A DNA stretch of 64,000 nucleotides, taken from contig JABFSH010000016.1 of NCBI GenBank assembly GCA_013140705.1, forward strand, positions 1 to 64,000, in the 5' to 3' direction. Positions 1 through 64,000 of this stretch are shown here, piece by piece (position 1 is the stretch's first letter; every line of letters starts with the position of its first letter). The position numbers and the translations under genes are program-made. This stretch comes from Methylococcaceae bacterium (GTDB taxonomy: Bacteria; Pseudomonadota; Gammaproteobacteria; Methylococcales; Methylomonadaceae). The notes under the pieces are model-generated. The model did no database searches. It was not told where the DNA came from and saw nothing but the letters and a program-made list of their open reading frames with translations.

Positions 1-19
1 CCCCCAAGCCCCCCCCCCA

Positions 20-313
20 TTGGCAAATTTTTTTCAATTTCTATACACACACCTTGCTGAGATCCCGTCTCAAGCTTTAGCAAATTTGCTGCTCTTATTG
101 TCAACTCATCAGATTCAACAATCCCGGCAATGGGTCGCTTTAAATAGACTCGCCCGTCATCAACTGGATGAAACGTTATCCAGTCACACAAGTCAACAAA
201 CTGGAATACCGTTTGTAATAAATGATATCCATCGGGTCTTTGTCCAACGATCCGCAGCATTAAATTTAGTTTTGCTGGAGCAGGCCATTTTTCCGACCAC
301 GCCAATTGATTAA
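20..313 (+). CDS. Unidentified protein, possibly the 3' part of a gene cut by the window edge
   Basis: A 97-codon frame that can start at a TTG at 20, but the frame stays open back to base 2, so the real start may lie outside the window. The product has a leucine-rich stretch near residues 19-28 and is otherwise polar; I recognise no family. It converges on lolB, and the two frames overlap by 4 bp (310-313). The first 20 bases are a C-rich run, which could be a low-quality sequence edge, so the 5' end should not be trusted. Confidence 0.4.
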   Translation: MANFFQFLYTHLAEIPSQALANLLLLLSTHQIQQSRQWVALNRLARHQLDETLSSHTSQQTGIPFVINDIHRVFVQRSAALNLVLLEQAIFPTTPID

Positions 314-906
314 TTTTTAATTGCATTATTGAAAATCCATTGGTCTACGATCAACTTTAGTTTGGCTTGCGAATTACTCACTGAAATTTTACGAGGCATC
401 AATTCACCGTTAGTTGCCTGCATCTCTTTGTAGGAGACAAGCCACCCTTCTTGATTGAATCCATCTATTGTTTCAATAAACTCTTGCGATGGCTCGGGCA
501 ATCCAACCACCCAATACCGTAACGATTGAAGTGGAACTAAAATCCCCACTTGCTGGTTGACAAACTCTTCCGGCTGCACGGATGTTTGCGGGTTTCCATC
601 CCCGCGATCAATAGTAACCTGCTCTTTTGTTAAACGAATATGCGTCGCACCCTGACCCAAAGGTCCTGATAGCTTCATGTTTTCCTGGGCAGGCGTGTGA
701 ATCCAGTTCATATTGGCTGACCACGAGTCACTTTGACCGGTTATCGCCAACCTGCCTTCAAATGACCACTGCTCCAATTCATAAAACTTCTGTCTGGCTT
801 GCACCGAATAAGTGGTGTCAGGCTTCACATCTACAGAAGAGCATGCAGTAATCAGACACGCGACTATAATTCCGATAACCCAGTGACTTTTAATCGGTAA
901 ACGCAT
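310..906 (-). CDS. lolB: Outer-membrane lipoprotein receptor LolB
   Basis: LolB accepts lipoproteins from the periplasmic carrier LolA and inserts them into the inner leaflet of the outer membrane. The 198-residue product begins with a hydrophobic signal ending in a lipobox (L-I-T-A-C, Cys22), so it is itself lipidated. The following half-barrel contains the family-typical segment WSFEGRLAI. Length matches the family. It lies directly downstream of the TPR lipoprotein gene on the same strand, and hemA is divergent; this lolB/TPR/hemA order is the usual one in Pseudomonas-like gammaproteobacteria and supports the call. Confidence 0.9.
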   Translation of the reverse strand: MRLPIKSHWVIGIIVACLITACSSVDVKPDTTYSVQARQKFYELEQWSFEGRLAITGQSDSWSANMNWIHTPAQENMKLSGPLGQGATHIRLTKEQVTIDRGDGNPQTSVQPEEFVNQQVGILVPLQSLRYWVVGLPEPSQEFIETIDGFNQEGWLVSYKEMQATNGELMPRKISVSNSQAKLKLIVDQWIFNNAIKN

Positions 907-2645
907 TATTCAGCGCTATTCAGCACTCTTTGCTGAAAATCCAATAAATACTCATCTTCCGGGGCTTCTCTAAAGGCTTTGAAAAATATCTTTTTTGCTT
1001 CATCCCTCTTCCCCAAAGCCCACAACACCTCAGCAAGGTGAGCTGCTATTTCATTCTCCTGCTGCTTGGAATAAGCCTTTTGAAGATACTCAAGCGCCTT
1101 CACCGAATTGCCTAATCTGAATTGAAGCCATCCATAGCTATCCATGATCACCGCCTCATCTGGCTGCAACTTAAGCGCATGAGTCAGATATTTTTCCGCC
1201 TCCCGGTAACGGCCAGGCGTGTCCAATAGGGTATATCCCAATGCATTCAATGCTTCCGCATTATCGGGATTTTTTTGCAAAATCTTCTTAAGATCTGCTT
1301 CCAGCACATCCAGCTTTCCGATACGCTCTGCCGTCAATGCCCGCATATACAACAATTCTTTTTGATCCGGCAAATCAATCATGGCCTTGGTTAAAAAATC
1401 AAAAGCCTTTTGATAGAGTTTTTGCTGACTGTATAATTCCGCCTGCAACAACAATATCCGCAGCTTTTGTTTTGGAAACTGGCTTTCCAAATTACCAAAT
1501 CTGGATTCAGCCTCGATGAACTGCTTATTTTTTACCAGCAGCGATATTGCATTTATTGACGCTTCAAAAGCAAAAGGCCCGTTAGCAACCTTGTCATACC
1601 AAACCAGGGCCTTGTCATTGTTACCTTTTTTTTCTTCAATTTTTCCCAAATAGAAACTTGACCGATCTTTCCAGTCAGCATACTCAAGCAACTTTTTAAA
1701 ACTATCTTCAGCCTTGCCATCCTTGTCGAGTTGCAGATAAACCAATCCCAGAGCAAACTGGCTTTCATTATCCTTGGAATCAGCAGAAATAATGCTCTGA
1801 TATACCTCACCCGCTTCTTCAAAGTTTTCTGACTTGATTAACACCTGAGCAAGCATTTTTTTTATTTTGGTGTTTTCCGGATATTTGATTATGGCGCCTT
1901 TTAATATCCTTTTGGCTTTACCAAAATCTCCTGCCATTGCCGCTATTTGCGCATGAAATATTAATGCCTTGTCCCAATCAGGATGAACTTTTAAAGCCCT
2001 CTGAATGGCTATTTCAGCCAATCCCTGATCTTTCTCCTGCATAGCAAGAATTGACTGAATATAAAAAACCACTGCTTTATCAGGATTTTTAACCGCTATG
2101 GCATTAAGCACTTCACTGACAACGGCCAACTTACCTTCCTTTTGCATGGCATTTGCAATTTCAATCACCGAAGCCTCAAAACCAGCAGGATCGACCCTTA
2201 ACAACGTATTCAAGTGATCGGTAGCGAGAGCAATATTATTGGCTTTAAGTGCGGAAATGGCTGCAATCTTTCTTGCCGTGATATTTTCGGAATCCTGCTT
2301 TAACCATAAAGACACAGCCTCGTTGGTTTTACCACCATCCTTCATGTACATGGCAATCATGGCCGCTCGTTCAGCAAACCTGGGATCATCCACCCGTTTT
2401 GCCGCCTCCATGTAACCTTCCAAGGCCACATCGTACTGCCCTCTTTGCCCGGCAATCTCGGCCGTTAACAACATGAAAAGCACATCGGGATCAATGGCTG
2501 TTTTGACATCATCTTGCTGAGCTTTTCCCTTTAACCCTGTCACTTTAACAGACTCAATCGGCTTTTTACTTTCGGGCGAACTGGCGCAACCACTTAGCAA
2601 AACAAGAGCTATCACTGAAAACAGTCTAAAAAACACACACACCAT
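906..2645 (-). CDS. TPR-repeat lipoprotein
   Basis: A 579-residue protein with a signal ending in a lipobox (L-L-S-G-C, Cys20) followed by about a dozen degenerate tetratricopeptide repeats (for example around residues 75, 155, 225, 295, 405, 465 and 500). TPR lipoproteins at this place, between lolB and hemA, are conserved in gammaproteobacteria but have no firm biochemical role; a scaffold for envelope protein assembly is an inference. The stop shares one base with the lolB start, so the two are translationally coupled. A GTG start at 2636 has a better-spaced AAAGG than the ATG at 2645 and still leaves a complete signal peptide. Confidence 0.85.
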   Translation of the reverse strand: MVCVFFRLFSVIALVLLSGCASSPESKKPIESVKVTGLKGKAQQDDVKTAIDPDVLFMLLTAEIAGQRGQYDVALEGYMEAAKRVDDPRFAERAAMIAMYMKDGGKTNEAVSLWLKQDSENITARKIAAISALKANNIALATDHLNTLLRVDPAGFEASVIEIANAMQKEGKLAVVSEVLNAIAVKNPDKAVVFYIQSILAMQEKDQGLAEIAIQRALKVHPDWDKALIFHAQIAAMAGDFGKAKRILKGAIIKYPENTKIKKMLAQVLIKSENFEEAGEVYQSIISADSKDNESQFALGLVYLQLDKDGKAEDSFKKLLEYADWKDRSSFYLGKIEEKKGNNDKALVWYDKVANGPFAFEASINAISLLVKNKQFIEAESRFGNLESQFPKQKLRILLLQAELYSQQKLYQKAFDFLTKAMIDLPDQKELLYMRALTAERIGKLDVLEADLKKILQKNPDNAEALNALGYTLLDTPGRYREAEKYLTHALKLQPDEAVIMDSYGWLQFRLGNSVKALEYLQKAYSKQQENEIAAHLAEVLWALGKRDEAKKIFFKAFREAPEDEYLLDFQQRVLNSAE

Positions 2646-2895
2646 CCTTTAAATTAGACAAAACATACTACCCTATAGATTATCAGAAAAACCAGTTGTT
2701 TAAGACTGCTGTTTACCCGATATGGATAAAATTATTCTATTTCTTAGAATACAGCGACATAATATACTTGTATTTGTATCAAATGACATCCGGGCCTCGC
2801 TACCTAAGCCGTTAATCACGGAAAACAACGTAGCGCAAGATTAGCCATACCTTAGCTATAAACACAATCACATCGATTAGATTTCCATTAGCATC

Positions 2896-4155
2896 ATGAC
2901 ACTACTTGCTGTAGGCATTAACTACAACACCGCACCTGTTTCCATTCGAGAGCGCCTAGCATTTCCTGCTGAGGTTCTGGAATCGTCGTTACAAGAACTC
3001 TGGCATGTCAAGGAAATCAGTGAGGCCGCGATTCTTTCAACCTGCAATCGAACCGAATTCTACTGTACGGCAACGACGGCCAACCAACAAATTCTTATCG
3101 ACTGGGTTGTGCAATGCAAAAACATCGACAGTGCTGATCTGACACCCTACCTGTACTGTCACAAGGATAGCCAATTAATTCGTCACATGTTCCGAGTCGC
3201 TTGCGGTTTAGATTCCATGATCCTGGGTGAGCCGCAAATACTTGGCCAAATGAAAACCGCATACCAGGCAGCTTGCGATGCGGGGACATTAGGTAAACAG
3301 TTAGGCAAACTTTTTCAACATACGTTTTCTGCAGCCAAAAAAGTGCGTACCGATACGGCGATTGGCTCCAGTCCGGTTTCTGTGGCTTTCGCAGCCGTTC
3401 AACTCGCGCAACAAATCTTTGATAAACTCAGCGAACAAACCGCCTTGCTCATTGGCGCCGGCGAAACCATAGAACTGACAGCCCGTCACCTTACTCACCA
3501 AGGGATTGGCCGTATCATCATCGCCAACCGTACTTATGACAAAGCTCACGCCCTGGCCACCCAGTTTAACGGTTTTGCCATAACACTTGCCGAACTCCCT
3601 ACCCACTTGGCCGAAGCCGACATCGTCATTTCCTCAACAGCCAGCCCACTACCGATTCTGGGTAAAGGCCGCGTTGAAAGCGCCTTAAAAAAGCGCAAAC
3701 ACAAACCCATTTTTATGGTGGACCTCGCTGTACCAAGAGACATAGAAGCCGAAGTCGAACAACTTCGCGATGTCTATCTTTACACCGTCGACGACTTGCA
3801 ACACACCGTCAACCAGAACATGAACTCACGCCGTCAAGCAGCCGAACAAGCCGAAGAAATAATCGACACGCAAGTCAATTATTTTTTAGCCTGGCTACGC
3901 GCCCAAAGCGCCCAATCAACCATTCGGGATTATCGCCTGCAGGCAGAACTTCAGCGCGATGAAGCATTACAAAAAACCTTGGCATTGCTTAAAAATGGTC
4001 TCCCTGCCGAAGAAGCCCTGAATAAATTGGCATTTAGCCTGACCAACAAATTGATTCATACACCCAGCGTACAAATCAGAGAAGCAGCCGAAAACGAGAG
4101 ACATGATTTAATAGCTGCCGCATGTGAACTCTTTAAACTAACAAAATCTCAATGA
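2896..4155 (+). CDS. hemA: Glutamyl-tRNA reductase
   Basis: Catalyses the NADPH-dependent reduction of glutamyl-tRNA to glutamate-1-semialdehyde, the first committed step of tetrapyrrole synthesis by the C5 pathway. The 419 residues show the N-terminal family signature (G-I-N-Y-N-T-A-P-V), the catalytic cysteine in STCNRTE near residue 50, a nucleotide-binding GAGET segment near residue 192 and the C-terminal helical dimerisation domain. It is the first gene of hemA-prfA-prmC and overlaps prfA by 4 bp. The 250 bp upstream, shared with the divergent lipoprotein gene, hold its promoter, but I see no convincing -35/-10 pair or strong Shine-Dalgarno there. Confidence 0.97.
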
Positions 4156-5237
4156 AACATTCTATTCAACAGCGACTGGAAAATTTGTGCGAGCGTTTCG
4201 ACGAAATCGCCGCCCTACTATCCGAGCCCGAAGTACAAAACAACCAAAACAAATTCCGATCCTTAAGTCAGGAATACGCCCAAGTCAATCCACTGGTTGA
4301 CTGTTACAAGCGCTTCCAGCAAGCTTCAGAAACACTGAATTCAGCCACGGAGATGGCGAATGACAGCGATCCGGAATTAAGGGAACTGGCGAAAGAAGAA
4401 GTTACTGATGCAGAAAATCTGCTGGCTGCACTTGAACACGAACTGCAAGTACTGCTACTCCCGAAAGACCCGAATGATAATCGCAACATATTTCTGGAAA
4501 TCCGTGCCGGTACAGGAGGCGATGAAGCCGCCCTTTTCTCCGGCGACCTGTCCCGAATGTATCAGCGCTATGCTGAAAAAAATGGCTGGCAGACAGAAAT
4601 CATTAGCGAAAGCCCTGGAGAGCATGGTGGTTACAAGGAAGTCATTTTGCGAGTTTCAGGGCGTGATGTGTATTCTCAACTGAAATTTGAGTCCGGCACT
4701 CACCGCGTCCAACGGGTTCCGGACACCGAATCCCAAGGTCGCATCCACACATCAGCGTGTACGGTAGCGATTATGCCGGAAGTTGACGAAGTGGATGCCA
4801 TCGATATCAACCCGGCAGACCTTAAAGTGGACACCTACAGAGCCTCCGGCGCTGGTGGACAGCATGTCAATAAAACCGAATCGGCGATTCGTATCACCCA
4901 TATTCCAACCGGAGTTGTAGTTGAATGTCAGGATGAGCGGTCACAGCATAAAAACCGGGCCCGTGCGATGTCTTTATTACAGTCGCGTTTATTGTCGGCA
5001 GAACAGGAAAAACATCATGCCGAGCAATCCGCTAATCGAAAACTGCAGGTTGGCAGTGGTGATCGCTCGGAGCGCATTCGCACGTATAATTTTCCTCAAG
5101 GCCGCTTGACCGATCATCGGATCAACCTAACCTTGTATAAGCTGGCCGACATCATGGAAGGCGGTTTGCAGCAAGTTGTTCAGCCGCTGATCAGCGAGCA
5201 TCAGGCCGAACTGCTGACACAACTGGGAGAAGATTAA
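4152..5237 (+). CDS. prfA: Peptide chain release factor 1
   Basis: Recognises UAA and UAG in the ribosomal A site and triggers peptide release. At 361 residues it has normal RF1 length, with the universal GGQ motif at about residues 235-237 (GAGGQHVNK), the residues that promote peptidyl-tRNA hydrolysis, and the C-terminal release-factor signature. It overlaps hemA by 4 bp (ATGA) and is followed after one base by prmC, whose product methylates the glutamine of GGQ, so substrate and modifying enzyme are made from one message. Confidence 0.97.
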
Positions 5238-5238
5238 A

Positions 5239-6090
5239 TTGACGCAGAGCATTAAAACAATGCTCAATGTTGCAGTGCGTTCGCTGGAAGCTATTTCTGA
5301 ATCCGCCCTACTGGATGCCGAAGTTTTATTGTGTCTGGCACTTGATACCACTCGCTCCTCGCTGCGGGCGTGGCCCGACAAACTGATACCTTCAGACCAA
5401 CAACAGCGTTTTCTGGCTCTGCTGAAAGATCGACAGCAAGGCACCCCCATTGCCTACATAAGCGGCGTTCGTGAATTTTGGTCACGAGACTTTGATGTCA
5501 CGCCTGATGTATTGATACCCAGACCGGATACCGAATTACTGGTTGAGCTCAGTTTAAACTTAATTCCTTTAAACCAAGCGCTTAATATTCTTGACTTGGG
5601 AACCGGCTCCGGCAATATTGCCATCACATTGGCGGCGGAACGACCTGCCAGCCATGTCAGCGCATCGGATAGCAGCAGTTCTGCATTGCGCATTGCTGAA
5701 CGCAACGCCATGAAGCATGATATCAGTAACATTCAGTTTTATTTGAGTGATTGGTTTGCATCCATTCCATCCGGGTCATTTACATTAGTCGTCAGCAATC
5801 CGCCCTATATTGCTGAAAATGACGCCCACCTACAACAAGGTGATTTACGCTTTGAACCGTATTCGGCGTTATGCGCAATGGAAAATGGACTGAGCGCCAT
5901 TAGAATCCTCGCTGACAACGCGCGCCACTATCTAGAACCCGACGGGCATCTCTTGATTGAGCACGGTTACGATCAGCAACAATCGGTTACATCGATCTTT
6001 GAAGAGTGCCATTACAAAAACATCAAAACGTTTACCGATTTATCCGGGCAACCCAGAGTCACCTATGGGCAAAAACCAGGCTCAAACTAA
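5239..6090 (+). CDS. prmC: Release factor glutamine N5-methyltransferase
   Basis: Methylates the GGQ glutamine of release factors with S-adenosylmethionine. The 283 residues comprise a helical N-terminal domain, a Rossmann SAM-binding site (LDLGTGSGNIAI, near residues 117-128) and the NPPY catalytic motif at residues 187-190. The start is TTG at 5239, supported by GGAGA eight bases upstream inside the end of prfA. Third gene of the hemA operon. Confidence 0.95.
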   Translation: MTQSIKTMLNVAVRSLEAISESALLDAEVLLCLALDTTRSSLRAWPDKLIPSDQQQRFLALLKDRQQGTPIAYISGVREFWSRDFDVTPDVLIPRPDTELLVELSLNLIPLNQALNILDLGTGSGNIAITLAAERPASHVSASDSSSSALRIAERNAMKHDISNIQFYLSDWFASIPSGSFTLVVSNPPYIAENDAHLQQGDLRFEPYSALCAMENGLSAIRILADNARHYLEPDGHLLIEHGYDQQQSVTSIFEECHYKNIKTFTDLSGQPRVTYGQKPGSN

Positions 6091-6140
6091 ACCATGGAAC
6101 TTTTGACCTTTAACCATCAATTACCTTCAAAGCCATCACT

Positions 6141-6560
6141 ATGTGCCAAAAAGAACTTCACATTTCCAGAAAACTAACCAATCAGCTGCTGCATCTCGCA
6201 CAATTGTCAACTGACCTTGAGATATGCGGCCTTCTCGGGGGTAAAAATGGTTTACCGACCAACTGCTATCCTGTCCAGAACATTGCTGACCAGCCGGGAC
6301 AGCGTTTTTTATTCGATCCCGGACAACAGATTACTGCCATGAAAAAAATGCGCGAAGCCAATGAAGAGTTATTCGCCATCTATCATTCGCATCCTACAGC
6401 TCCCGCCATACCCTCAAGTACAGACCTGGAACTTGCCGCTTACCCTAATGCGTTTTATTTAATTATCTCCCTCAATACAAAAGGAGTTCTGGAAATGCGA
6501 GCATTTAAAATCCGCGATAAAACCGCGACTGAAATAGCCATACTTCTGCACGAAGATTAA
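6141..6560 (+). CDS. M67-family JAMM/MPN+ metallopeptidase
   Basis: A 139-residue single-domain JAMM protein. The zinc-binding motif is intact: HSHP, then seven residues from the second His to an S-x-x-D (H-S-H-P-T-A-P-A-I-P-S-S-T-D), preceded by a conserved glutamate. Bacterial members remove C-terminal extensions from ubiquitin-like sulfur carriers (ThiS/MoaD/CysO type) or act near them. It lies 50 bp after prmC on the same strand, in the position where many relatives keep moeB; here the MoeB/ThiF-like gene is about 50 kb away at 55680. The exact substrate is not deducible. Confidence 0.85.
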   Translation: MCQKELHISRKLTNQLLHLAQLSTDLEICGLLGGKNGLPTNCYPVQNIADQPGQRFLFDPGQQITAMKKMREANEELFAIYHSHPTAPAIPSSTDLELAAYPNAFYLIISLNTKGVLEMRAFKIRDKTATEIAILLHED

Positions 6561-6700
6561 TAACCCGTTTTCAATAAGCCGGCATCAATAAAGATCAACA
6601 TTTTCGAAATTTCCAACCCACCAATCACTGCTTGCGAACACCATAACTAACGCTTATAGTGAGCGCCTCAAATAACTAGAAATTGTTTTAGGGAGTCAAC

Positions 6701-7138
6701 ATGCCATATTCAAAACATCTGCACAACAGCCTTGATAAAATATCGCAACAACATATTGTATTAACAGATAAATTTAAAGAATTTGCAAATTTCATCAAAC
6801 ACTGTATCGAAACACCCTCCGTTGCCAACAACAATATCACTGTATCACTGCAACATCTTGACAAAGGAGTTTTCACCACTGTATTCGCAGATCGCACAAC
6901 TTCTTTTGTATTCTCAACAGCGCTCACAAGCACCGGAAGTCTAGTCGGCAATGTAAAATGTTTTATCAAGAAAGAATTCCCTGAACCCAAACAAGTTCAT
7001 ATTGGCGAATTCACTTTCAACGAGGATGGGCATACAAGTCTCAAATTGCCCAATGAAGACAGCAAAATCAATATGAACAATGACTTCGGGACGCTCCATA
7101 TAATCCTGCACTTTATTCACGAGGGCTTGAGAACCTGA
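6701..7138 (+). CDS. Uncharacterised 145-residue protein
   Basis: Not recognised. Starts at ATG 6701 with a good AGGGAG five bases upstream. The product is soluble, without signal peptide or membrane segment, and looks like one alpha/beta domain with alternating hydrophobic strands in the middle (residues 45-85). It has its own 140-bp upstream gap and a strong GC hairpin downstream, so it may be transcribed alone. Confidence 0.65.
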   Translation: MPYSKHLHNSLDKISQQHIVLTDKFKEFANFIKHCIETPSVANNNITVSLQHLDKGVFTTVFADRTTSFVFSTALTSTGSLVGNVKCFIKKEFPEPKQVHIGEFTFNEDGHTSLKLPNEDSKINMNNDFGTLHIILHFIHEGLRT

Positions 7139-7191
7139 ATGCGACAATAAAACATAGATTCCACATGGATTGCTAGCGAATTGATCAACCG

Positions 7192-7222
7192 GCGGGGCCC
7201 TAAAATATTATTTGGGCCCCGC
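7192..7222. terminator. Strong GC hairpin, possible terminator
   Basis: Perfect 9-bp inverted repeat GCGGGGCCC / GGGCCCCGC with a 13-base AT-rich loop, 54 bp after the stop of the 6701 gene and 40 bp before the methyltransferase gene. No U-run follows on either strand, so it is not a classical intrinsic terminator; it may end or stabilise the upstream message. Confidence 0.5.
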
Positions 7223-7261
7223 TAACAAGAAAACAGGTAGATCCATTACCACAAAATACCC

Positions 7262-8035
7262 TTGACTATAAAGCGCCCTATTCGATTTCCACCCGCCATT
7301 AAAGCATTGCTCCTGCAGTTAAGTGCATTTGCTCTGACGCTGTTGAGCCTGCACATTCTTGTACTTAAACCCACACCGACAGCATTTGCCTTCACTTGTG
7401 GCTTGATTGCGGCCTGCCTTAGCTCCATTGCCAAGCAGGCACGCTGGTGGTTGATCATACAATTCCTTTTTGCCCCAACGCTTGTTGCCGCACTCGCTGT
7501 CAATCTCCACCCCAAATATTATCTGATCGCGTTTCTCATTTTTTTACTGGTTTTCTGGAATACCTACCGCACACAGGTGCCTCTCTATTTATCAAGCAAC
7601 AAGATTTGGTGCGCATTGGAATGCTATCTTCCGGATGCTGTACCCGGTAAAAATTTCAGCTTTATCGACATCGGCTCGGGCTTAGGCGGAGTCTTAACTC
7701 ATCTTGCCATCATCCGGCCTGATGGAAGCTATTGCGGCGTAGAATCAGCCCCACTACCCTTCTTGTGGAGTTGGCTGCGAATAAGGCTGGGCGGCTATTA
7801 CCAATGCCGAGTTTTATGGGGGAATTTGTGGGAGTGCAATCTGGGACGCTATGATGTGGTGTTTGCATATCTCTCACCCGCACCGATGGAGCGACTATGG
7901 CTCAAAGCCCAGGCTGAAATGCGACCAGGCTCTGTGTTTATTAGCAGTACATTTTGTGTTCCGGGTCGATCACCTGTTGAAACGGTCGTTGTTGATGATT
8001 TGCATCACTCCACTTTGCTAGTGTGGCGACTGTAA
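7262..8035 (+). CDS. Membrane-anchored class I SAM-dependent methyltransferase-like protein
   Basis: 257 residues. The first ~100 contain about three hydrophobic segments (roughly residues 12-32, 38-52 and 60-95), then a Rossmann motif I (F-I-D-I-G-S-G-L-G-G) at about residues 134-143 and an acidic strand end (G-V-E-S) near 161. It resembles small membrane-attached methyltransferases of unknown substrate. The start is TTG at 7262; no better ATG exists and the Shine-Dalgarno is weak. It converges on the HIT gene with a 53-bp gap. Confidence 0.7.
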   Translation: MTIKRPIRFPPAIKALLLQLSAFALTLLSLHILVLKPTPTAFAFTCGLIAACLSSIAKQARWWLIIQFLFAPTLVAALAVNLHPKYYLIAFLIFLLVFWNTYRTQVPLYLSSNKIWCALECYLPDAVPGKNFSFIDIGSGLGGVLTHLAIIRPDGSYCGVESAPLPFLWSWLRIRLGGYYQCRVLWGNLWECNLGRYDVVFAYLSPAPMERLWLKAQAEMRPGSVFISSTFCVPGRSPVETVVVDDLHHSTLLVWRL

Positions 8036-8088
8036 ACGTATTGATTCTCTCAGCAGCCTTCCACCATCCACACCATACTCTTAAAACT

Positions 8089-8427
8089 CTAACCAGGCGG
8101 CCAGCTCATTTGCCGACCACCCAACAAATGAAGATGCACATGATAAACAGCCTGACCGCCATGTTGATTGCAGTTGAACACGGTTCTGTAGCCACCCTCT
8201 GCCAAGCCTTCTTGATTGGCAAGTCGCGTAGCCGTTAACACTAATTGTCCGGCTATTTGCTGATCATCCAAATCATTTAATGTAGCGATGTGGCGTTTGG
8301 GGATGACAAGAATATGTACAGGCGCCTGCGGATTGATATCCCTGAATGCCAAGACGTTTTCATCCTCGAACACCACGTTGGGCTTGATGTCACCAGCCAC
8401 CATTTTACAAAATAAACAATCTGCCAT
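8089..8427 (-). CDS. Histidine-triad (HIT/HinT-type) nucleotide hydrolase
   Basis: A 112-residue HIT protein with the active-site motif H-V-H-L-H-L-L near the C-terminus, the N-terminal CLFCKM, and the family-typical segment F-R-D-I-N-P-Q-A-P-V-H. HinT-type proteins hydrolyse adenosine phosphoramidates and aminoacyl adenylates. It lies 13 bp downstream of recR at the end of the dnaX-ybaB-recR run. Confidence 0.93.
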   Translation of the reverse strand: MADCLFCKMVAGDIKPNVVFEDENVLAFRDINPQAPVHILVIPKRHIATLNDLDDQQIAGQLVLTATRLANQEGLAEGGYRTVFNCNQHGGQAVYHVHLHLLGGRQMSWPPG

Positions 8428-8440
8428 TTCTTAACTCCGA

Positions 8441-9037
8441 CTAAATGACCTTACGACCATTGAATGCATGAGACAGTGTGCCACTATCAATGAATTCCAG
8501 CTCGCCGCCCATCGGTACCCCATGAGCAATTCGACTGGCCGACACCTGATGTTTTTTGGCCAACTCGCCAATAAAATAAGCGGTTGCCTCTCCTTCTACC
8601 GTTGAATTTGTTGCCAGGATCAGTTCCTTAATAGAACCGCTGGCTAGGCGTTGCTCCAACAAATCCAGACCGAGCTCATCAGGCCCCAAACCATCTAACG
8701 GCGATAACCGCCCATGCAGGACAAAATATTGTCCTCTAAAAATCGTAGCCTGATCAATAACCCAGACATCTGCGGGGCTTTCAACAATGCAAACAATCGA
8801 ATGGTCGCGTGAATCATTGGCACAAATTCCACACAGATCTTCTTCTGTGAGTGTTCGGCAATGCTGGCAATAACCGATGTCATCAATGGCCCTTAACAGG
8901 GTATCCGCCAGCAGTTTACCTCGATTGCGATCTCGCTGCAGCAGATGAAACGCCATGCGCTGAGCCGATTTCGGCCCCACGCCCGGAAGACAGCATAAAC
9001 TTTGTATCAATTCTCCCAACAAACCCTTTTTATGCAT
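8441..9037 (-). CDS. recR: Recombination mediator RecR
   Basis: Acts with RecO and RecF to load RecA on gapped, SSB-coated DNA. The 198 residues hold the N-terminal helix-hairpin-helix ([17 protein letters not shown]), a four-cysteine zinc site (C-Q-H-C ... C-G-I-C, about residues 57-72) and a TOPRIM domain beginning CIVESP. One base separates it from ybaB, in the usual dnaX-ybaB-recR order. Confidence 0.97.
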
Positions 9038-9038
9038 A

Positions 9039-9362
9039 TCAAAATGGCATTTGGAATCCAGGAGGCAAAGGCAATCCGGCCGTAATACTGGACATTTTTT
9101 CCTTTTTCATTTTAGCGACCTTATTGACCGCATCATTTATCGCTGCGGCAACCAAATCTTCCAGCATATCCTTATCTTCACCCACCAGGGAACTGTCTAT
9201 CGTCACTTTTCTGGCCTCTCGTTTACCGGTCATTACAATGGTGACTAAACCGCCGCCAGATTCGCCCAAAACCTGCATATTAGCCAGTTCTTCCTGTGCC
9301 CGCTTAAAGTCATCCTGCATTTTTTGAGCTTGCTGCATGATATTGCCCAATGCATTTTTCAT
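9039..9362 (-). CDS. ybaB: YbaB/EbfC nucleoid-associated protein
   Basis: A 107-residue member of the YbaB/EbfC family of small dimeric DNA-binding proteins: an N-terminal amphipathic helix rich in Met and Gln ([17 protein letters not shown]), a central beta sheet with [14 protein letters not shown], and a C-terminal PLPPGF segment. It lies between dnaX and recR, the conserved arrangement. Confidence 0.95.
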
Positions 9363-9382
9363 TATTTTATCTCCACTTTATG

Positions 9383-10942
9383 TTAAACAGGCTCTATGGT
9401 CCCGGGAATTATCCGGGCACCAAACTGTTCTTTTAAGGCCTGAATTGTTTCATCTGAATGAATGGCATCAATCGCTGCCTGTTGTCTGTCTTCGCGCTCT
9501 TTAGTAACCAATGCCGCCGGCGTATCGGCAGTCGGTTTTTCAGAAATGATCGTTAATTTTAGCGAAGCTCCTTGATACGTTTGCAAGGCTCTTTGTAAAT
9601 TTTCTTGCGCTCGACTGGTAATTAAATGATTAAGACCAGGGTCCAAGACCAAGGTGCAAACCTTTTCATCAATATTTTTCAGCACACAATTATTGGCCAG
9701 TTCCTTGGTTAGCCCTTTTATATCCATTGCGGCTATCATGTCGGACCACTGCACATCGGACTGTTGAGCTCTCGCCGCGATTTTTTCAGTCATGGCAGGC
9801 GATGGTTTTTTACGATCTGATTGATCGGAAGGGGGCCGCACGGCTTGATTGGCAGGAGGACGAACTGGTTTAAACGTCAGCATGCGTAACATGATCATTT
9901 CAAATCCGCATTTAGGATCGGGTGCCAAATCCAGATCCTTTTGTCCAATTAACCCAATCTGATAATAAAGCTGTACATCCTCCGGTGTAAACTGCCTAGC
10001 CAACGCTGCAATCATATCGGCATCATAATCCAAAACAGCGGCCGAAGGTATTTGTTGAACTATCGCTATACGATGCAGAACTTGCAAAATTTGCTGCAGT
10101 ACGTCGCCAAAATCCGCCTGAATGGTAGCAATTTCGTCAATAATCGCAAGAATTGCCTTGGCATCACCGTTAGCCAAGGCCTTCAGAATTTCCTCAACCG
10201 GTTGCCGGGCGACGGTACCCAGCATAGTCTGAACATCCTCGGCAAGCACTTTGCCATTACCATACACGATGGCCTGATCCAGCAAACTCAAACCATCGCG
10301 CATACTGCCATCGGCTGCTCGCGCTAATAATCTTAGTGCCGCAGACTCTGAGTCGATATGTTCCTGTTGAAGGATCAAGTCCATTTGAGCGCTGATTCGG
10401 TCTGGCAGCAATCGTTTAAGATTAAACTGTAAACACCGGGAAAGCACGGTAACGGGAATTTTCTGCGGATCCGTGGTAGCCAACAAGAACTTTACGTGGG
10501 CAGGAGGCTCTTCAAGAGTTTTCAACAAGGCATTGAAACTATGCCCGGACAACATGTGCACTTCATCAATCAAGTAAACTTTAAAGCGACCATGACTGGG
10601 GGCATATTGGGCGTTATCCAATAAATCTCGGGTATCTTCCACCTTGGTGCGGGATGCAGCGTCGACCTCGATTAAATCCATAAATCGACCGTCATCAAAA
10701 TCCCGGCACACACTGCATTTACCGCATGGATTAAAGTCTTTTAGATCTTCACAATTGATAGCTTTTGCCAAAATTCTGGCGATTGTGGTTTTGCCTACAC
10801 CACGGGTCCCGGTAAATAAATAGGCGTGATGCAATCTATCATGTTGCAAAGCGTTCATTAACGATTTGACGACATGATCTTGACCGACAACTTCTGAGAA
10901 ATTAGATGGACGCCATTTTCTGGCTAGAACCTGATAGTTCAT
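9383..10942 (-). CDS. dnaX: DNA polymerase III subunit gamma/tau
   Basis: Motor subunit of the clamp loader. The 519 residues have the AAA+ Walker A GTRGVGKTT (about residues 45-53), a four-cysteine zinc module (C-x8-C-x2-C-x2-C around 64-79), Walker B with DEVHML, and a proline- and charge-rich linker after about residue 365 leading to a short C-terminal domain. It is shorter than E. coli tau (643). The linker contains a run of six A in the coding strand, but it is phased AAA AAA C and is not a canonical A-AAA-AAG frameshift heptamer. Confidence 0.96.
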   Translation of the reverse strand: MNYQVLARKWRPSNFSEVVGQDHVVKSLMNALQHDRLHHAYLFTGTRGVGKTTIARILAKAINCEDLKDFNPCGKCSVCRDFDDGRFMDLIEVDAASRTKVEDTRDLLDNAQYAPSHGRFKVYLIDEVHMLSGHSFNALLKTLEEPPAHVKFLLATTDPQKIPVTVLSRCLQFNLKRLLPDRISAQMDLILQQEHIDSESAALRLLARAADGSMRDGLSLLDQAIVYGNGKVLAEDVQTMLGTVARQPVEEILKALANGDAKAILAIIDEIATIQADFGDVLQQILQVLHRIAIVQQIPSAAVLDYDADMIAALARQFTPEDVQLYYQIGLIGQKDLDLAPDPKCGFEMIMLRMLTFKPVRPPANQAVRPPSDQSDRKKPSPAMTEKIAARAQQSDVQWSDMIAAMDIKGLTKELANNCVLKNIDEKVCTLVLDPGLNHLITSRAQENLQRALQTYQGASLKLTIISEKPTADTPAALVTKEREDRQQAAIDAIHSDETIQALKEQFGARIIPGTIEPV

Positions 10943-10971
10943 TGCAGGCTCGAAAGGTAGTCACTAAATTG

Positions 10972-11085
10972 GGAGGCAACCACACCAGCCACATCCCGGC
11001 ACACGAATCTGCTGCTACCGTTGCTCCCTTCCGGACCTGGCGGGGTTTACAGCGTATCGTTGCGGGAGGACCGATGTGGTCACCA
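10972..11085 (-). ncRNA. ffs: 4.5S signal recognition particle RNA
   Basis: Read on the minus strand, the segment carries the conserved SRP RNA apex: AGGTCCGGAAGGGAGCA, flanked 5' by TCCTCCCGCAACG and 3' by GTGTGCCGGGATG, closely matching E. coli 4.5S RNA. The ends pair in a 10-bp helix (GGTGACCACA near 11084 with TGTGGTTGCC near 10975). The RNA binds Ffh and targets nascent membrane proteins to the Sec machinery. Placement just upstream of dnaX on the same strand is common. The exact ends are estimated from the terminal helix. Confidence 0.95.
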
Positions 11086-11289
11086 TTCATACTTCAGCCA
11101 TACCAGCTAAAGGGCTGCTATTATCGTCGAATACAACCCATAATACAACTTAATGATGAAATAATTTTGCTCGGGAGATATCCTTTAAAAGTCTAACTGG
11201 CTAGCATCAACAAAACTCAAGTATACGCATCAATATTCTACGCCTAAAGACTTCAAAAGAGCCCATTTGATTGAGAACATTATTGTGAC

Positions 11290-11859
11290 TTACAAAGATC
11301 CAAAATAGGCCGCCAATTCTCTGATATCAGCATCCGTCAGATTGGCGGAAATAGCCTCCATATGCGAATTTTTTCTAACTCCCGTCTTAAAATAGTTTAA
11401 CTGCCTTTCCAGATAGCTGGGATGCTGCCCTGCCAGGCGTGGTATCTGACCATTTCCTTCAGCAGAAGGACCGTGACAACCCAAACACATACTAGCCTTG
11501 GTTTGGCCAGCTTTCGCCAGTGTAGGCTCTCCTCCTGAACTAACCGGCGGCATATTTGCGTAGTATTCAGCAAGATTCTCAATATCACTAGCCTTCAGGT
11601 TTATAGCCATTGACTGCATCATCGGATTATTACGCTTACCACTTTTGTAAGCGTTCATTTGATTAATCAGGTACTCAGATTGTTGTGCAGCCAAATTGGG
11701 TCTTTGTGGATTACTACTCTTACCATTGGGACCATGACAACCTGTGCAAACCGAGGATTTTTGTTCTCCCATCCATGCAGCCGCCGCTGAAACCGGCTTC
11801 GCTATTACACAAATTAACATTAAGAACAATGCTGATAAAAATTGTTTTTGGGCATTCAT
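11290..11859 (-). CDS. Cytochrome c4-type diheme periplasmic cytochrome
   Basis: 189 residues with a cleavable signal peptide (about residues 1-25) and two class I cytochrome c domains. Each domain has a heme site, C-T-G-C-H near residue 38 and C-L-G-C-H near 127, and a downstream methionine that can be the sixth ligand (NNPMMQSM, NSHMEAIS). This two-domain layout is that of cytochrome c4, an electron carrier from the bc1 complex to terminal oxidases; the petABC genes lie about 2.3 kb away. Confidence 0.9.
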   Translation of the reverse strand: MNAQKQFLSALFLMLICVIAKPVSAAAAWMGEQKSSVCTGCHGPNGKSSNPQRPNLAAQQSEYLINQMNAYKSGKRNNPMMQSMAINLKASDIENLAEYYANMPPVSSGGEPTLAKAGQTKASMCLGCHGPSAEGNGQIPRLAGQHPSYLERQLNYFKTGVRKNSHMEAISANLTDADIRELAAYFGSL

Positions 11860-12137
11860 GGTTCACCTCGACAGGGGGAATAAACATAGGTGTGGTGATG
11901 CAGTCCTGCAAGGAACTCATACCTCCGGTTCAAAATATATCTTCAACCGTACAATTCACTTCATCCACGGGATGATATAGCCCATCTCTCCACATTCAAC
12001 TCGGTGGAAATCTAGCAAGCTTCTCAGTATTATAATTATATTGCAGACTATTGGTGGGCTTGTCAATTCCTACTGAATAGCTTTCACTATATATCTTAAT
12101 AACACAAAATCACAACCTTCAGACTGTCGAAACTCGC

Positions 12138-12635
12138 ATGATAAGCAATATATCCAGTTCAATTCCCATTGCGACTATTGGTGTAGGAGGCGTTATCTTT
12201 AATGAGTGCCAGCAAGTATTACTGATTCAACGTAATAAAGCACCTGCCTCAGGCTACTGGTCTGTGCCTGGTGGCCGACTAGAGCCTGGTGAATCGTTGG
12301 CGGAGGCCTGTCGGCGCGAAGTTAAAGAAGAAACGGGGTTAGATGTTGCGCCCACAACCATTGTTGCGGTGGTCGATAGAAGGCTTGAAGGCTTTCATTA
12401 TGTCATCATCGATTATCTGGCCTTATTATCAGACGAAAAATCCCAGCCACCCATTGCCCACAGTGATGTCAGTGATGCAAGATGGGTGAACGTTGACCAG
12501 ATTTCCGCTTATGACTTAGTAGAAGGCCTGGAAGAAATCATCTTGCGAACTTTTGCGCTATTCAGCAAAAGTGTTCACGGGGGCTTGCATGATCCCAACC
12601 AAACGGACAAGGATTATATTCTGCAGAAGCAATAA
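12138..12635 (+). CDS. Nudix hydrolase
   Basis: 165 residues with an intact Nudix box, G-x5-E-x7-REVKEETGL (starting at GRLEPGESL, about residue 46), which binds Mg2+ and cleaves nucleoside-diphosphate-linked substrates. The preceding strand has I-Q-R-N-K-A-P-A-S-G-Y-W, as in ADP-ribose pyrophosphatase/MutT-like members. Substrate unknown. Upstream there are about 280 bp without a gene; downstream, 78 bp to the DUF1820 gene. Confidence 0.88.
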   Translation: MISNISSSIPIATIGVGGVIFNECQQVLLIQRNKAPASGYWSVPGGRLEPGESLAEACRREVKEETGLDVAPTTIVAVVDRRLEGFHYVIIDYLALLSDEKSQPPIAHSDVSDARWVNVDQISAYDLVEGLEEIILRTFALFSKSVHGGLHDPNQTDKDYILQKQ

Positions 12636-12713
12636 GCTTATACTAGTGATTATCCGCATAGTCGCGGCTAACACACCATTTCATATCATCCACTATGCAA
12701 TACATCAATTAGC

Positions 12714-13043
12714 ATGCCTGAAAAACACATATATAAAGTTGTATTTGTTAATCAAGAGCAAGTTTACGAGGTTTTCGTTAAGAACGTTTACCAGGGTGAG
12801 CTTTATGGTTTTGTCATTATTGAAGGTTTCGTTTTTGGGGAGAAGAGCTCTATCGTTGTCGACCCTACCGAAGAGAGACTCAGAATTGAGTTCGAGGGCG
12901 TAAATCGCTCATATATACCTGTCCAACGGATTATCCGGATTGACCAGGTCAAAAAACGGGGGCTTGCAAAGGTACTATCCTTAACAAAAGACGGAATTGA
13001 GAGTCTTAATCAGACAACCTCGTTTTATCCAAACGATAAATAG
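12714..13043 (+). CDS. DUF1820 family protein
   Basis: A 109-residue soluble protein matching the DUF1820 family as I know it: N-terminal HIYKVVFVNQ, central YGFVIIEGFVFGE, then IVVDPTEE and RSYIPVQRIIRID. The function is unknown; the family is largely confined to Gammaproteobacteria. It converges tail to tail with sspB at a 6-bp gap. Confidence 0.82.
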   Translation: MPEKHIYKVVFVNQEQVYEVFVKNVYQGELYGFVIIEGFVFGEKSSIVVDPTEERLRIEFEGVNRSYIPVQRIIRIDQVKKRGLAKVLSLTKDGIESLNQTTSFYPNDK

Positions 13044-13049
13044 CGGCGC

Positions 13050-13430
13050 TTACTTTACTACTCGCAACACCGGCTTAGTTGGCGGACGGTGTTCAGGAGG
13101 GGTTTCATCACCACCCTCATTATCATCTGCATCAAAAACCATGCCTTTACCGTTTTCTTTAGCATAAATAGCCATCACTGCAGCGATGGGAGCAACGATA
13201 TGCATAGGCTTTCCACTAAATCTGGCGTTAAACTGAATATCTTCATTACCAAGCGATAGGCCTTGTATGGCTTCCGGCCGGATATTCAGAACAATTTTTT
13301 TATCTTCGATGAAGTCTTGAGGCAAACAGGCCTCGGGGTTTTCGGCATCCACCAAAAGATAAGGCGTCAATCGGTTATCTACAATCCATTCATAAATGGA
13401 CCGGATTAAATATGGTTTTAATGAGGTCAT
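13050..13430 (-). CDS. sspB: ClpXP specificity-enhancing factor SspB
   Basis: SspB tethers ssrA-tagged proteins to ClpX for degradation. The 126 residues begin with the conserved LKPYLIRSIYEWIVDN and include the peptide-binding segment LNIRPEAIQGL and SFNARF-like NARFSGKP. The acidic linker ends in a short hydrophobic ClpX-binding tail (KPVLRVVK). It lies 6 bp downstream of sspA, the usual pair. Confidence 0.95.
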   Translation of the reverse strand: MTSLKPYLIRSIYEWIVDNRLTPYLLVDAENPEACLPQDFIEDKKIVLNIRPEAIQGLSLGNEDIQFNARFSGKPMHIVAPIAAVMAIYAKENGKGMVFDADDNEGGDETPPEHRPPTKPVLRVVK

Positions 13431-13436
13431 GCTTAA

Positions 13437-14072
13437 TTATTTTGCAGGCTCAAGCATATCCCTTTCAGCGTCGCTGAGACTTCGCTTGAACCCTGGTCTT
13501 TTAAAAATACGTTGCGCATACTGAGTAATTACTTCAGACGGCGTGGATATGTCGATACCGATACTTGGTAATCGCCATAATAACGGCGCAATAGCGCAGT
13601 CAATCAAAGAAAATTCATCGCTCATAAAAAAAGGTCGGTCAGCAAATATAGGTGCTGCCGTTAAAATACTTTCTCTAAGCATTTTTTTGGCACGGGCCGA
13701 TTTTTTTTCTCCAGAATACAAAATCTCATCCAGTAGTTGATACCAGTCCTGGTCAATTCGCTTGATCAGCATTCTGGCATTGGCACGGGACACGGGGTCC
13801 ATTTGGTGTAAAGGAGGATGCGGAAACCGCTCATCGAGATATTCCATGATGATACGCGAGTCGTAGAGTACCAGGTCACGTTCTATCAATGTGGGAGAGG
13901 CTCCGGTCGGGTTCAGTTCCAGCAAATCTTCCGGCGGGTTATTCGGATCATAGTACTCCACATCTGCAACGACTCCTTTTTCATGCAATACAAAACGAGC
14001 ACAGTGACTCATTGCACAAGTTGGAGATGAAAATAGCGTCATCCCGGATTTACGGCTAATCAGATTTGCCAC
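13437..14072 (-). CDS. sspA: Stringent starvation protein A
   Basis: A GST-fold protein that binds RNA polymerase and supports stationary-phase and acid survival. A thioredoxin-like N-terminal domain (MTLFSSPTCAMSHC...) is followed by an all-helical GST C-domain. A GTG start at 14072 has AGAGG nine bases upstream, better than the TTG at 14081, which overlaps that site; this gives 211 residues. It lies 127 bp after petC and is probably cotranscribed with petABC and sspB, as in many gammaproteobacteria. Confidence 0.94.
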   Translation of the reverse strand: MANLISRKSGMTLFSSPTCAMSHCARFVLHEKGVVADVEYYDPNNPPEDLLELNPTGASPTLIERDLVLYDSRIIMEYLDERFPHPPLHQMDPVSRANARMLIKRIDQDWYQLLDEILYSGEKKSARAKKMLRESILTAAPIFADRPFFMSDEFSLIDCAIAPLLWRLPSIGIDISTPSEVITQYAQRIFKRPGFKRSLSDAERDMLEPAK

Positions 14073-14207
14073 AAATAACAACCTCTTCGAAACATTTAGG
14101 GCGATAAAAGACTGTTATTATAACATGAACGACAAAGTTTTTGAGTGAACGCTATTTTTTCAAATCAACAGATGTTTTATGCGAACATCCCTGTTCACTG
14201 ACACAAT

Positions 14208-14939
14208 TTAATCAACGTCTTTCCAATATTCCTTTTTCAGTAAATAGGCAATAACCAAGAACATGGAGATGAAAAACAGCACATATTTCCCCATACGCTC
14301 CCTTTCCAGTTTCACCGGCTCGCCAACATAAACGAGAAAGTTGACCAAATCATTGACCAATCGATCAAATTCCTGTTCGGATAATTTACCCGGCTCTTTA
14401 AGCACCAACCTCTCAATAACTTTTTGTCCGTCTACAGTCTTGTAAACTGCTTCCTGCTGGCCTTGCAACTGCCAGAAAACATTGGGCATTCCGACATCTT
14501 TGAAGACCAAATTGTTAACCCCCAATGGAGGCTTGTTCGGATCACTGTAGAAACCTTTCAAATAACTGTATAACCAGTCAGGACTTCGCGAACGAGCAAT
14601 CAATGATAAATCAGGTGGCTGAATGCCGAACCATTTTTCAGCGTCATGCGCATTCATGGCGGTATACAGCTTATCGTAAATACCCGCCCCTTCGGGTGCG
14701 ATATCTTTCAAAACCTTTTTCTCGTCAACGCCAAAATCTATAGCAATACGGAGATATCGTATATGCTTGATCGAATGACAGCCTAGACAGTACGTGACGA
14801 AATGCTGCGCGCCCCGTTGCAGTGACTCGCTGTCGGTAAGATCCACGTCCGCCTCTTGCAGATGGATGTTTTCCGAGGCCTTAACCCCAAAGGAAAAGGA
14901 AAGGATTGCTAGTAAACATAAGATAAGTAGATTTTTCAT
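14208..14939 (-). CDS. petC: Ubiquinol-cytochrome c reductase, cytochrome c1 subunit
   Basis: 243 residues: a signal peptide (about 1-21), the heme c site C-L-G-C-H followed by SIKHIRYLR (near residues 51-64), an extended periplasmic domain and one C-terminal membrane anchor (about 220-238, YVLFFISMFLVIAYLL). Cytochrome c1 takes electrons from the Rieske centre and passes them to a soluble cytochrome c. One base separates it from petB. Confidence 0.95.
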   Translation of the reverse strand: MKNLLILCLLAILSFSFGVKASENIHLQEADVDLTDSESLQRGAQHFVTYCLGCHSIKHIRYLRIAIDFGVDEKKVLKDIAPEGAGIYDKLYTAMNAHDAEKWFGIQPPDLSLIARSRSPDWLYSYLKGFYSDPNKPPLGVNNLVFKDVGMPNVFWQLQGQQEAVYKTVDGQKVIERLVLKEPGKLSEQEFDRLVNDLVNFLVYVGEPVKLERERMGKYVLFFISMFLVIAYLLKKEYWKDVD

Positions 14940-14940
14940 A

Positions 14941-16359
14941 TCAATCGAGGCTCGCTTTTAATTTTTTTGCAAATCGAATGATGACATTGAGAAGTCCTTT
15001 GAAATTAAAGCCTCTCTTTGTGACTGTTGCACCATTGGGTAAACGAATACCGTCGTGTGTCGTTACCGACTTCACGGTGGTAATTTCCTCGAAAACTGCC
15101 TTCATCGATAAAAGGCAATTGCTATCCCCGTGATCACTGGTCAGGCGTTTCGGCACTGGCTTGGTTTTTTCCCAACGTGTGTAGATAGGCATAAGCAGAA
15201 AAAAACCGAAGTAAATTGCTGTAAAGACACGTGCAAATATCGTCGCTGTAGGCGTTGCCGGCTGCGTTCCCAAATAACCTAATACCAAGAAACTCAGAAC
15301 AAACAAGGCTAAGGCCTTTTTATATATACCTCCTCGATATCGGATTGACTTCACGGGCCCCCGATCCAGCCAGGGCAGCAAAAACAAAACAACAATCGCA
15401 CCAAACATTGAGATTACACCTGCAAACTTATCAGGGATGGCTCTCAAAATGGCATAAAAAGGCGTGAAATACCACACAGGAGCAATATGCTCAGGCGTTT
15501 TCATTGGATCAGCAGGAATGAAATTCGCGTGTTCAAGAAAGAAACCATTCATTTCCGGCATGTAAAACATAACCGTGGAAAAAAACAGCAAAAATACCGC
15601 TACGCCCACAATGTCCTTAACCGTAAAGTAAGGATGAAAGGGGATTCCATCCAGAGGAATGCCCTTAGCATCTTTGGTTTTCTTGATTTCAATACCATCC
15701 GGATTATTCGATCCAACCTCATGTAAAGCAACGATATGCAGAAACACCAGCATCACCAAAACCAGAGGCACGGCGATGACATGAAATGCAAAAAACCGGT
15801 TCAAGGTAGCGTCTGACACAACATAATCACCCCTGATCCAAAGCGACAAATCATCACCAATCACGGGAATGGCGCTAAACAGGGAGATGATCACTTGCGC
15901 GCCCCAGTAAGACATTTGCCCCCACGGCAGCAAATAGCCCATAAAAGCTTCCGCCATCAAGGCAACAAACAGGCACATGCCGAAAATCCAGATCAGTTCG
16001 CGCGGGTGCTTGAATGAACCATAGAGCAAGCCCCGAAACATATGCAGATAAACTACGATAAAAAATGCCGAAGCACCGGTCGAGTGCATGTAACGAACCA
16101 ACCAGCCCCAGTTGACCTCGCGCATGATATATTCGACGGAATCAAAGGCTAACTTCGCATCCGGCTTGTAGTTCATGGTCAACAAAATACCGGTAATTAT
16201 CTGGATGACCAAAACCAGCAATGCCAACGAGCCGAAGAAATACCAGAAATTGAAGTTTTTTGGCGCATAGTAATGCGTCATATGTTCATTCCAGATTTTC
16301 GCCATCGGAAAGCGTTCCAAAATCCAGTTGCCGCACAGAGTTAATCGAGTCGGTTTCAT
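14941..16359 (-). CDS. petB: Ubiquinol-cytochrome c reductase, cytochrome b subunit
   Basis: The diheme, quinone-binding core of the bc1 complex, with eight membrane helices. Landmarks include the GYLLPWGQMSYWGA segment of the quinol-oxidation site, heme histidines in helices B and D, and a PDW-like loop read here as APVWYF with the glutamate-containing MKTPEHIAP before it. The protein is 472 residues; a soluble tail of roughly 70 residues after the last helix (from about residue 400) is longer than in typical gammaproteobacterial homologues. It overlaps petA by 4 bp. Confidence 0.95.
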   Translation of the reverse strand: MKPTRLTLCGNWILERFPMAKIWNEHMTHYYAPKNFNFWYFFGSLALLVLVIQIITGILLTMNYKPDAKLAFDSVEYIMREVNWGWLVRYMHSTGASAFFIVVYLHMFRGLLYGSFKHPRELIWIFGMCLFVALMAEAFMGYLLPWGQMSYWGAQVIISLFSAIPVIGDDLSLWIRGDYVVSDATLNRFFAFHVIAVPLVLVMLVFLHIVALHEVGSNNPDGIEIKKTKDAKGIPLDGIPFHPYFTVKDIVGVAVFLLFFSTVMFYMPEMNGFFLEHANFIPADPMKTPEHIAPVWYFTPFYAILRAIPDKFAGVISMFGAIVVLFLLPWLDRGPVKSIRYRGGIYKKALALFVLSFLVLGYLGTQPATPTATIFARVFTAIYFGFFLLMPIYTRWEKTKPVPKRLTSDHGDSNCLLSMKAVFEEITTVKSVTTHDGIRLPNGATVTKRGFNFKGLLNVIIRFAKKLKASLD

Positions 16360-16955
16360 ACGCTAGCCTCCTTTGCAAGCTCACCAATGACAAGCTGTGT
16401 ATCATTTACATAACGGTATGGCGGTATCTCCAGATTGGCTGGAGCCGGAACACCTCGATAAACGCGACCTGCCAAGTCAAACCATGAGCCATGACATGGA
16501 CAGAAAAAGCCACCCTTCCACTTGGCGCCCAGGTCGGCCGGTGCTATTTCCGGACGGAAAGTTGGAGAGCATCCGAGATGGGTGCAAATACCCACAGCAA
16601 CAAAAACTTCAGGCTTAAGCGAACGCAAGAGGTTTTTTGTGGGATTGGGCTGAACAGATTCTTCAGAGGTCGGATCCCTTAGTTCGGTATCCAGTGTTTT
16701 CAAAGTAGCAATCACATCAGGGGTTCTATTCAGGATCCAAACCGGTTTACCACGCCATGCGACACGCAGCAACTGACCAGGTTCCATTTTACTGATATCC
16801 ACTTCAACAGGTGCCCCAGCGGCCATTGCTTTAACACTGGGTTGCATTTGGGAAAGAAAAGGGACAGCGATATAGCCTGTCCCCACTGCGCCAACCACGG
16901 TCAATGCCGAGGTTAAAAACTGGCGTTTTGACTTATCGACGCCTTTATCATTCAT
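16356..16955 (-). CDS. petA: Ubiquinol-cytochrome c reductase, Rieske iron-sulfur subunit
   Basis: The 199-residue Rieske protein has a twin-arginine-like N-terminus (KSKRQFLTSAL) that doubles as the membrane anchor, and both cluster-binding boxes, C-T-H-L-G-C and C-P-C-H-G-S. It transfers an electron from quinol to cytochrome c1. I chose the ATG at 16955 because AGGAGA lies 10 bases upstream; an in-frame start at 17009 would add 18 residues without support. First gene of petABC. Confidence 0.95.
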   Translation of the reverse strand: MNDKGVDKSKRQFLTSALTVVGAVGTGYIAVPFLSQMQPSVKAMAAGAPVEVDISKMEPGQLLRVAWRGKPVWILNRTPDVIATLKTLDTELRDPTSEESVQPNPTKNLLRSLKPEVFVAVGICTHLGCSPTFRPEIAPADLGAKWKGGFFCPCHGSWFDLAGRVYRGVPAPANLEIPPYRYVNDTQLVIGELAKEASV

Positions 16956-17211
16956 TATAGAGCTCTCCTGGATTGACTGTTTCTTATTCTTATGCGGCAA
17001 ATATACCACTAGAACCTAGTGGATTTGAAGTGCTTATCCTGAATTGTTTGCGTTTAGAATGCCAGCACTGCCGGACTTTAACCCGGCAGAAATTTAAACC
17101 GATGAAATCACAAAAGATTATCTTAAATTAAGAAGACAAAAAATTCTTGATTCAAATGACGGGGCACACTGACATCCCATAATCTTTCCGGAATCATTTC
17201 GATTCACAAAC

Positions 17212-18306
17212 TTAATCAACCAAACTCTTCTTAAGCGCGCTCAGAAATGCTGCATTTTCGTCCGGTTTACCCACTGTTACTCGTAAACAATCTGTGAGGA
17301 GACCGCCCTGATAACTGATGTTTTTAATGAGAACGCCTTGCTGCTTGATATATTCAAAAATCCGTGTTGCCTGGTTTTCGGGTGTTCTGAATAAAATAAA
17401 ATTGGCCGCGCTGACAAACACAGTAAGGCCGTCAATTTGCGCCAGCTCATGTAACAGCCGCGTCCGTTCCGCACAGATTTTTTGCGTTTGCTCATCAAAC
17501 AGCGCTTGATGCGATAGTGCAAAGTCGGCACTCAGCTGGGTAAGGCTGTTAATGTTGTAGGGCAGCCTGATCTTGTTAAGTTCCCCGATAATCGCCGGTT
17601 GACCGACAATATAGCCCAATCGTAAGCCTGCCAAACCTAGCTTCGACAAGGTACGCATAACCAATAAGTTATCATACTGTCCAAGGCTATTCATAAAACT
17701 GGCATCCGCAAAAGGCGCGTAAGCCTCATCAATCACGACCAGACCCTGAGTGATTTTTATAATCTCGCGTATCGATTGTTCGTCGAACAAATTTCCCGTC
17801 GGATTGTTGGGATAGGCCAGAAAGATCAGCGCCGGCCGATGCTGCTCAATCGCCGCCAGCATGGCTGGCAAATCCAGTTCAAAGGACTCGGCCAGCAAGG
17901 GGATGCCTTGATAATTCAGCCCCAAACTCTGACTGATTTGCTTGTACATGACAAAACTGGGGGCTGGCGCCAACACACTGGTCCCCGGATTGAGCGCCAT
18001 TAACAAGAGCAAAATAATTTCATCCGAGCCATTACCCAGGAGAACATCAAACTGCGCGGGAAGCTGATTCAACCGCCTGATTGTTTCGACAAGTGGCCGA
18101 GCTTCCGGGTCCGGATAACGATTTAACGGGCAGTCCCTGAGTAACGCCAACCAACTCGATTTTATGTCTTCGGGCCAATGATAAGGATTCTCCATGGCGT
18201 CCAGCTTGATCAGGCCTTGAGCGTCAGCCACTTTATAAGCAGACAACGCCAATACTTCTTTTCGAAAAAGGGAATTAAGGTCCATGGTTCTGTTTTTCTG
18301 GACCAT
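17212..18306 (-). CDS. hisC: Histidinol-phosphate aminotransferase
   Basis: PLP-dependent fold-type I aminotransferase that converts imidazole acetol phosphate to histidinol phosphate. Over 364 residues it shows the early LDAMENPY segment, the LGNGSDEII loop, N-N-P-T-G and the PLP lysine in RTLSKLGLAGLR. Start at 18306 directly follows the hisD stop; the internal ATG at 18285 is an alternative that matches the family N-terminus equally well. Last gene of the hisG-hisD-hisC run. Confidence 0.95.
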   Translation of the reverse strand: MVQKNRTMDLNSLFRKEVLALSAYKVADAQGLIKLDAMENPYHWPEDIKSSWLALLRDCPLNRYPDPEARPLVETIRRLNQLPAQFDVLLGNGSDEIILLLLMALNPGTSVLAPAPSFVMYKQISQSLGLNYQGIPLLAESFELDLPAMLAAIEQHRPALIFLAYPNNPTGNLFDEQSIREIIKITQGLVVIDEAYAPFADASFMNSLGQYDNLLVMRTLSKLGLAGLRLGYIVGQPAIIGELNKIRLPYNINSLTQLSADFALSHQALFDEQTQKICAERTRLLHELAQIDGLTVFVSAANFILFRTPENQATRIFEYIKQQGVLIKNISYQGGLLTDCLRVTVGKPDENAAFLSALKKSLVD

Positions 18307-19626
18307 TTACCTTGAACCTTTTACTTTGACTCGATATTCCGCAGAGCGCGCGTGCGCAGTCAAACTCTCAGAGCGGGCGAGCAAAGAAGCGGAACGCCCC
18401 AATATGTCTGCACCTGCTTCTGAACAATTAATCAAACTGGAACGTTTCTGAAAATCGTAAACACCTAAAGGCGATGAAAATCGCGCCGTACCTGAAGTTG
18501 GCAAGACATGATTTGGTCCGGCACAGTAATCACCCAAGGCTTCGGCCGTGTAACGCCCCATAAAGATGGCACCTGCATGGCGAATATGCTGACACAGAGC
18601 ATCCGGATGCTCGACAGAAAGCTCCAGATGCTCAGGCGCAATACTATTCGCCACATCTGCAGCTTGACCTAAGCTGTTCACTTTGATCAAAGCACCGCGT
18701 TTCGATAACGACGCCCTGATGATATCGGCTCGCTCCATGTCCGGAAGCAACTTACGGATACTTTGCTCAACAGCTGCAAGAAAATCATCGTCATGACTGA
18801 TCAATATCGACTGCGCGTCTTCATCATGTTCCGCCTGAGAAAACAAATCCATGGCAATCCAGTCAGGATTGGTTTTGCCATCACAGATAATTAAAATTTC
18901 CGATGGGCCGGCAATCATGTCGATACCGACTTTTCCAAATACCAGTTTTTTTGCCGTAGCGACATAAATATTGCCCGGGCCGACTATTTTTGCCACCGGT
19001 GGAATCGTTGCAGTGCCGTAGGCAAGTGCCGCTATAGCCTGAGCGCCACCGATACTGAAGACGCGATCGACACCGGCAAGATAGGCGGCCGCCAGAACCA
19101 TCTGGTTGGTTTCACCGCCCGGTGTCGGAACAACCATGATAAGCTCCGGCACACCGGCCACTTTTGCAGGAATGGCATTCATTAACACCGAAGAGGGGTA
19201 AGCGGCCTTACCGCCGGGAACATACAGACCCACCCGATCCAGCGGTGTAATTTTTTGTCCGAGCACATTTCCGTTGGCGTCAGTAAATTGCCAGGACTGA
19301 ATTTTTTGCTGCTCCGCATAGACTCGAATACGGTCGGCTGCGACCTGCAATGCTTGGGCTTGTTCCGACGGCAACGATGCCCAGGCCGCTTTCAGCGTTG
19401 ACTTAGGTAATTCCAACTCGCCAGCCTCGGCAACTGTGCGTTGATCAAACCGGTTGGTATAGGCAATGACCGACTGGTCACCGTTGGCACGAACATCGGC
19501 AATTATGTCTAAAACCAGCTGCTGGATGTTTCTGTCGTCCGTTTCATCCCATGCCAGTAATCGGTGTAGTTGCTGATCAAAATCAGCGGATGATGCATCA
19601 AGTTTTGTAATAGGGAAATCGGACAC
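18307..19626 (-). CDS. hisD: Histidinol dehydrogenase
   Basis: Oxidises histidinol to histidine in two NAD-dependent steps. The 439 residues hold the family landmarks [23 protein letters not shown], the zinc/catalytic segment [10 protein letters not shown] and C-terminal [14 protein letters not shown]. Three bases separate it from hisG. Confidence 0.97.
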
Positions 19627-19629
19627 GGA

Positions 19630-20256
19630 TCACCTTTGCGAAAGCGTTTTTTCTAATTGCTCAAGTAACAAGGCAATAGCCTGATTTTTCATTTTCATGG
19701 CGGCCTTATTGACTACCAACCGGGAGCTGATATTCATGATCAATTCTCGGGGCACCAAACCATTGGCCTTCAATGTGCTGCCTGTATCGACAAGATCGAC
19801 GATGCAATCGGCGAGACCGACCAGCGGCGCCAACTCCATGGAGCCATAAAGTTTAATTATTTCTGCCTGAATGCCTTTTTCCGCGAAATACTTTCGGGCA
19901 GTATTGACATATTTGGTCGCGACCCGAATACGGCCTTTGTGTTCAGGTGCATCGACACGGGTTGCCGTCATCAGTCGACAACAGGCAATTTTTAAATCCA
20001 GTGGCTCATACAGGCTATCGGCGCCATGCTCCAGCAACACATCCTTACCCGCAATACCCAGATCAGCGGCGCCATATTCTACAAACGTAGGCACATCGGT
20101 AGCGCGAATAATCACCAGCTGCACATCGTCACGCGTCGTTGACAAAATCAGCTTGCGGCATGTCTTGGGATCATCGGTCGGAACAATCCCTGCTTCCGCC
20201 AGCAATGGCAGAGCATCTTCATAAATTCTGCCTTTGGATACAGCAATCGTCAGCAT
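19630..20256 (-). CDS. hisG: ATP phosphoribosyltransferase, short form
   Basis: First enzyme of histidine synthesis (ATP + PRPP). At 208 residues it is the short form, which lacks the regulatory C-terminal domain and normally needs HisZ; no hisZ is in the window. Motifs include [13 protein letters not shown] at the N-terminus and the PRPP loop region [14 protein letters not shown]. It lies 9 bp after murA, the common murA-hisG-hisD-hisC order of many proteobacteria. Confidence 0.95.
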
Positions 20257-20265
20257 AATTGAAAC

Positions 20266-21555
<1,290 letters not shown>

Positions 21556-21894
21556 TCAGCTTGGTAGTTCGCTGACGTCCGTTGAATTCGTGCGAATGAC
21601 AAAATGGCTTGATTGATCAAAGCCGCTAAGTTTGGCAAGCGTTAACAATTGCTCGGGAATGTTTTTGAAATGCAACGAGATTCGTTTGTTACGGGTATAT
21701 TTTATCCATTCGATCATCAAGGCCAGTCCCGCACTGTCTGCACTGGCAACACGGCTTAAATCGATAGTGATCTCTTTTCCTGCCTTTAAAAAGGCAAAGG
21801 AATTAACCGATTGACCATCAATCGATCGGAATGTTAAATCGCTGTTTACAATAAGCTGCCCTGCGCCTTGGTCAATAATGCTCAGCTTGCTCAT
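21556..21894 (-). CDS. mlaB: STAS-domain protein, MlaB-like
   Basis: A 112-residue STAS domain with the ligand-loop segment DSAGLALMIEW typical of the family. MlaB is the cytoplasmic accessory subunit of the MlaFEDB phospholipid transporter and stabilises the ATPase MlaF. Its start overlaps the mlaD stop by 4 bp. Confidence 0.85.
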   Translation of the reverse strand: MSKLSIIDQGAGQLIVNSDLTFRSIDGQSVNSFAFLKAGKEITIDLSRVASADSAGLALMIEWIKYTRNKRISLHFKNIPEQLLTLAKLSGFDQSSHFVIRTNSTDVSELPS

Positions 21895-22358
21895 TTTTTA
21901 TCTGCGGCCGATTTAAACAGAAATTGACCGATGGCTTTTTCAAGAATGATCGCAGGCTGAGTGATCTCGATTTTACCTTCGTGCTTTAAATAGTCATCAG
22001 AACCACCGGGCTCAAGGCTAACATATTGCTCACCCAATAAACCGGCCGTAAAAATACTCGCTGTTGTATCTTCGGGCAAGGTATTGTATTGCGCGTCAAT
22101 ACTTAACTGGACCACTGATTCAAATGTTTTTGCGTCGAAAGAAATGGCACTGACCTGACCTATTTTGACGCCAGCAGCTGAAACCGGTGACTTGACCTTC
22201 AGTCCACCCGAATTTTGAAATCGAGCGGTTACCGTGTAACTCTCATGCTCGGTGAACGAACTCAAATTACTGACTTGCAGGGCCAGAAAAAATAATCCGG
22301 CGATACCTGCTGCAACAAACAAACCGACCAGTGTGTCCTGGGTATTGGCATTCTGCAT
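21891..22358 (-). CDS. mlaD: Phospholipid transport substrate-binding protein MlaD
   Basis: One N-terminal membrane helix and an MCE domain (about residues 30-115 of 155) with the family-typical YTVTARFQNSGGLKVKSPVSA and the hydrophobic loop segment TAGLLGEQYVSLEPGG. MlaD forms the hexameric periplasmic ring of the MlaFEDB lipid transporter. The ATG at 22358 has GGAG nine bases upstream; in-frame starts at 22367 and 22400 are less likely. It starts inside the last codons of mlaE. Confidence 0.93.
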   Translation of the reverse strand: MQNANTQDTLVGLFVAAGIAGLFFLALQVSNLSSFTEHESYTVTARFQNSGGLKVKSPVSAAGVKIGQVSAISFDAKTFESVVQLSIDAQYNTLPEDTTASIFTAGLLGEQYVSLEPGGSDDYLKHEGKIEITQPAIILEKAIGQFLFKSAADKK

Positions 22359-22359
22359 G

Positions 22360-23145
22360 TTAATCATCTCCAAACATGAGTGCAGTAAGAATAAAATCAA
22401 GGCCTAAGATACTGAAGGCTGAATTAACGACGGTGCGGGTTGTAGCCCGACTTACCCCTTCAGAAGTGGGAATGGAATCGTAACCTTCAAACAAGGCGAT
22501 CCAGGTAGTGACAAACCCGAAAACAATACTTTTGATGACACCGTTAATAATATCATCCTGAAAATCCAGTTTGGCCTGCATTTGCGCCCAATAAGAGCCT
22601 TCATCAACACCCAACAAGCCTGATCCGACCATTTGCCCGCCCAGAATACCGACCGTACTGAATAAGGCGGCAAGCAACGGCATCGACAACAAACCCGCCA
22701 AAAAGCGCGGAGAAATGATGCGCTTGATCGGATCAACAGCCATCATTTCCATTCCGGATAACTGTTCGGTTGCCTTCATCAGTCCAATTTCCGCTGTCAA
22801 GGCCGATCCTGCCCTACCTGCAAACAGCAAGGCCGAGACCACTGGACCAAGCTCCCTGACTAAAGATGCGGCAACCATAACGCCCAGCGTTTCTTCGGCA
22901 CCGAAATCAGACAATATGTAATAACCCTGCAAACCCAGAACCATGCCAACAAACAACCCGGAAATGCTGATAATCAAAAACGACAAGACGCCGACAGAAT
23001 ACATCTGATTTAACAGCAACCGGGGTCTTGGCAAAACGCTAACGCTACCGGCAATCGTCTGCGCTAAAAAACGCGTTCCTCGACCCAGCTTGGTAAAGCC
23101 ATCGCGCGTATTGCTTCCCAACCGCTGTAATAACTCAATCACCAT
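22360..23145 (-). CDS. mlaE: Phospholipid ABC transporter permease MlaE
   Basis: 261 residues, about five membrane segments, with the permease signature ELGPVVSALLFAGRAGSALTAE and MKATEQLSGMEMMAVDP. Dimer of MlaE is the membrane core for retrograde or anterograde phospholipid movement between the membranes. It lies 15 bp after mlaF. Confidence 0.94.
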   Translation of the reverse strand: MVIELLQRLGSNTRDGFTKLGRGTRFLAQTIAGSVSVLPRPRLLLNQMYSVGVLSFLIISISGLFVGMVLGLQGYYILSDFGAEETLGVMVAASLVRELGPVVSALLFAGRAGSALTAEIGLMKATEQLSGMEMMAVDPIKRIISPRFLAGLLSMPLLAALFSTVGILGGQMVGSGLLGVDEGSYWAQMQAKLDFQDDIINGVIKSIVFGFVTTWIALFEGYDSIPTSEGVSRATTRTVVNSAFSILGLDFILTALMFGDD

Positions 23146-23160
23146 AATTTATCTTCGGGG

Positions 23161-23991
23161 CTAATGATAACGTTTGCCAGCCGATAATAAATCATCGACA
23201 TACTCTCTGGCTGGATAATGAAAATGTACCGGACCATCTGCAGTGCCGTTCATAAATTGCTGAACCCATTCCGATGACGATTTCCGGATATGCTCTGGCG
23301 AGCCCTGATCGACTACCTTGCCATCAGCGATGACATAAATGTAATCGGCAATGGCAGACGTTTCATGGACATCATGAGAAACAATAATACTGGTTAATCC
23401 CAAGGTATTATTCAAGGATTTGATGAGATGCACCAAGACACCCATGGAGATTGGATCCTGCCCGGTAAACGGTTCATCATACAAAATCATCATGGGATCC
23501 AGCGCAATCGCCCTGGCCAGTGCAATTCGGCGCGCCATTCCCCCGGAAAGCTCATTCGGCATCAAATGACGAGCCCCTCTGAGGCCGACCGCTTGCAGCT
23601 TCATCAGCACGATCGATCGAATCATGGATTCGGGTAGTTTGGTGTGCTCCCTCAGCGGGAATGCCACATTATCATAAACACTCATATCGGTGAGCAGGGC
23701 GCCGCTTTGAAAAAGCATTCCCATGCGTTTGCGCAGATCATAAAGCTCAGCTCTGCGTAAAACGTGGACATTTTTCCCATCCACCTTGACCGATCCTTTA
23801 TCAGGACACAATTGTCCGCCAATCAGTTTTAGCAGCGTCGTTTTTCCAGTACCACTGGGCCCCATGATGGCAGTAATTTTGCCACGCTCAAAATTCAGCG
23901 AAATATCGTCAAATATTTTCTTATTGCCACGAGAAAACGTCAGATTGCTGACAGAAACTAAAGTGTTTTGCGAAGAATCGCTGTTATCCAT
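23161..23991 (-). CDS. mlaF: Phospholipid ABC transporter ATP-binding protein MlaF
   Basis: 276-residue ABC ATPase: Walker A GPSGTGKTT (about residues 44-52), signature LSGGMARR, Walker B ILYDEPFTG and H-loop VSHD. The family-specific GQDPISMG follows the Walker B. First gene of mlaF-E-D-B; no mlaC, encoding the periplasmic shuttle, lies between mlaD and mlaB as it does in E. coli. Confidence 0.94.
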   Translation of the reverse strand: MDNSDSSQNTLVSVSNLTFSRGNKKIFDDISLNFERGKITAIMGPSGTGKTTLLKLIGGQLCPDKGSVKVDGKNVHVLRRAELYDLRKRMGMLFQSGALLTDMSVYDNVAFPLREHTKLPESMIRSIVLMKLQAVGLRGARHLMPNELSGGMARRIALARAIALDPMMILYDEPFTGQDPISMGVLVHLIKSLNNTLGLTSIIVSHDVHETSAIADYIYVIADGKVVDQGSPEHIRKSSSEWVQQFMNGTADGPVHFHYPAREYVDDLLSAGKRYH

Positions 23992-24264
23992 GCGCAGTTA
24001 GTGCTGAATTCTGAATTAAAACCCGCTATTGTCAATGACCCTGTGTTGTTAAGTCAATATATTGTCAACATTTTTCGGGTAATAGAGCATGGCAAACAAT
24101 AAATGCCGGCAATCACTCACGGTGGGCTTACATGTAATAATGACGGCACAGAGAGTATTGAATAAATGTAAATTAAGCGTAAGATGAGGCTCGCAACCAA
24201 TAACCTTATAAAAATAGTTGATTCAAATCAGCACTGACCCATCCATTTATCATCGAGGCACTCC

Positions 24265-24648
24265 ATGAAAAAACTCCTTTTGACAGTTTTGCTACTCACC
24301 TGCTCAACCCTACTGACAGCCGCTCCTCGCATCAGTCACCACGGCGAAAGAATTTTAAAGTGTCACAAACCCCTGTTTTTTGATGTGGTCCCCGCCGACA
24401 ATTCAAAGGTCGCCCAATTTCAAACCTTCAGTTTTAGTACTTCAGCCAACACCGATATTGCGACCATTAAAGTTTGGGTCAATAATCAGCTTATTAAAGT
24501 CACCAGCAAAAAATTAGCCAGTGGCCGTTACTTGGTATCCGGCCAAACGGATCAACCCATCATCGAAGATAAAGCCTGGATACGAGTCGTCTCTGAAAGC
24601 AGTGATGGTTGCAATGGCTTTCAGGTGTGGAATATATTTATTCAATAG
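24265..24648 (+). CDS. Uncharacterised exported protein
   Basis: 127 residues with a clear Sec signal peptide ending at A-A (LLTAA, about residue 20), then a beta-rich domain containing two cysteines (in LKCHKP and DGCNGF) that could form a disulfide. No family recognised. GAGG lies upstream of the ATG. Isolated gene between mlaF and the REP/transposase region. Confidence 0.7.
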   Translation: MKKLLLTVLLLTCSTLLTAAPRISHHGERILKCHKPLFFDVVPADNSKVAQFQTFSFSTSANTDIATIKVWVNNQLIKVTSKKLASGRYLVSGQTDQPIIEDKAWIRVVSESSDGCNGFQVWNIFIQ

Positions 24649-24734
24649 CCATAACTTTGCATTTTCGAATAACCCATGCAGGACTGATAGCAATCGACTA
24701 ACTCAGGCCAGGCCACCAAGGCATGAGCAGAAAA

Positions 24735-24765
24735 GTAGCCTCGATGGAGCTTTGCGATATCGAGG
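24735..24765 (+). repeat. REP element, GTAG-headed hairpin
   Basis: GTAG followed by a perfect 7-bp stem CCTCGAT / ATCGAGG with a 13-base loop. The GTAG tetranucleotide at the foot of the hairpin is the signature recognised by REP-associated tyrosine transposases, one of which begins 16 bp away. Confidence 0.8.
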
Positions 24766-24780
24766 TTTCAGTCATCAAAA

Positions 24781-25311
24781 TCAGGCTCTTCCCAAGTAGT
24801 ATCGGGAAGTATATCCGATGCCCAATCCAATATCTGGTAATAACCCCTGTCTAACAAACCGGTGAAACGATGAATAGGGCGAATCCGCTACGCGCTTTAC
24901 CCAACCGTGTTTTACCGGATTTATGTGAATATAATCAATGTGACGATTTAGGTCGTCCTTATCCCGTATCGTATGTTCCCAATATTGGCGTTGCCAAACC
25001 CTGGAACTACCGTTTTGACGTTTCTCAACCGGAATGCCGGACTTTTCCAGGCCGCGGCTAAAATTTGATTTGATGGCTTTCCATCGGCCCGGATAACCCA
25101 TATCTCCGGGCGGTAATGTCCAGATAGTGTGAATATGATCGGGTAGAATGACAATAGCGTCACAAGAAAAAGGTCGAGCGTGTAACGTCTTCCGAAAAGC
25201 CTGCCGTAATATGCCAATGGAATGGGTCAGTTGCCGGGAATGGCGATCCCGTAAAGTAACGGTAAAAAAATAAGTACCGCCAGGAACGAAGTTGCGTCGA
25301 TAATTGACCAT
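24781..25311 (-). CDS. REP-associated tyrosine transposase (RAYT)
   Basis: 176-residue Y1-type transposase of the IS200-like RAYT group. It has the metal-binding HUH-type motif P-D-H-I-H (about residue 56), a catalytic tyrosine candidate in HIDYIHINPVKHGWV, and the family-typical N-terminus YRRNFVPGGTYFFTV. RAYTs bind and cleave REP hairpins and are thought to spread them; they are domesticated single-copy genes rather than insertion sequences. GTAG-headed REP hairpins lie on both sides. Confidence 0.92.
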   Translation of the reverse strand: MVNYRRNFVPGGTYFFTVTLRDRHSRQLTHSIGILRQAFRKTLHARPFSCDAIVILPDHIHTIWTLPPGDMGYPGRWKAIKSNFSRGLEKSGIPVEKRQNGSSRVWQRQYWEHTIRDKDDLNRHIDYIHINPVKHGWVKRVADSPYSSFHRFVRQGLLPDIGLGIGYTSRYYLGRA

Positions 25312-25388
25312 GCCTGTTAATTGGCTGAGATATGTGTTTTAGAATTCTCACACCGAATCAGCCTTAGGTCAATCTTTAGGACAAAAAT

Positions 25389-25419
25389 GTAGCCTCGATG
25401 AAGCGTAGCGGAATCGAGG
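25389..25419 (+). repeat. REP element, GTAG-headed hairpin
   Basis: Same family as the element at 24735: GTAG then CCTCGAT and ATCGAGG around a 13-base loop. Together with the inverted copy at 25439 it forms a head-to-head BIME-like pair. Confidence 0.8.
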
Positions 25420-25438
25420 AGTTTACGGCTTCGATTGC

Positions 25439-25468
25439 CCTCGATTCCGCAAGCTCCATCGAGGCTAC
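25439..25468 (-). repeat. REP element, inverted copy
   Basis: On the minus strand reads GTAG, CCTCGAT, 12-base loop, ATCGAGG. It is the inverted partner of the copy at 25389, 19 bp away. Confidence 0.8.
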
Positions 25469-25531
25469 TTGCTCGTCATAGCGATGGTATCGAGATATTT
25501 CCGCCATTACCTTGATTCCGAGCATCGGAAT

Positions 25532-25564
25532 GTTGGGCAACGCTATCGCTTTTGCCCAACCTAC
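25532..25564 (-). repeat. Second REP family, GTAG-headed hairpin
   Basis: On the minus strand reads GTAG, then GTTGGGCAA, an 11-base loop and TTGCCCAAC: a perfect 9-bp stem with the same GTAG head but a different stem sequence from the CCTCGAT family. Confidence 0.7.
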
Positions 25565-25570
25565 GGCTCT

Positions 25571-25603
25571 CCTTGATTCTCGCAAGCCCCCATCGAGGCT
25601 TAC
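25571..25603 (-). repeat. Degenerate REP copy
   Basis: A decayed minus-strand copy of the CCTCGAT-type REP (GTAAGCCTCGAT ... ATCAAGG), ending exactly at the stop codon of the HAF-repeat gene, where it may act as a 3' mRNA structure. Confidence 0.5.
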
Positions 25604-26521
25604 TTAGTTATGCTCTTCATGCTCTTCATGAGAAGGCTTTCCAACGAAGCCGTGGGTGATACCATCAACATCTCCATAATAAGCACCTACGATTTCGCCC
25701 TCTGCATTTATCGAATAGACATGGGTCCACGCCGCATCGGGCACATTGATTTCCTCGTAGCCAACTTCTTTGCTTAGGATGAAGCCATGATCATTATCGT
25801 TAGCATCGACGTAGAGGCCAACAATCTGGCCTGCATTATTAATCCCTTCCGCTATGGTGAAAGCCGCGCCCGGAAAATCTAGCGTCGTATATACACCTTT
25901 GCTCAACAGGAATCCGTGTCGTTTACCAGCCACGTCCACGAAGGTTCCAACGACTTGTCTCCGATCATTTATCCCGAAAGCTATTGGGCCCAAAGTTGCA
26001 TGAAGATTGGGTGGATCAATGGTAGTGAAAACACCCTTGCGCCAAAAGAAGGCGTGACGTTTGCCAACGGCATCCCTATAGCCCCCTACGACTTCTCCCC
26101 GCGAATTGAGGAAACCGCCTTGAGATTCGCTCGAGCCTGGCGGATCAAGCGTGGTGATGACTCTATTACTCAAGAAAAAGCCGTGGAATCTGGTTCCATC
26201 GTGATAAGTACCTGCAATCTGACCTTTTGCGTTAATCCCGTTGAGTTGAGTAAGGGTTGCCGCAGGTACGTCAATTTTCTTAAAACCCCCTTTTTTACCC
26301 AAGATGAAGCCATGTGTATTGGCGTTTGAATCATTGTAATCACCCACAATTTGATTATTGCTATTTCCGTTGGCTGCAGTTCCGGTCGAGTCAGGAAAGT
26401 CGATCGTGGTAAAGTTGAATTCTGCATTTGCCAGCCCCGGAACACTCAGGACTAAGCTCAGTACCAGTGCCGCAAGCATGCTCTTTGTCGTCATATGGTC
26501 TAGCTTTAGTTTAGTTTTCAT
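25604..26521 (-). CDS. Exported HAF-repeat protein
   Basis: Signal peptide (about residues 1-33, ending ANA), then about six degenerate ~44-residue repeats of the form T-I-D-x-P ... G-I-N-x-x-G-Q-I-V-G-x-Y-x-D ... H-G-F-x-L-S, the probable extracellular HAF repeat. These predict a secreted or surface beta-propeller-like protein of unknown function. The ATG at 26521 has AGAGG seven bases upstream and is preferred to the one at 26536. The C-terminus ends in an unusual HEEHEEHN tail, possibly metal-binding. Confidence 0.82.
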   Translation of the reverse strand: MKTKLKLDHMTTKSMLAALVLSLVLSVPGLANAEFNFTTIDFPDSTGTAANGNSNNQIVGDYNDSNANTHGFILGKKGGFKKIDVPAATLTQLNGINAKGQIAGTYHDGTRFHGFFLSNRVITTLDPPGSSESQGGFLNSRGEVVGGYRDAVGKRHAFFWRKGVFTTIDPPNLHATLGPIAFGINDRRQVVGTFVDVAGKRHGFLLSKGVYTTLDFPGAAFTIAEGINNAGQIVGLYVDANDNDHGFILSKEVGYEEINVPDAAWTHVYSINAEGEIVGAYYGDVDGITHGFVGKPSHEEHEEHN

Positions 26522-26847
26522 GTCACGTCCTCTCATTGTTATTGTTATCGAAGTTAGCGTTTACTATGAGCTGGATCGTTAGCGCAAATTTTGCAAGAAA
26601 GCCGGATTGCTGGCTACGCACCTGTATGGCGTGCGTCACATGGATATACCCGTGGATTCCTGGCAATACCGACTGCGTTTAACATACGTTATCTTCCCAT
26701 CTCATTTTTTTCGCTATTTGATGCTAACAAAAATCCACTTTGATTTCGCCCCCCCTCGCGGAGGGTAAATAACACATTCAGTTAATGCGTACTTAAGCGG
26801 GTAGATGTTACACTTAGCCCTAGCTAAATTCGGTGCGCTGGAATTGA

Positions 26848-26879
26848 CTTTGAATTTAAAGCGCATGTTAAATTCAAAG
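26848..26879. promoter_or_regulatory. Perfect 12-bp inverted repeat upstream of the LuxR-type gene
   Basis: CTTTGAATTTAA, 8-base spacer, TTAAATTCAAAG, ending 11 bp before the GTG start and just before its Shine-Dalgarno. Such a perfect dyad is a likely operator, perhaps for autoregulation by the adjacent regulator, or an RNA hairpin that limits its translation. This is inference from position and symmetry. Confidence 0.6.
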
Positions 26880-26890
26880 CAGGTCATCCG

Positions 26891-27997
26891 GTGAAACAGA
26901 GTAATGCCTTAGCTTATCTGCGCCAGCTGTGTTGCTCGGGACTGAGCAAGGAAATCGTTATTCCGGAGTTTCTACGCGCAGTGCAAACGGTGCTGCCCTC
27001 TGAGAATAATACGTTTACCGGGATTGACGAGCAATTAAATCCTGCTTATCACATAGCGGACTTTGATATTGCCGATCTGTTTGAACATGTCTCTGTCATC
27101 AAAGCCAATTTTGTTACACCTGAACGCTCGAGTCATGCCGCTGAATGGTTTATACGGCATCCGGTATTAACAGACAGTACCGTATGGGATAAGTCATTCT
27201 ATACGTCCGATCTGTATAACCTGGTTTTTCGTAGCGACGATCAGCATCATTGCCTGCATGCTCCCGTCATGCAGAAGTGTAAGCCGGTTGGTATGCTGAA
27301 CTTATTTCGCCCGCGCCAACAAAAACCCTTTGATAGCCACGAGCAAGCACTTTTTTCGCGTTTATTGCCTTATGTGGCCCATGCATTGAAGGCGCCTGAC
27401 CAGCAAGACATCCAATATTGTGAAAACGGATCGTCAGGCATGATGATTATGGATAGGCAAGGCACTATGCTTTATCTCAGTGACGAGGCCAAAATGTTGC
27501 TGGCGTTAGCCTGTCATCCGACATTCACCGTGGATGCAAGCAGTTATGAAGTCGAAGTGCTGGCGAAGCTGGTGCAACTATGCCGTAATCTGCAAGCCGC
27601 CTTTCGTGGTCAACATGTCGATCCACCTTCCTGGTGCTATAACGGCGCGAACGGCCGGTTTCTATTTCGCGCTTACTGGCTGAACGGACAAAGCCATGAA
27701 TCGGGCGGTTTGGTTGGCATGACTATTGAGCATCAGGAACCGTTAGTGCTGAAAATCTTACGCGCCTTACAGAAAATGCCGCTGCCGCCTAACCAAAAAG
27801 AGGTCGCCTTACTGTTGGCGCAAGGCGTTTCCTCCGAGAAAATCGGGGAACGCCTGCATATCAAGCTCAGCACCGTTAAAGACCATATCGGCAAAATCTT
27901 TACCAAACTGGATATTCATCACCGTGAGGAGTTGTTGCCCAAGTTACTGGTTTTGGACGGATCAATCCGCTATTGCTCCAAACCCGTGAACCATTAA
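26891..27997 (+). CDS. LuxR-family transcriptional regulator
   Basis: 368 residues: a sensor-like N-terminal region without a recognised ligand motif (possibly GAF-like, about residues 80-230) and a C-terminal LuxR/FixJ-type helix-turn-helix (about 295-355, LLAQGVSSEKIGERLHIKLS then TVKDHIGKIFTKL). GTG start at 26891 with AGG seven bases upstream. It precedes the RND pump gene by 89 bp on the same strand, so control of the pump is possible but unproven. Confidence 0.85.
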   Translation: MKQSNALAYLRQLCCSGLSKEIVIPEFLRAVQTVLPSENNTFTGIDEQLNPAYHIADFDIADLFEHVSVIKANFVTPERSSHAAEWFIRHPVLTDSTVWDKSFYTSDLYNLVFRSDDQHHCLHAPVMQKCKPVGMLNLFRPRQQKPFDSHEQALFSRLLPYVAHALKAPDQQDIQYCENGSSGMMIMDRQGTMLYLSDEAKMLLALACHPTFTVDASSYEVEVLAKLVQLCRNLQAAFRGQHVDPPSWCYNGANGRFLFRAYWLNGQSHESGGLVGMTIEHQEPLVLKILRALQKMPLPPNQKEVALLLAQGVSSEKIGERLHIKLSTVKDHIGKIFTKLDIHHREELLPKLLVLDGSIRYCSKPVNH

Positions 27998-28085
27998 CTC
28001 CGACCAACTGAAAATGGTTCTTTACTTGCTCTTGCTCCGTCTATTAAGATCAAATCTAAAAGAACATCATCAAAATCATTAATTC

Positions 28086-31000
28086 ATGCTCGCTCTTCTG
28101 GTTCGTTTAGCCATCCGCTATTACGGGATTTTTATTGCCCTTGCTTTGCTAATTCTGATTTATGGCAGTTATCGCTTTGCGACGGCCGGTCTGGATATTT
28201 TTCCGGAATTTGCCCCCAAAAAAGTGATTATCCAGACGGAAACGCCCGGCCTGTCTACCGAACAGGTAGAAACCGTGGTGACTCAGCGCATTGAAAGGCA
28301 GATTGCTGGCTTGATCGGGCTCAAATCAGTCCGCTCAGAATCTATCCAAGGCTTATCAATTGTTACCGCGACATTCGCTGAAGACAGCGATATTTACCGC
28401 AACCGCCAGTTGGTTAACGAACGTCTGATCACCTTGTCCAACCAGCTGCCTCCGGGTATCACACCGATTGCTGTGCCGCTGTCGTCGTCGTCGGCCACGG
28501 TACTGACGCTCGGTTTAAATTCGGATAGCAAAGATTTGATGAGCTTGCGCAGCCTCGTCGACTGGACCATCGTACCGCGGTTACTCGCTGTGCCGGGTAT
28601 TGCCGATGTGAATGTGTTTGGCGGTGAAATTGCTCAACTGCAAATCCAGGTCGATCCTGTCCAGTTGCAGCGCTTTAATCTGGCGCTGGATGACGTTATA
28701 CAATCAGCATCACAAGCCGGAAACACCCAGGGCGGCGGTTTTATAGAAAACAAAAATCAACGTTTTATGTTACAGGTGACCGGCCAACCATCGACGCCCG
28801 AACAATTTGCCAAGCTGGTTATCAAACATGATCATGGACGTCCTATCACGCTCGGCGAAGTCACCACTATTCGATATGCCCGGGAACCGCCCATCAGTGC
28901 CGCCCAGATCATGGGTAACCCTGGCATCGTCATGATGGTGATCGGTCAATACGGCGCCAATACATTAACGGTATCCCGACACGTCGAGCAGGTTCTAAAA
29001 GAGTTTTCTCCGATTTTCAGCCAACAGGCCATTCACTTTTATTCACATTTATTCAGACCGGCTGACTATATTGAAAAATCGCTGGCAAATTTGACAGGTC
29101 ATTTGCTGATCGGCTGCGTATTTGTCGTCGTAATTCTGTTCCTGTTTCTATTTAATTTTCGTACCGCATTCATTTCAGCTCTGGCCATTCCTGTGTCAAT
29201 GCTTGCCGCCATCATCGTCCTGCTGGAAACCGGCGTCAATCTGAACATCATGGTGCTTGGCGGTTTGGCTATCGCGTTGGGCGAAGTGGTTGATGACGCC
29301 ATCATTGATACCGAGAACATTTTCCGACGCCTGCGCGAAAACCGTTTACTCGCCCGGCCACACTCTGTCTCGGAAGTAATCTTTACGGCCTCGATGGAAG
29401 TACGGGGTTCTGTAGTTTATGCCAGCTTTATTGTGGCCTTGGTGTTCGTGCCCTTATTAACCTTGAACGGCGTCGCAGGCCGTTTGTTTGCGCCATTGGG
29501 AATCTCCTACATTTTAGCCATTCTGCTATCACTGCTAGTCGCCTTGACCTTAACACCTGCCCTTTGTTTTTGCCTGCTGGGCAATAACATCAACCAAACC
29601 GATGATCCTCCGATCGTCAGGCTTATCAAACCCCTTTATGGAAATCTGCTATCCAGGATTACGCAGCATTTCAACTGGCTAATTGCCGCTAGCCTGATGA
29701 CTTGCCTGTTCGGCATTTTGGCTTTTTTAAACTTGAGCAGCAAATTTCTTCCAGAACTGCGTGAGGGTCATTACATTATTCATACCAGCAGTCTCCCCGG
29801 AACCTCACTGCAGGAATCATTACGCATTGGCAGCCAGTTGACCGAACAGTTTAAGGCCATTCCCGGCGTCGAATCGGTATCGCAATGGGCTGGGCGGGCT
29901 GAGCGCGGCGCCGACACTTACGGCAGCCATTACAGCGAATATGAAGTTCGCCTCAAAGCCATGAGCGGCTTGGAGCAACAGCGCGTCAAAGACAATCTCA
30001 GAGCCGTTCTGACCGCTTTTCCCGGCATTTTATTCGAGGCGAATACCTTTTTGACGGAACGGATAGATGAAACCATCTCCGGATATTCCTCGCCGGTTGT
30101 CGTCAACATCTACGGCAATGATTTGAATGATCTCGATGACAAGGCCCAGGCTCTGGCAAACATCATGAACGATATTGACGGTGCTGCCGATGTCCAGGTG
30201 CGCTCACCGCCCGGCACACCGATGCTGGACATCAATCTGAATCTCGATCAGCTTAATTTTTGGGGCCTGCTGCCTGTGCAAATTATCGATACTTTACAGG
30301 CAGCGTATAAGACCCGAATCGTCGGAAAAAATATACAAGGCAGCAGAATGTATGACGTGGCGGTGACCTTGTCGCCGACCGCTAAAGAACAGCCCGAGTC
30401 GATTGCCAAAATACCTCTTCGAACACTGGATGGATCGTTGATTTCGCTTGGACAAGTTGCAAACATTCGGCATACCACCGGTCGGTACAATATTTTTCAT
30501 CAGGGCTCGCAGCGTCTGCAAACCGTGACCTGCAATGTCATTGACCACGATCTCGATGCCTTCATGAAAGAACTGAAATCGCGCACATACAAGGAAATTC
30601 CATTTACGGACACCACCTTCCCTGAATTTACCGGCGCCGCGATTGAACAGGCGGAGGCTCGACAAGACCTGATTCTGGATTCAATACTGGCAGGTACCGG
30701 CGTCCTGATCTTCATATATCTTGCCATAGGCAACTTTCGTCATGTCATGCTGACGCTGGCCAACCTGCCCTTCGCGTTAATTGGCGGCATCATGGCCGTC
30801 GTGTTAACCGGCGCAACGTTGTCGGTTGGCTCTGTGGTTGGTTTTGTCACGTTATTCGGCATCACGGTGCGCAACAGTATCATGCTGTTATCCCATTATC
30901 GATACCTGGTTGATGAAGAAGGCAAACCCTGGAATCTGGAAACCGCTGTTCAAGGCGCTCAACAGCGCCTGCCTTCTATTCTGATGACAGCATTGGTGAC

Positions 31001-31163
31001 TGCCCTGGCCATGTTCCCCATCGCCTTCAATAGTGACAACCCCGGACGGGAAATCATGGGACCAATGGCTGCCATTATTATCGGTGGCCTGGTATCGTCG
31101 ACACTTTTAAATTTATTATTATTGCCAGGCATGTTGTTGCGTTACGGAAAATTCAGTTCGTAG
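28086..31163 (+). CDS. RND efflux permease, heavy-metal (CzcA/CusA-like) type
   Basis: A 1025-residue inner-membrane RND pump with twelve predicted membrane helices and two large periplasmic loops. The N-terminal LDIFPEFAPKKVIIQTETPG and the helix-4 proton-relay segment GEVVDDAIIDTENIFRRL match the heavy-metal (HME) branch rather than AcrB-like drug pumps. No membrane-fusion or outer-membrane partner gene is adjacent, so it must borrow one or work alone. The substrate cannot be read from sequence. Confidence 0.9.
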   Translation: MLALLVRLAIRYYGIFIALALLILIYGSYRFATAGLDIFPEFAPKKVIIQTETPGLSTEQVETVVTQRIERQIAGLIGLKSVRSESIQGLSIVTATFAEDSDIYRNRQLVNERLITLSNQLPPGITPIAVPLSSSSATVLTLGLNSDSKDLMSLRSLVDWTIVPRLLAVPGIADVNVFGGEIAQLQIQVDPVQLQRFNLALDDVIQSASQAGNTQGGGFIENKNQRFMLQVTGQPSTPEQFAKLVIKHDHGRPITLGEVTTIRYAREPPISAAQIMGNPGIVMMVIGQYGANTLTVSRHVEQVLKEFSPIFSQQAIHFYSHLFRPADYIEKSLANLTGHLLIGCVFVVVILFLFLFNFRTAFISALAIPVSMLAAIIVLLETGVNLNIMVLGGLAIALGEVVDDAIIDTENIFRRLRENRLLARPHSVSEVIFTASMEVRGSVVYASFIVALVFVPLLTLNGVAGRLFAPLGISYILAILLSLLVALTLTPALCFCLLGNNINQTDDPPIVRLIKPLYGNLLSRITQHFNWLIAASLMTCLFGILAFLNLSSKFLPELREGHYIIHTSSLPGTSLQESLRIGSQLTEQFKAIPGVESVSQWAGRAERGADTYGSHYSEYEVRLKAMSGLEQQRVKDNLRAVLTAFPGILFEANTFLTERIDETISGYSSPVVVNIYGNDLNDLDDKAQALANIMNDIDGAADVQVRSPPGTPMLDINLNLDQLNFWGLLPVQIIDTLQAAYKTRIVGKNIQGSRMYDVAVTLSPTAKEQPESIAKIPLRTLDGSLISLGQVANIRHTTGRYNIFHQGSQRLQTVTCNVIDHDLDAFMKELKSRTYKEIPFTDTTFPEFTGAAIEQAEARQDLILDSILAGTGVLIFIYLAIGNFRHVMLTLANLPFALIGGIMAVVLTGATLSVGSVVGFVTLFGITVRNSIMLLSHYRYLVDEEGKPWNLETAVQGAQQRLPSILMTALVTALAMFPIAFNSDNPGREIMGPMAAIIIGGLVSSTLLNLLLLPGMLLRYGKFSS

Positions 31164-31422
31164 ATAAAAGCCCGACCTATTCAAAAATTTGGAAAGTTGT
31201 TTTTGACACGATAAGATAGTCGACTTTGTGGGTAATTGATACGCAACTTCCCAGAAACTGAAATGTTTACAATGACAGATGATCGTGGCGCAATTCAGAC
31301 TGACCAGACGTCAAAATTCAGCACTGAATTTACAAAAAGAACTTGGGGCTAGGGTAAAAATAAAGTCCTTAAAATAGCTCAGCACACTTACATACTATAA
31401 CTATCACTTGCAGGTAACGGCT

Positions 31423-31899
31423 ATGCGTAATTATTTTTTTAACATGAGTCTAATCGGATTGTCCCTTGTTTCAGTTTCAGCTTATTCAGCTCCCATTGCC
31501 AAGGACGCCATTCCGCAGAAAATTCTGGATGAGGTTTACAAAAAACATCCCAATGCGGCAGATATTGCGGCCGAACAAATTAATCATTTCAATCAGGGCT
31601 TATTCGAAATAAAATTCAAGGACGGTGAAGAGCAACTCATTAAATTTTATCGCGAAAATGGACGCTTCTTTGTCGATGGCGTCAAAATTGACACCTCTGA
31701 AAACACCAACATGCTGCCTTCGGCCGGTAATGAAAATTTAAAAACAACATTCCCGAAATATGACATTACAGATGCCGTTCTGGTTGTCAACCCGAACGGA
31801 GTTGGTGAAGAGTTTGATTTGATCGTCAACTCGGAAGGCGTTGACTGGCACATAACACTGGATGCCGAAGGCAAAATTGTCAAAAAGGAACGCGACTAA
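31423..31899 (+). CDS. PepSY-like periplasmic protein
   Basis: About 158 residues with a signal peptide (to around ASAYSA) and two tandem beta-alpha-beta units (about 30-90 and 100-158) with spacing like PepSY/BLIP-type domains (IPQKILDEVYKKHP ... ; GEEFDLIVNSEGVDWHITLD). Function unknown; such proteins often bind or inhibit peptidases or sense envelope ligands. ATG at 31423 preferred over TTG at 31408. Confidence 0.6.
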   Translation: MRNYFFNMSLIGLSLVSVSAYSAPIAKDAIPQKILDEVYKKHPNAADIAAEQINHFNQGLFEIKFKDGEEQLIKFYRENGRFFVDGVKIDTSENTNMLPSAGNENLKTTFPKYDITDAVLVVNPNGVGEEFDLIVNSEGVDWHITLDAEGKIVKKERD

Positions 31900-32248
31900 G
31901 TGCAAAACACCTATGGACCAAATTTTTTTTGGAAAATGGTCCATTCAAAACTTTACCTATAAAAACCATTTGATCAACGAAAATCAAAAGCAGGCGACAT
32001 AAAAAGCACGAAAATATTCAAAGAGATACAAGTAGTAAATCGTCTACTCATAAGGGCGAATGGCCGTGTAATGCCACTTGCTAATTTATTTCGTGAATGC
32101 GGAAATTAATCGTGCCTTATCTTAAGTCTACTTTGTCAAAGCACATACTCACTACCTTCAAAGGTCGCCATTCAGGCTGATTATCCGAATTCAGGCGACT
32201 CGGATGGATTTGAACTCGCCATTAATGGCATTCCCCAAAATACTTTAA
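31900..32248. other. Intergenic region with an inverted repeat
   Basis: 349 bp without a gene. ATGGACCA at 31913 is the exact reverse complement of TGGTCCAT at 31937, with a T-rich 16-base spacer; it lies just after the PepSY-like gene and may be a 3' hairpin. No strong promoter was seen for the flavoprotein gene. Confidence 0.4.
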
Positions 32249-33856
32249 ATGCTGAGAATCACTGAACTTAAACTGCCTTTGAATCATGACGAACCCATGT
32301 TTCAAACTGCAATCATCGATCGGCTTGGCATTCGTGCGGACCAATTCAACAGCTACAACATATTCAGGCAAGGCTATGATGCCCGTAAGCGCGATAGCAT
32401 CTTGCTGGTTTACACAGTGGATGTTGACATCAAGGACGAACAGACCATCTTGTCGAAATTTGGCAATGACCCGAAAATTTCTGCCACACCAAGTACCGAC
32501 TACAAACCGGTCGCACGAGCTCCAGATATCCTGGCTTCTCGCCCTGTCGTGATCGGCACCGGGCCTTGCGGATTATTTGCCGGCTTGTGCCTGGCGCAAA
32601 TGGGCTTTCGTCCGATTATTCTGGAACGTGGCAAAAATGTCCGTGACCGCACCAAAGATACGTTCGGTCTATGGCGCAAACGAGAATTCAATGCAGAGTC
32701 CAATGTCCAGTTTGGTGAAGGTGGCGCAGGTACTTTTTCAGATGGCAAACTGTATACACGCATCAAGGATCCCCACCATTACGGCCGTAAGGTCTTGACG
32801 GAATTTGTCAAAGCCGGTGCGCCGGAAGAAATTTTGCGCGTCAGTAAACCGCACATCGGCACCTACAAACTGGTCAGCATGGTCGAAAAAATTCGCGCAA
32901 CCATAGAGTCGCTGGGCGGAGAAATCCGTTTTCAAACTCGGGTGGACGACGTTGAAATAAACAATCATCAGGTAAAAAGCGTTGTTCTCAGCAACGGCGA
33001 CCGTATTAAAACCGACCACCTGGTTTTAGCCGTCGGTCATAGCGCCCGCGATACGTTTAAAATGCTCTATGAAAAGGGGGTTTATATTGAGGCCAAACCT
33101 TTTTCGATTGGTTTCCGCATCGAACATCCGCAATCGCTTATAGACACCTGTCATTTTGGCAAATACGCCGGACACCCGGCGTTGGGTGCTGCTGATTACA
33201 AACTCGTCCACCACTGCCGTAATGGCCGTACCGTGTACAGTTTTTGCATGTGTCCAGGCGGCACCGTGGTTGCCGCCACTTCTGAAGCCGGCCATGTCGT
33301 CACCAATGGCATGAGCCAATATTCCCGCAATGAACGCAATGCCAATAGCGGTATCGTGGTCGGTATTACACCGGCCGATTATCCGGGACACCCCCTGGCC
33401 GGTATTGACCTGCAACGCAGGCTGGAGGCCAAGGCTTTCGTCTTGGGCGGCGAAAACTATGATGCCCCCGGACAACTGGTTGGTGATTTTCTGGCGAAAA
33501 AGCCTTCGACACGTTTTGGCAGGGTTTTGCCTTCCTATACGCCCGGTGTTCATTTGTGCGATTTGAACACCGCGTTGCCGGATTACGCCATCGAAGCCAT
33601 ACACGAGGCCTTACCAGCATTCGATAAAAAAATAAAGGGCTTCGCCATGGCCGATGCGGTTTTGACCGGCGTTGAAACGCGCACATCATCGCCCATTTAC
33701 ATCAAACGTAACACTCACTTCCAAAGCATCAACACACTAGGTTTATATCCAGCCGGTGAAGGCGCAGGCTATGCTGGCGGCATTTTGTCGGCGGCGGTTG
33801 ACGGCATCAAGGTTGCCGAAGCGGTAGCACTTAGCATAACAAGCGGTAAAGCATGA
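32249..33856 (+). CDS. FAD-dependent dehydrogenase (COG2509-like)
   Basis: 535 residues. After an N-terminal ~95-residue domain of the type seen in this family (RITELKLPLNHDEP), a dinucleotide-binding site V-I-G-T-G-P-C-G-L-F-A-G is followed by ILERGK and the flavoprotein segment GEGGAGTFSDGKLYTR; C-terminal YPAGEGAGYAGGILSAA binds FAD. The family is widespread and annotated only as NAD(FAD)-utilising dehydrogenase; substrate unknown. Confidence 0.9.
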   Translation: MLRITELKLPLNHDEPMFQTAIIDRLGIRADQFNSYNIFRQGYDARKRDSILLVYTVDVDIKDEQTILSKFGNDPKISATPSTDYKPVARAPDILASRPVVIGTGPCGLFAGLCLAQMGFRPIILERGKNVRDRTKDTFGLWRKREFNAESNVQFGEGGAGTFSDGKLYTRIKDPHHYGRKVLTEFVKAGAPEEILRVSKPHIGTYKLVSMVEKIRATIESLGGEIRFQTRVDDVEINNHQVKSVVLSNGDRIKTDHLVLAVGHSARDTFKMLYEKGVYIEAKPFSIGFRIEHPQSLIDTCHFGKYAGHPALGAADYKLVHHCRNGRTVYSFCMCPGGTVVAATSEAGHVVTNGMSQYSRNERNANSGIVVGITPADYPGHPLAGIDLQRRLEAKAFVLGGENYDAPGQLVGDFLAKKPSTRFGRVLPSYTPGVHLCDLNTALPDYAIEAIHEALPAFDKKIKGFAMADAVLTGVETRTSSPIYIKRNTHFQSINTLGLYPAGEGAGYAGGILSAAVDGIKVAEAVALSITSGKA

Positions 33857-34182
33857 TTTTTCAGCACCTTAACCAATTCGTATTCATCTATATTCGCTTC
33901 ATCGAAATGATCGGTGTGCTGATGCGAATTTTCAGTTTTTCCCTGGTCAGCTGGATGGGCCCAGAAAGTCCGTTTATGTTTGTCTGGATTTTCAACACCA
34001 TTGACGCCATCCTGCTGTCCTGGTGCTCCATACTGAAAAAGGATAATGCCTACACCTTGCTTAACTTATTCTGGATCATGGTGGGAATCGTCGGCATTGC
34101 AAGGGCCTGTGATTGCTCTGTTGCGACAATCTCATCTTTTATCGCACCACTTATTCAGCAAGTAGTGGCCTTATTACGTTAA
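33853..34182 (+). CDS. Small membrane protein
   Basis: 109 residues with two or three hydrophobic segments (about 8-35, 40-60 and 70-88). No family recognised. Its ATG overlaps the flavoprotein stop (ATGA), so translation is coupled and the two may work together. Confidence 0.7.
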   Translation: MIFQHLNQFVFIYIRFIEMIGVLMRIFSFSLVSWMGPESPFMFVWIFNTIDAILLSWCSILKKDNAYTLLNLFWIMVGIVGIARACDCSVATISSFIAPLIQQVVALLR

Positions 34183-34221
34183 TAAACACCTCACCAATAA
34201 ATCAACCTATTCCATCAAGAT

Positions 34222-34230
34222 TGTTATAAT
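34222..34230 (+). promoter_or_regulatory. Extended -10 promoter candidate for the MFS gene
   Basis: TGTTATAAT, an extended -10 element (TG-N-TATAAT), placed about 33 bp upstream of the start codon of the transporter gene. No good -35 is needed with an extended -10. Confidence 0.5.
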
Positions 34231-34262
34231 GCATTGTCTTTAAAACTCAGGAGCAACCGACT

Positions 34263-35657
34263 TTGACTACCGTCCAGGATATTACTAGTCCAATGAGTAA
34301 GCCTGAAAGGCGCGCTACAGTTTCGTTGGCGAGCATCTATGCGCTACGCATGCTCGGCTTGTTCATGATTATGCCGGTATTGTCACTTTTTTCGGAACAG
34401 CTAACTGACTCGACGCCTACGTTGATTGGCTGGGCCATCGGCGCTTATGGACTCAGCCAGGCTATTTTTCAGATTCCTTTCGGTTTGATTTCAGATCGGA
34501 TCGGTCGTAAAACGATCATAGTAATTGGTCTGCTGCTATTCGCTGCCGGCAGCATCATAGCCGCCGTTTCAACCAGCATTTACGGGGTTTTATTGGGTCG
34601 AACGATTCAAGGCTCAGGTGCCATCGCAGGTCCCATCATGGCCTTGCTCGCCGATTTGACGCAGGAAGTGCATCGTACCAAAGCCATGGCGCTCATCGGC
34701 GCCAGCATCGGTATGTCCTTTGGCATCGCCGTTACCGCAGGCCCCGTACTTGCTGGCTTTATTGGGGTACATGGTCTTTTCTGGCTGATTGCCGGATTTT
34801 CACTAATGGCTATCGCCATTATACTGTTTATCGTTCCCAATCCCCAACAGTCCAAGAAGCACCGCGATGCCGAATTGATTCCAACACAATTTTCGCAAGT
34901 ATTGAAAAACACTGATCTTTTACGGCTGGATTATGGGATTTTTACGCTGCATCTGATTTTATCCGCATCCTTCGTCATTGTACCCTTGCTGATGCGTGAT
35001 AGCGGTTTGTTGCCTGCTGACCATTGGAAAGTGTATTTGCCGGTTTTTGTGGTCTCCATGGCTGCCATAATTCCGTTTGTCATCCTGGCTGAAAAAAAGC
35101 AGAAGTTGAAAGGCGTTTTTATTGGCGCTATTGTGGTTTTAATTGCGGCAGACATCGGCTTAATGCTTTCGCATGGCACCTTGCCCGGAATCATTGCCTT
35201 CCTGGGCGTATTTTTCTGCAGCTTTAATCTACTGGAGGCCACATTGCCTTCGTTAATATCCAAAACGGCCCCCGCAGATTTACGTGGAACAGCCATGGGC
35301 ATTTATTCAACGGCGCAGTTTTTGGGCGCCGGTATCGGCGGCGCACTGGGAGGCTGGTGTTATGGAAAATTTGGTGCGGGGGCCGTATTTTTGTTATGCG
35401 CGACTGCCGCATTGACATGGCTGTTTGCTTCTTTCAGCATGAAACCGCCGCGCTATTGGGCAAATTTATTGATATCGCTTGGAAATCTTACCGACCAGGC
35501 TGCCGATGATCTGGCTATTGAAATGCTGAGAATCGATGGCGTGGAAGAAGTCACGCTGCAAATGGAAGAAGCTGTCGCGTATCTTAAAGTGGATAACAAA
35601 AAACTGGATAGAAACCAATTGCAATATCTCATTACCCAATTCTCCATTCCAAACTGA
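34263..35657 (+). CDS. MFS transporter, YajR-like
   Basis: 464 residues: twelve membrane segments with the MFS motif A SDRIGRKTII (about residue 78) and, after about residue 395, a soluble ferredoxin-like tail (AIEMLRIDGVEEVTLQME) like the YAM domain of E. coli YajR. The substrate is unknown. The TTG start at 34263 is supported by AGGAG; an ATG at 34293 is the alternative. It sits next to ssb, a frequent neighbour in gammaproteobacteria. Confidence 0.88.
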   Translation: MTTVQDITSPMSKPERRATVSLASIYALRMLGLFMIMPVLSLFSEQLTDSTPTLIGWAIGAYGLSQAIFQIPFGLISDRIGRKTIIVIGLLLFAAGSIIAAVSTSIYGVLLGRTIQGSGAIAGPIMALLADLTQEVHRTKAMALIGASIGMSFGIAVTAGPVLAGFIGVHGLFWLIAGFSLMAIAIILFIVPNPQQSKKHRDAELIPTQFSQVLKNTDLLRLDYGIFTLHLILSASFVIVPLLMRDSGLLPADHWKVYLPVFVVSMAAIIPFVILAEKKQKLKGVFIGAIVVLIAADIGLMLSHGTLPGIIAFLGVFFCSFNLLEATLPSLISKTAPADLRGTAMGIYSTAQFLGAGIGGALGGWCYGKFGAGAVFLLCATAALTWLFASFSMKPPRYWANLLISLGNLTDQAADDLAIEMLRIDGVEEVTLQMEEAVAYLKVDNKKLDRNQLQYLITQFSIPN

Positions 35658-35708
35658 TCATTACAGCCTTTCATTATTCACTCAACATAACATCAACAGG
35701 AGAGACAC

Positions 35709-36200
35709 ATGCTCAACAAAGTTACCTTGATTGGCAATCTGGGGGCAGATCCCGAAGTGCGTTATATGCCAAGTGGCGGAGCGGTAACCAATATCACGCT
35801 GGCTACAACGTTTCGATGGAAAGACAAACAATCCGGCGAAAGAAAGGATTCAACCGAATGGCACCGCGTCGTCTTTTTTAACCGCCTCGCAGAAATCGCC
35901 GGCGAATATTTAAAAAAGGGCAGCCAAGTTTATGTAGAAGGCCGCTTACAAACGCGTAAATGGCAAGGACAAGATGGCCAGGACCGCTATACCACGGAAA
36001 TTATCGCCACTGAAATGCACATGCTTAGCAGCCGCAGCGGCGGTACAGCCAGTTTTAGCAGCGAACAGCCCGGCAACTATTCCGCTCAACCGTCAAAACC
36101 GGCTGGCCAGTCCAATCGACCCATGCCGCAAAGCAATCCGGGCTCCATGCCACCGCCCCCACCGGATTATGACGACTTTGACGACGATATCCCGTTTTAG
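35709..36200 (+). CDS. ssb: Single-stranded DNA-binding protein
   Basis: 163 residues: an OB fold starting [19 protein letters not shown] (about residues 1-108), a Gly/Pro/Gln-rich linker, and the acidic tip D-D-D-I-P-F that recruits repair and replication proteins. AGGAGA precedes the ATG. Binds ssDNA as a tetramer. Confidence 0.97.
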
Positions 36201-36331
36201 AAAATACACCCACAGTAATTTTGTATACTCAATCACACTTCAAAATTCGGCACGTACGTTCCCTTTGTTGTTGGAGAGAGCCGCGGGGAGATTTTTAAAA
36301 CTGAATTTGATATCCAGAATGGTATAAATAT

Positions 36332-36366
36332 AAACCCAGTAGACTCCATAGTTCCTGGGTTTTTTA
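36332..36366 (+). terminator. Intrinsic terminator downstream of ssb
   Basis: AAACCCAG pairs with CTGGGTTT across a 15-base loop and is followed by a T-run (TTTTT), about 130 bp after the ssb stop. Probably separates ssb from the defence operon. Confidence 0.65.
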
Positions 36367-36509
36367 TTGTTTACTCGAATACATAAAACTTGAAGTTTGT
36401 TAATTGAACGCCTTGCTACAGATCGCGGGTGCCCTTTTTGAACGAAACCAATAATAAACTGGGATATGCCGATTTGTTACGAAACGATTAATTTCAGTCG
36501 AGCTCTGTT

Positions 36510-36527
36510 GTTATCAGCTGAGATAAC
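36510..36527. promoter_or_regulatory. Operator-like dyad upstream of the defence operon
   Basis: GTTATC, six bases, GATAAC, about 60 bp before the helicase start codon. The position fits an operator of the operon promoter. No regulator gene is encoded next to it apart from the AbrB-like antitoxin at 40143. Confidence 0.35.
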
Positions 36528-36586
36528 TTGATAGGATATGATTACATCACTATGCTACGAGGGATAATAACGGAATCACCAGCAGC

Positions 36587-39500
36587 ATGATCAAACTCGA
36601 AAACATCAAAAAAGACGCTCAAATTCGAGGTCTTGATGGCGATAAAATAGTCAGAATCGTCCATGCGGAACCGATAGGCAGCGAATCGGTTAATGTTTTC
36701 TACGTTGATCAGGAGGGCAAACCCGGAACGCAGTCGTTGTTTCGTACTGATGAATCTCGTTTGGAGTTAGCCAAATCAGGTCGGCCTTGGGGCTTTGATG
36801 CTCCTGGGCAGGAGTTCAAATTAGGCTTGGAAGCCTACCGTATTCACCTTGCGCATTTGTTCGACCCGATGATGGCGGTTCATACGTCTAATGTCGATCC
36901 TCTGCCTCATCAAATTTCTGCTGTTTATGAATCGATGTTACCAAAGCAACCTTTGCGCTTTGTTTTAGCGGATGATCCAGGTGCCGGTAAAACCATTATG
37001 GCGGGTCTGTATATTCGCGAAATGATCATGCGGGCAGATGCCAAACGCATTCTGATCGTTTCCCCAGGCTCTTTGACTGAGCAATGGCAGGACGAATTGC
37101 TGGAAAAATTTGGTCTTACTTTTGAGATTTTAAGCAGAGAAAAACAAGAACAATGCCCTTCCGGAAACTATTTTGAAGCACAAAACCAGCTGATTGCCAG
37201 ACTCGATCAACTATCGCGCAACGAAGATTTTCAGGAGAAATTGCAGCATACCGACTGGGATTTAATCATCGTGGATGAAGCGCACAAGATGTCGGCGCAT
37301 TACTTTGGCAGTAAAGTGAATGAAACTGGCCGCTTTAAGCTCGGCAAAATGCTCGGTTCTATTACTCGCCATTATTTGCTGATGACTGCTACGCCACATA
37401 ATGGCAAAGAAGAAGATTTCCAGCTGTTTCTGTCCCTGCTAGATGGGGATCGCTTTTATGGTAAATTCCGCGAAGGTGTCCATAAAGTCGATATAAGCGA
37501 CATGATGCGGCGCATGGTCAAAGAAGACCTGCTCAAATTTGATGGCACCCCGCTTTTTCCAGAGCGCAAAGCGTATACCGCCAACTACGAATTATCGCCA
37601 CTGGAAGCGGCACTCTATTCAGAAGTGACTGATTATGTCCGTAATGAGATGAATCGAGCTGATAACCTGGATGGCAAACGTAAAGGCACGGTCGGTTTTG
37701 CTTTAACCCAATTACAACGCCGCTTGGCTTCCAGCCCGGAAGCGATTTATCAATCGATCAAACGCCGCCGCAAACGCCTGGAAAACCGGCTTGAAGAAGA
37801 AAAACTGGTACAACGCGGGCATAAAGTAGCCGAAACACTGGGCAAATATAATGTCAAAGATGTGCCCAAAAACATTGATGAAGCCGAAGATGAGATGCTG
37901 GCCGGTGAATATGAAAACTGGGTCGACGATGTGGTTGATCAAGCCACCGCAGCACAAACCATCGACGAACTCCACGCTGAAATCATCATCCTGAAAGACC
38001 TGGAAGCCAAAGCCTGCAACGTCGTACAGTCCGGCAACGATAAAAAATGGGAAGAATTATCGACCTTACTGCAAGACACCCCGGAAATGTTCACACCGTC
38101 AGGCAGTCGCCGCAAACTGATTATCTTTACTGAACACCGCGACACCCTGAAATATCTGCTGGACAGAATAACAGGTCTATTGGGTAATCCGGAATCAGTG
38201 GTCACCATTCATGGTGGTACCAACCGCGATGAGCGCCGTAAAAATCAGGAAGAATTCCGCAATAATCCCGATATAACCGTCCTGTTGGCTACCGATGCCG
38301 CAGGCGAAGGGGTTAACCTGCAAAATGCCAACTTAATGGTCAATTATGACTTGCCATGGAACCCTAACCGCCTGGAACAACGCTTCGGACGTATTCACCG
38401 CATAGGCCAAACAGAAGTGTGTCATCTCTGGAATATCGTGGCAAACGAAACACGGGAAGGTGCAGTGTTTCAAAAATTACTGGATAAGCTGGAGATAGAA
38501 CGCGCTGCCTTGGGTGGCCGTGTCTTTGATATTCTCGGTGAAGCCTTTGATAACATATCCCTCAAAGACTTACTGATTGACGCGATCCGCTATGGTGAAC
38601 GTGCAGATGTCAAGGCCAGGCTTGACCAGGTCATTGAAGGCGCATTGGATACCGAGCATCTTAAAGAGATTCTTAAACGCAATGCCTTGGTGGAAGAACA
38701 CATGGGGCTTGAACAGCTCTATGCCGTCAAAGAAGACATGGAAAAAGCCGAAGCCCGTAAATTGCAGCCTTACTTTATCCGCGCGTTTTTTACCGAAGCC
38801 TTCAAAACCCTGGGCGGAGAAATGCGTAGCCGCGAACCGGGCCGCTATGAAATCACCCACGTACCAGCCAGCATTCGAGAACGAGACCGCGTCATCGGCG
38901 AAACCCGCACTCCGGTACTAAAAAAATACGAACGCATCTGCTTTGAAAAGCAGGTGGTCAGGCAACACGGCAAGCCGATGGCGGATTTAATTCATCCTGG
39001 ACACCCGCTGATGCAAGCCATCACTGATTTGCAATTGGAAGCGCATCGCAGCAAACTCAAACAAGGCGCAATATTAGTTGATCCCAATGACGATGGCCTG
39101 GAACCGAAAGTGTTATTCATGATTGACCACAGCGTTCGCCAGGCCAGTGACGACCGACATGTTTCACGGCGCTTGCAATTTGTCGAGATTGATCAACAAG
39201 GCCATGCCAGCCATGCCGGTTGGGCGCCGCATCTTGATTTACAGCCTATCGATAACACGGATCAACAGTTAATTACCGACATCCTCTCGGCTCCCTGGTT
39301 AAACAATAATCTGGATAGCTTGGCACTCACTCATGCCAGCCAACAACTGGTACCCGCGCATTATCAGGAAATAAAAACACGCAGGGAGCAGCAAGCAGAC
39401 AAGATACTGGCTGCCGTCAATGAGCGTTTGGTGAAGGAAATCAACTATTGGTCAGATCGCTACATCAAACTCACAGACGATGTCGCTGCCGGCAAACAAC

Positions 39501-40099
39501 CGCGATTACAACCCGATAACGCCAAACGCCGGGTAGAAGAGCTCACTGCCCGCCTGGAACAACGCAAAAAAGAACTGGGTGCCATGGCTAACGTGGTATC
39601 AAGCCAACCGGTTGTGATTGGCGGAGCCTTGGTGATTCCGCAAGGCTTATTAGCTCAATGTAAAGGCGAAACGCTATTCACAATAGACGCCGCCGCTCGC
39701 AAGCGCATCGAACAAATCGCCATGCAAGCCGTCATTGATACTGAAATCCAATTGGGCCACAGTGTTAAAGACGTTTCCCACGAAAAATGCGGCTGGGATA
39801 TTACCTCACGACCGCCCACCACCAACGGTAAACTGGCCGCAGCACGGCATATTGAAGTAAAAGGACGCGCCCAAGGTCAAACCACCATCACCGTCAGCCG
39901 TAACGAAATCATTTACGGCTTGAATCAAACCAATCAATTCATCCTCGCCATTGTTGTAGTTGATGGCGACAGTCATCAAGGCCCGTATTACCTGCTTAAC
40001 CCCTTCAACCAGGAACCGGATTTTGGCGTTGCCAGTATCAATTATGATCTGGAAGAATTATTGTCGCAGGCAACACTGCAAAACTTGTCATCCTGGTAA
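36587..40099 (+). CDS. DrmD-like SNF2-family helicase with C-terminal DUF3883 domain
   Basis: 1170 residues. Superfamily 2 motor: Walker [10 protein letters not shown] at about residues 128-136, DEAH at 230-233, helicase C-domain with [17 protein letters not shown] and the arginine-finger segment [11 protein letters not shown]. The ADDPGAGKT variant is characteristic of DISARM-type DrmD and related phage-exclusion helicases. The last ~110 residues form a DUF3883 domain with D1071 and I-E-V-K-G at about 1089-1093, a PD-(D/E)xK-like pattern that may make it a nuclease. First gene of the defence operon; no clear Shine-Dalgarno. Confidence 0.9.
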
Positions 40100-40142
40100 A
40101 TTCGTCTTACAGTAAGGAATCTTTACATGATTTGGAGGCGCT

Positions 40143-40373
40143 ATGTCACAACTTGCAAAAATTAGCAGCAAGGGTCAAGTCACGATACCTGCCGACGTGC
40201 GTAAAAAGCTGCATCTTGAAGCCGGCGATACCCTGGCGTGGGAAACTGAAGCGGATGGCCGCATTTGGGTGCGCCGTTTAGAGCCTTTAGACCTTGATTA
40301 TCTGGCGGCTGTTAGCGGCACATTGTCAGAGTGGAATAGTCCCGAAGATGACGAGGCCTATCGTGACTTATAA
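40143..40373 (+). CDS. AbrB/MazE-type antitoxin
   Basis: 76-residue SpoVT/AbrB swapped-hairpin DNA-binding protein (ISSKGQVTIPADVRKKL) with an acidic C-terminal tail (SPEDDEAYRDL) suited to wrap a PemK/MazF toxin. GGAGG lies five bases upstream of the ATG, a much stronger ribosome site than that of the upstream helicase gene. Overlaps the toxin gene by 11 bp; probably autoregulates the pair. Confidence 0.88.
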   Translation: MSQLAKISSKGQVTIPADVRKKLHLEAGDTLAWETEADGRIWVRRLEPLDLDYLAAVSGTLSEWNSPEDDEAYRDL

Positions 40374-40701
40374 TCGCTACGATATTGTCAAGGTCCCCTT
40401 TCCATTTACTGACAGGCAATCGACCAAGACCCGCCCCGCTTTAGTGTTATCCGATGGTAAAATGTTTAATTCACCCATTGGTCATAGCGTCATGGCAATG
40501 ATTACCACAGCTAAACATTCCGATTGGCCTCTGGATACATCAATTGAAGACTTAACTGCCGCCGGTTTACCTGCGCCATCCATTATTCGCTTAAAACTGT
40601 TCACGCTGGACAATCGCTTGATTTTGGCGAAATTAGGACAGCTTGCTTCGGATGATCAACTTGCAGTTGAACAGCGTCTTAAAACGCTTTTTTGTTTGTA
40701 A
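40363..40701 (+). CDS. PemK/MazF-family toxin
   Basis: 112 residues beginning MTYNRYDIVKVPFPFTD and followed by TRPALVLSD, the typical N-terminal strands of MazF/PemK endoribonucleases. I place the start at GTG 40363 because GAGG lies six bases upstream and the length then matches the family; in-frame starts upstream (ATG 40348) are also possible. It would cleave mRNA when the antitoxin is lost. Confidence 0.85.
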   Translation: MTYNRYDIVKVPFPFTDRQSTKTRPALVLSDGKMFNSPIGHSVMAMITTAKHSDWPLDTSIEDLTAAGLPAPSIIRLKLFTLDNRLILAKLGQLASDDQLAVEQRLKTLFCL

Positions 40702-40792
40702 CCTATGAACCATCAAAATATAAATGCTATTACTACCAATGAACAACACAAGGGTGGTTAAAAACAGGTAGTATGACTATATTAAATGAACA

Positions 40793-40815
40793 TTTTTGAC
40801 TATAATTGTCAAAAA
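40793..40815. promoter_or_regulatory. Perfect dyad in the gap before the RloA-like gene
   Basis: TTTTTGAC, seven bases, GTCAAAAA, 27 bp before the ATG of the AAA gene. TTGACT within it could also serve as a -35 element. It is the only sizable gap (141 bp) inside the operon, so an internal promoter or operator is plausible. Confidence 0.45.
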
Positions 40816-40842
40816 ATAACTTAAAGTTAGGGCTTACTACCT

Positions 40843-42126
40843 ATGTTGATTCAGTTTACGGTCAAGAATTGGCGTTCGATTCGTGACGAACAGACTATTA
40901 TTATGACCAAGTCTATCGGCGACGAAATGCGGGACACCAATACATTTCAACCAACAGCACCGGGTACAACCGAACTGCTACGGGCTATTGCGATTTACGG
41001 CCCCAACGCCTCGGGCAAATCAAACCTGCTCAATGCGATGAAAACCATGCAAGCCATCGTTGTTGAATCGGCATCTCAAAGGCAGCGAGGTGATGATTTA
41101 CCGATTGTTTCATTTCTTCTTGACAGCGAAACGGAGCAAGCCCCCACTGAATTTGAAATTATCTTTATTGCTGAACAAATCCGTTATCAATATGGTTTTT
41201 CAGCAACCCGTCAGCGTATTATTCAAGAATGGTTATTGGCATATCCGGTTAAACGGGCCAGAAAATGGTTTACTAGAGAGTGGGACGAAGAAAAAAGTGA
41301 TTATGCTTGGGAGATGGGCACATCATTACAAGGTCAAAAGCAACTTTGGCAAGATGCTACTCGGCAAAATGCCCTTTTCCTCTCGACCGCAGTGCAGCTT
41401 AATAGCCAACAGCTTCAACCGATTTATGATTGGTTTTTAAATGCACTCCATTTGGCAAATGTGTCTGGATGGTCGCCTACGTTTACAGCGGCTTTATGCA
41501 AAAAAGATGTCAAACAACGCAACAAAGTCTTAGCGTTTCTAAAAGCGGCAGATCTTGATATTCATGATGTCTCCGTTGAATCGGAAAAATTTACTGTAAA
41601 ACATTTACCCGATGACATGCCAGAAGACCTGAAAAATCAAGTACTTTTAGACTTAAAAGATAAGGAAGTGTTAGATATTAAAACCATCCATCATTCCAAA
41701 CAGGGCAAAAGCGTTACTTTTGATTTTGAAGATGAATCAGATGGAACTCGAAAATTTTTCGCTTTTGCAGGCCCTTGGTTAGATTCGTTAGCTAATGGTT
41801 ATGTACTGGTTATTGATGAATTACACGACAACTTGCACCCCAAAATGATCCAGTTTTTGGTTGCACTTTTTCATAATAGCGATACTAACCCAAAAAATGC
41901 GCAGTTAGTTTTCACAACGCATGAAACATCCATTCTGAATCAAGAGGTTTTCAGACGAGACCAGATTTGGTTTTGTGAAAAAGATAGAGATCAAGCGACA
42001 AAAATTTATCCGCTATCCGATTTCAGCCCAAGAAAAGGCAGAGAAAATTTAGAAGCCAACTACCTTGCTGGTCGTTACGGTGCATTGCCCTATCTCCGTG
42101 AGCTGAAATCGGTTAACGGAAATTAA
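40843..42126 (+). CDS. ABC-type AAA ATPase, RloA/AbiLi-like
   Basis: 427 residues with an SMC/Rad50-like ATPase core: Walker A GPNASGKS at residues 53-60, signature-like DESDGTRKF, Walker B VLVIDELHDNLHP and H-loop FTTHE. This is the COG1106/AAA_15 type found paired with RloB or DUF4435 proteins in AbiL and PARIS-type abortive-infection systems, where the ATPase senses phage and releases a TOPRIM effector. One base separates it from the RloB gene. Confidence 0.87.
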   Translation: MLIQFTVKNWRSIRDEQTIIMTKSIGDEMRDTNTFQPTAPGTTELLRAIAIYGPNASGKSNLLNAMKTMQAIVVESASQRQRGDDLPIVSFLLDSETEQAPTEFEIIFIAEQIRYQYGFSATRQRIIQEWLLAYPVKRARKWFTREWDEEKSDYAWEMGTSLQGQKQLWQDATRQNALFLSTAVQLNSQQLQPIYDWFLNALHLANVSGWSPTFTAALCKKDVKQRNKVLAFLKAADLDIHDVSVESEKFTVKHLPDDMPEDLKNQVLLDLKDKEVLDIKTIHHSKQGKSVTFDFEDESDGTRKFFAFAGPWLDSLANGYVLVIDELHDNLHPKMIQFLVALFHNSDTNPKNAQLVFTTHETSILNQEVFRRDQIWFCEKDRDQATKIYPLSDFSPRKGRENLEANYLAGRYGALPYLRELKSVNGN

Positions 42127-42127
42127 G

Positions 42128-42805
42128 ATGGGCAGCGACAATCTTTTTCATAAACGAAAACAGAAAGCAGCGGCAACCGCCCAACGACGTAAAGCCAGTA
42201 GACAACCCTACGATAAAGTTTTAATCGTGTGTGAAGGTGAAAAAACGGAACCTTTATATTTTAAAGAGTTGATTGATCATTATGAAATACACACGGCTAA
42301 TGTGCGTATCAGTGGTCAATGTGGCTCCGATCCGGTTAGTGTCGTTGATCATGGCATTCAGCTATATCAAGACGAAAAAAATTCACCCAGTGAACCCTTC
42401 GATCGTGTTTATTGTGTATTCGACCGCGATGCGCATACCAACTATCTCCAAGCGCTAGATAAAATAAAGCATACAAAACCTGACGACACGTTTTTTGCTA
42501 TACCTTCAGTGCCTTGCTTTGAATATTGGTTGTTATTGCATTTCAATTATACAACCGCACCTTATACCTCAGTTGACAGCGTAAGTGCAGGAAACGCAGT
42601 GGTTAAGGAATTACAAAGGTATTGGCCGGAATACCAAAAAGGCAGCAGGGATACTTTCAACTACACCTTCAATCTACAAAAGGATGAATTGGCATCTGCA
42701 AAGCAAAATGCCGTTCGATCACTCGCTCAAGCCCAACAAAACCATACCGACAACCCATCGACAACTATTCATTTAGTTGTTGATTATCTCCAAAAAATTA
42801 AATGA
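42128..42805 (+). CDS. RloB family protein, AbiLii-like effector
   Basis: 225 residues. The segment [14 protein letters not shown] (E36-G37) and an acidic V-F-D-R-D (about residues 97-101) are the conserved metal-site pattern of RloB, a TOPRIM-like fold. In AbiL-type pairs the RloB partner is thought to be the toxic nuclease. Its stop overlaps the methyltransferase start (ATGA), which ties this pair to the restriction core. Confidence 0.87.
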
Positions 42806-45747
42806 GCAACATCAAAACCCCGAAAAAACTCATCGAAGTGGCTTTACCATTGGATGACATCAATATTGCTTGTGCGCGGGAAAAGTCGATTCGTCACGGC
42901 CATCCAAGTACTTTGCATCTTTGGTGGGCACGGCGACCTTTGGCCGCAGCGAGGGCTGTGATATTTGCGCAAATGGTTAATGATCCGGGTTACGAGCGCA
43001 GTTTGGGGCGGGGTGTTAACAAAAAAGACGCGCAGATTGAGCGCGAACGCTTGTTTGAAATTATCCGCAAACTGGTTCTGTGGGAAAACACCAATAATGA
43101 AACCGTACTCGCCGAAGCGAGGGAAGAAATCCGGAAAAGCTGGCGGGAAACCTGTGCGCTGAACAAAAGCCATCCCGAAGCCGCCACTTTGTTCAACCCT
43201 GAAAAACTGCCCGCGTTTCACGACCCGTTTGCCGGTGGCGGGGCGTTACCGCTGGAAGCGCAACGCTTGGGGCTGGAAAGCTATGCCTCTGACTTAAACC
43301 CTGTGGCGGTGTTGATTAACAAGGCGATGATTGAAATTCCGCCCAAGTTTGCAGGTCGCGCACCGATCGGTCCTTTGCCGCCGGCCACCAACAAAAAAAC
43401 CGCCACTCGCGATGCCTTTGAAGACTGGAGTGGTGCTAAAGGTTTGGCAGAAGATGTGCGACGCTACGGCCATTGGATGCGTGAGGAAGCCTTTAAACGT
43501 ATCGGTCATCTGTACCCGCAAGTGGATTTGGCTACCGGTTTGCCTGTGGAAATGCTTGTGGAAGGAGCTTTAGCCCCGACGGACGCTAAAGTCGCGACTA
43601 AAGCCGCTCCCACCGGCAACACAGCTACAGTTATCGCCTGGATTTGGGTTCGTACCGTCAAAAGCCCCAGTCCGGCGTTTTCGCATGTCGATGTGCCACT
43701 CGCATCCACCTTTATCTTGTCCAGCAAGGCGGGTAAGGAAGCCTATGTGCAGCCAGTGATTGACGGCGATAGTTATTATTTTGAAGTGCATACTGGTAAG
43801 CCGCCAGAGAGTGCAAAGAAAGGGACTAAAGCAGGTAAAAAAGGCTCTGGATTTTATTGCTTGTTGTCGTTAAGTCCTATGGATGGAAAATATTTAAAAA
43901 ACGAAGCGCAATCTGGTCGGATGGGGCAAAAGCTTATGGCTATTGTTGCAGAGGGTAAAAAAGGGCGTATTTACCTTTCTCCAACTGAAGAAATGGAATG
44001 TCTTGCTCTACAGTTATGTGTTGATTGGAAACCTTTACAAGAATTAGTTGGAAAAGCAAGAGACCAAATGCCACTTTATGGAATGTCAACATTTGGAGAC
44101 CTATTTACATCTCGCCAGTTAGTTGCTTTAACAACCTTTTCGGATCTTGTTCAAGAAACCCATACCAAAATCAAAACAGATGCGTTAGCGGCAGACATGG
44201 CGGATGATGGTCAAGGTTTAGACACTGGTGGCGTAGGCGCTACAGCTTATGCAGATGCAATAGCTGTTTATTTGGCTTTCGCTACAGATAAAGTCGCAGA
44301 TCGGAACTCTTCCATTGCTACTTGGGCAACATTACGGGAACATGCTAGGAATACGTTCGGTAGGCAAGCAATTCCAATGACATGGGATTTTGCTGAAGCG
44401 AATGTTTTTTCTGATTCAAGTGGTAATTTTGACGGCGGCATCAAATCAATTGTAGATGGTTTATTATCAGTAAAAACCAGTTATAACGGTTTGTCTATTC
44501 AGGCAGATGCAGCAGGACAGACAATATCATTATTTAAAGTTGTATCTACTGATCCTCCTTATTACGACAATATTGCTTATGCTGATCTTTCTGATTTTTT
44601 CTACGTTTGGTTACGCCGAGCTTTGCGTCCTATCTATCCTAGCTTGTTTACTACAATGGCTGTACCCAAAGCCGAAGAACTCGTAGCGACACCATATCGA
44701 CATGTCAGCAAAGCAAAAGCCGAAAAATTTTTTCTGGATGGCATGACAGAAGCGATGCACCGCTTGGCCGAGCAAGCACATCCAGCTTTTCCTACCACCA
44801 TTTATTACGCCTTTAAACAATCCGACACAACGGATGTCGGCACGGGCAATACCGGCTGGGAAACCTTTTTGGAGGCCGTATTACGGGCAGGTTTTGCGAT
44901 TACTGGCACATGGCCAATGCGTACAGAATTAGGAAGGCGTATGGTCGGCTCAGGTACTAACGCCTTGGCTTCCAGCATCGTTCTCGTCTGCCGCCCACGT
45001 GATACTAACGCGGCCACGATTTCTCGGCGGGAATTCCTCCGCGAGTTAAAACAAGAACTTGCCGACGCCATTGAAGTAATGATCGGCGGCGCTATAGGTA
45101 TTTCGCCAGTCGCTCCGGTCGATTTAGCGCAAGCCGTGATCGGCCCCGGTATGGCGATTTTCTCCAAATATGCCGCAGTGCTGGAAGCCGACGGTAGCCC
45201 TATGAGGGTGCATGATGCTTTGGTATTGATTAACCGCACCATTACCGAAGGGGCCGACGATTTTGATCCTGACACCCAGTTTGCTTTAAGCTGGTTTGAC
45301 GAACAAGGCTGGAGCGAAGGTGAGTTTGGTAAGGCTGATGTTCTGGCCCGAGCTAAAGGTACGAGCGTTGCCGGTGTCGCCGATGCCGGTGTACTTGATG
45401 CAGGCGCTGGCAAAGTGCGCTTATTGAAATGGGCACAATATCCCGACGATTGGTCGCCGGAAAACGACAACCGCACCCCCGTTTGGGAAGCCTTACATCA
45501 ACTAATCCGGATATTGAATCAAAATGGTGAAAGCGCAGCAGGTAATCTAATCGCCAGAATGCCGGAACGCAGCGAAGCTATTCGCCAGTTGGCGTATCGC
45601 CTATACACACTCTGCGAACGTAAAGGCTGGGCCGAAGACGCCAGAGCTTATAACGAACTGATCGGTGCCTGGCCCGCGATTATGGCGGAGTCGCTAACAA
45701 AAGCTCAGCACGGTCAGCAGTATGAATTGAACTTATTTACTGAGTAA
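42802..45747 (+). CDS. DUF1156-type (COG1743) adenine DNA methyltransferase
   Basis: 981 residues. The N-terminal DUF1156 signature is present ([20 protein letters not shown], then [18 protein letters not shown]), SAM motif I D-P-F-A-G-G-G at about residues 141-147 and catalytic D-P-P-Y at 584-587, so it is a probable N6-adenine methylase with a large insertion between the two motifs. The zinc-ribbon region typical of COG1743 appears degenerate here (near residues 290-340, S-P-S-P-A-F where family members have C-x-x-C). Bases 43830-44640 look AT-richer than the rest of the gene. It methylates host DNA in the presumed exclusion system. Confidence 0.88.
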
Positions 45748-45752
45748 CGAAA

Positions 45753-46937
45753 ATGAAAATAGAGGCTATAAAGCTAAAAAACTTTAAAAGCTTTAAAGAT
45801 GCGGAAATGTTGAATATACCTCGCTTTTGCGTGGTTGTTGGGGCCAATGGCACAGGGAAATCGACGCTTTTTAGCGTTTTTGCATTTTTAAAAGAATGTC
45901 TAGCAAGCAATGTACACACGGCTTTGGTAAAACAGGGTGGTAGTCGAGGCATTCATGAGGTGCGGAGCCGAGGAACTATTGGCAATATTGAAATAGAGCT
46001 TAAATTTCGCGAAGGTGAAGATAAGCCATTGGTTACCTATTTTCTGTCGATTGCCGAAAAAAACGGAAATCCTGTTGTAGAACGAGAAATATTAAAATAC
46101 CGTCGCGGAAGCGGCGGTCAGCCTTGGCATTTCCTGGATTTTTCTTGCGGAGCAGGCACGGCTGTGATCAATGAATTGGAATCAGTGGCAGATGTCAGCC
46201 AATTGCAACGTGAAGAGCAAAAACTAAAGGCACCTGATATTCTCGCAATCAAAGGATTGGCGCAATTTGAACGTTTTCCAGCAGTTGTCGCTTTAGGCAA
46301 TTTGATTGAAAATTGGCATGTATCGGATTTTCATATCAATCGAGCCAGACCCGAGCAGGAAGCGGGTTACGCCGAGCATTTATCTACGGAAGGTGAAAAC
46401 TTATCTCTGTTTACCGAGTATTTGTATGATCGTCACCGCGCTGTATTTGACAAGGTATTAGAGAAGCTTTCTCAGCGCGTTCCTGGTATTTCTAAAGTGG
46501 AATCGAAAATAACTGAGGAAGGTCGTGTTTTATTAAGATTTCAGGATGGGGCATTTGAAGACCCATTTCTTGCACGTTATGTCTCAGACGGCACAATCAA
46601 GATGTTTGCTTATTTGTTGTTGTTGAATGACCCCCTCCCACATCCTCTTCTATGCGTCGAGGAACCAGAGAATCAACTCTACCCAAAATTACTATGGGAG
46701 TTGGCGGAAGAGTTTCGGGCTTATGCGAATAAAGGCGAACAAGTGTTTGTTACAACCCATTCCCCGGATTTTCTGAATGCCGTGCAATTAGATGAAGTTT
46801 TTTGGTTGGTTAAGGAAAAGGGTTACACAATAATTAAGCGGGCGCAGGATGATGCTCAGTTGAAGGCTTTTATGGATGAAGGGGATCAGATGGGTTATTT
46901 GTGGAAACAGGGCTTTTTCGATGGAGTTGACCCTTAA
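45753..46937 (+). CDS. ABC-type AAA ATPase partner of a DUF4276 protein
   Basis: 394 residues: N-terminal KLKNFKSF and Walker A GANGTGKST (residues 30-38), YVSDGTIKMFAYLL signature region, Walker B LLCVEEPENQLYP and H-loop TTHS. It belongs to the AAA_21/AAA_15 group, a different branch from the RloA-like gene upstream. Its stop and the next start share one base (TAATG), so it forms a couple with the DUF4276 gene. Confidence 0.87.
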   Translation: MKIEAIKLKNFKSFKDAEMLNIPRFCVVVGANGTGKSTLFSVFAFLKECLASNVHTALVKQGGSRGIHEVRSRGTIGNIEIELKFREGEDKPLVTYFLSIAEKNGNPVVEREILKYRRGSGGQPWHFLDFSCGAGTAVINELESVADVSQLQREEQKLKAPDILAIKGLAQFERFPAVVALGNLIENWHVSDFHINRARPEQEAGYAEHLSTEGENLSLFTEYLYDRHRAVFDKVLEKLSQRVPGISKVESKITEEGRVLLRFQDGAFEDPFLARYVSDGTIKMFAYLLLLNDPLPHPLLCVEEPENQLYPKLLWELAEEFRAYANKGEQVFVTTHSPDFLNAVQLDEVFWLVKEKGYTIIKRAQDDAQLKAFMDEGDQMGYLWKQGFFDGVDP

Positions 46938-47503
46938 TGACACAATTGGTTTTCTTTTTGGAAGAGCCGTCGGCAAAGGAAATGTTGATGGGGCTACTCC
47001 CACGGGTTTTTCCTGATACTGTGACCTATCGTTATGTGGTTTTTGAGGGTAAGCAAGATTTGGAAAAAAGATTGAGTGGGAAACTTAGGGCTTGGCAGCA
47101 TCCTGATAGTTCGTTTGTGGTGTTGCGAGACAAAGATAGTGCCAACTGTGTACAGGTAAAAGAGAAATTGGTTGATATGTGTCGGTCAGCAGGCAAACCA
47201 AATACTTTGGTCAGAATCGCCTGTCATGAATTGGAAAGCTGGTTCTTGGGCGATCTGGCGGCAGTTGAAAAGGGATTAAATTTGTCCGGCCTTGCTAAAC
47301 GGCAACAGCAAAGAAAATTTAGGGCGCCAGACGAATTGGGCAATCCAAAGCAAGAATTAAAAATGCTAACCAATAATGCCTATCAGCAGATTGCCGGTTC
47401 ACGGGCAATTAGCCATTATCTCTCGTTGGAAGGTAATCAATCAAAAAGTTTTAATGTATTTCTTTCAGGAATTAACTATTTGCTAAAGGATAGTATCGCA
47501 TGA
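46937..47503 (+). CDS. DUF4276 family TOPRIM-like protein
   Basis: 188 residues: N-terminal [12 protein letters not shown] (E9, E10), LRDKDS (D65, D67) and [11 protein letters not shown] (E98-E100, D106), the conserved acidic pattern of DUF4276, which I take to be TOPRIM-like. Genes of this type follow AAA ATPases in OLD- and PARIS-like defence pairs, where the TOPRIM subunit is the nuclease. It overlaps the DUF499 gene by 4 bp. Confidence 0.85.
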
Positions 47504-50319
47504 CACTCAAACCCTGGCGTGAAATCGCCAAACCCCATAAGGATGTGCTGGAAGGTACTTTTAAGCAATCCGAGTTTGCTGCTGATATAAGTTTAGTTGC
47601 TTCTGGTAAGGCCACAGATGAATATCAGGATGCCGAGAAGTTCTTTGCCCGGACTTTTATCACGGAAGGTATGCGTTTGTTGCTGACCTCGGTAGTGCAG
47701 CGTTTAAGCGGTCAAGGAGGCGATCCGGTCATTCAGTTACAAACGGCATTCGGTGGTGGCAAGACCCATACCATGCTGACAGTGTTTCACTTGGCCACTC
47801 GTAAAGTCGATACCCGGCTATTAGCAGGCATTCCGCCGATTCTGGATGCGGCGGGGATTGCTGAGTTACCATATGCCCGCGTCGCTGTTCTGGACGGTAT
47901 TAAGTTATCACCCAGTCAGGCATTGCAGCATGATGATGTACAGGTTAATACCTTGTGGGGTGAATTAGCTTGGCAGTTGGCAGGCCAAGCAGGATACGTG
48001 TTAGTGCAGCATGCAGATAAAGACGGTACTTCACCGGGTAAAGAAGTATTGATTAATTTATTAAATTTGGCGGCACCCTGCGTAATTTTGATTGATGAGT
48101 TGGTGGCATTTATTCGTCAGTTTGAGCCTGGACATCAATATTTGGCGGGTACATTTGATAGCAATATCTCCTTTATCCAAGCTTTAACCGAAGCCTTAAA
48201 AGCCGTACCCAGTGCTTTGTTATTGGCGTCATTGCCGGAATCGGATTTGGAAGTGGGCGGTACTAATGGACAAAGAACGCTCAATTCACTGGAAAAATAC
48301 TTTGCACGGGTGGAATCGGTTTGGAAGCCGGTAGCGACTGAGGAAGCGTTTGAAATTGTGCGCAGACGGTTGTTTGATAGTGTAGGTGATACTGCTGAAC
48401 TGGATGCCGTGTGCCAGGAATTTGCCGAGCTGTATCGTCAAGGGGGAAACAAGTTTCCGCCTGAAACCCAAAATCATCATTATGAAGAACGGTTACGGCA
48501 ATCGTATCCAATTCATCCTGAAATTTTTGATCGGCTTTATGAAGATTGGTCCACGCTGGACAAATTTCAGCGTACACGGGGTGTGTTGCAGTATATGGCA
48601 ATTGTGATTCATCGTTTGTGGAATTCGGATAACCGCGATGCGTTGATTATGCCGGGTTCGATTCCTTTGGATGATAGTAATGTGCGTAATAAAAGCATCC
48701 ATTACCTGCCGCAAGGTTGGGAGCCGATTATTGAGAAGGAAATTGACGGTACCCGCTCAGAGCCTTTTGATATTGACGGTAAAGACACCCGTTTTGGTAG
48801 TGTACAAGCGGCCAGACGTGCTGCTCGAACAATTTTTCTGGGTAGCGCACCTTCAACTTCAGAACAGATTGTACGTGGTGTAAAGGTCGATCATGTGCTG
48901 CTGGGTAGTGTACAGCCGGGGCAAACCATCGCTGTGTTTGAGGATGTGTTAAAGCGGTTGCGAGATCGTTTGCATTATTTGTATGCGGAAGAAGACCGAT
49001 TTTGGTTTGATACTAAACCGAATTTGCGTAGGGAAATGGAGAGCCGGAAGCAGAAGATCAGCGACAAGGACCATGTGCAGCCATTATTGAAAGACTATGT
49101 GCGTCGAGTGTTTGGCAGTAATCATAGTTTTGCGGGCATCCACGTATTTACGCCTTCGGTTGATGTGCCGGATGATTTTGGTGTGGGTCCACGTTTGGTG
49201 GTGTTGCCGATCAACCAAGCCAGTTATAGCAAAGATGCCAACAACCAGGCTTTTGCTGCGGCCGAACAGATTTTGCGTACCCGAGGCGATCAACCCAGGC
49301 AAAAACAGAATCGTCTGATTTTTTTGGCGGCTGATTTTGATGTGGCCAATCGTTTACGTGATCAAGCGAAAACTTTTTTGGCCTGGCAATCAATTGTTTC
49401 AGATATCAATAATGAAAAATTGAATCTTGACCTTTTTCAGGTCAGGCAAGCCAAAAAACATAAAGATGCCACCGAACAATCTCTGCAGCAGATGATACGG
49501 GAAACCTATAAATGGTTAATTTGCCCAACGGAAGATTTTATTAGTGGTAAACCCCAATTAAATTGGGAAGTGGTCACTGTATCAACAACTGCACCTAGTT
49601 TGATTCAAGAAATTGAAAACCGATTGAAAGAGGAGGAATGGCTAATTTTTGAATGGTCGCCTATTCACCTGATGAATTTATTGCAGCGTTGGTATTTTAA
49701 GGACGGCATAACTGAAATTAGTGCGTTGAAGGTATGGCAAGACTGCTGTCATTATCTGTATTTACCACGATTGGCTAGAGACGATGTTTTCAAAAACGCC
49801 ATCAATCTGGGACTTCACTCACAAGATTTTTTCGGCTTTGCCAGTGGAAAAAATGCCGAAAAATATCTGGGTTTTATCTTCGGTGGCAGTTCTAGCATCA
49901 TCTTAGATGAGTCGTCATTGATGATTGCGCGTGAAATTGCGGTTGCTTATAAAGAAGCATTAAAACCTGTCGTACTTACACCATCTTCATTACCAGGAGA
50001 TGATGTCAAGCCTGGCGATGAGGGTAAAACACCTGTTCTTCCCCCTGGCGATAACACTAGGCCACCAGTTGCCACAATCCCTAAAAAGCATTTCTACGGG
50101 ACTATCAATCTTGATCCTGTAAGAGCCAAGATGGACTTTGCGACAATTGTCGATGAAGTTGTCGAGCAATTCACGTCAAAACTAGGTGTGGATGTAAAAA
50201 TATCGATAGAAATTCAAGCGACATCAAATCGGGATGGTTTTGATGAGGCAATGCAGAGGGCAATTAAGGAAAACTGCGGGGTGTTGCGGTTTGGAAACGC
50301 GGAGTTTGAAGATGAATAG
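47500..50319 (+). CDS. DUF499 defence ATPase
   Basis: 939 residues. Walker A G-G-G-K-T at about residues 85-89 after the family segment [13 protein letters not shown], and Walker B LIDELVAF around 198-203. DUF499 ATPases accompany DUF1156 methylases and SNF2 helicases in phage-exclusion clusters; the role in the complex is unknown. A Pro/Gly/Asp-rich linker (about residues 815-865) precedes a small C-terminal domain. Last gene of the operon. Confidence 0.88.
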
Positions 50320-50574
50320 TCAGTCAATTTCAAACCCTGTATGATTATAACCTCAGGTTGTGAAAGCCATGATGGCGCAAAGGATAGACAGACTGTATCC
50401 TGCTTTTTTTCCACCCGAATGAGACAGCAGAATGTCTTATGGCTGACGCGATTTTCCGCGTGAATGACGGTTTGCAGATTAATCTGACAAAACAGAATTA
50501 AAGCCAAGCACACAAACCCCGGACTACAAAATGGATTGATATAGACCGGCCTTTATACTCATGGTGATAATCCG
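50320..50574. other. Intergenic region downstream of the defence operon
   Basis: 255 bp without a gene. I see no convincing intrinsic terminator for the operon, nor an attachment site; the short palindrome AACCTCAGGTT lies near 50351. Confidence 0.4.
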
Positions 50575-51330
50575 ATGACCTATTGTATCGCTGTTTCCGT
50601 CAATGATGGATTAGTGTTGACATCCGACTCTCGCACCAACGCCGGAATCGACAATGTCAGCATTTATGGAAAAATGCACGTTTTTGATACACTCCCCGAC
50701 CGAAAACTGGTCTTGCTAAGCGCCGGCAATCTGGCGACCACACAAGCCGTCATCGAACAAATGCGTCGGGACAAGCATGAAAATTCGCCCGTCAATTTAA
50801 ACACCGTGCAATATTTATCCGAAGCCGCTGATTATCTGGGACGCATCAGCATCGAAAAACAAAAGCGGCACAATGAAGACGCCGGCAGATCGACTTACCA
50901 TTTTACCGCAACGTTTATTCTGGCTGGGCAGTTGGGAAACGAACCACCGGGCGCTTATTTGATTTATCCGGAAGGCAATTCAATCACGACATCGCGGCAA
51001 ACGCCCTATTTGCAGATTGGCGAAAGTAAATACGGGAAGCCCATTCTGGATCGATTTGTTACGATGACAACACCTCTGGATGAAGCCGGACTGTGCAGTC
51101 TGATTTCGATGGATTCAACGATTCGTAGCAATGCCAGTGTCGGACCGCCGGTTGAACTATTGGTTTACCGCAAAGACAGCTTTAGCTTTGATGAATACTA
51201 TTGTTTTGAAGCAGATGATGAGTATCTTGTGCTACTTAAACGTTCCTGGCATGACGAATTACGCAATGCGTTTATTGCGTTACCGCACTATAACCGGTCT
51301 TTTGCCAAACCAGTACCGGGTGAATTGTAA
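50575..51330 (+). CDS. Anbu-type proteasome-like peptidase
   Basis: 251-residue Ntn-hydrolase with the N-terminal Met followed by Thr (the presumed nucleophile after Met removal), an Asp-17-like D in LTSDSRTN and a lysine near position 32 (Y-G-K), the catalytic set of 20S proteasome beta subunits; length and sequence fit the Anbu (ancestral beta) branch. Anbu usually lies beside transglutaminase, alpha-E and ATP-grasp genes; none is present here. Oligomeric ring protease of unknown substrate. Confidence 0.85.
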   Translation: MTYCIAVSVNDGLVLTSDSRTNAGIDNVSIYGKMHVFDTLPDRKLVLLSAGNLATTQAVIEQMRRDKHENSPVNLNTVQYLSEAADYLGRISIEKQKRHNEDAGRSTYHFTATFILAGQLGNEPPGAYLIYPEGNSITTSRQTPYLQIGESKYGKPILDRFVTMTTPLDEAGLCSLISMDSTIRSNASVGPPVELLVYRKDSFSFDEYYCFEADDEYLVLLKRSWHDELRNAFIALPHYNRSFAKPVPGEL

Positions 51331-51379
51331 GCGCACTGGCTAACCCTGCAGATGCGGCGGAAACTCTGGCCGGTATCAA

Positions 51380-52033
51380 TCAGGCAGGGTTAGCACTTTC
51401 CAAGACGTCGATTATTTGATGATATTCGAAAACGGTTTGATCTTGACAGGCAATATGATCGGCCAGTGCACAAATTGACCACCAGTTTTCGCGGTCATTA
51501 ACAAATCTGATTGCGGCCATTAAAAGTTGAGCCATTTTTTGCTCCTTGAGAGTTTCACTCAGAAGAAAGCAACCCAGGTATTCGTAAACACTCTCCAAAT
51601 CGGAACTTCCCCCATAACGATGCAGCGAATTTGCCTGAACGAGTAATGGATTCATTAATTCGCCATGACGAAGGGCACTATATTTTGCTTCAGCAACTGG
51701 CCCAACCAGCAGATTGATCATATCAGCCTCAAAAGCGCATAGGTAGGCTGCTTTCTCAGTTGATGAAAAACCAGTCGTTGCCTCTTCAACAGAAGACGGT
51801 AACGTGTGAATTAAGCGGCCGCCGTCTATATTTCCCACAATTGTCAACGGGTATGATGCAAAGTCATCCGTACTCGACGACAGCCATATATTAAAGTAGA
51901 CAGGGGGCAAACCTTTTTGCCTGTTACCGATATAAATGGCGGCTGCATGCCCTGCTTCATGAAATGCAATTTTATGATTTACGTCTTGATGAGACAGGTT
52001 TACCGTTTTGTAAAAATTTGAATTACGCTTCAT
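51380..52033 (-). CDS. M41-like HEAGH metallopeptidase domain protein
   Basis: 217 residues; the zinc motif H-E-A-G-H-A lies near residue 25 and a possible third-ligand helix (GPVAEAKYSALRHGE) around 130-144, as in the protease domain of FtsH. There is no AAA module or membrane anchor, so it is a stand-alone peptidase-like domain. Function unknown; an FtsH-like adaptor or stress peptidase are possibilities. Confidence 0.65.
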   Translation of the reverse strand: MKRNSNFYKTVNLSHQDVNHKIAFHEAGHAAAIYIGNRQKGLPPVYFNIWLSSSTDDFASYPLTIVGNIDGGRLIHTLPSSVEEATTGFSSTEKAAYLCAFEADMINLLVGPVAEAKYSALRHGELMNPLLVQANSLHRYGGSSDLESVYEYLGCFLLSETLKEQKMAQLLMAAIRFVNDRENWWSICALADHIACQDQTVFEYHQIIDVLESANPA

Positions 52034-52512
52034 GATAGTAATCCGAGAGGTGTTACAGTGTTTATGCTCTGGCGAGCCTGTTCATTTGCGAGAGTCCATA
52101 GTAAAGGCATCTAATTAAAGCTTACTTAAACACAAAAAAATCATTTGAGTGACGCTAAAGTCGTAAAAACAAAACCTACTTTACTTTTAATTTGAGGATT
52201 TGTTCATTTCAATTATATTGAACTGTCACAAATGACAATATCCACCTGTCATCTTTGGCAGTTCCCGGGTAACTAATTTGTCATTCGCCCTGATAACATT
52301 GCCCATTAAAAACTTCGATTAAGGCACTTCCCGTTGAAATAACCGCTCGTTTTACCATCAGTTTCGCAAACACTTATATTCGGTCTTCGGAGCTCAAAAA
52401 CTGACCTGACTTAAGCATTCCAACTGCCCAGTGGCGAGTATCTCAAAATCATTTTAAAACTTGGCATTTGTTCTGCTTGTTCTTTTTTTAAATTAATTCA
52501 GGAGAGCCTGCC
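52034..52512. other. Intergenic region upstream of the PEP-CTERM gene
   Basis: 479 bp without a gene. Contains the sigma-54-like promoter at 52461 and otherwise only AT-rich sequence. Room for an upstream activator site exists, but none is recognised. Confidence 0.5.
52461..52478 (+). promoter_or_regulatory. Sigma-54-type promoter of the PEP-CTERM gene
   Basis: TTGGCATTTGTTCTGCTT carries GG and GC exactly 10 bases apart, as in -24/-12 promoters (consensus TTGGCAC...TTGCT). The predicted start site is about 25 bp before the ATG. PEP-CTERM genes are known to be driven by RpoN in some bacteria. Confidence 0.6.
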
Positions 52513-52827
52513 ATGTTTAAAGCGTACTTCATTTCAGTTTCATTAGTCATACTTCTTGCCATATCTCACTCGTCCGCGTTTGCCAAGGATGACAACGATG
52601 ATAAACATCCTAAAAATAAAGACCAAGAATCGCAAATAGAAAAAGATTTTTATAAATTCATGCGCGAAGGCAAAAAACCTCCCTCATCCAGGCTATATCA
52701 CACATCCGAAGCGCTTGCTCCTGGTGCCATTACCACGGCAACGGAAGTAAGTGTTCCAGAACCAACCATCCTGGCATTGATTGGTCTTGGCTTTGCTGGA
52801 CTGGGACTTCTCCGTCGCAAGTCTTAG
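52513..52827 (+). CDS. PEP-CTERM sorting-signal protein
   Basis: 104 residues: signal peptide (to about ASAFA), a short charged Asp/Lys/Glu-rich body (about residues 25-55), and a C-terminal V-P-E-P-T, hydrophobic helix and R-R-K tail, the PEP-CTERM motif processed by exosortase. Such proteins are cleaved and attached to exopolysaccharide. AGGAG precedes the ATG. No exosortase gene is in the window. Confidence 0.85.
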   Translation: MFKAYFISVSLVILLAISHSSAFAKDDNDDKHPKNKDQESQIEKDFYKFMREGKKPPSSRLYHTSEALAPGAITTATEVSVPEPTILALIGLGFAGLGLLRRKS

Positions 52828-53380
52828 TATTGACTGCTCTAAGAAATGTAATTATTTACCCGTTTTGTACGAAAGATTGTTGGACCGAACCACAGGGAAC
52901 TCAAATGACAAACCCAGGTGCAGTCTCGGCCTGATCAATCTGAACAGGTTTAAATTTCATAGGCTCGAACAATATGAAGCATGTATTTTAAAAACGCATT
53001 TTATTGCAATGAACTTTTGGTAGATGATCTCCCATTAACTGGAGATTAGTAAAAGTCATTTCGAGTGAAAAATATTGAAGCAGCACATTAACGAACGTTA
53101 AAACCATTATTTAAACCAACCAGCTTGATAGTAATGCAGATGATGCGACAACTCACCGCAAAGCAATTGCTTTTACTTTTACTTAAACTCAAGCGCCAAA
53201 AATACAGGGCGCACTACCACGTTTCCAAATCAAAGTTGGATCGATAATGGAGTGGTTAGGTGAAAAGTATATTAACGATATACAAAAGCACCGGCACTTT
53301 ATCCCAAGTGGCTAACTTGCCATCTGACACGTTCACAGCAAAACCATTATCCGGTCAATCATTAACCTAAAAATAGCAAC

Positions 53381-53446
53381 TGAAAATAAGGGAATCCGTT
53401 CGTGTTGAGCACAGTCGAAGCATGAAAACGGGTTCCCTCATTTTCA
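53381..53446. repeat. Long hairpin containing a widespread-type repeat core
   Basis: Two 20-base arms (53381-53400 and 53427-53446) match in 18 of 20 positions when paired, and the loop can extend the stem further. The loop resembles the intergenic repeat with GTTGAGCACAGTCGAAGCATG seen in many methylotroph genomes, so this is probably a dispersed repeat, not a gene-specific signal. Confidence 0.55.
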
Positions 53447-53464
53447 ACCATCGTGTAAGCCAAA

Positions 53465-53501
53465 CAAAAAAGCCCCGGCTGTTCAGAAAACAACCGGGGC
53501 T
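53465..53501 (-). terminator. Intrinsic terminator of groESL
   Basis: AGCCCCGG / CCGGGGCT hairpin with an inner stem; on the minus strand it is followed by TTTTTTG. It lies 40 bp after the groEL stop codon. Confidence 0.85.
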
Positions 53502-53540
53502 TGATTCGACTTAACGCAGCAGTGCGTCAAGACAACATGA

Positions 53541-55196
<1,656 letters not shown>

Positions 55197-55248
55197 TTAT
55201 TCCTATGAAATGTATTGTATTAATTGAGATGAAATGGGTAATGAAGAC

Positions 55249-55539
55249 TTAACTTAATACACCCATGATGTCTTCTTCGCGCATAACGATGAGGTCTTCG
55301 CCGTCTACCTTAACTTCGTTACCGGAATATTTGCCAAAAAGCACTTTATCGCCAACCTTTACTTCCAGCGCTCTTACTGAACCATTGTCCAATGGTTTAC
55401 CTGTGCCTACAGCAAGGATGACACCTTGGCTAGGTTTTTCAGCGGCTGAACCAGGCAATACAATTCCGCCGGGTGTTGTCGTTTCTTCTTCAACGCGTTT
55501 GACTATCACTCTGTCGTGTAACGGACGTATTTTCATCAA
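55249..55539 (-). CDS. groS: Co-chaperonin GroES
   Basis: 96-residue Hsp10 heptamer subunit: N-terminal [14 protein letters not shown], mobile-loop segment [14 protein letters not shown] and [22 protein letters not shown] is upstream of the ATG. It caps the GroEL ring; first gene of groESL, 55 bp ahead of groL. Confidence 0.98.
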
Positions 55540-55579
55540 TCTCTCCTGACATTAAATTTAAATTAACGGTTTATTGTTA

Positions 55580-55606
55580 TTAGCACTCGCTAGTAATGAG
55601 TGCCAA
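55580..55606. promoter_or_regulatory. CIRCE operator of groESL
   Basis: TTAGCACTC, nine bases, GAGTGCCAA: a 9-9-9 dyad differing from the CIRCE consensus at one base. It lies 41 bp upstream of groES on the minus strand and is the binding site of the heat-shock repressor HrcA. Confidence 0.9.
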
Positions 55607-55679
55607 TGATAATGAGCTTTTGCAGTCTGTCAAGTTCTTTGGCATTATCTGTCATCTTCTTACATAAATTATTTGCTCT

Positions 55680-56423
55680 ATGAATGACTACCAACTCCTA
55701 CGCTATAGTCGTCAGATTATGCTGTCGCTTTGCGATATTGAAGGACAACAAAAACTTCTTGACGCCAGCGTATTGATTATCGGCGCAGGAGGTTTAGGTT
55801 CTCCCGCATCCATGTATCTTGCTGCAGCTGGGGTTGGTACAATCATTATTTATGACGATGATGCAGTGGATTTATCCAATTTACAGAGACAAATTGCTCA
55901 TCACACTACCGATATTGGGACAGATAAAGTAATTTCAACCCGTAATACCATCCATCAATTAAATCCCGACACCCATGTCATAGCGGTCAAGCAAAGACTG
56001 GAAGGTGACCGACTTTATGGCGAAGTTGAAAAAGCAGACGTCATATTAGATTGTAGTGACAACTTTCCTACTCGATTTGCCATTAACAAAGCTTGTGTCA
56101 AACATAAGAAACCATTGGTTTCAGGGGCAGCCATTCGTTTTGAAGGACAAATTTCCGTATTTACACCAGGAAAAAATGACAGCCCATGCTACAACTGTCT
56201 GTATGGTGATGAAGGAGAGGAACAGCTTAATTGTGCAACCAACGGCGTTATTGCACCAATAACCGGTGTAGTAGGCAGTATTCAGGCATTGGAAGCCCTA
56301 AAGCTGATCATGGCAATCGGTGAAACATTAACCGGAAGGTTATTGTTGATTGATGGATTAACAATGGAAATCAATTCCATGAAACTCAGGAAAAACCCGA
56401 ATTGCCCGACGTGTGGCCGATAG
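55680..56423 (+). CDS. MoeB/ThiF/HesA-family adenylyltransferase
   Basis: 247-residue E1-like enzyme that activates the C-terminus of ubiquitin-like sulfur carriers with ATP. ATP site GAGGLGSPASMYL (about residues 36-48), D-D-D-A-V-D, and a zinc site from C-Y-N-C and C-P-T-C at the C-terminus. MoeB and ThiF are not distinguished by sequence alone. Divergent from groESL across about 140 bp. Confidence 0.9.
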   Translation: MNDYQLLRYSRQIMLSLCDIEGQQKLLDASVLIIGAGGLGSPASMYLAAAGVGTIIIYDDDAVDLSNLQRQIAHHTTDIGTDKVISTRNTIHQLNPDTHVIAVKQRLEGDRLYGEVEKADVILDCSDNFPTRFAINKACVKHKKPLVSGAAIRFEGQISVFTPGKNDSPCYNCLYGDEGEEQLNCATNGVIAPITGVVGSIQALEALKLIMAIGETLTGRLLLIDGLTMEINSMKLRKNPNCPTCGR

Positions 56424-56486
56424 CTGCTGTGTAAGCAGTATCGGTCACAGATCAAGTGCTGGCCTGACCGGACGTCCCATTTCCCC

Positions 56487-56705
56487 TTAGGACGACTGTG
56501 ATTTACCCGCCCACAATTCCTTTAAGAAATGAATCACATTCTCCGCAAGATCATTGATTTTGGATGGGCTATCACCATGCGGCTCGGTTTCGCCAAACGG
56601 TTTGCCATTTTCTTGCGTGTACTTGTAGATAAAATAGCCTAACGGCGCAAATGCGGCTGCTGCGATAACAATCATGACTAAAAAAAGCTCAGAAACTTCC
56701 CCCAT
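56487..56705 (-). CDS. Small single-span membrane protein
   Basis: 72 residues; one hydrophobic segment (about 8-28) and a polar, amphipathic tail. Not recognised; the ATG overlaps no neighbour, and AAGGGGG lies upstream on the minus strand. Converges with the MoeB-like gene. Confidence 0.55.
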   Translation of the reverse strand: MGEVSELFLVMIVIAAAAFAPLGYFIYKYTQENGKPFGETEPHGDSPSKINDLAENVIHFLKELWAGKSQSS

Positions 56706-56932
56706 AATGCCCCCTTTTAATTATTATTTATAAATTGATTTTTGAGGTTGATATTGGATGATACTCCCTTCCGTTATAAAAAAAACATGCATGACTTTCA
56801 AGTGACCCTAGCAGGCTCCGCTGATTTGAATAAATAGCAACTAACCAATTGATTTAATTAAAATTAAACAATAATTTATGCATTGATAAAATGCCCGTAG
56901 AGCAGGCAAATAATTTTTAGCTCTGGCAAAAG

Positions 56933-56961
56933 TTGCGTAAAAAAATTGTTCATCGTATACT
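56933..56961 (+). promoter_or_regulatory. Sigma-70-like promoter of pqqA
   Basis: TTGCGT, a 17-base spacer, TATACT: near-consensus -35 and -10 at ideal spacing. Predicted start near 56968, about 50 bp before pqqA. Confidence 0.65.
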
Positions 56962-56966
56962 TCGAA

Positions 56967-56988
56967 CTAGCTTACTTGATCAAGCTAG
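56967..56988. promoter_or_regulatory. Hairpin in the pqqA leader
   Basis: CTAGCTT, eight bases, AAGCTAG, with an inner TTGATCAA palindrome. Lies at the predicted start site, so it could be an operator or a 5' mRNA structure. Confidence 0.45.
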
Positions 56989-57018
56989 CATATAACATAA
57001 AACTACTGGAGGTTCACA

Positions 57019-57093
57019 ATGAAATGGGAAACACCAAGCTACACAGACTTGCGTTTTGGTTTTGAAGTAACAATGTACATCTATAACCGCTAA
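57019..57093 (+). CDS. pqqA: PQQ precursor peptide PqqA
   Basis: 24-residue peptide with F-E-V-T-M-Y-I-Y-N: Glu16 and Tyr20, the residues joined and converted to PQQ, are both present. GGAGG lies upstream. It binds PqqD and is acted on first by PqqE. Followed by a terminator-like hairpin that should give an excess of pqqA transcript. Confidence 0.97.
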   Translation: MKWETPSYTDLRFGFEVTMYIYNR

Positions 57094-57111
57094 AACAATG
57101 GTTTAGCGAAA

Positions 57112-57137
57112 AAGGGCTCGAAAGAGCCCTTTTTTTT
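57112..57137 (+). terminator. Attenuator/terminator between pqqA and pqqB
   Basis: AGGGCTC, GAAA tetraloop, GAGCCCT and seven T residues, 20 bp after pqqA. A partial terminator here would raise pqqA over pqqBCDE expression, as reported in other PQQ producers. Confidence 0.85.
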
Positions 57138-57194
57138 GCCCAAAACCCCTAACTGGAATTTTCCAAACACCTCAAACTCATTGCGTATATTCAC

Positions 57195-58106
57195 ATGAAG
57201 ATTAGAGTTCTCGGCGCCGGTGCAGGTGGCGGCTTCCCGCAGTGGAACTGCAACTGCCATAATTGCCATCGTTTACGTCACAACACGATTAATGCCAAAG
57301 CACGCACCCAATCATCCATTGCCGTCAGCAGCGATAACCTTAACTGGTTACTTTTGAATGCTTCACCGGATATTCGCGCGCAATTGGAAGCTTTTCCCGC
57401 TATCCAGCCCAAAGAAGGGGTACGCGACACCGGAATCAAGGCCATTCTGCTGATTGATAGCCAGATCGATCACACAACCGGCCTGTTGATGTTGCGCGAA
57501 GGCAAGCCCTTGGAAGTCTATTGCACCGACATGGTCAGACAGGATTTAACCACCGGCTTCCCCCTGTTTACCATGTTGAAAGATTACTGCACGGTCAATC
57601 ATCACCCTATACAATGTGATGGTCGCAGCTTTACCATTCCAGGTATCGACGATATCCGCATTGTAGCCAACTCACTGAAAAGCAAGGCGCCGCCTTATTC
57701 ACCCCACCGACACGATCCGCACGACGGCGACAACATCGGCGTAATTATCGAACAAATCAGTACCGGCAAAAAATTATTCTATTCACCTGGCCTGGGTGAA
57801 ATTGAGCCGCATGTGATGACTGCGATGCAGACCGTCGACTGCTTGATGGTAGATGGTACCTTTTGGACCGACGATGAAATGTGCACACAGCACATCAGCC
57901 ATAAAAAAGCCCGTGAAATCGGTCATTTACCGCAATCCGGTGAAGGCGGCATGATCGAAGTCCTGAATGGCGTTAAAAAAGCCCGTAAAATCTTGATTCA
58001 CATCAATAACACCAATCCGATTTTGGACGAAGATTCCGGGCAGCGTAAAATACTGGATGCTGCCGGCATTGAAGTGGCGCTTGATGGAATGGAAATTGAC
58101 TTATAA
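57195..58106 (+). CDS. pqqB: PQQ biosynthesis protein PqqB
   Basis: 303-residue metallo-beta-lactamase-fold protein with FPQWNCNC at the N-terminus and the metal-binding SPDIR and DHTTGLLML motifs. PqqB hydroxylates the tyrosine of the precursor, the step before PqqC. Fifteen bases before pqqC. Confidence 0.96.
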
Positions 58107-58121
58107 ATATAAAGGTGACAC

Positions 58122-58853
58122 ATGACTAGTTCGGACAATAAAGCCTGGACACGAGAAGAATTTGAAGCCCAACTGCGCGGCATGGAAAAGTATTACCACA
58201 TTCATCATCCTTACCATACGCTGATGAATGCCGGCAAACTGACCAAGCCGCAACTCCAGGGTTGGGTAGCCAACCGTTATTATTATCAGGTAAGCATCCC
58301 GCTTAAAGATGCCAACATTTTGGCGAATTGCCCGGACCGTGAAACCCGCGCAAAATGGATTCAGCGTATTCTGGATCACGACGGCCATCCGGGTGATCCC
58401 GGCGGTATCGAAGCCTGGATACAACTGGGCATGGCGGTCGGCTTATCGCGAGAGGAAATTGTTTCGCAACAACATGTATTGCCCGGTGTACGTTTTGCGG
58501 TCGATGCCTACGTTAATTTTGCCCGCAGAGCCGAATGGCATGAAGCGGCCAGCTCATCACTCACTGAACTGTTTGCCCCGAAAATCCATCAGCAACGCCT
58601 GGACAACTGGCCGGAACATTATCCCTGGGTCGATAACGAAGGTTATCTCTATTTCCGTAAACGTCTGACCGAAGCCCGGCGCGACGTGGAACACGGTTTG
58701 GCGATTACACTGGACTGGTATCTTACCCGCGAACAACAGGATCGCATGGTGCAAATCCTGAAATTCAAGCTGGATGTGCTATGGTCGATGGCGGATGCGA
58801 TGTATATGGCTTATATCAATGATATGCCGCCGTATTTTAATATTGGGAATTAG
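58122..58853 (+). CDS. pqqC: Pyrroloquinoline-quinone synthase PqqC
   Basis: 243-residue heme-oxygenase-fold enzyme that performs the final eight-electron oxidation and ring closure without cofactor. Landmarks: [18 protein letters not shown], and the conserved C-terminal helix region. Normally pqqD follows; here a three-gene insert does. Confidence 0.96.
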
Positions 58854-58896
58854 GCGCAAGGTTAAAATCGATTAGTTGTGAGAGGTTGAAATAACT

Positions 58897-59694
58897 ATGG
58901 AAAAATCTTGGCGAGAAGCCATTAAAAAAGTATTAGCCGATTCCGACACGCCTTTACATTACACAGAGATTTCGGAACAAATCTTGTCGCGCGGCTATTA
59001 TAAAACTGATGGCGCTACCCCAGCTGCAACTGTAAGTGCTCAGCTTACTTCATCAATTAAACACGATGGCGAAAAAAACCCCTTCATTCGTGTGGGACGG
59101 GGCATTTTTACACTCAAAGATGTAGCCCGTAATCTGAAACCGGATGACGACAAAAAAAATCCTGTCACTGACATTCAATTTGAAGATGAATTATCCGAAT
59201 CAATCATTCGCTCATTCGGAATGTACTGGCAGCGTGATCTCGTCGTGTGGCGAGGCGATCCGAAAATGTATGGAAAACAGCAAGCTCTTTCTAAGCCCGT
59301 AGACTTTGGCAAACAGAAAGGTATTTACATCCTTTACGACCATCATACTGTAGTTTACGTCGGACGTTCTATTGATCGACCATTAGGCAAACGGCTGTAT
59401 GAGCATACCATAGATCGTTTAGGTAGCCGATGGAATAGATTTTCTTGGTTTGGGCTTCTGGAAGTAACCCAAGAAGGGAACCTTAAGGAAACTACTTTCA
59501 ATACGTCACTTGCCAGCCTTGTCGCTTCGTTGGAAGCATTGCTTATTGAGGCTCTCGAACCGCCACAAAACAGAAGACGAGGTGATGATTTTTCAGCGAT
59601 TGAATATATCCAGGATATTGATCCCGAACTTAAGGAGCGAGAAATTCAAAATACTTTACGGGCGATCGAGCAAAAAATGCGGGGCGGCTCTTGA
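58897..59694 (+). CDS. HARE-HTH and GIY-YIG nuclease domain protein
   Basis: 265 residues. An N-terminal winged helix of the HARE-HTH type (about 1-75, WREAIKKVLADSDTPLHYTEIS) and a GIY-YIG nuclease domain (about 148-235) with GIYILYDHHTVVYVGRS, a conserved Arg and ELLIEALEPPQNRR-like LLIEALEPPQN, so catalytic residues are intact. HARE-HTH links to nucleases and methylation-reading systems. Inserted between pqqC and pqqD, with AT-richer sequence than the pqq genes. Confidence 0.85.
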   Translation: MEKSWREAIKKVLADSDTPLHYTEISEQILSRGYYKTDGATPAATVSAQLTSSIKHDGEKNPFIRVGRGIFTLKDVARNLKPDDDKKNPVTDIQFEDELSESIIRSFGMYWQRDLVVWRGDPKMYGKQQALSKPVDFGKQKGIYILYDHHTVVYVGRSIDRPLGKRLYEHTIDRLGSRWNRFSWFGLLEVTQEGNLKETTFNTSLASLVASLEALLIEALEPPQNRRRGDDFSAIEYIQDIDPELKEREIQNTLRAIEQKMRGGS

Positions 59695-59717
59695 GAACAG
59701 CCTTAATTTTTTACTAA

Positions 59718-60035
59718 ATGTCCCACATGATCTCAATAGACTGGATAAAACAAGTTGTATTGGATGACTATTATCGTTATTCACGACACGGCGACCAGGA
59801 ACGACAAAACGATGACTTAACGTTGACCCAAGTAAAGCAAGCTTTACTTAATGGACGTATTCTCGAACAATACGCAGATACGGGAAGAGGTTTAAGCTGT
59901 TTAGTCGCCGGGTTTACCGATAACGGTATTCCCATTCATGCAGTTTGTGGCTGTATGGTAAATACGCTGGTGATTATTACCGTCTATATTCCTGCGCCCC
60001 CAAAGTTTAAAAATCCTTTTGAACGAGGTAATTGA
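59718..60035 (+). CDS. DUF4258 protein, possible toxin
   Basis: 105 residues with the DUF4258 pattern: YYRYSRHGDQER, LTLTQVKQALLNGRILEQY and GLSCLVAGFTDNGIPIHAVCG. The family resembles RelE/MqsR-like toxins. An in-frame ATG at 59727 is an alternative start. Partly overlaps the following YgiT-type frame. Confidence 0.75.
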   Translation: MSHMISIDWIKQVVLDDYYRYSRHGDQERQNDDLTLTQVKQALLNGRILEQYADTGRGLSCLVAGFTDNGIPIHAVCGCMVNTLVIITVYIPAPPKFKNPFERGN

Positions 60036-60037
60036 TA

Positions 60038-60295
60038 ATGTCAGAACACTGCGTATTCTGTGGCCATAAACATCTTAACAATAAAACTACGCGCTACATT
60101 TACCAAAAAGATCAGCAGATGTTAATCGTTGAAAATGTGCCTTGTCTGGAATGTACTTTTTGCGGTGAGCAATACTTTGATGCAGTTGTATTACAAAAAA
60201 TTGAAACCGATTACCTCGCCATTTCGCACCAACAAAGACAACCTCAGCGCGTTATGCAGGTTGCTGTTGAGGATTTTTCTGCACTGTCTTTATGA
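60038..60295 (+). CDS. YgiT-type zinc-finger protein, possible antitoxin
   Basis: 85 residues starting at MSEHC with CVFCG and, 30 residues on, C-L-E-C-T-F-C-G-E-Q-Y, the paired zinc knuckle of the MqsA N-terminal domain. It lacks the helix-turn-helix of full MqsA. Follows the DUF4258 gene, as in known toxin-antitoxin-like pairs. Confidence 0.75.
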   Translation: MSEHCVFCGHKHLNNKTTRYIYQKDQQMLIVENVPCLECTFCGEQYFDAVVLQKIETDYLAISHQQRQPQRVMQVAVEDFSALSL

Positions 60296-60322
60296 ATTCG
60301 ACACTAAAAATCAAGCACTAAA

Positions 60323-60598
60323 ATGACCCTGAACCTAGACAAGCCAATCAAATTCTCCCCTCTGCACCGACTGCAATGGGAAGAAGCGCAGCAAAAGGAC
60401 GTGATTCTTTACCCCGAAGGCATGGTCGAGCTCAACCAAAGCTCTGCGGAAATCCTGAAATGCTGTGACGGCACGCGTAACCTCGATCAAATCGTCAGCG
60501 AACTGGAACTGAAATTTGCTACTTCAGGTCTCAAGAATGATATTACCAATTTCCTGGAGATTGCTTTAAAAAATGGCTGGATCCAACAAAACCAATAG
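60323..60598 (+). CDS. pqqD: PQQ peptide chaperone PqqD
   Basis: 91-residue RiPP recognition element; binds PqqA and presents it to PqqE. Segments HRLQWEEAQQKDVILYPEG and LNQSSAEILKCCDGTRN match the family. The pqqE start lies inside its last codons (26-bp overlap). Confidence 0.95.
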   Translation: MTLNLDKPIKFSPLHRLQWEEAQQKDVILYPEGMVELNQSSAEILKCCDGTRNLDQIVSELELKFATSGLKNDITNFLEIALKNGWIQQNQ

Positions 60599-61709
60599 TA
60601 CTCCCCCGCGCTGGTTACTGGCAGAACTGACTTATGCTTGCCCGTTGCAATGTCCCTACTGCTCTAACCCGATTGATTATGCCAACTATCAATCCGAGTT
60701 AAGCACCGAAGACTGGAAACGTGTGCTGTCCCAAGCTCGAAAAATGGGGGCCGTCCAGTTGGGCTTTTCCGGCGGCGAACCGCTGACTCGCAAAGATCTT
60801 GTCGAACTCGTCAAACACGCCAGAGATCTCGGCTATTACAGCAACTTAATCACTTCCGGCTACGGTATGACTGAAACAAAAATTGTCCAGTTGAAAGAAG
60901 CCGGACTGGACCATATCCAGATCAGCATTCAGGCAAGTTCTCAGGAACTGAATGACCATATTGCAGGCACTTCTTCATTCGATCACAAAAAATCCGTTGC
61001 TCATCTAATTAAAAAACACGGCTATCCCATGGTCTTATGTGTTGTTATACACCGTGAAAATATTCACCAGATGGCACAAATTCTGGAAATGGCAGAAGAA
61101 CTCGGCGCCGATTATCTGGAACTGGCTAATACCCAATATTACGGCTGGGCTCATGTCAACCGGGATTTACTGCTGCCGACCAAGGAACAGTTTCAACAGG
61201 CGGAAAAACTTGCGCAAGCGTTTAAGGACAGGGTCGCCGGTAAAATGAAAATCTACTATGTCGTGCCCGATTTTTATGAAGACCGACCCAAAGCCTGCAT
61301 GAACGGTTGGGGTACGACTTTTTTGACCATTGCGCCGGACGGCGTTGCCCTGCCCTGTCATTCTGCACGGGAACTGCCTGGCCTTGATTGCCCCAATGTC
61401 AACGACTACAGCATCGAAACAATATGGAATGAATCCAGGGCCTTCAATTTCTTCAGGGGGGTTGACTGGATGAAGGAACCCTGCCTTAGCTGCGACGAAA
61501 AATCAAAAGATTTTGGGGGTTGCCGCTGTCAGGCTTATCTATTAACTGGCGATATGTATGCGGCAGATCCGGTCTGCAGTAAATCATCCGATCGCGCTGT
61601 TATAGAGCAAGCGATTGATTCAGCCAAAACGGCTTCTGCAATATCAACCAATGAAAAACCTTTGATATTTCGGAATAGCAAAAATTCTAAAATCATGACC
61701 AGGAATTGA
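60573..61709 (+). CDS. pqqE: PQQ radical SAM enzyme PqqE
   Basis: 378 residues. The radical SAM cluster site C-P-L-Q-C-P-Y-C lies near residue 23 and the SPASM C-terminal cysteines (CMNGWG; CLSCDEKSKDFGGCRCQAY; CSKS) bind auxiliary clusters. PqqE joins Glu and Tyr of PqqA. Last pqq gene; 95 bp before the next gene. Confidence 0.97.
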   Translation: MAGSNKTNSTPPRWLLAELTYACPLQCPYCSNPIDYANYQSELSTEDWKRVLSQARKMGAVQLGFSGGEPLTRKDLVELVKHARDLGYYSNLITSGYGMTETKIVQLKEAGLDHIQISIQASSQELNDHIAGTSSFDHKKSVAHLIKKHGYPMVLCVVIHRENIHQMAQILEMAEELGADYLELANTQYYGWAHVNRDLLLPTKEQFQQAEKLAQAFKDRVAGKMKIYYVVPDFYEDRPKACMNGWGTTFLTIAPDGVALPCHSARELPGLDCPNVNDYSIETIWNESRAFNFFRGVDWMKEPCLSCDEKSKDFGGCRCQAYLLTGDMYAADPVCSKSSDRAVIEQAIDSAKTASAISTNEKPLIFRNSKNSKIMTRN

Positions 61710-61803
61710 ATGTTTTTCAATCCCGGGTCTATACTTATCAGCACAGCGAGGGTCAAAATGAGGTGAGGCCTCGCTCCACACATCGACAGCAGGAACAACG
61801 GAT

Positions 61804-62106
61804 ATGGCAGACAATACCGAAAAAGTGAATCAGCTTCTGGATGCGCAACTGCAAGAACTCGAAGACCGATTCAATCAATTTCTTAAAGAATTGGAAGAAG
61901 ACTTTAATTTTGTACCCTCTGTTGTTAAGCAGGGCAAAAATGGTTATCACTCAGATTATGACGACGACCCGGAAATGGATAATAGACTCGCCAAAATTGA
62001 AAAGCGTTACGACAGTATCGATAAAAAATACACAATAGTACTTGCTCTAACCTCATTAATAGCCGTAGCGGCAATTGCTTATCTTGTTTACGTACTAACC
62101 CTCTAA
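61804..62106 (+). CDS. Small coiled-coil membrane protein
   Basis: 100 residues: a heptad-rich acidic N-terminal half (about 1-45) and one C-terminal hydrophobic helix (about 78-97). Not recognised. Same direction as pqqE. Confidence 0.65.
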   Translation: MADNTEKVNQLLDAQLQELEDRFNQFLKELEEDFNFVPSVVKQGKNGYHSDYDDDPEMDNRLAKIEKRYDSIDKKYTIVLALTSLIAVAAIAYLVYVLTL

Positions 62107-62180
62107 TTTCTTTCACTCAGGCCAAGGCCCGGTTTCGAGAACGGGTCTTGAATCTGTCTGACGCCCTTCCTGCCTTTACG

Positions 62181-62768
62181 TCATAATCCTGTCCAGGGCG
62201 TATATAAATCATCCACATTAACACCAAACATATCCAGTACGCGGCCCACCGTTTCATTCACCATTCCCGTCAATGAATCGGATCTACTGTAGAAAGCCGG
62301 CATCGGCGGAAAAATAATTCCGCCCATTTCTGTCACACTCGCCATATTTCTGATGTGCACCAAGTTTAATGGCGTTTCGCGCGGCATGACCACCAGACGG
62401 CGGCGCTCCTTTAGGACAACATCGGCAGCGCGTGAAATCAGGTTGTCGCCAAAACCATGCGCGACAGCAGACAGTGTTTTCATCGAGCAAGGCGCAATAA
62501 TCATGCCTTCCGTCTTAAAGCCACCGCTGGAAATACTGGCGGCGATGTCATTAATGCCATGAGTCACATCAGCCAGCTGCATCAATTCAGCTCGTTTCAT
62601 GTCCAGCTCATGTTTCAAATTGACCACGCCGGCAGACGAGATGATCAAATGCGTTTCCCACTCTTCCTGCGCCTGTAAAACCTGCAGCATTCTCACGCCA
62701 TAGATCGCGCCGGTTGCACCGGTCATGGCGATGATTAACCGCTTTTTTCGATTCATGTTGTCACTCAC
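62181..62768 (-). CDS. ubiX: Flavin prenyltransferase UbiX
   Basis: 195 residues with a flavin-binding TGATGAIYGVRML motif and the PCSMKTLS segment. UbiX attaches a dimethylallyl group to FMN, giving the cofactor of decarboxylase UbiD (ubiquinone synthesis). 13 bp after the peptidase gene. Confidence 0.94.
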   Translation of the reverse strand: MSDNMNRKKRLIIAMTGATGAIYGVRMLQVLQAQEEWETHLIISSAGVVNLKHELDMKRAELMQLADVTHGINDIAASISSGGFKTEGMIIAPCSMKTLSAVAHGFGDNLISRAADVVLKERRRLVVMPRETPLNLVHIRNMASVTEMGGIIFPPMPAFYSRSDSLTGMVNETVGRVLDMFGVNVDDLYTPWTGL

Positions 62769-62781
62769 AGATAACTAAAGT

Positions 62782-63735
62782 TCAACCTGTCCACCGACTT
62801 GCAAATTGATCAGTCGCAGAAACCAATGCATCTATCATATCAAGCCCTTGCGCCACATGTCCGGCTTCGGGTAGAACGATATAATCAGCATGGGGCAAAG
62901 CCTGGTGTAATTTCATTGCAGACTCCATAGGACACACCAAATCCTTACGCCCATGAATGACAACAGCTGGAATTTCAGACAAAAGGGCGCAATTTTCCAA
63001 AATCTGATTTTCCTCAATGAAATAGTGATGCTTTGCGTAATGCAATTCCATAAGAGCCTGCTTGACCATTTTCTCAGTCACATGGTTACCCTGACTACAG
63101 GGCTGAAAATCACTCCCTAATGCAACCTGCCCCCCCCACGCGGCCCATTCCTTGGCGACGCGACGCTTGGTAATCTCGTCCTCCCCCAGTACCGCCTCAT
63201 ATAAAGCCCGCAACAAATTGTTCCGATGTGGCGCTGGAACAGTCTCTTCCAGTCGTTGCCATTGTTCCGGGTAAATCCGTCGAACCCCGTCGAGCAGAAA
63301 CCAGTCCAAGTCCTGTTGTCTCGCCAAAAATACGCCACGGATAATCATGCCGGCTATGCGTTCAGGATTTTGTTGGGCGTATAGCAAAACTAGGGATGCA
63401 CCCCACGAGCCACCGAATAACAGCCATTGTTTAATTTTCAGCTGCTGCCGGATGCGTTCCATATCGGCGCACAAATCCTTCGTGGTATTGCTTTCAATTT
63501 CACCAAATGGTTTTGACAATCCACAGCCGCGTTGATCGAACAAAATGATTCGGTACTGCTGAGGATTAAAAAAGCGCCTATGATCGGGTTTGGTGCCGGA
63601 ACACGGTCCGCCATGTAAAAAGATTACCGGAATCCCTTGCGCATTTCCGCTTTCCTCAACATACACTTCGTGTTGACTTCCCGTCTTTAGAAAAAAAGTG
63701 TGATAGGGTTCGATTTCGGGGTAAAGGTATTTCAT
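62782..63735 (-). CDS. pip: Prolyl iminopeptidase
   Basis: 317-residue alpha/beta hydrolase of peptidase family S33. Nucleophile Ser in GGSWGAS (about residue 110), oxyanion region HGGPC, and His in EAGHVAQG; the Asp is in GRKDLVCP. Removes N-terminal proline from peptides. Upstream of ubiX on the same strand. Confidence 0.93.
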   Translation of the reverse strand: MKYLYPEIEPYHTFFLKTGSQHEVYVEESGNAQGIPVIFLHGGPCSGTKPDHRRFFNPQQYRIILFDQRGCGLSKPFGEIESNTTKDLCADMERIRQQLKIKQWLLFGGSWGASLVLLYAQQNPERIAGMIIRGVFLARQQDLDWFLLDGVRRIYPEQWQRLEETVPAPHRNNLLRALYEAVLGEDEITKRRVAKEWAAWGGQVALGSDFQPCSQGNHVTEKMVKQALMELHYAKHHYFIEENQILENCALLSEIPAVVIHGRKDLVCPMESAMKLHQALPHADYIVLPEAGHVAQGLDMIDALVSATDQFASRWTG

Positions 63736-63901
63736 TAGTCATTATGATGAGGTACAAACTAAAGAGTCAGCGCCAGTTAAAAATAGTCAGAAACAGCAAG
63801 ATCGGCTTCTGAAGGTAATAAGCTCATTAAGCCCCATTATTTGAAACGGTCGTTAAGGTATAATTTTTCTCCTTCACGCGATAGAAGCCAGTATAGCATC
63901 C

Positions 63902-64000
63902 ATGAATGACAAAATGACAAATCGGGAACCAGACAATATCCCCACGATATCATGGGTAGACCTTGCTGCACTTACCGCCGGTATCTTATATACACTGGCT
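63902..64000 (+). CDS. Start of a gene cut by the window edge
   Basis: An ATG at 63902 opens a 33-codon frame that runs to the end of the window: a charged start and then a hydrophobic stretch beginning near residue 20, perhaps a membrane protein. Too short to identify. Confidence 0.35.
   Translation, partial: MNDKMTNREPDNIPTISWVDLAALTAGILYTLA

Follow-up and report, generated by a model that had tools for sequence, protein, structure and literature searches.

HEC-01, a catalogued ATPase–TOPRIM gene pair, as probable exchangeable cargo of an Hma defence operon in a Methylococcaceae genome

Why does one bacterial defence operon carry two different pairs of an ATPase and a TOPRIM-like protein, and do the two belong to a single design? 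The question is raised by a 64,000-nucleotide stretch of Methylococcaceae DNA (the window), in which an earlier note had described an ATPase–DUF4276 pair in the same operon as an RloA/RloB pair, had called two such pairs in one transcript unusual and had suggested that they might provide parallel triggers. The two open reading frames of the ATPase–DUF4276 pair lie where that note placed them (45753-46937 and 46937-47503, both on the + strand). By the identity and order of its main genes (HmaA, HmaB, HmaC), the locus around them is a complete Hma (Type-1 BREX-related, Type-1 BR) operon, with the following features:

36587..40099, + strand: HmaA, an SNF2 helicase with a C-terminal NOV_C domain (PDLC00659, 2180 bits; PF13020)
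40143..40373, + strand: MazE-like antitoxin, cargo of the HmaA-HmaB junction (PF04014, E 4.2e-11)
40294..40701, + strand: PemK/MazF-like toxin (PF02452, E 3.2e-15)
40843..42126, + strand: RloA/AbiLi-like ATPase of the first pair (PF13304; PDLC02335 AbiLi, 345 bits)
42128..42805, + strand: RloB/AbiLii-like partner with acidic E36/E41 and DxD 99/101 (PF13707, E 3.8e-40; alignment; AF2 pLDDT 88)
42802..45747, + strand: HmaB, a DUF1156 adenine methyltransferase (PDLC00660, 1663 bits)
45753..46937, + strand: OLD-type ABC ATPase (394 aa), the predicted sensor/regulator of the pair (AAA_21/AAA_15; PADLOC PDLC04144)
46935..46939, + strand: TAATG stop/start overlap from the ATPase gene to the TOPRIM gene (sequence)
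46937..47503, + strand: DUF4276 TOPRIM-fold protein (188 aa), a predicted two-metal nuclease effector (PF14103; PDLC04143; AF2)
47500..50319, + strand: HmaC, a DUF499 AAA+ ATPase (PDLC00662, 1554 bits)

MazEF and RloA/RloB thus lie between HmaA and HmaB, the MazE/MazF-like pair (40143-40701) coming first, and the ATPase–DUF4276 pair lies between HmaB and HmaC. From the tight spacing of the genes from RloA through HmaC, we infer a single transcript RloA-RloB-HmaB-ATPase-TOPRIM-HmaC. Terminator-like sites showed no excess over shuffled sequence (18 versus 16.7), and one such site lies at the mazF end, ahead of a 141-bp gap to RloA. The overlaps that had been claimed between the pair and its neighbours hold in part: the TAATG within the pair is present, as is ATGA at 47500-47503, where the stop of the TOPRIM gene overlaps the HmaC start, but the ATPase gene begins 5 bp past the HmaB stop and does not overlap on that side. 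The gene that follows HmaC (50575-51330) has a 251-aa product, which resembles a proteasome subunit only weakly (E 0.0019, short of the Pfam cut-off).

Database comparisons identify the pair. The ATPase matches the Pfam families AAA_21 (E 6.6e-32) and AAA_15 (E 1.5e-21), and DUF4276 is the sole family matched by its partner (E 2.5e-12). Furthermore, the two PADLOC models of HEC-01 cover both proteins at or near full length, PDLC04144 reaching 679 bits over residues 1-394 of 394 in the ATPase and PDLC04143 reaching 279 bits over residues 1-185 in the DUF4276 protein. On these matches the pair at 45753-47503 is PADLOC HEC-01, with agreement in each feature tested. In PDLC04143 and PDLC04144 the letters A and B seem to be the reverse of those in other HEC-01 models (DUF4276 = A, ATPase = B). 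The name HEC is expanded as Hma-embedded candidate in PMC12988326, which cites Payne et al. 2024, and among literature mentions of HEC-01 one was relevant, a Desulfovibrio strain list.

As expected of an ABC ATPase of the OLD family, and not of an AAA+ protein, the ATPase sequence carries a Walker A motif (GANGTGKS, 30-37), a signature (SDGT, 278-281), a Walker B motif (VEEPE, 302-306) and an H-loop histidine (H336), the key residues being at least 99% conserved in about 78 relatives. Its placement in a different ATPase branch from RloA is borne out, since the two can be aligned over just one short stretch (30% over 84 residues, in the region from signature to H-loop).

The DUF4276 protein was folded with AF2 from an alignment of 24 relatives. 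The resulting model (mean pLDDT 94.5, pTM 0.88) has the TOPRIM order of strands and helices, with a beta-alpha core, a Glu after strand 1, a DxD after strand 3 and a helical domain following strand 4. Its only PDB match below E 0.001 was the TOPRIM region of Burkholderia pseudomallei (Bp) OLD (Foldseek E 3.9e-4), which upon realignment gave Z 11.7 over 166 residues. Further fold matches were Xanthomonas (Xcc) OLD (Z 10.6), Thermus (Ts) OLD (9.9) and PH0156 (9.5); the OLD matches stand above unrelated lumazine synthases (Z about 7-8), by a margin that is not huge. Fold comparison alone gave these matches, a sequence-profile search of solved structures having returned no DUF4276 relative; AriB is absent from the fold-match list, an absence that counts as no evidence.

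The candidate residues of a two-metal active site are strongly conserved in about 80 DUF4276 relatives: E9, D65, E98 and E100 are invariant, followed by D67 (99%), E10 (97%) and R156 (90%). In Bp OLD, the metals are bound by E400, E404, D455, D457, T506 and E508 (the last in the first helix of the helical domain), and K562, in the fifth helix of that domain, is also needed (PMC6755086). Mapped by order and spacing in the model rather than by atomic distances, Bp OLD E400, D455, D457, E508 and K562 correspond to DUF4276 E9/E10, D65, D67, E98/E100 and R156, in corresponding structural elements. E404 falls on K14 (51% conserved) and T506 on E98, neither residue being matched, so the metal-B site of the DUF4276 protein would differ in detail from that of Bp OLD. 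TOPRIM folds also bind metal in some non-nuclease proteins. The TOPRIM fold proposed for DUF4276 stands, with OLD TOPRIM domains as its top structural matches; a different fold or a missing acidic cluster would have spoken against it, and the model shows a TOPRIM fold with a conserved acidic cluster. This high-confidence prediction is a useful addition; a literature text search found no paper naming DUF4276.

The first pair, RloA/RloB, is likewise confirmed (40843-42805) by the matches listed above. It resembles HEC-01 in joining an ATPase to a TOPRIM-like partner and in its CEGxxTE and DxD motifs, but the two belong to separate families: the RloB and DUF4276 profiles are not significantly similar (E 0.1), in keeping with the description of the second partner as a different TOPRIM-like protein. 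In fold comparison of RloB, lumazine synthases score as high as OLD (Z 8.6 versus 8.3), a match so ambiguous that its TOPRIM-like assignment rests on the motifs.

To what extent is HEC-01 tied to Hma? A scan of genome contigs yielded 80 close relatives of the pair. The ATPase gene lies immediately upstream of the DUF4276 gene in all 80, and in 75 the two genes are translationally coupled through a -4 or -1 start/stop overlap, so the pairing is not due to chance; pairwise identities of the two proteins also correlate (r 0.56, 0 of 2000 permutations as high, uncorrected for shared phylogeny). Hma houses only 5 of these relatives, and another 6 belong to a related methyltransferase/helicase operon; of the 44 loci whose flanks extend for 4 kb or more on each side, 37 show neither. 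Hma was called in the flanks by matches to the window Hma proteins at E 1e-6, a threshold that very divergent Hma may escape. The genes next to the pair vary widely, being type I methyltransferases at some loci and housekeeping genes at others, and no third gene is constant; the copy on the Synechocystis PCC 6803 plasmid pSYSM (MYO_RS16670/16675) adjoins a cysteine desulfurase and lies near a phosphorothioation-associated (dnd-type) gene. Taken together, the fixed pairing, the settings mostly outside Hma and the variable neighbours indicate, at the level of gene context, that the HEC-01 pair is a self-contained module residing mostly outside Hma.

The related operon (L042, L045, L046, L055, L059, L064), in which the pair is embedded, comprises a 935-aa protein, a methyltransferase, a 166-aa protein and an SNF2 helicase and is unnamed by PADLOC, whose scan returned no known system there beyond HmaA-, BrxH- and PglX-like matches. 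DUF4276 was sought in phage records and none was found; it is present in four viral-contig loci (one of them close) and seven plasmid records.

A complementary view comes from Hma operons, collected by searching 828 genomes with models of HmaB or HmaC (the total sums the searches, which partly overlap). Seven of the 21 complete operons besides the window carry at least one ATPase-plus-partner pair: Septu PtuA/PtuB (L120), a HEC-01 variant (L123), an AbiLi-like PDC-M38 pair (L143), HEC-02 (L151, L153, L155) and both Septu and HEC-02 (L139). HEC-01 relatives embedded in Hma are likewise present in L032, L056, L060 and L063. In L155, the HEC-02 ATPase (12667-14039) is without its N-terminal Walker A part and both HmaB and HmaC are split, which suggests decay or assembly error. 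More than one embedded pair was found in a single operon of this small sample of 21 (L139, 1871-13367), which combines Septu, HEC-02 and a pair of a McrBC-like AAA_5 protein with a DUF2357/PDDEXK_7 protein. Two pairs per operon, which the earlier note had thought unusual, are therefore uncommon, but with three systems in L139 they are not unique.

The most direct sign of exchange comes from L153, a locus in a genome of the same family, whose HmaA and HmaC share 81% and 78% DNA identity with those of the window. There, blastn homology breaks off about 66 nt short of the HmaB stop, restarting at the HmaC ATG, and delimits in the window:

45681..47500, + strand: cargo-exchange interval at the HmaB-HmaC junction (blastn, window versus L153)

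HEC-02 in L153 occupies exactly the junction that holds HEC-01 in the window. At the other junction of that operon, HmaA-HmaB, a VapBC-like pair (L153:3800-4490, identified by eye) replaces MazEF and RloA/RloB. In a tree of 78 ATPases, Hma-embedded copies fall into two deep, well supported clades, forcing at least two changes, and this phylogenetic placement points to repeated insertion of HEC-01 into Hma. Furthermore, in one Lamprobacter assembly, a single case (L091, 6597-13184), only fragments of HmaA, HmaB and HmaC are left beside an intact, overlapped HEC-01 pair. Fixed pairing, mostly free-standing copies, cargo swap and relic together favour a view of the pairs as cargo modules in their own right over a two-trigger design built into the operon. 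Additional genes at these loci include a further AAA_15 ATPase downstream of the L091 pair, an antisense 1070-aa gene between HmaB and HmaC in L152 (5763-8975), and MazF-like genes recurring near HmaB in L091, L123, L135 and L152.

We thus consider it probable (roughly 0.6) that HEC-01 is a two-gene anti-phage module, carried as cargo at the HmaB-HmaC junction and acting in the manner of PARIS or of an OLD nuclease split in two; most likely, by analogy, it is a self-contained abortive-infection module. The OLD-family ABC ATPase would bind the TOPRIM nuclease and keep it restrained, and an infection cue sensed by the ATPase would license the nuclease, which would then cleave nucleic acid by two-metal catalysis and halt phage growth, probably at the expense of the cell. 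The roles of the ATPase as sensor and brake and of the TOPRIM protein as nuclease are drawn from PARIS, in which AriA holds and then activates the TOPRIM tRNase AriB (PMC12409363), and from OLD/Gabija as a second analogy (PMC10568477); from these parallels we infer the sensing, the inhibition, the abortive outcome and the substrate. Activity has been recorded for several Hma-embedded candidates, including HEC-06 (PMC12988326), and our literature search found no activity data for HEC-01 itself. Counting against this reading, mean identity among relatives is higher for the ATPase (0.66) than for the TOPRIM effector (0.55), a pattern not expected of a sensor whose phage targets evolve fast.

Within this scheme, DNA is slightly favoured as the predicted substrate, since the nearest folds are OLD DNA nucleases, with tRNA (as for AriB) a close second. 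A tRNase, as in PARIS, falls somewhat short of even odds in our estimation: the two-gene logic is that of AriA/AriB, an ABC ATPase sensor with a two-metal TOPRIM tRNase (PMC12409363), whereas the best-matching folds, helical domain included, are the DNA-acting OLD C-terminal regions and GajA. An alternative that changes the role of the pair as a whole would make it an accessory built into Hma, either a guard or a reserve nuclease called upon once phage inhibitors have disabled HmaABC; RloA/RloB would then be another such guard, directed at other inhibitors. Its embedding in the window and in L032, L056, L060 and L063, its occurrence by type I methyltransferases, in the methyltransferase/helicase operon and by the dnd-type genes of Synechocystis, the sensing of the anti-restriction protein Ocr by PARIS and the backup role proposed in a BREX survey (PMC12839542) would all suit such a guard. 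We nevertheless judge it unlikely, given that Hma accompanies only 5 of the 80 closest relatives, that neither operon type is seen at 37 of 44 well-flanked loci, that housekeeping genes are among the neighbours and that the L091 pair is intact beside a decayed Hma.

Still less likely, in our view, the two genes form an addiction pair of toxin-antitoxin type, which would keep the island stable and would not sense phage directly. The Pfam name of the ATPase domain ("putative AbiEii toxin, Type IV TA") and the TA modules of the HmaA-HmaB junction (MazEF in the window, VapBC-like in L153) would fit it; the intact ATPase motifs, an architecture that fits OLD/PARIS and the presence of HEC-02, itself catalogued as a defence pair, in the matching position of the close relative L153 do not. 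A long shot is that nuclease pairs dock interchangeably at the two junctions of Hma, and that in this operon RloA/RloB and HEC-01 guard the same Hma core against different phage inhibitors; if true, one transcript would carry two independent tripwires.

Compared with known systems, the pair is real but largely ordinary, a catalogued anti-phage pair carried as swappable cargo in a larger restriction-like defence operon, and the window adds a further example of HEC-01 embedded in Hma. What the analysis usefully adds is the direct HEC-01/HEC-02 swap between Hma operons of the same family and broad indications that HEC-01 stands alone as a module and is not a component of Hma; with the TOPRIM prediction, these make it testable whether embedding has a function (guarding Hma) or marks a place where mobile defence pairs hitch-hike. 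Septu embedded in Hma has already been published (PMC12255303). PARIS (AriA/AriB) resembles the window pair in keeping ABC ATPase and TOPRIM in separate genes. AriB belongs to DUF4435, and the window partner, which matches DUF4276 only, is not of the AriB type. OLD nucleases and Gabija GajA share with the pair an ABC ATPase and a TOPRIM with a helical domain and are its best structural matches, but in the window the two parts are split between genes, and E404 and T506 are not matched by the same residue. The two-gene layout, with HmaB and HmaC as neighbours and no GajB helicase partner, likewise sets the pair apart from Gabija. TOPRIM-linked OLD-ABC pairs have been described as backup effectors in BREX/Type-1 BR (= Hma) loci (PMC12839542), with the same domains and host operon type as the window pair, as a class treated at survey level; the names DUF4276 and RloB are absent from the main text of that paper. 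The idea that the arrangement is of a new kind therefore falls: it is PADLOC HEC-01 in Hma, and such pairs are published (PMC12839542). As entered in PADLOC-DB 2.0 (Payne et al. 2024 preprint), HEC-01 matches both window proteins at full or near full length in the same Hma setting, and no structural difference separates them; since most of the subfamily relatives collected here are not Hma-embedded, the name makes the tie to Hma look closer than it is.
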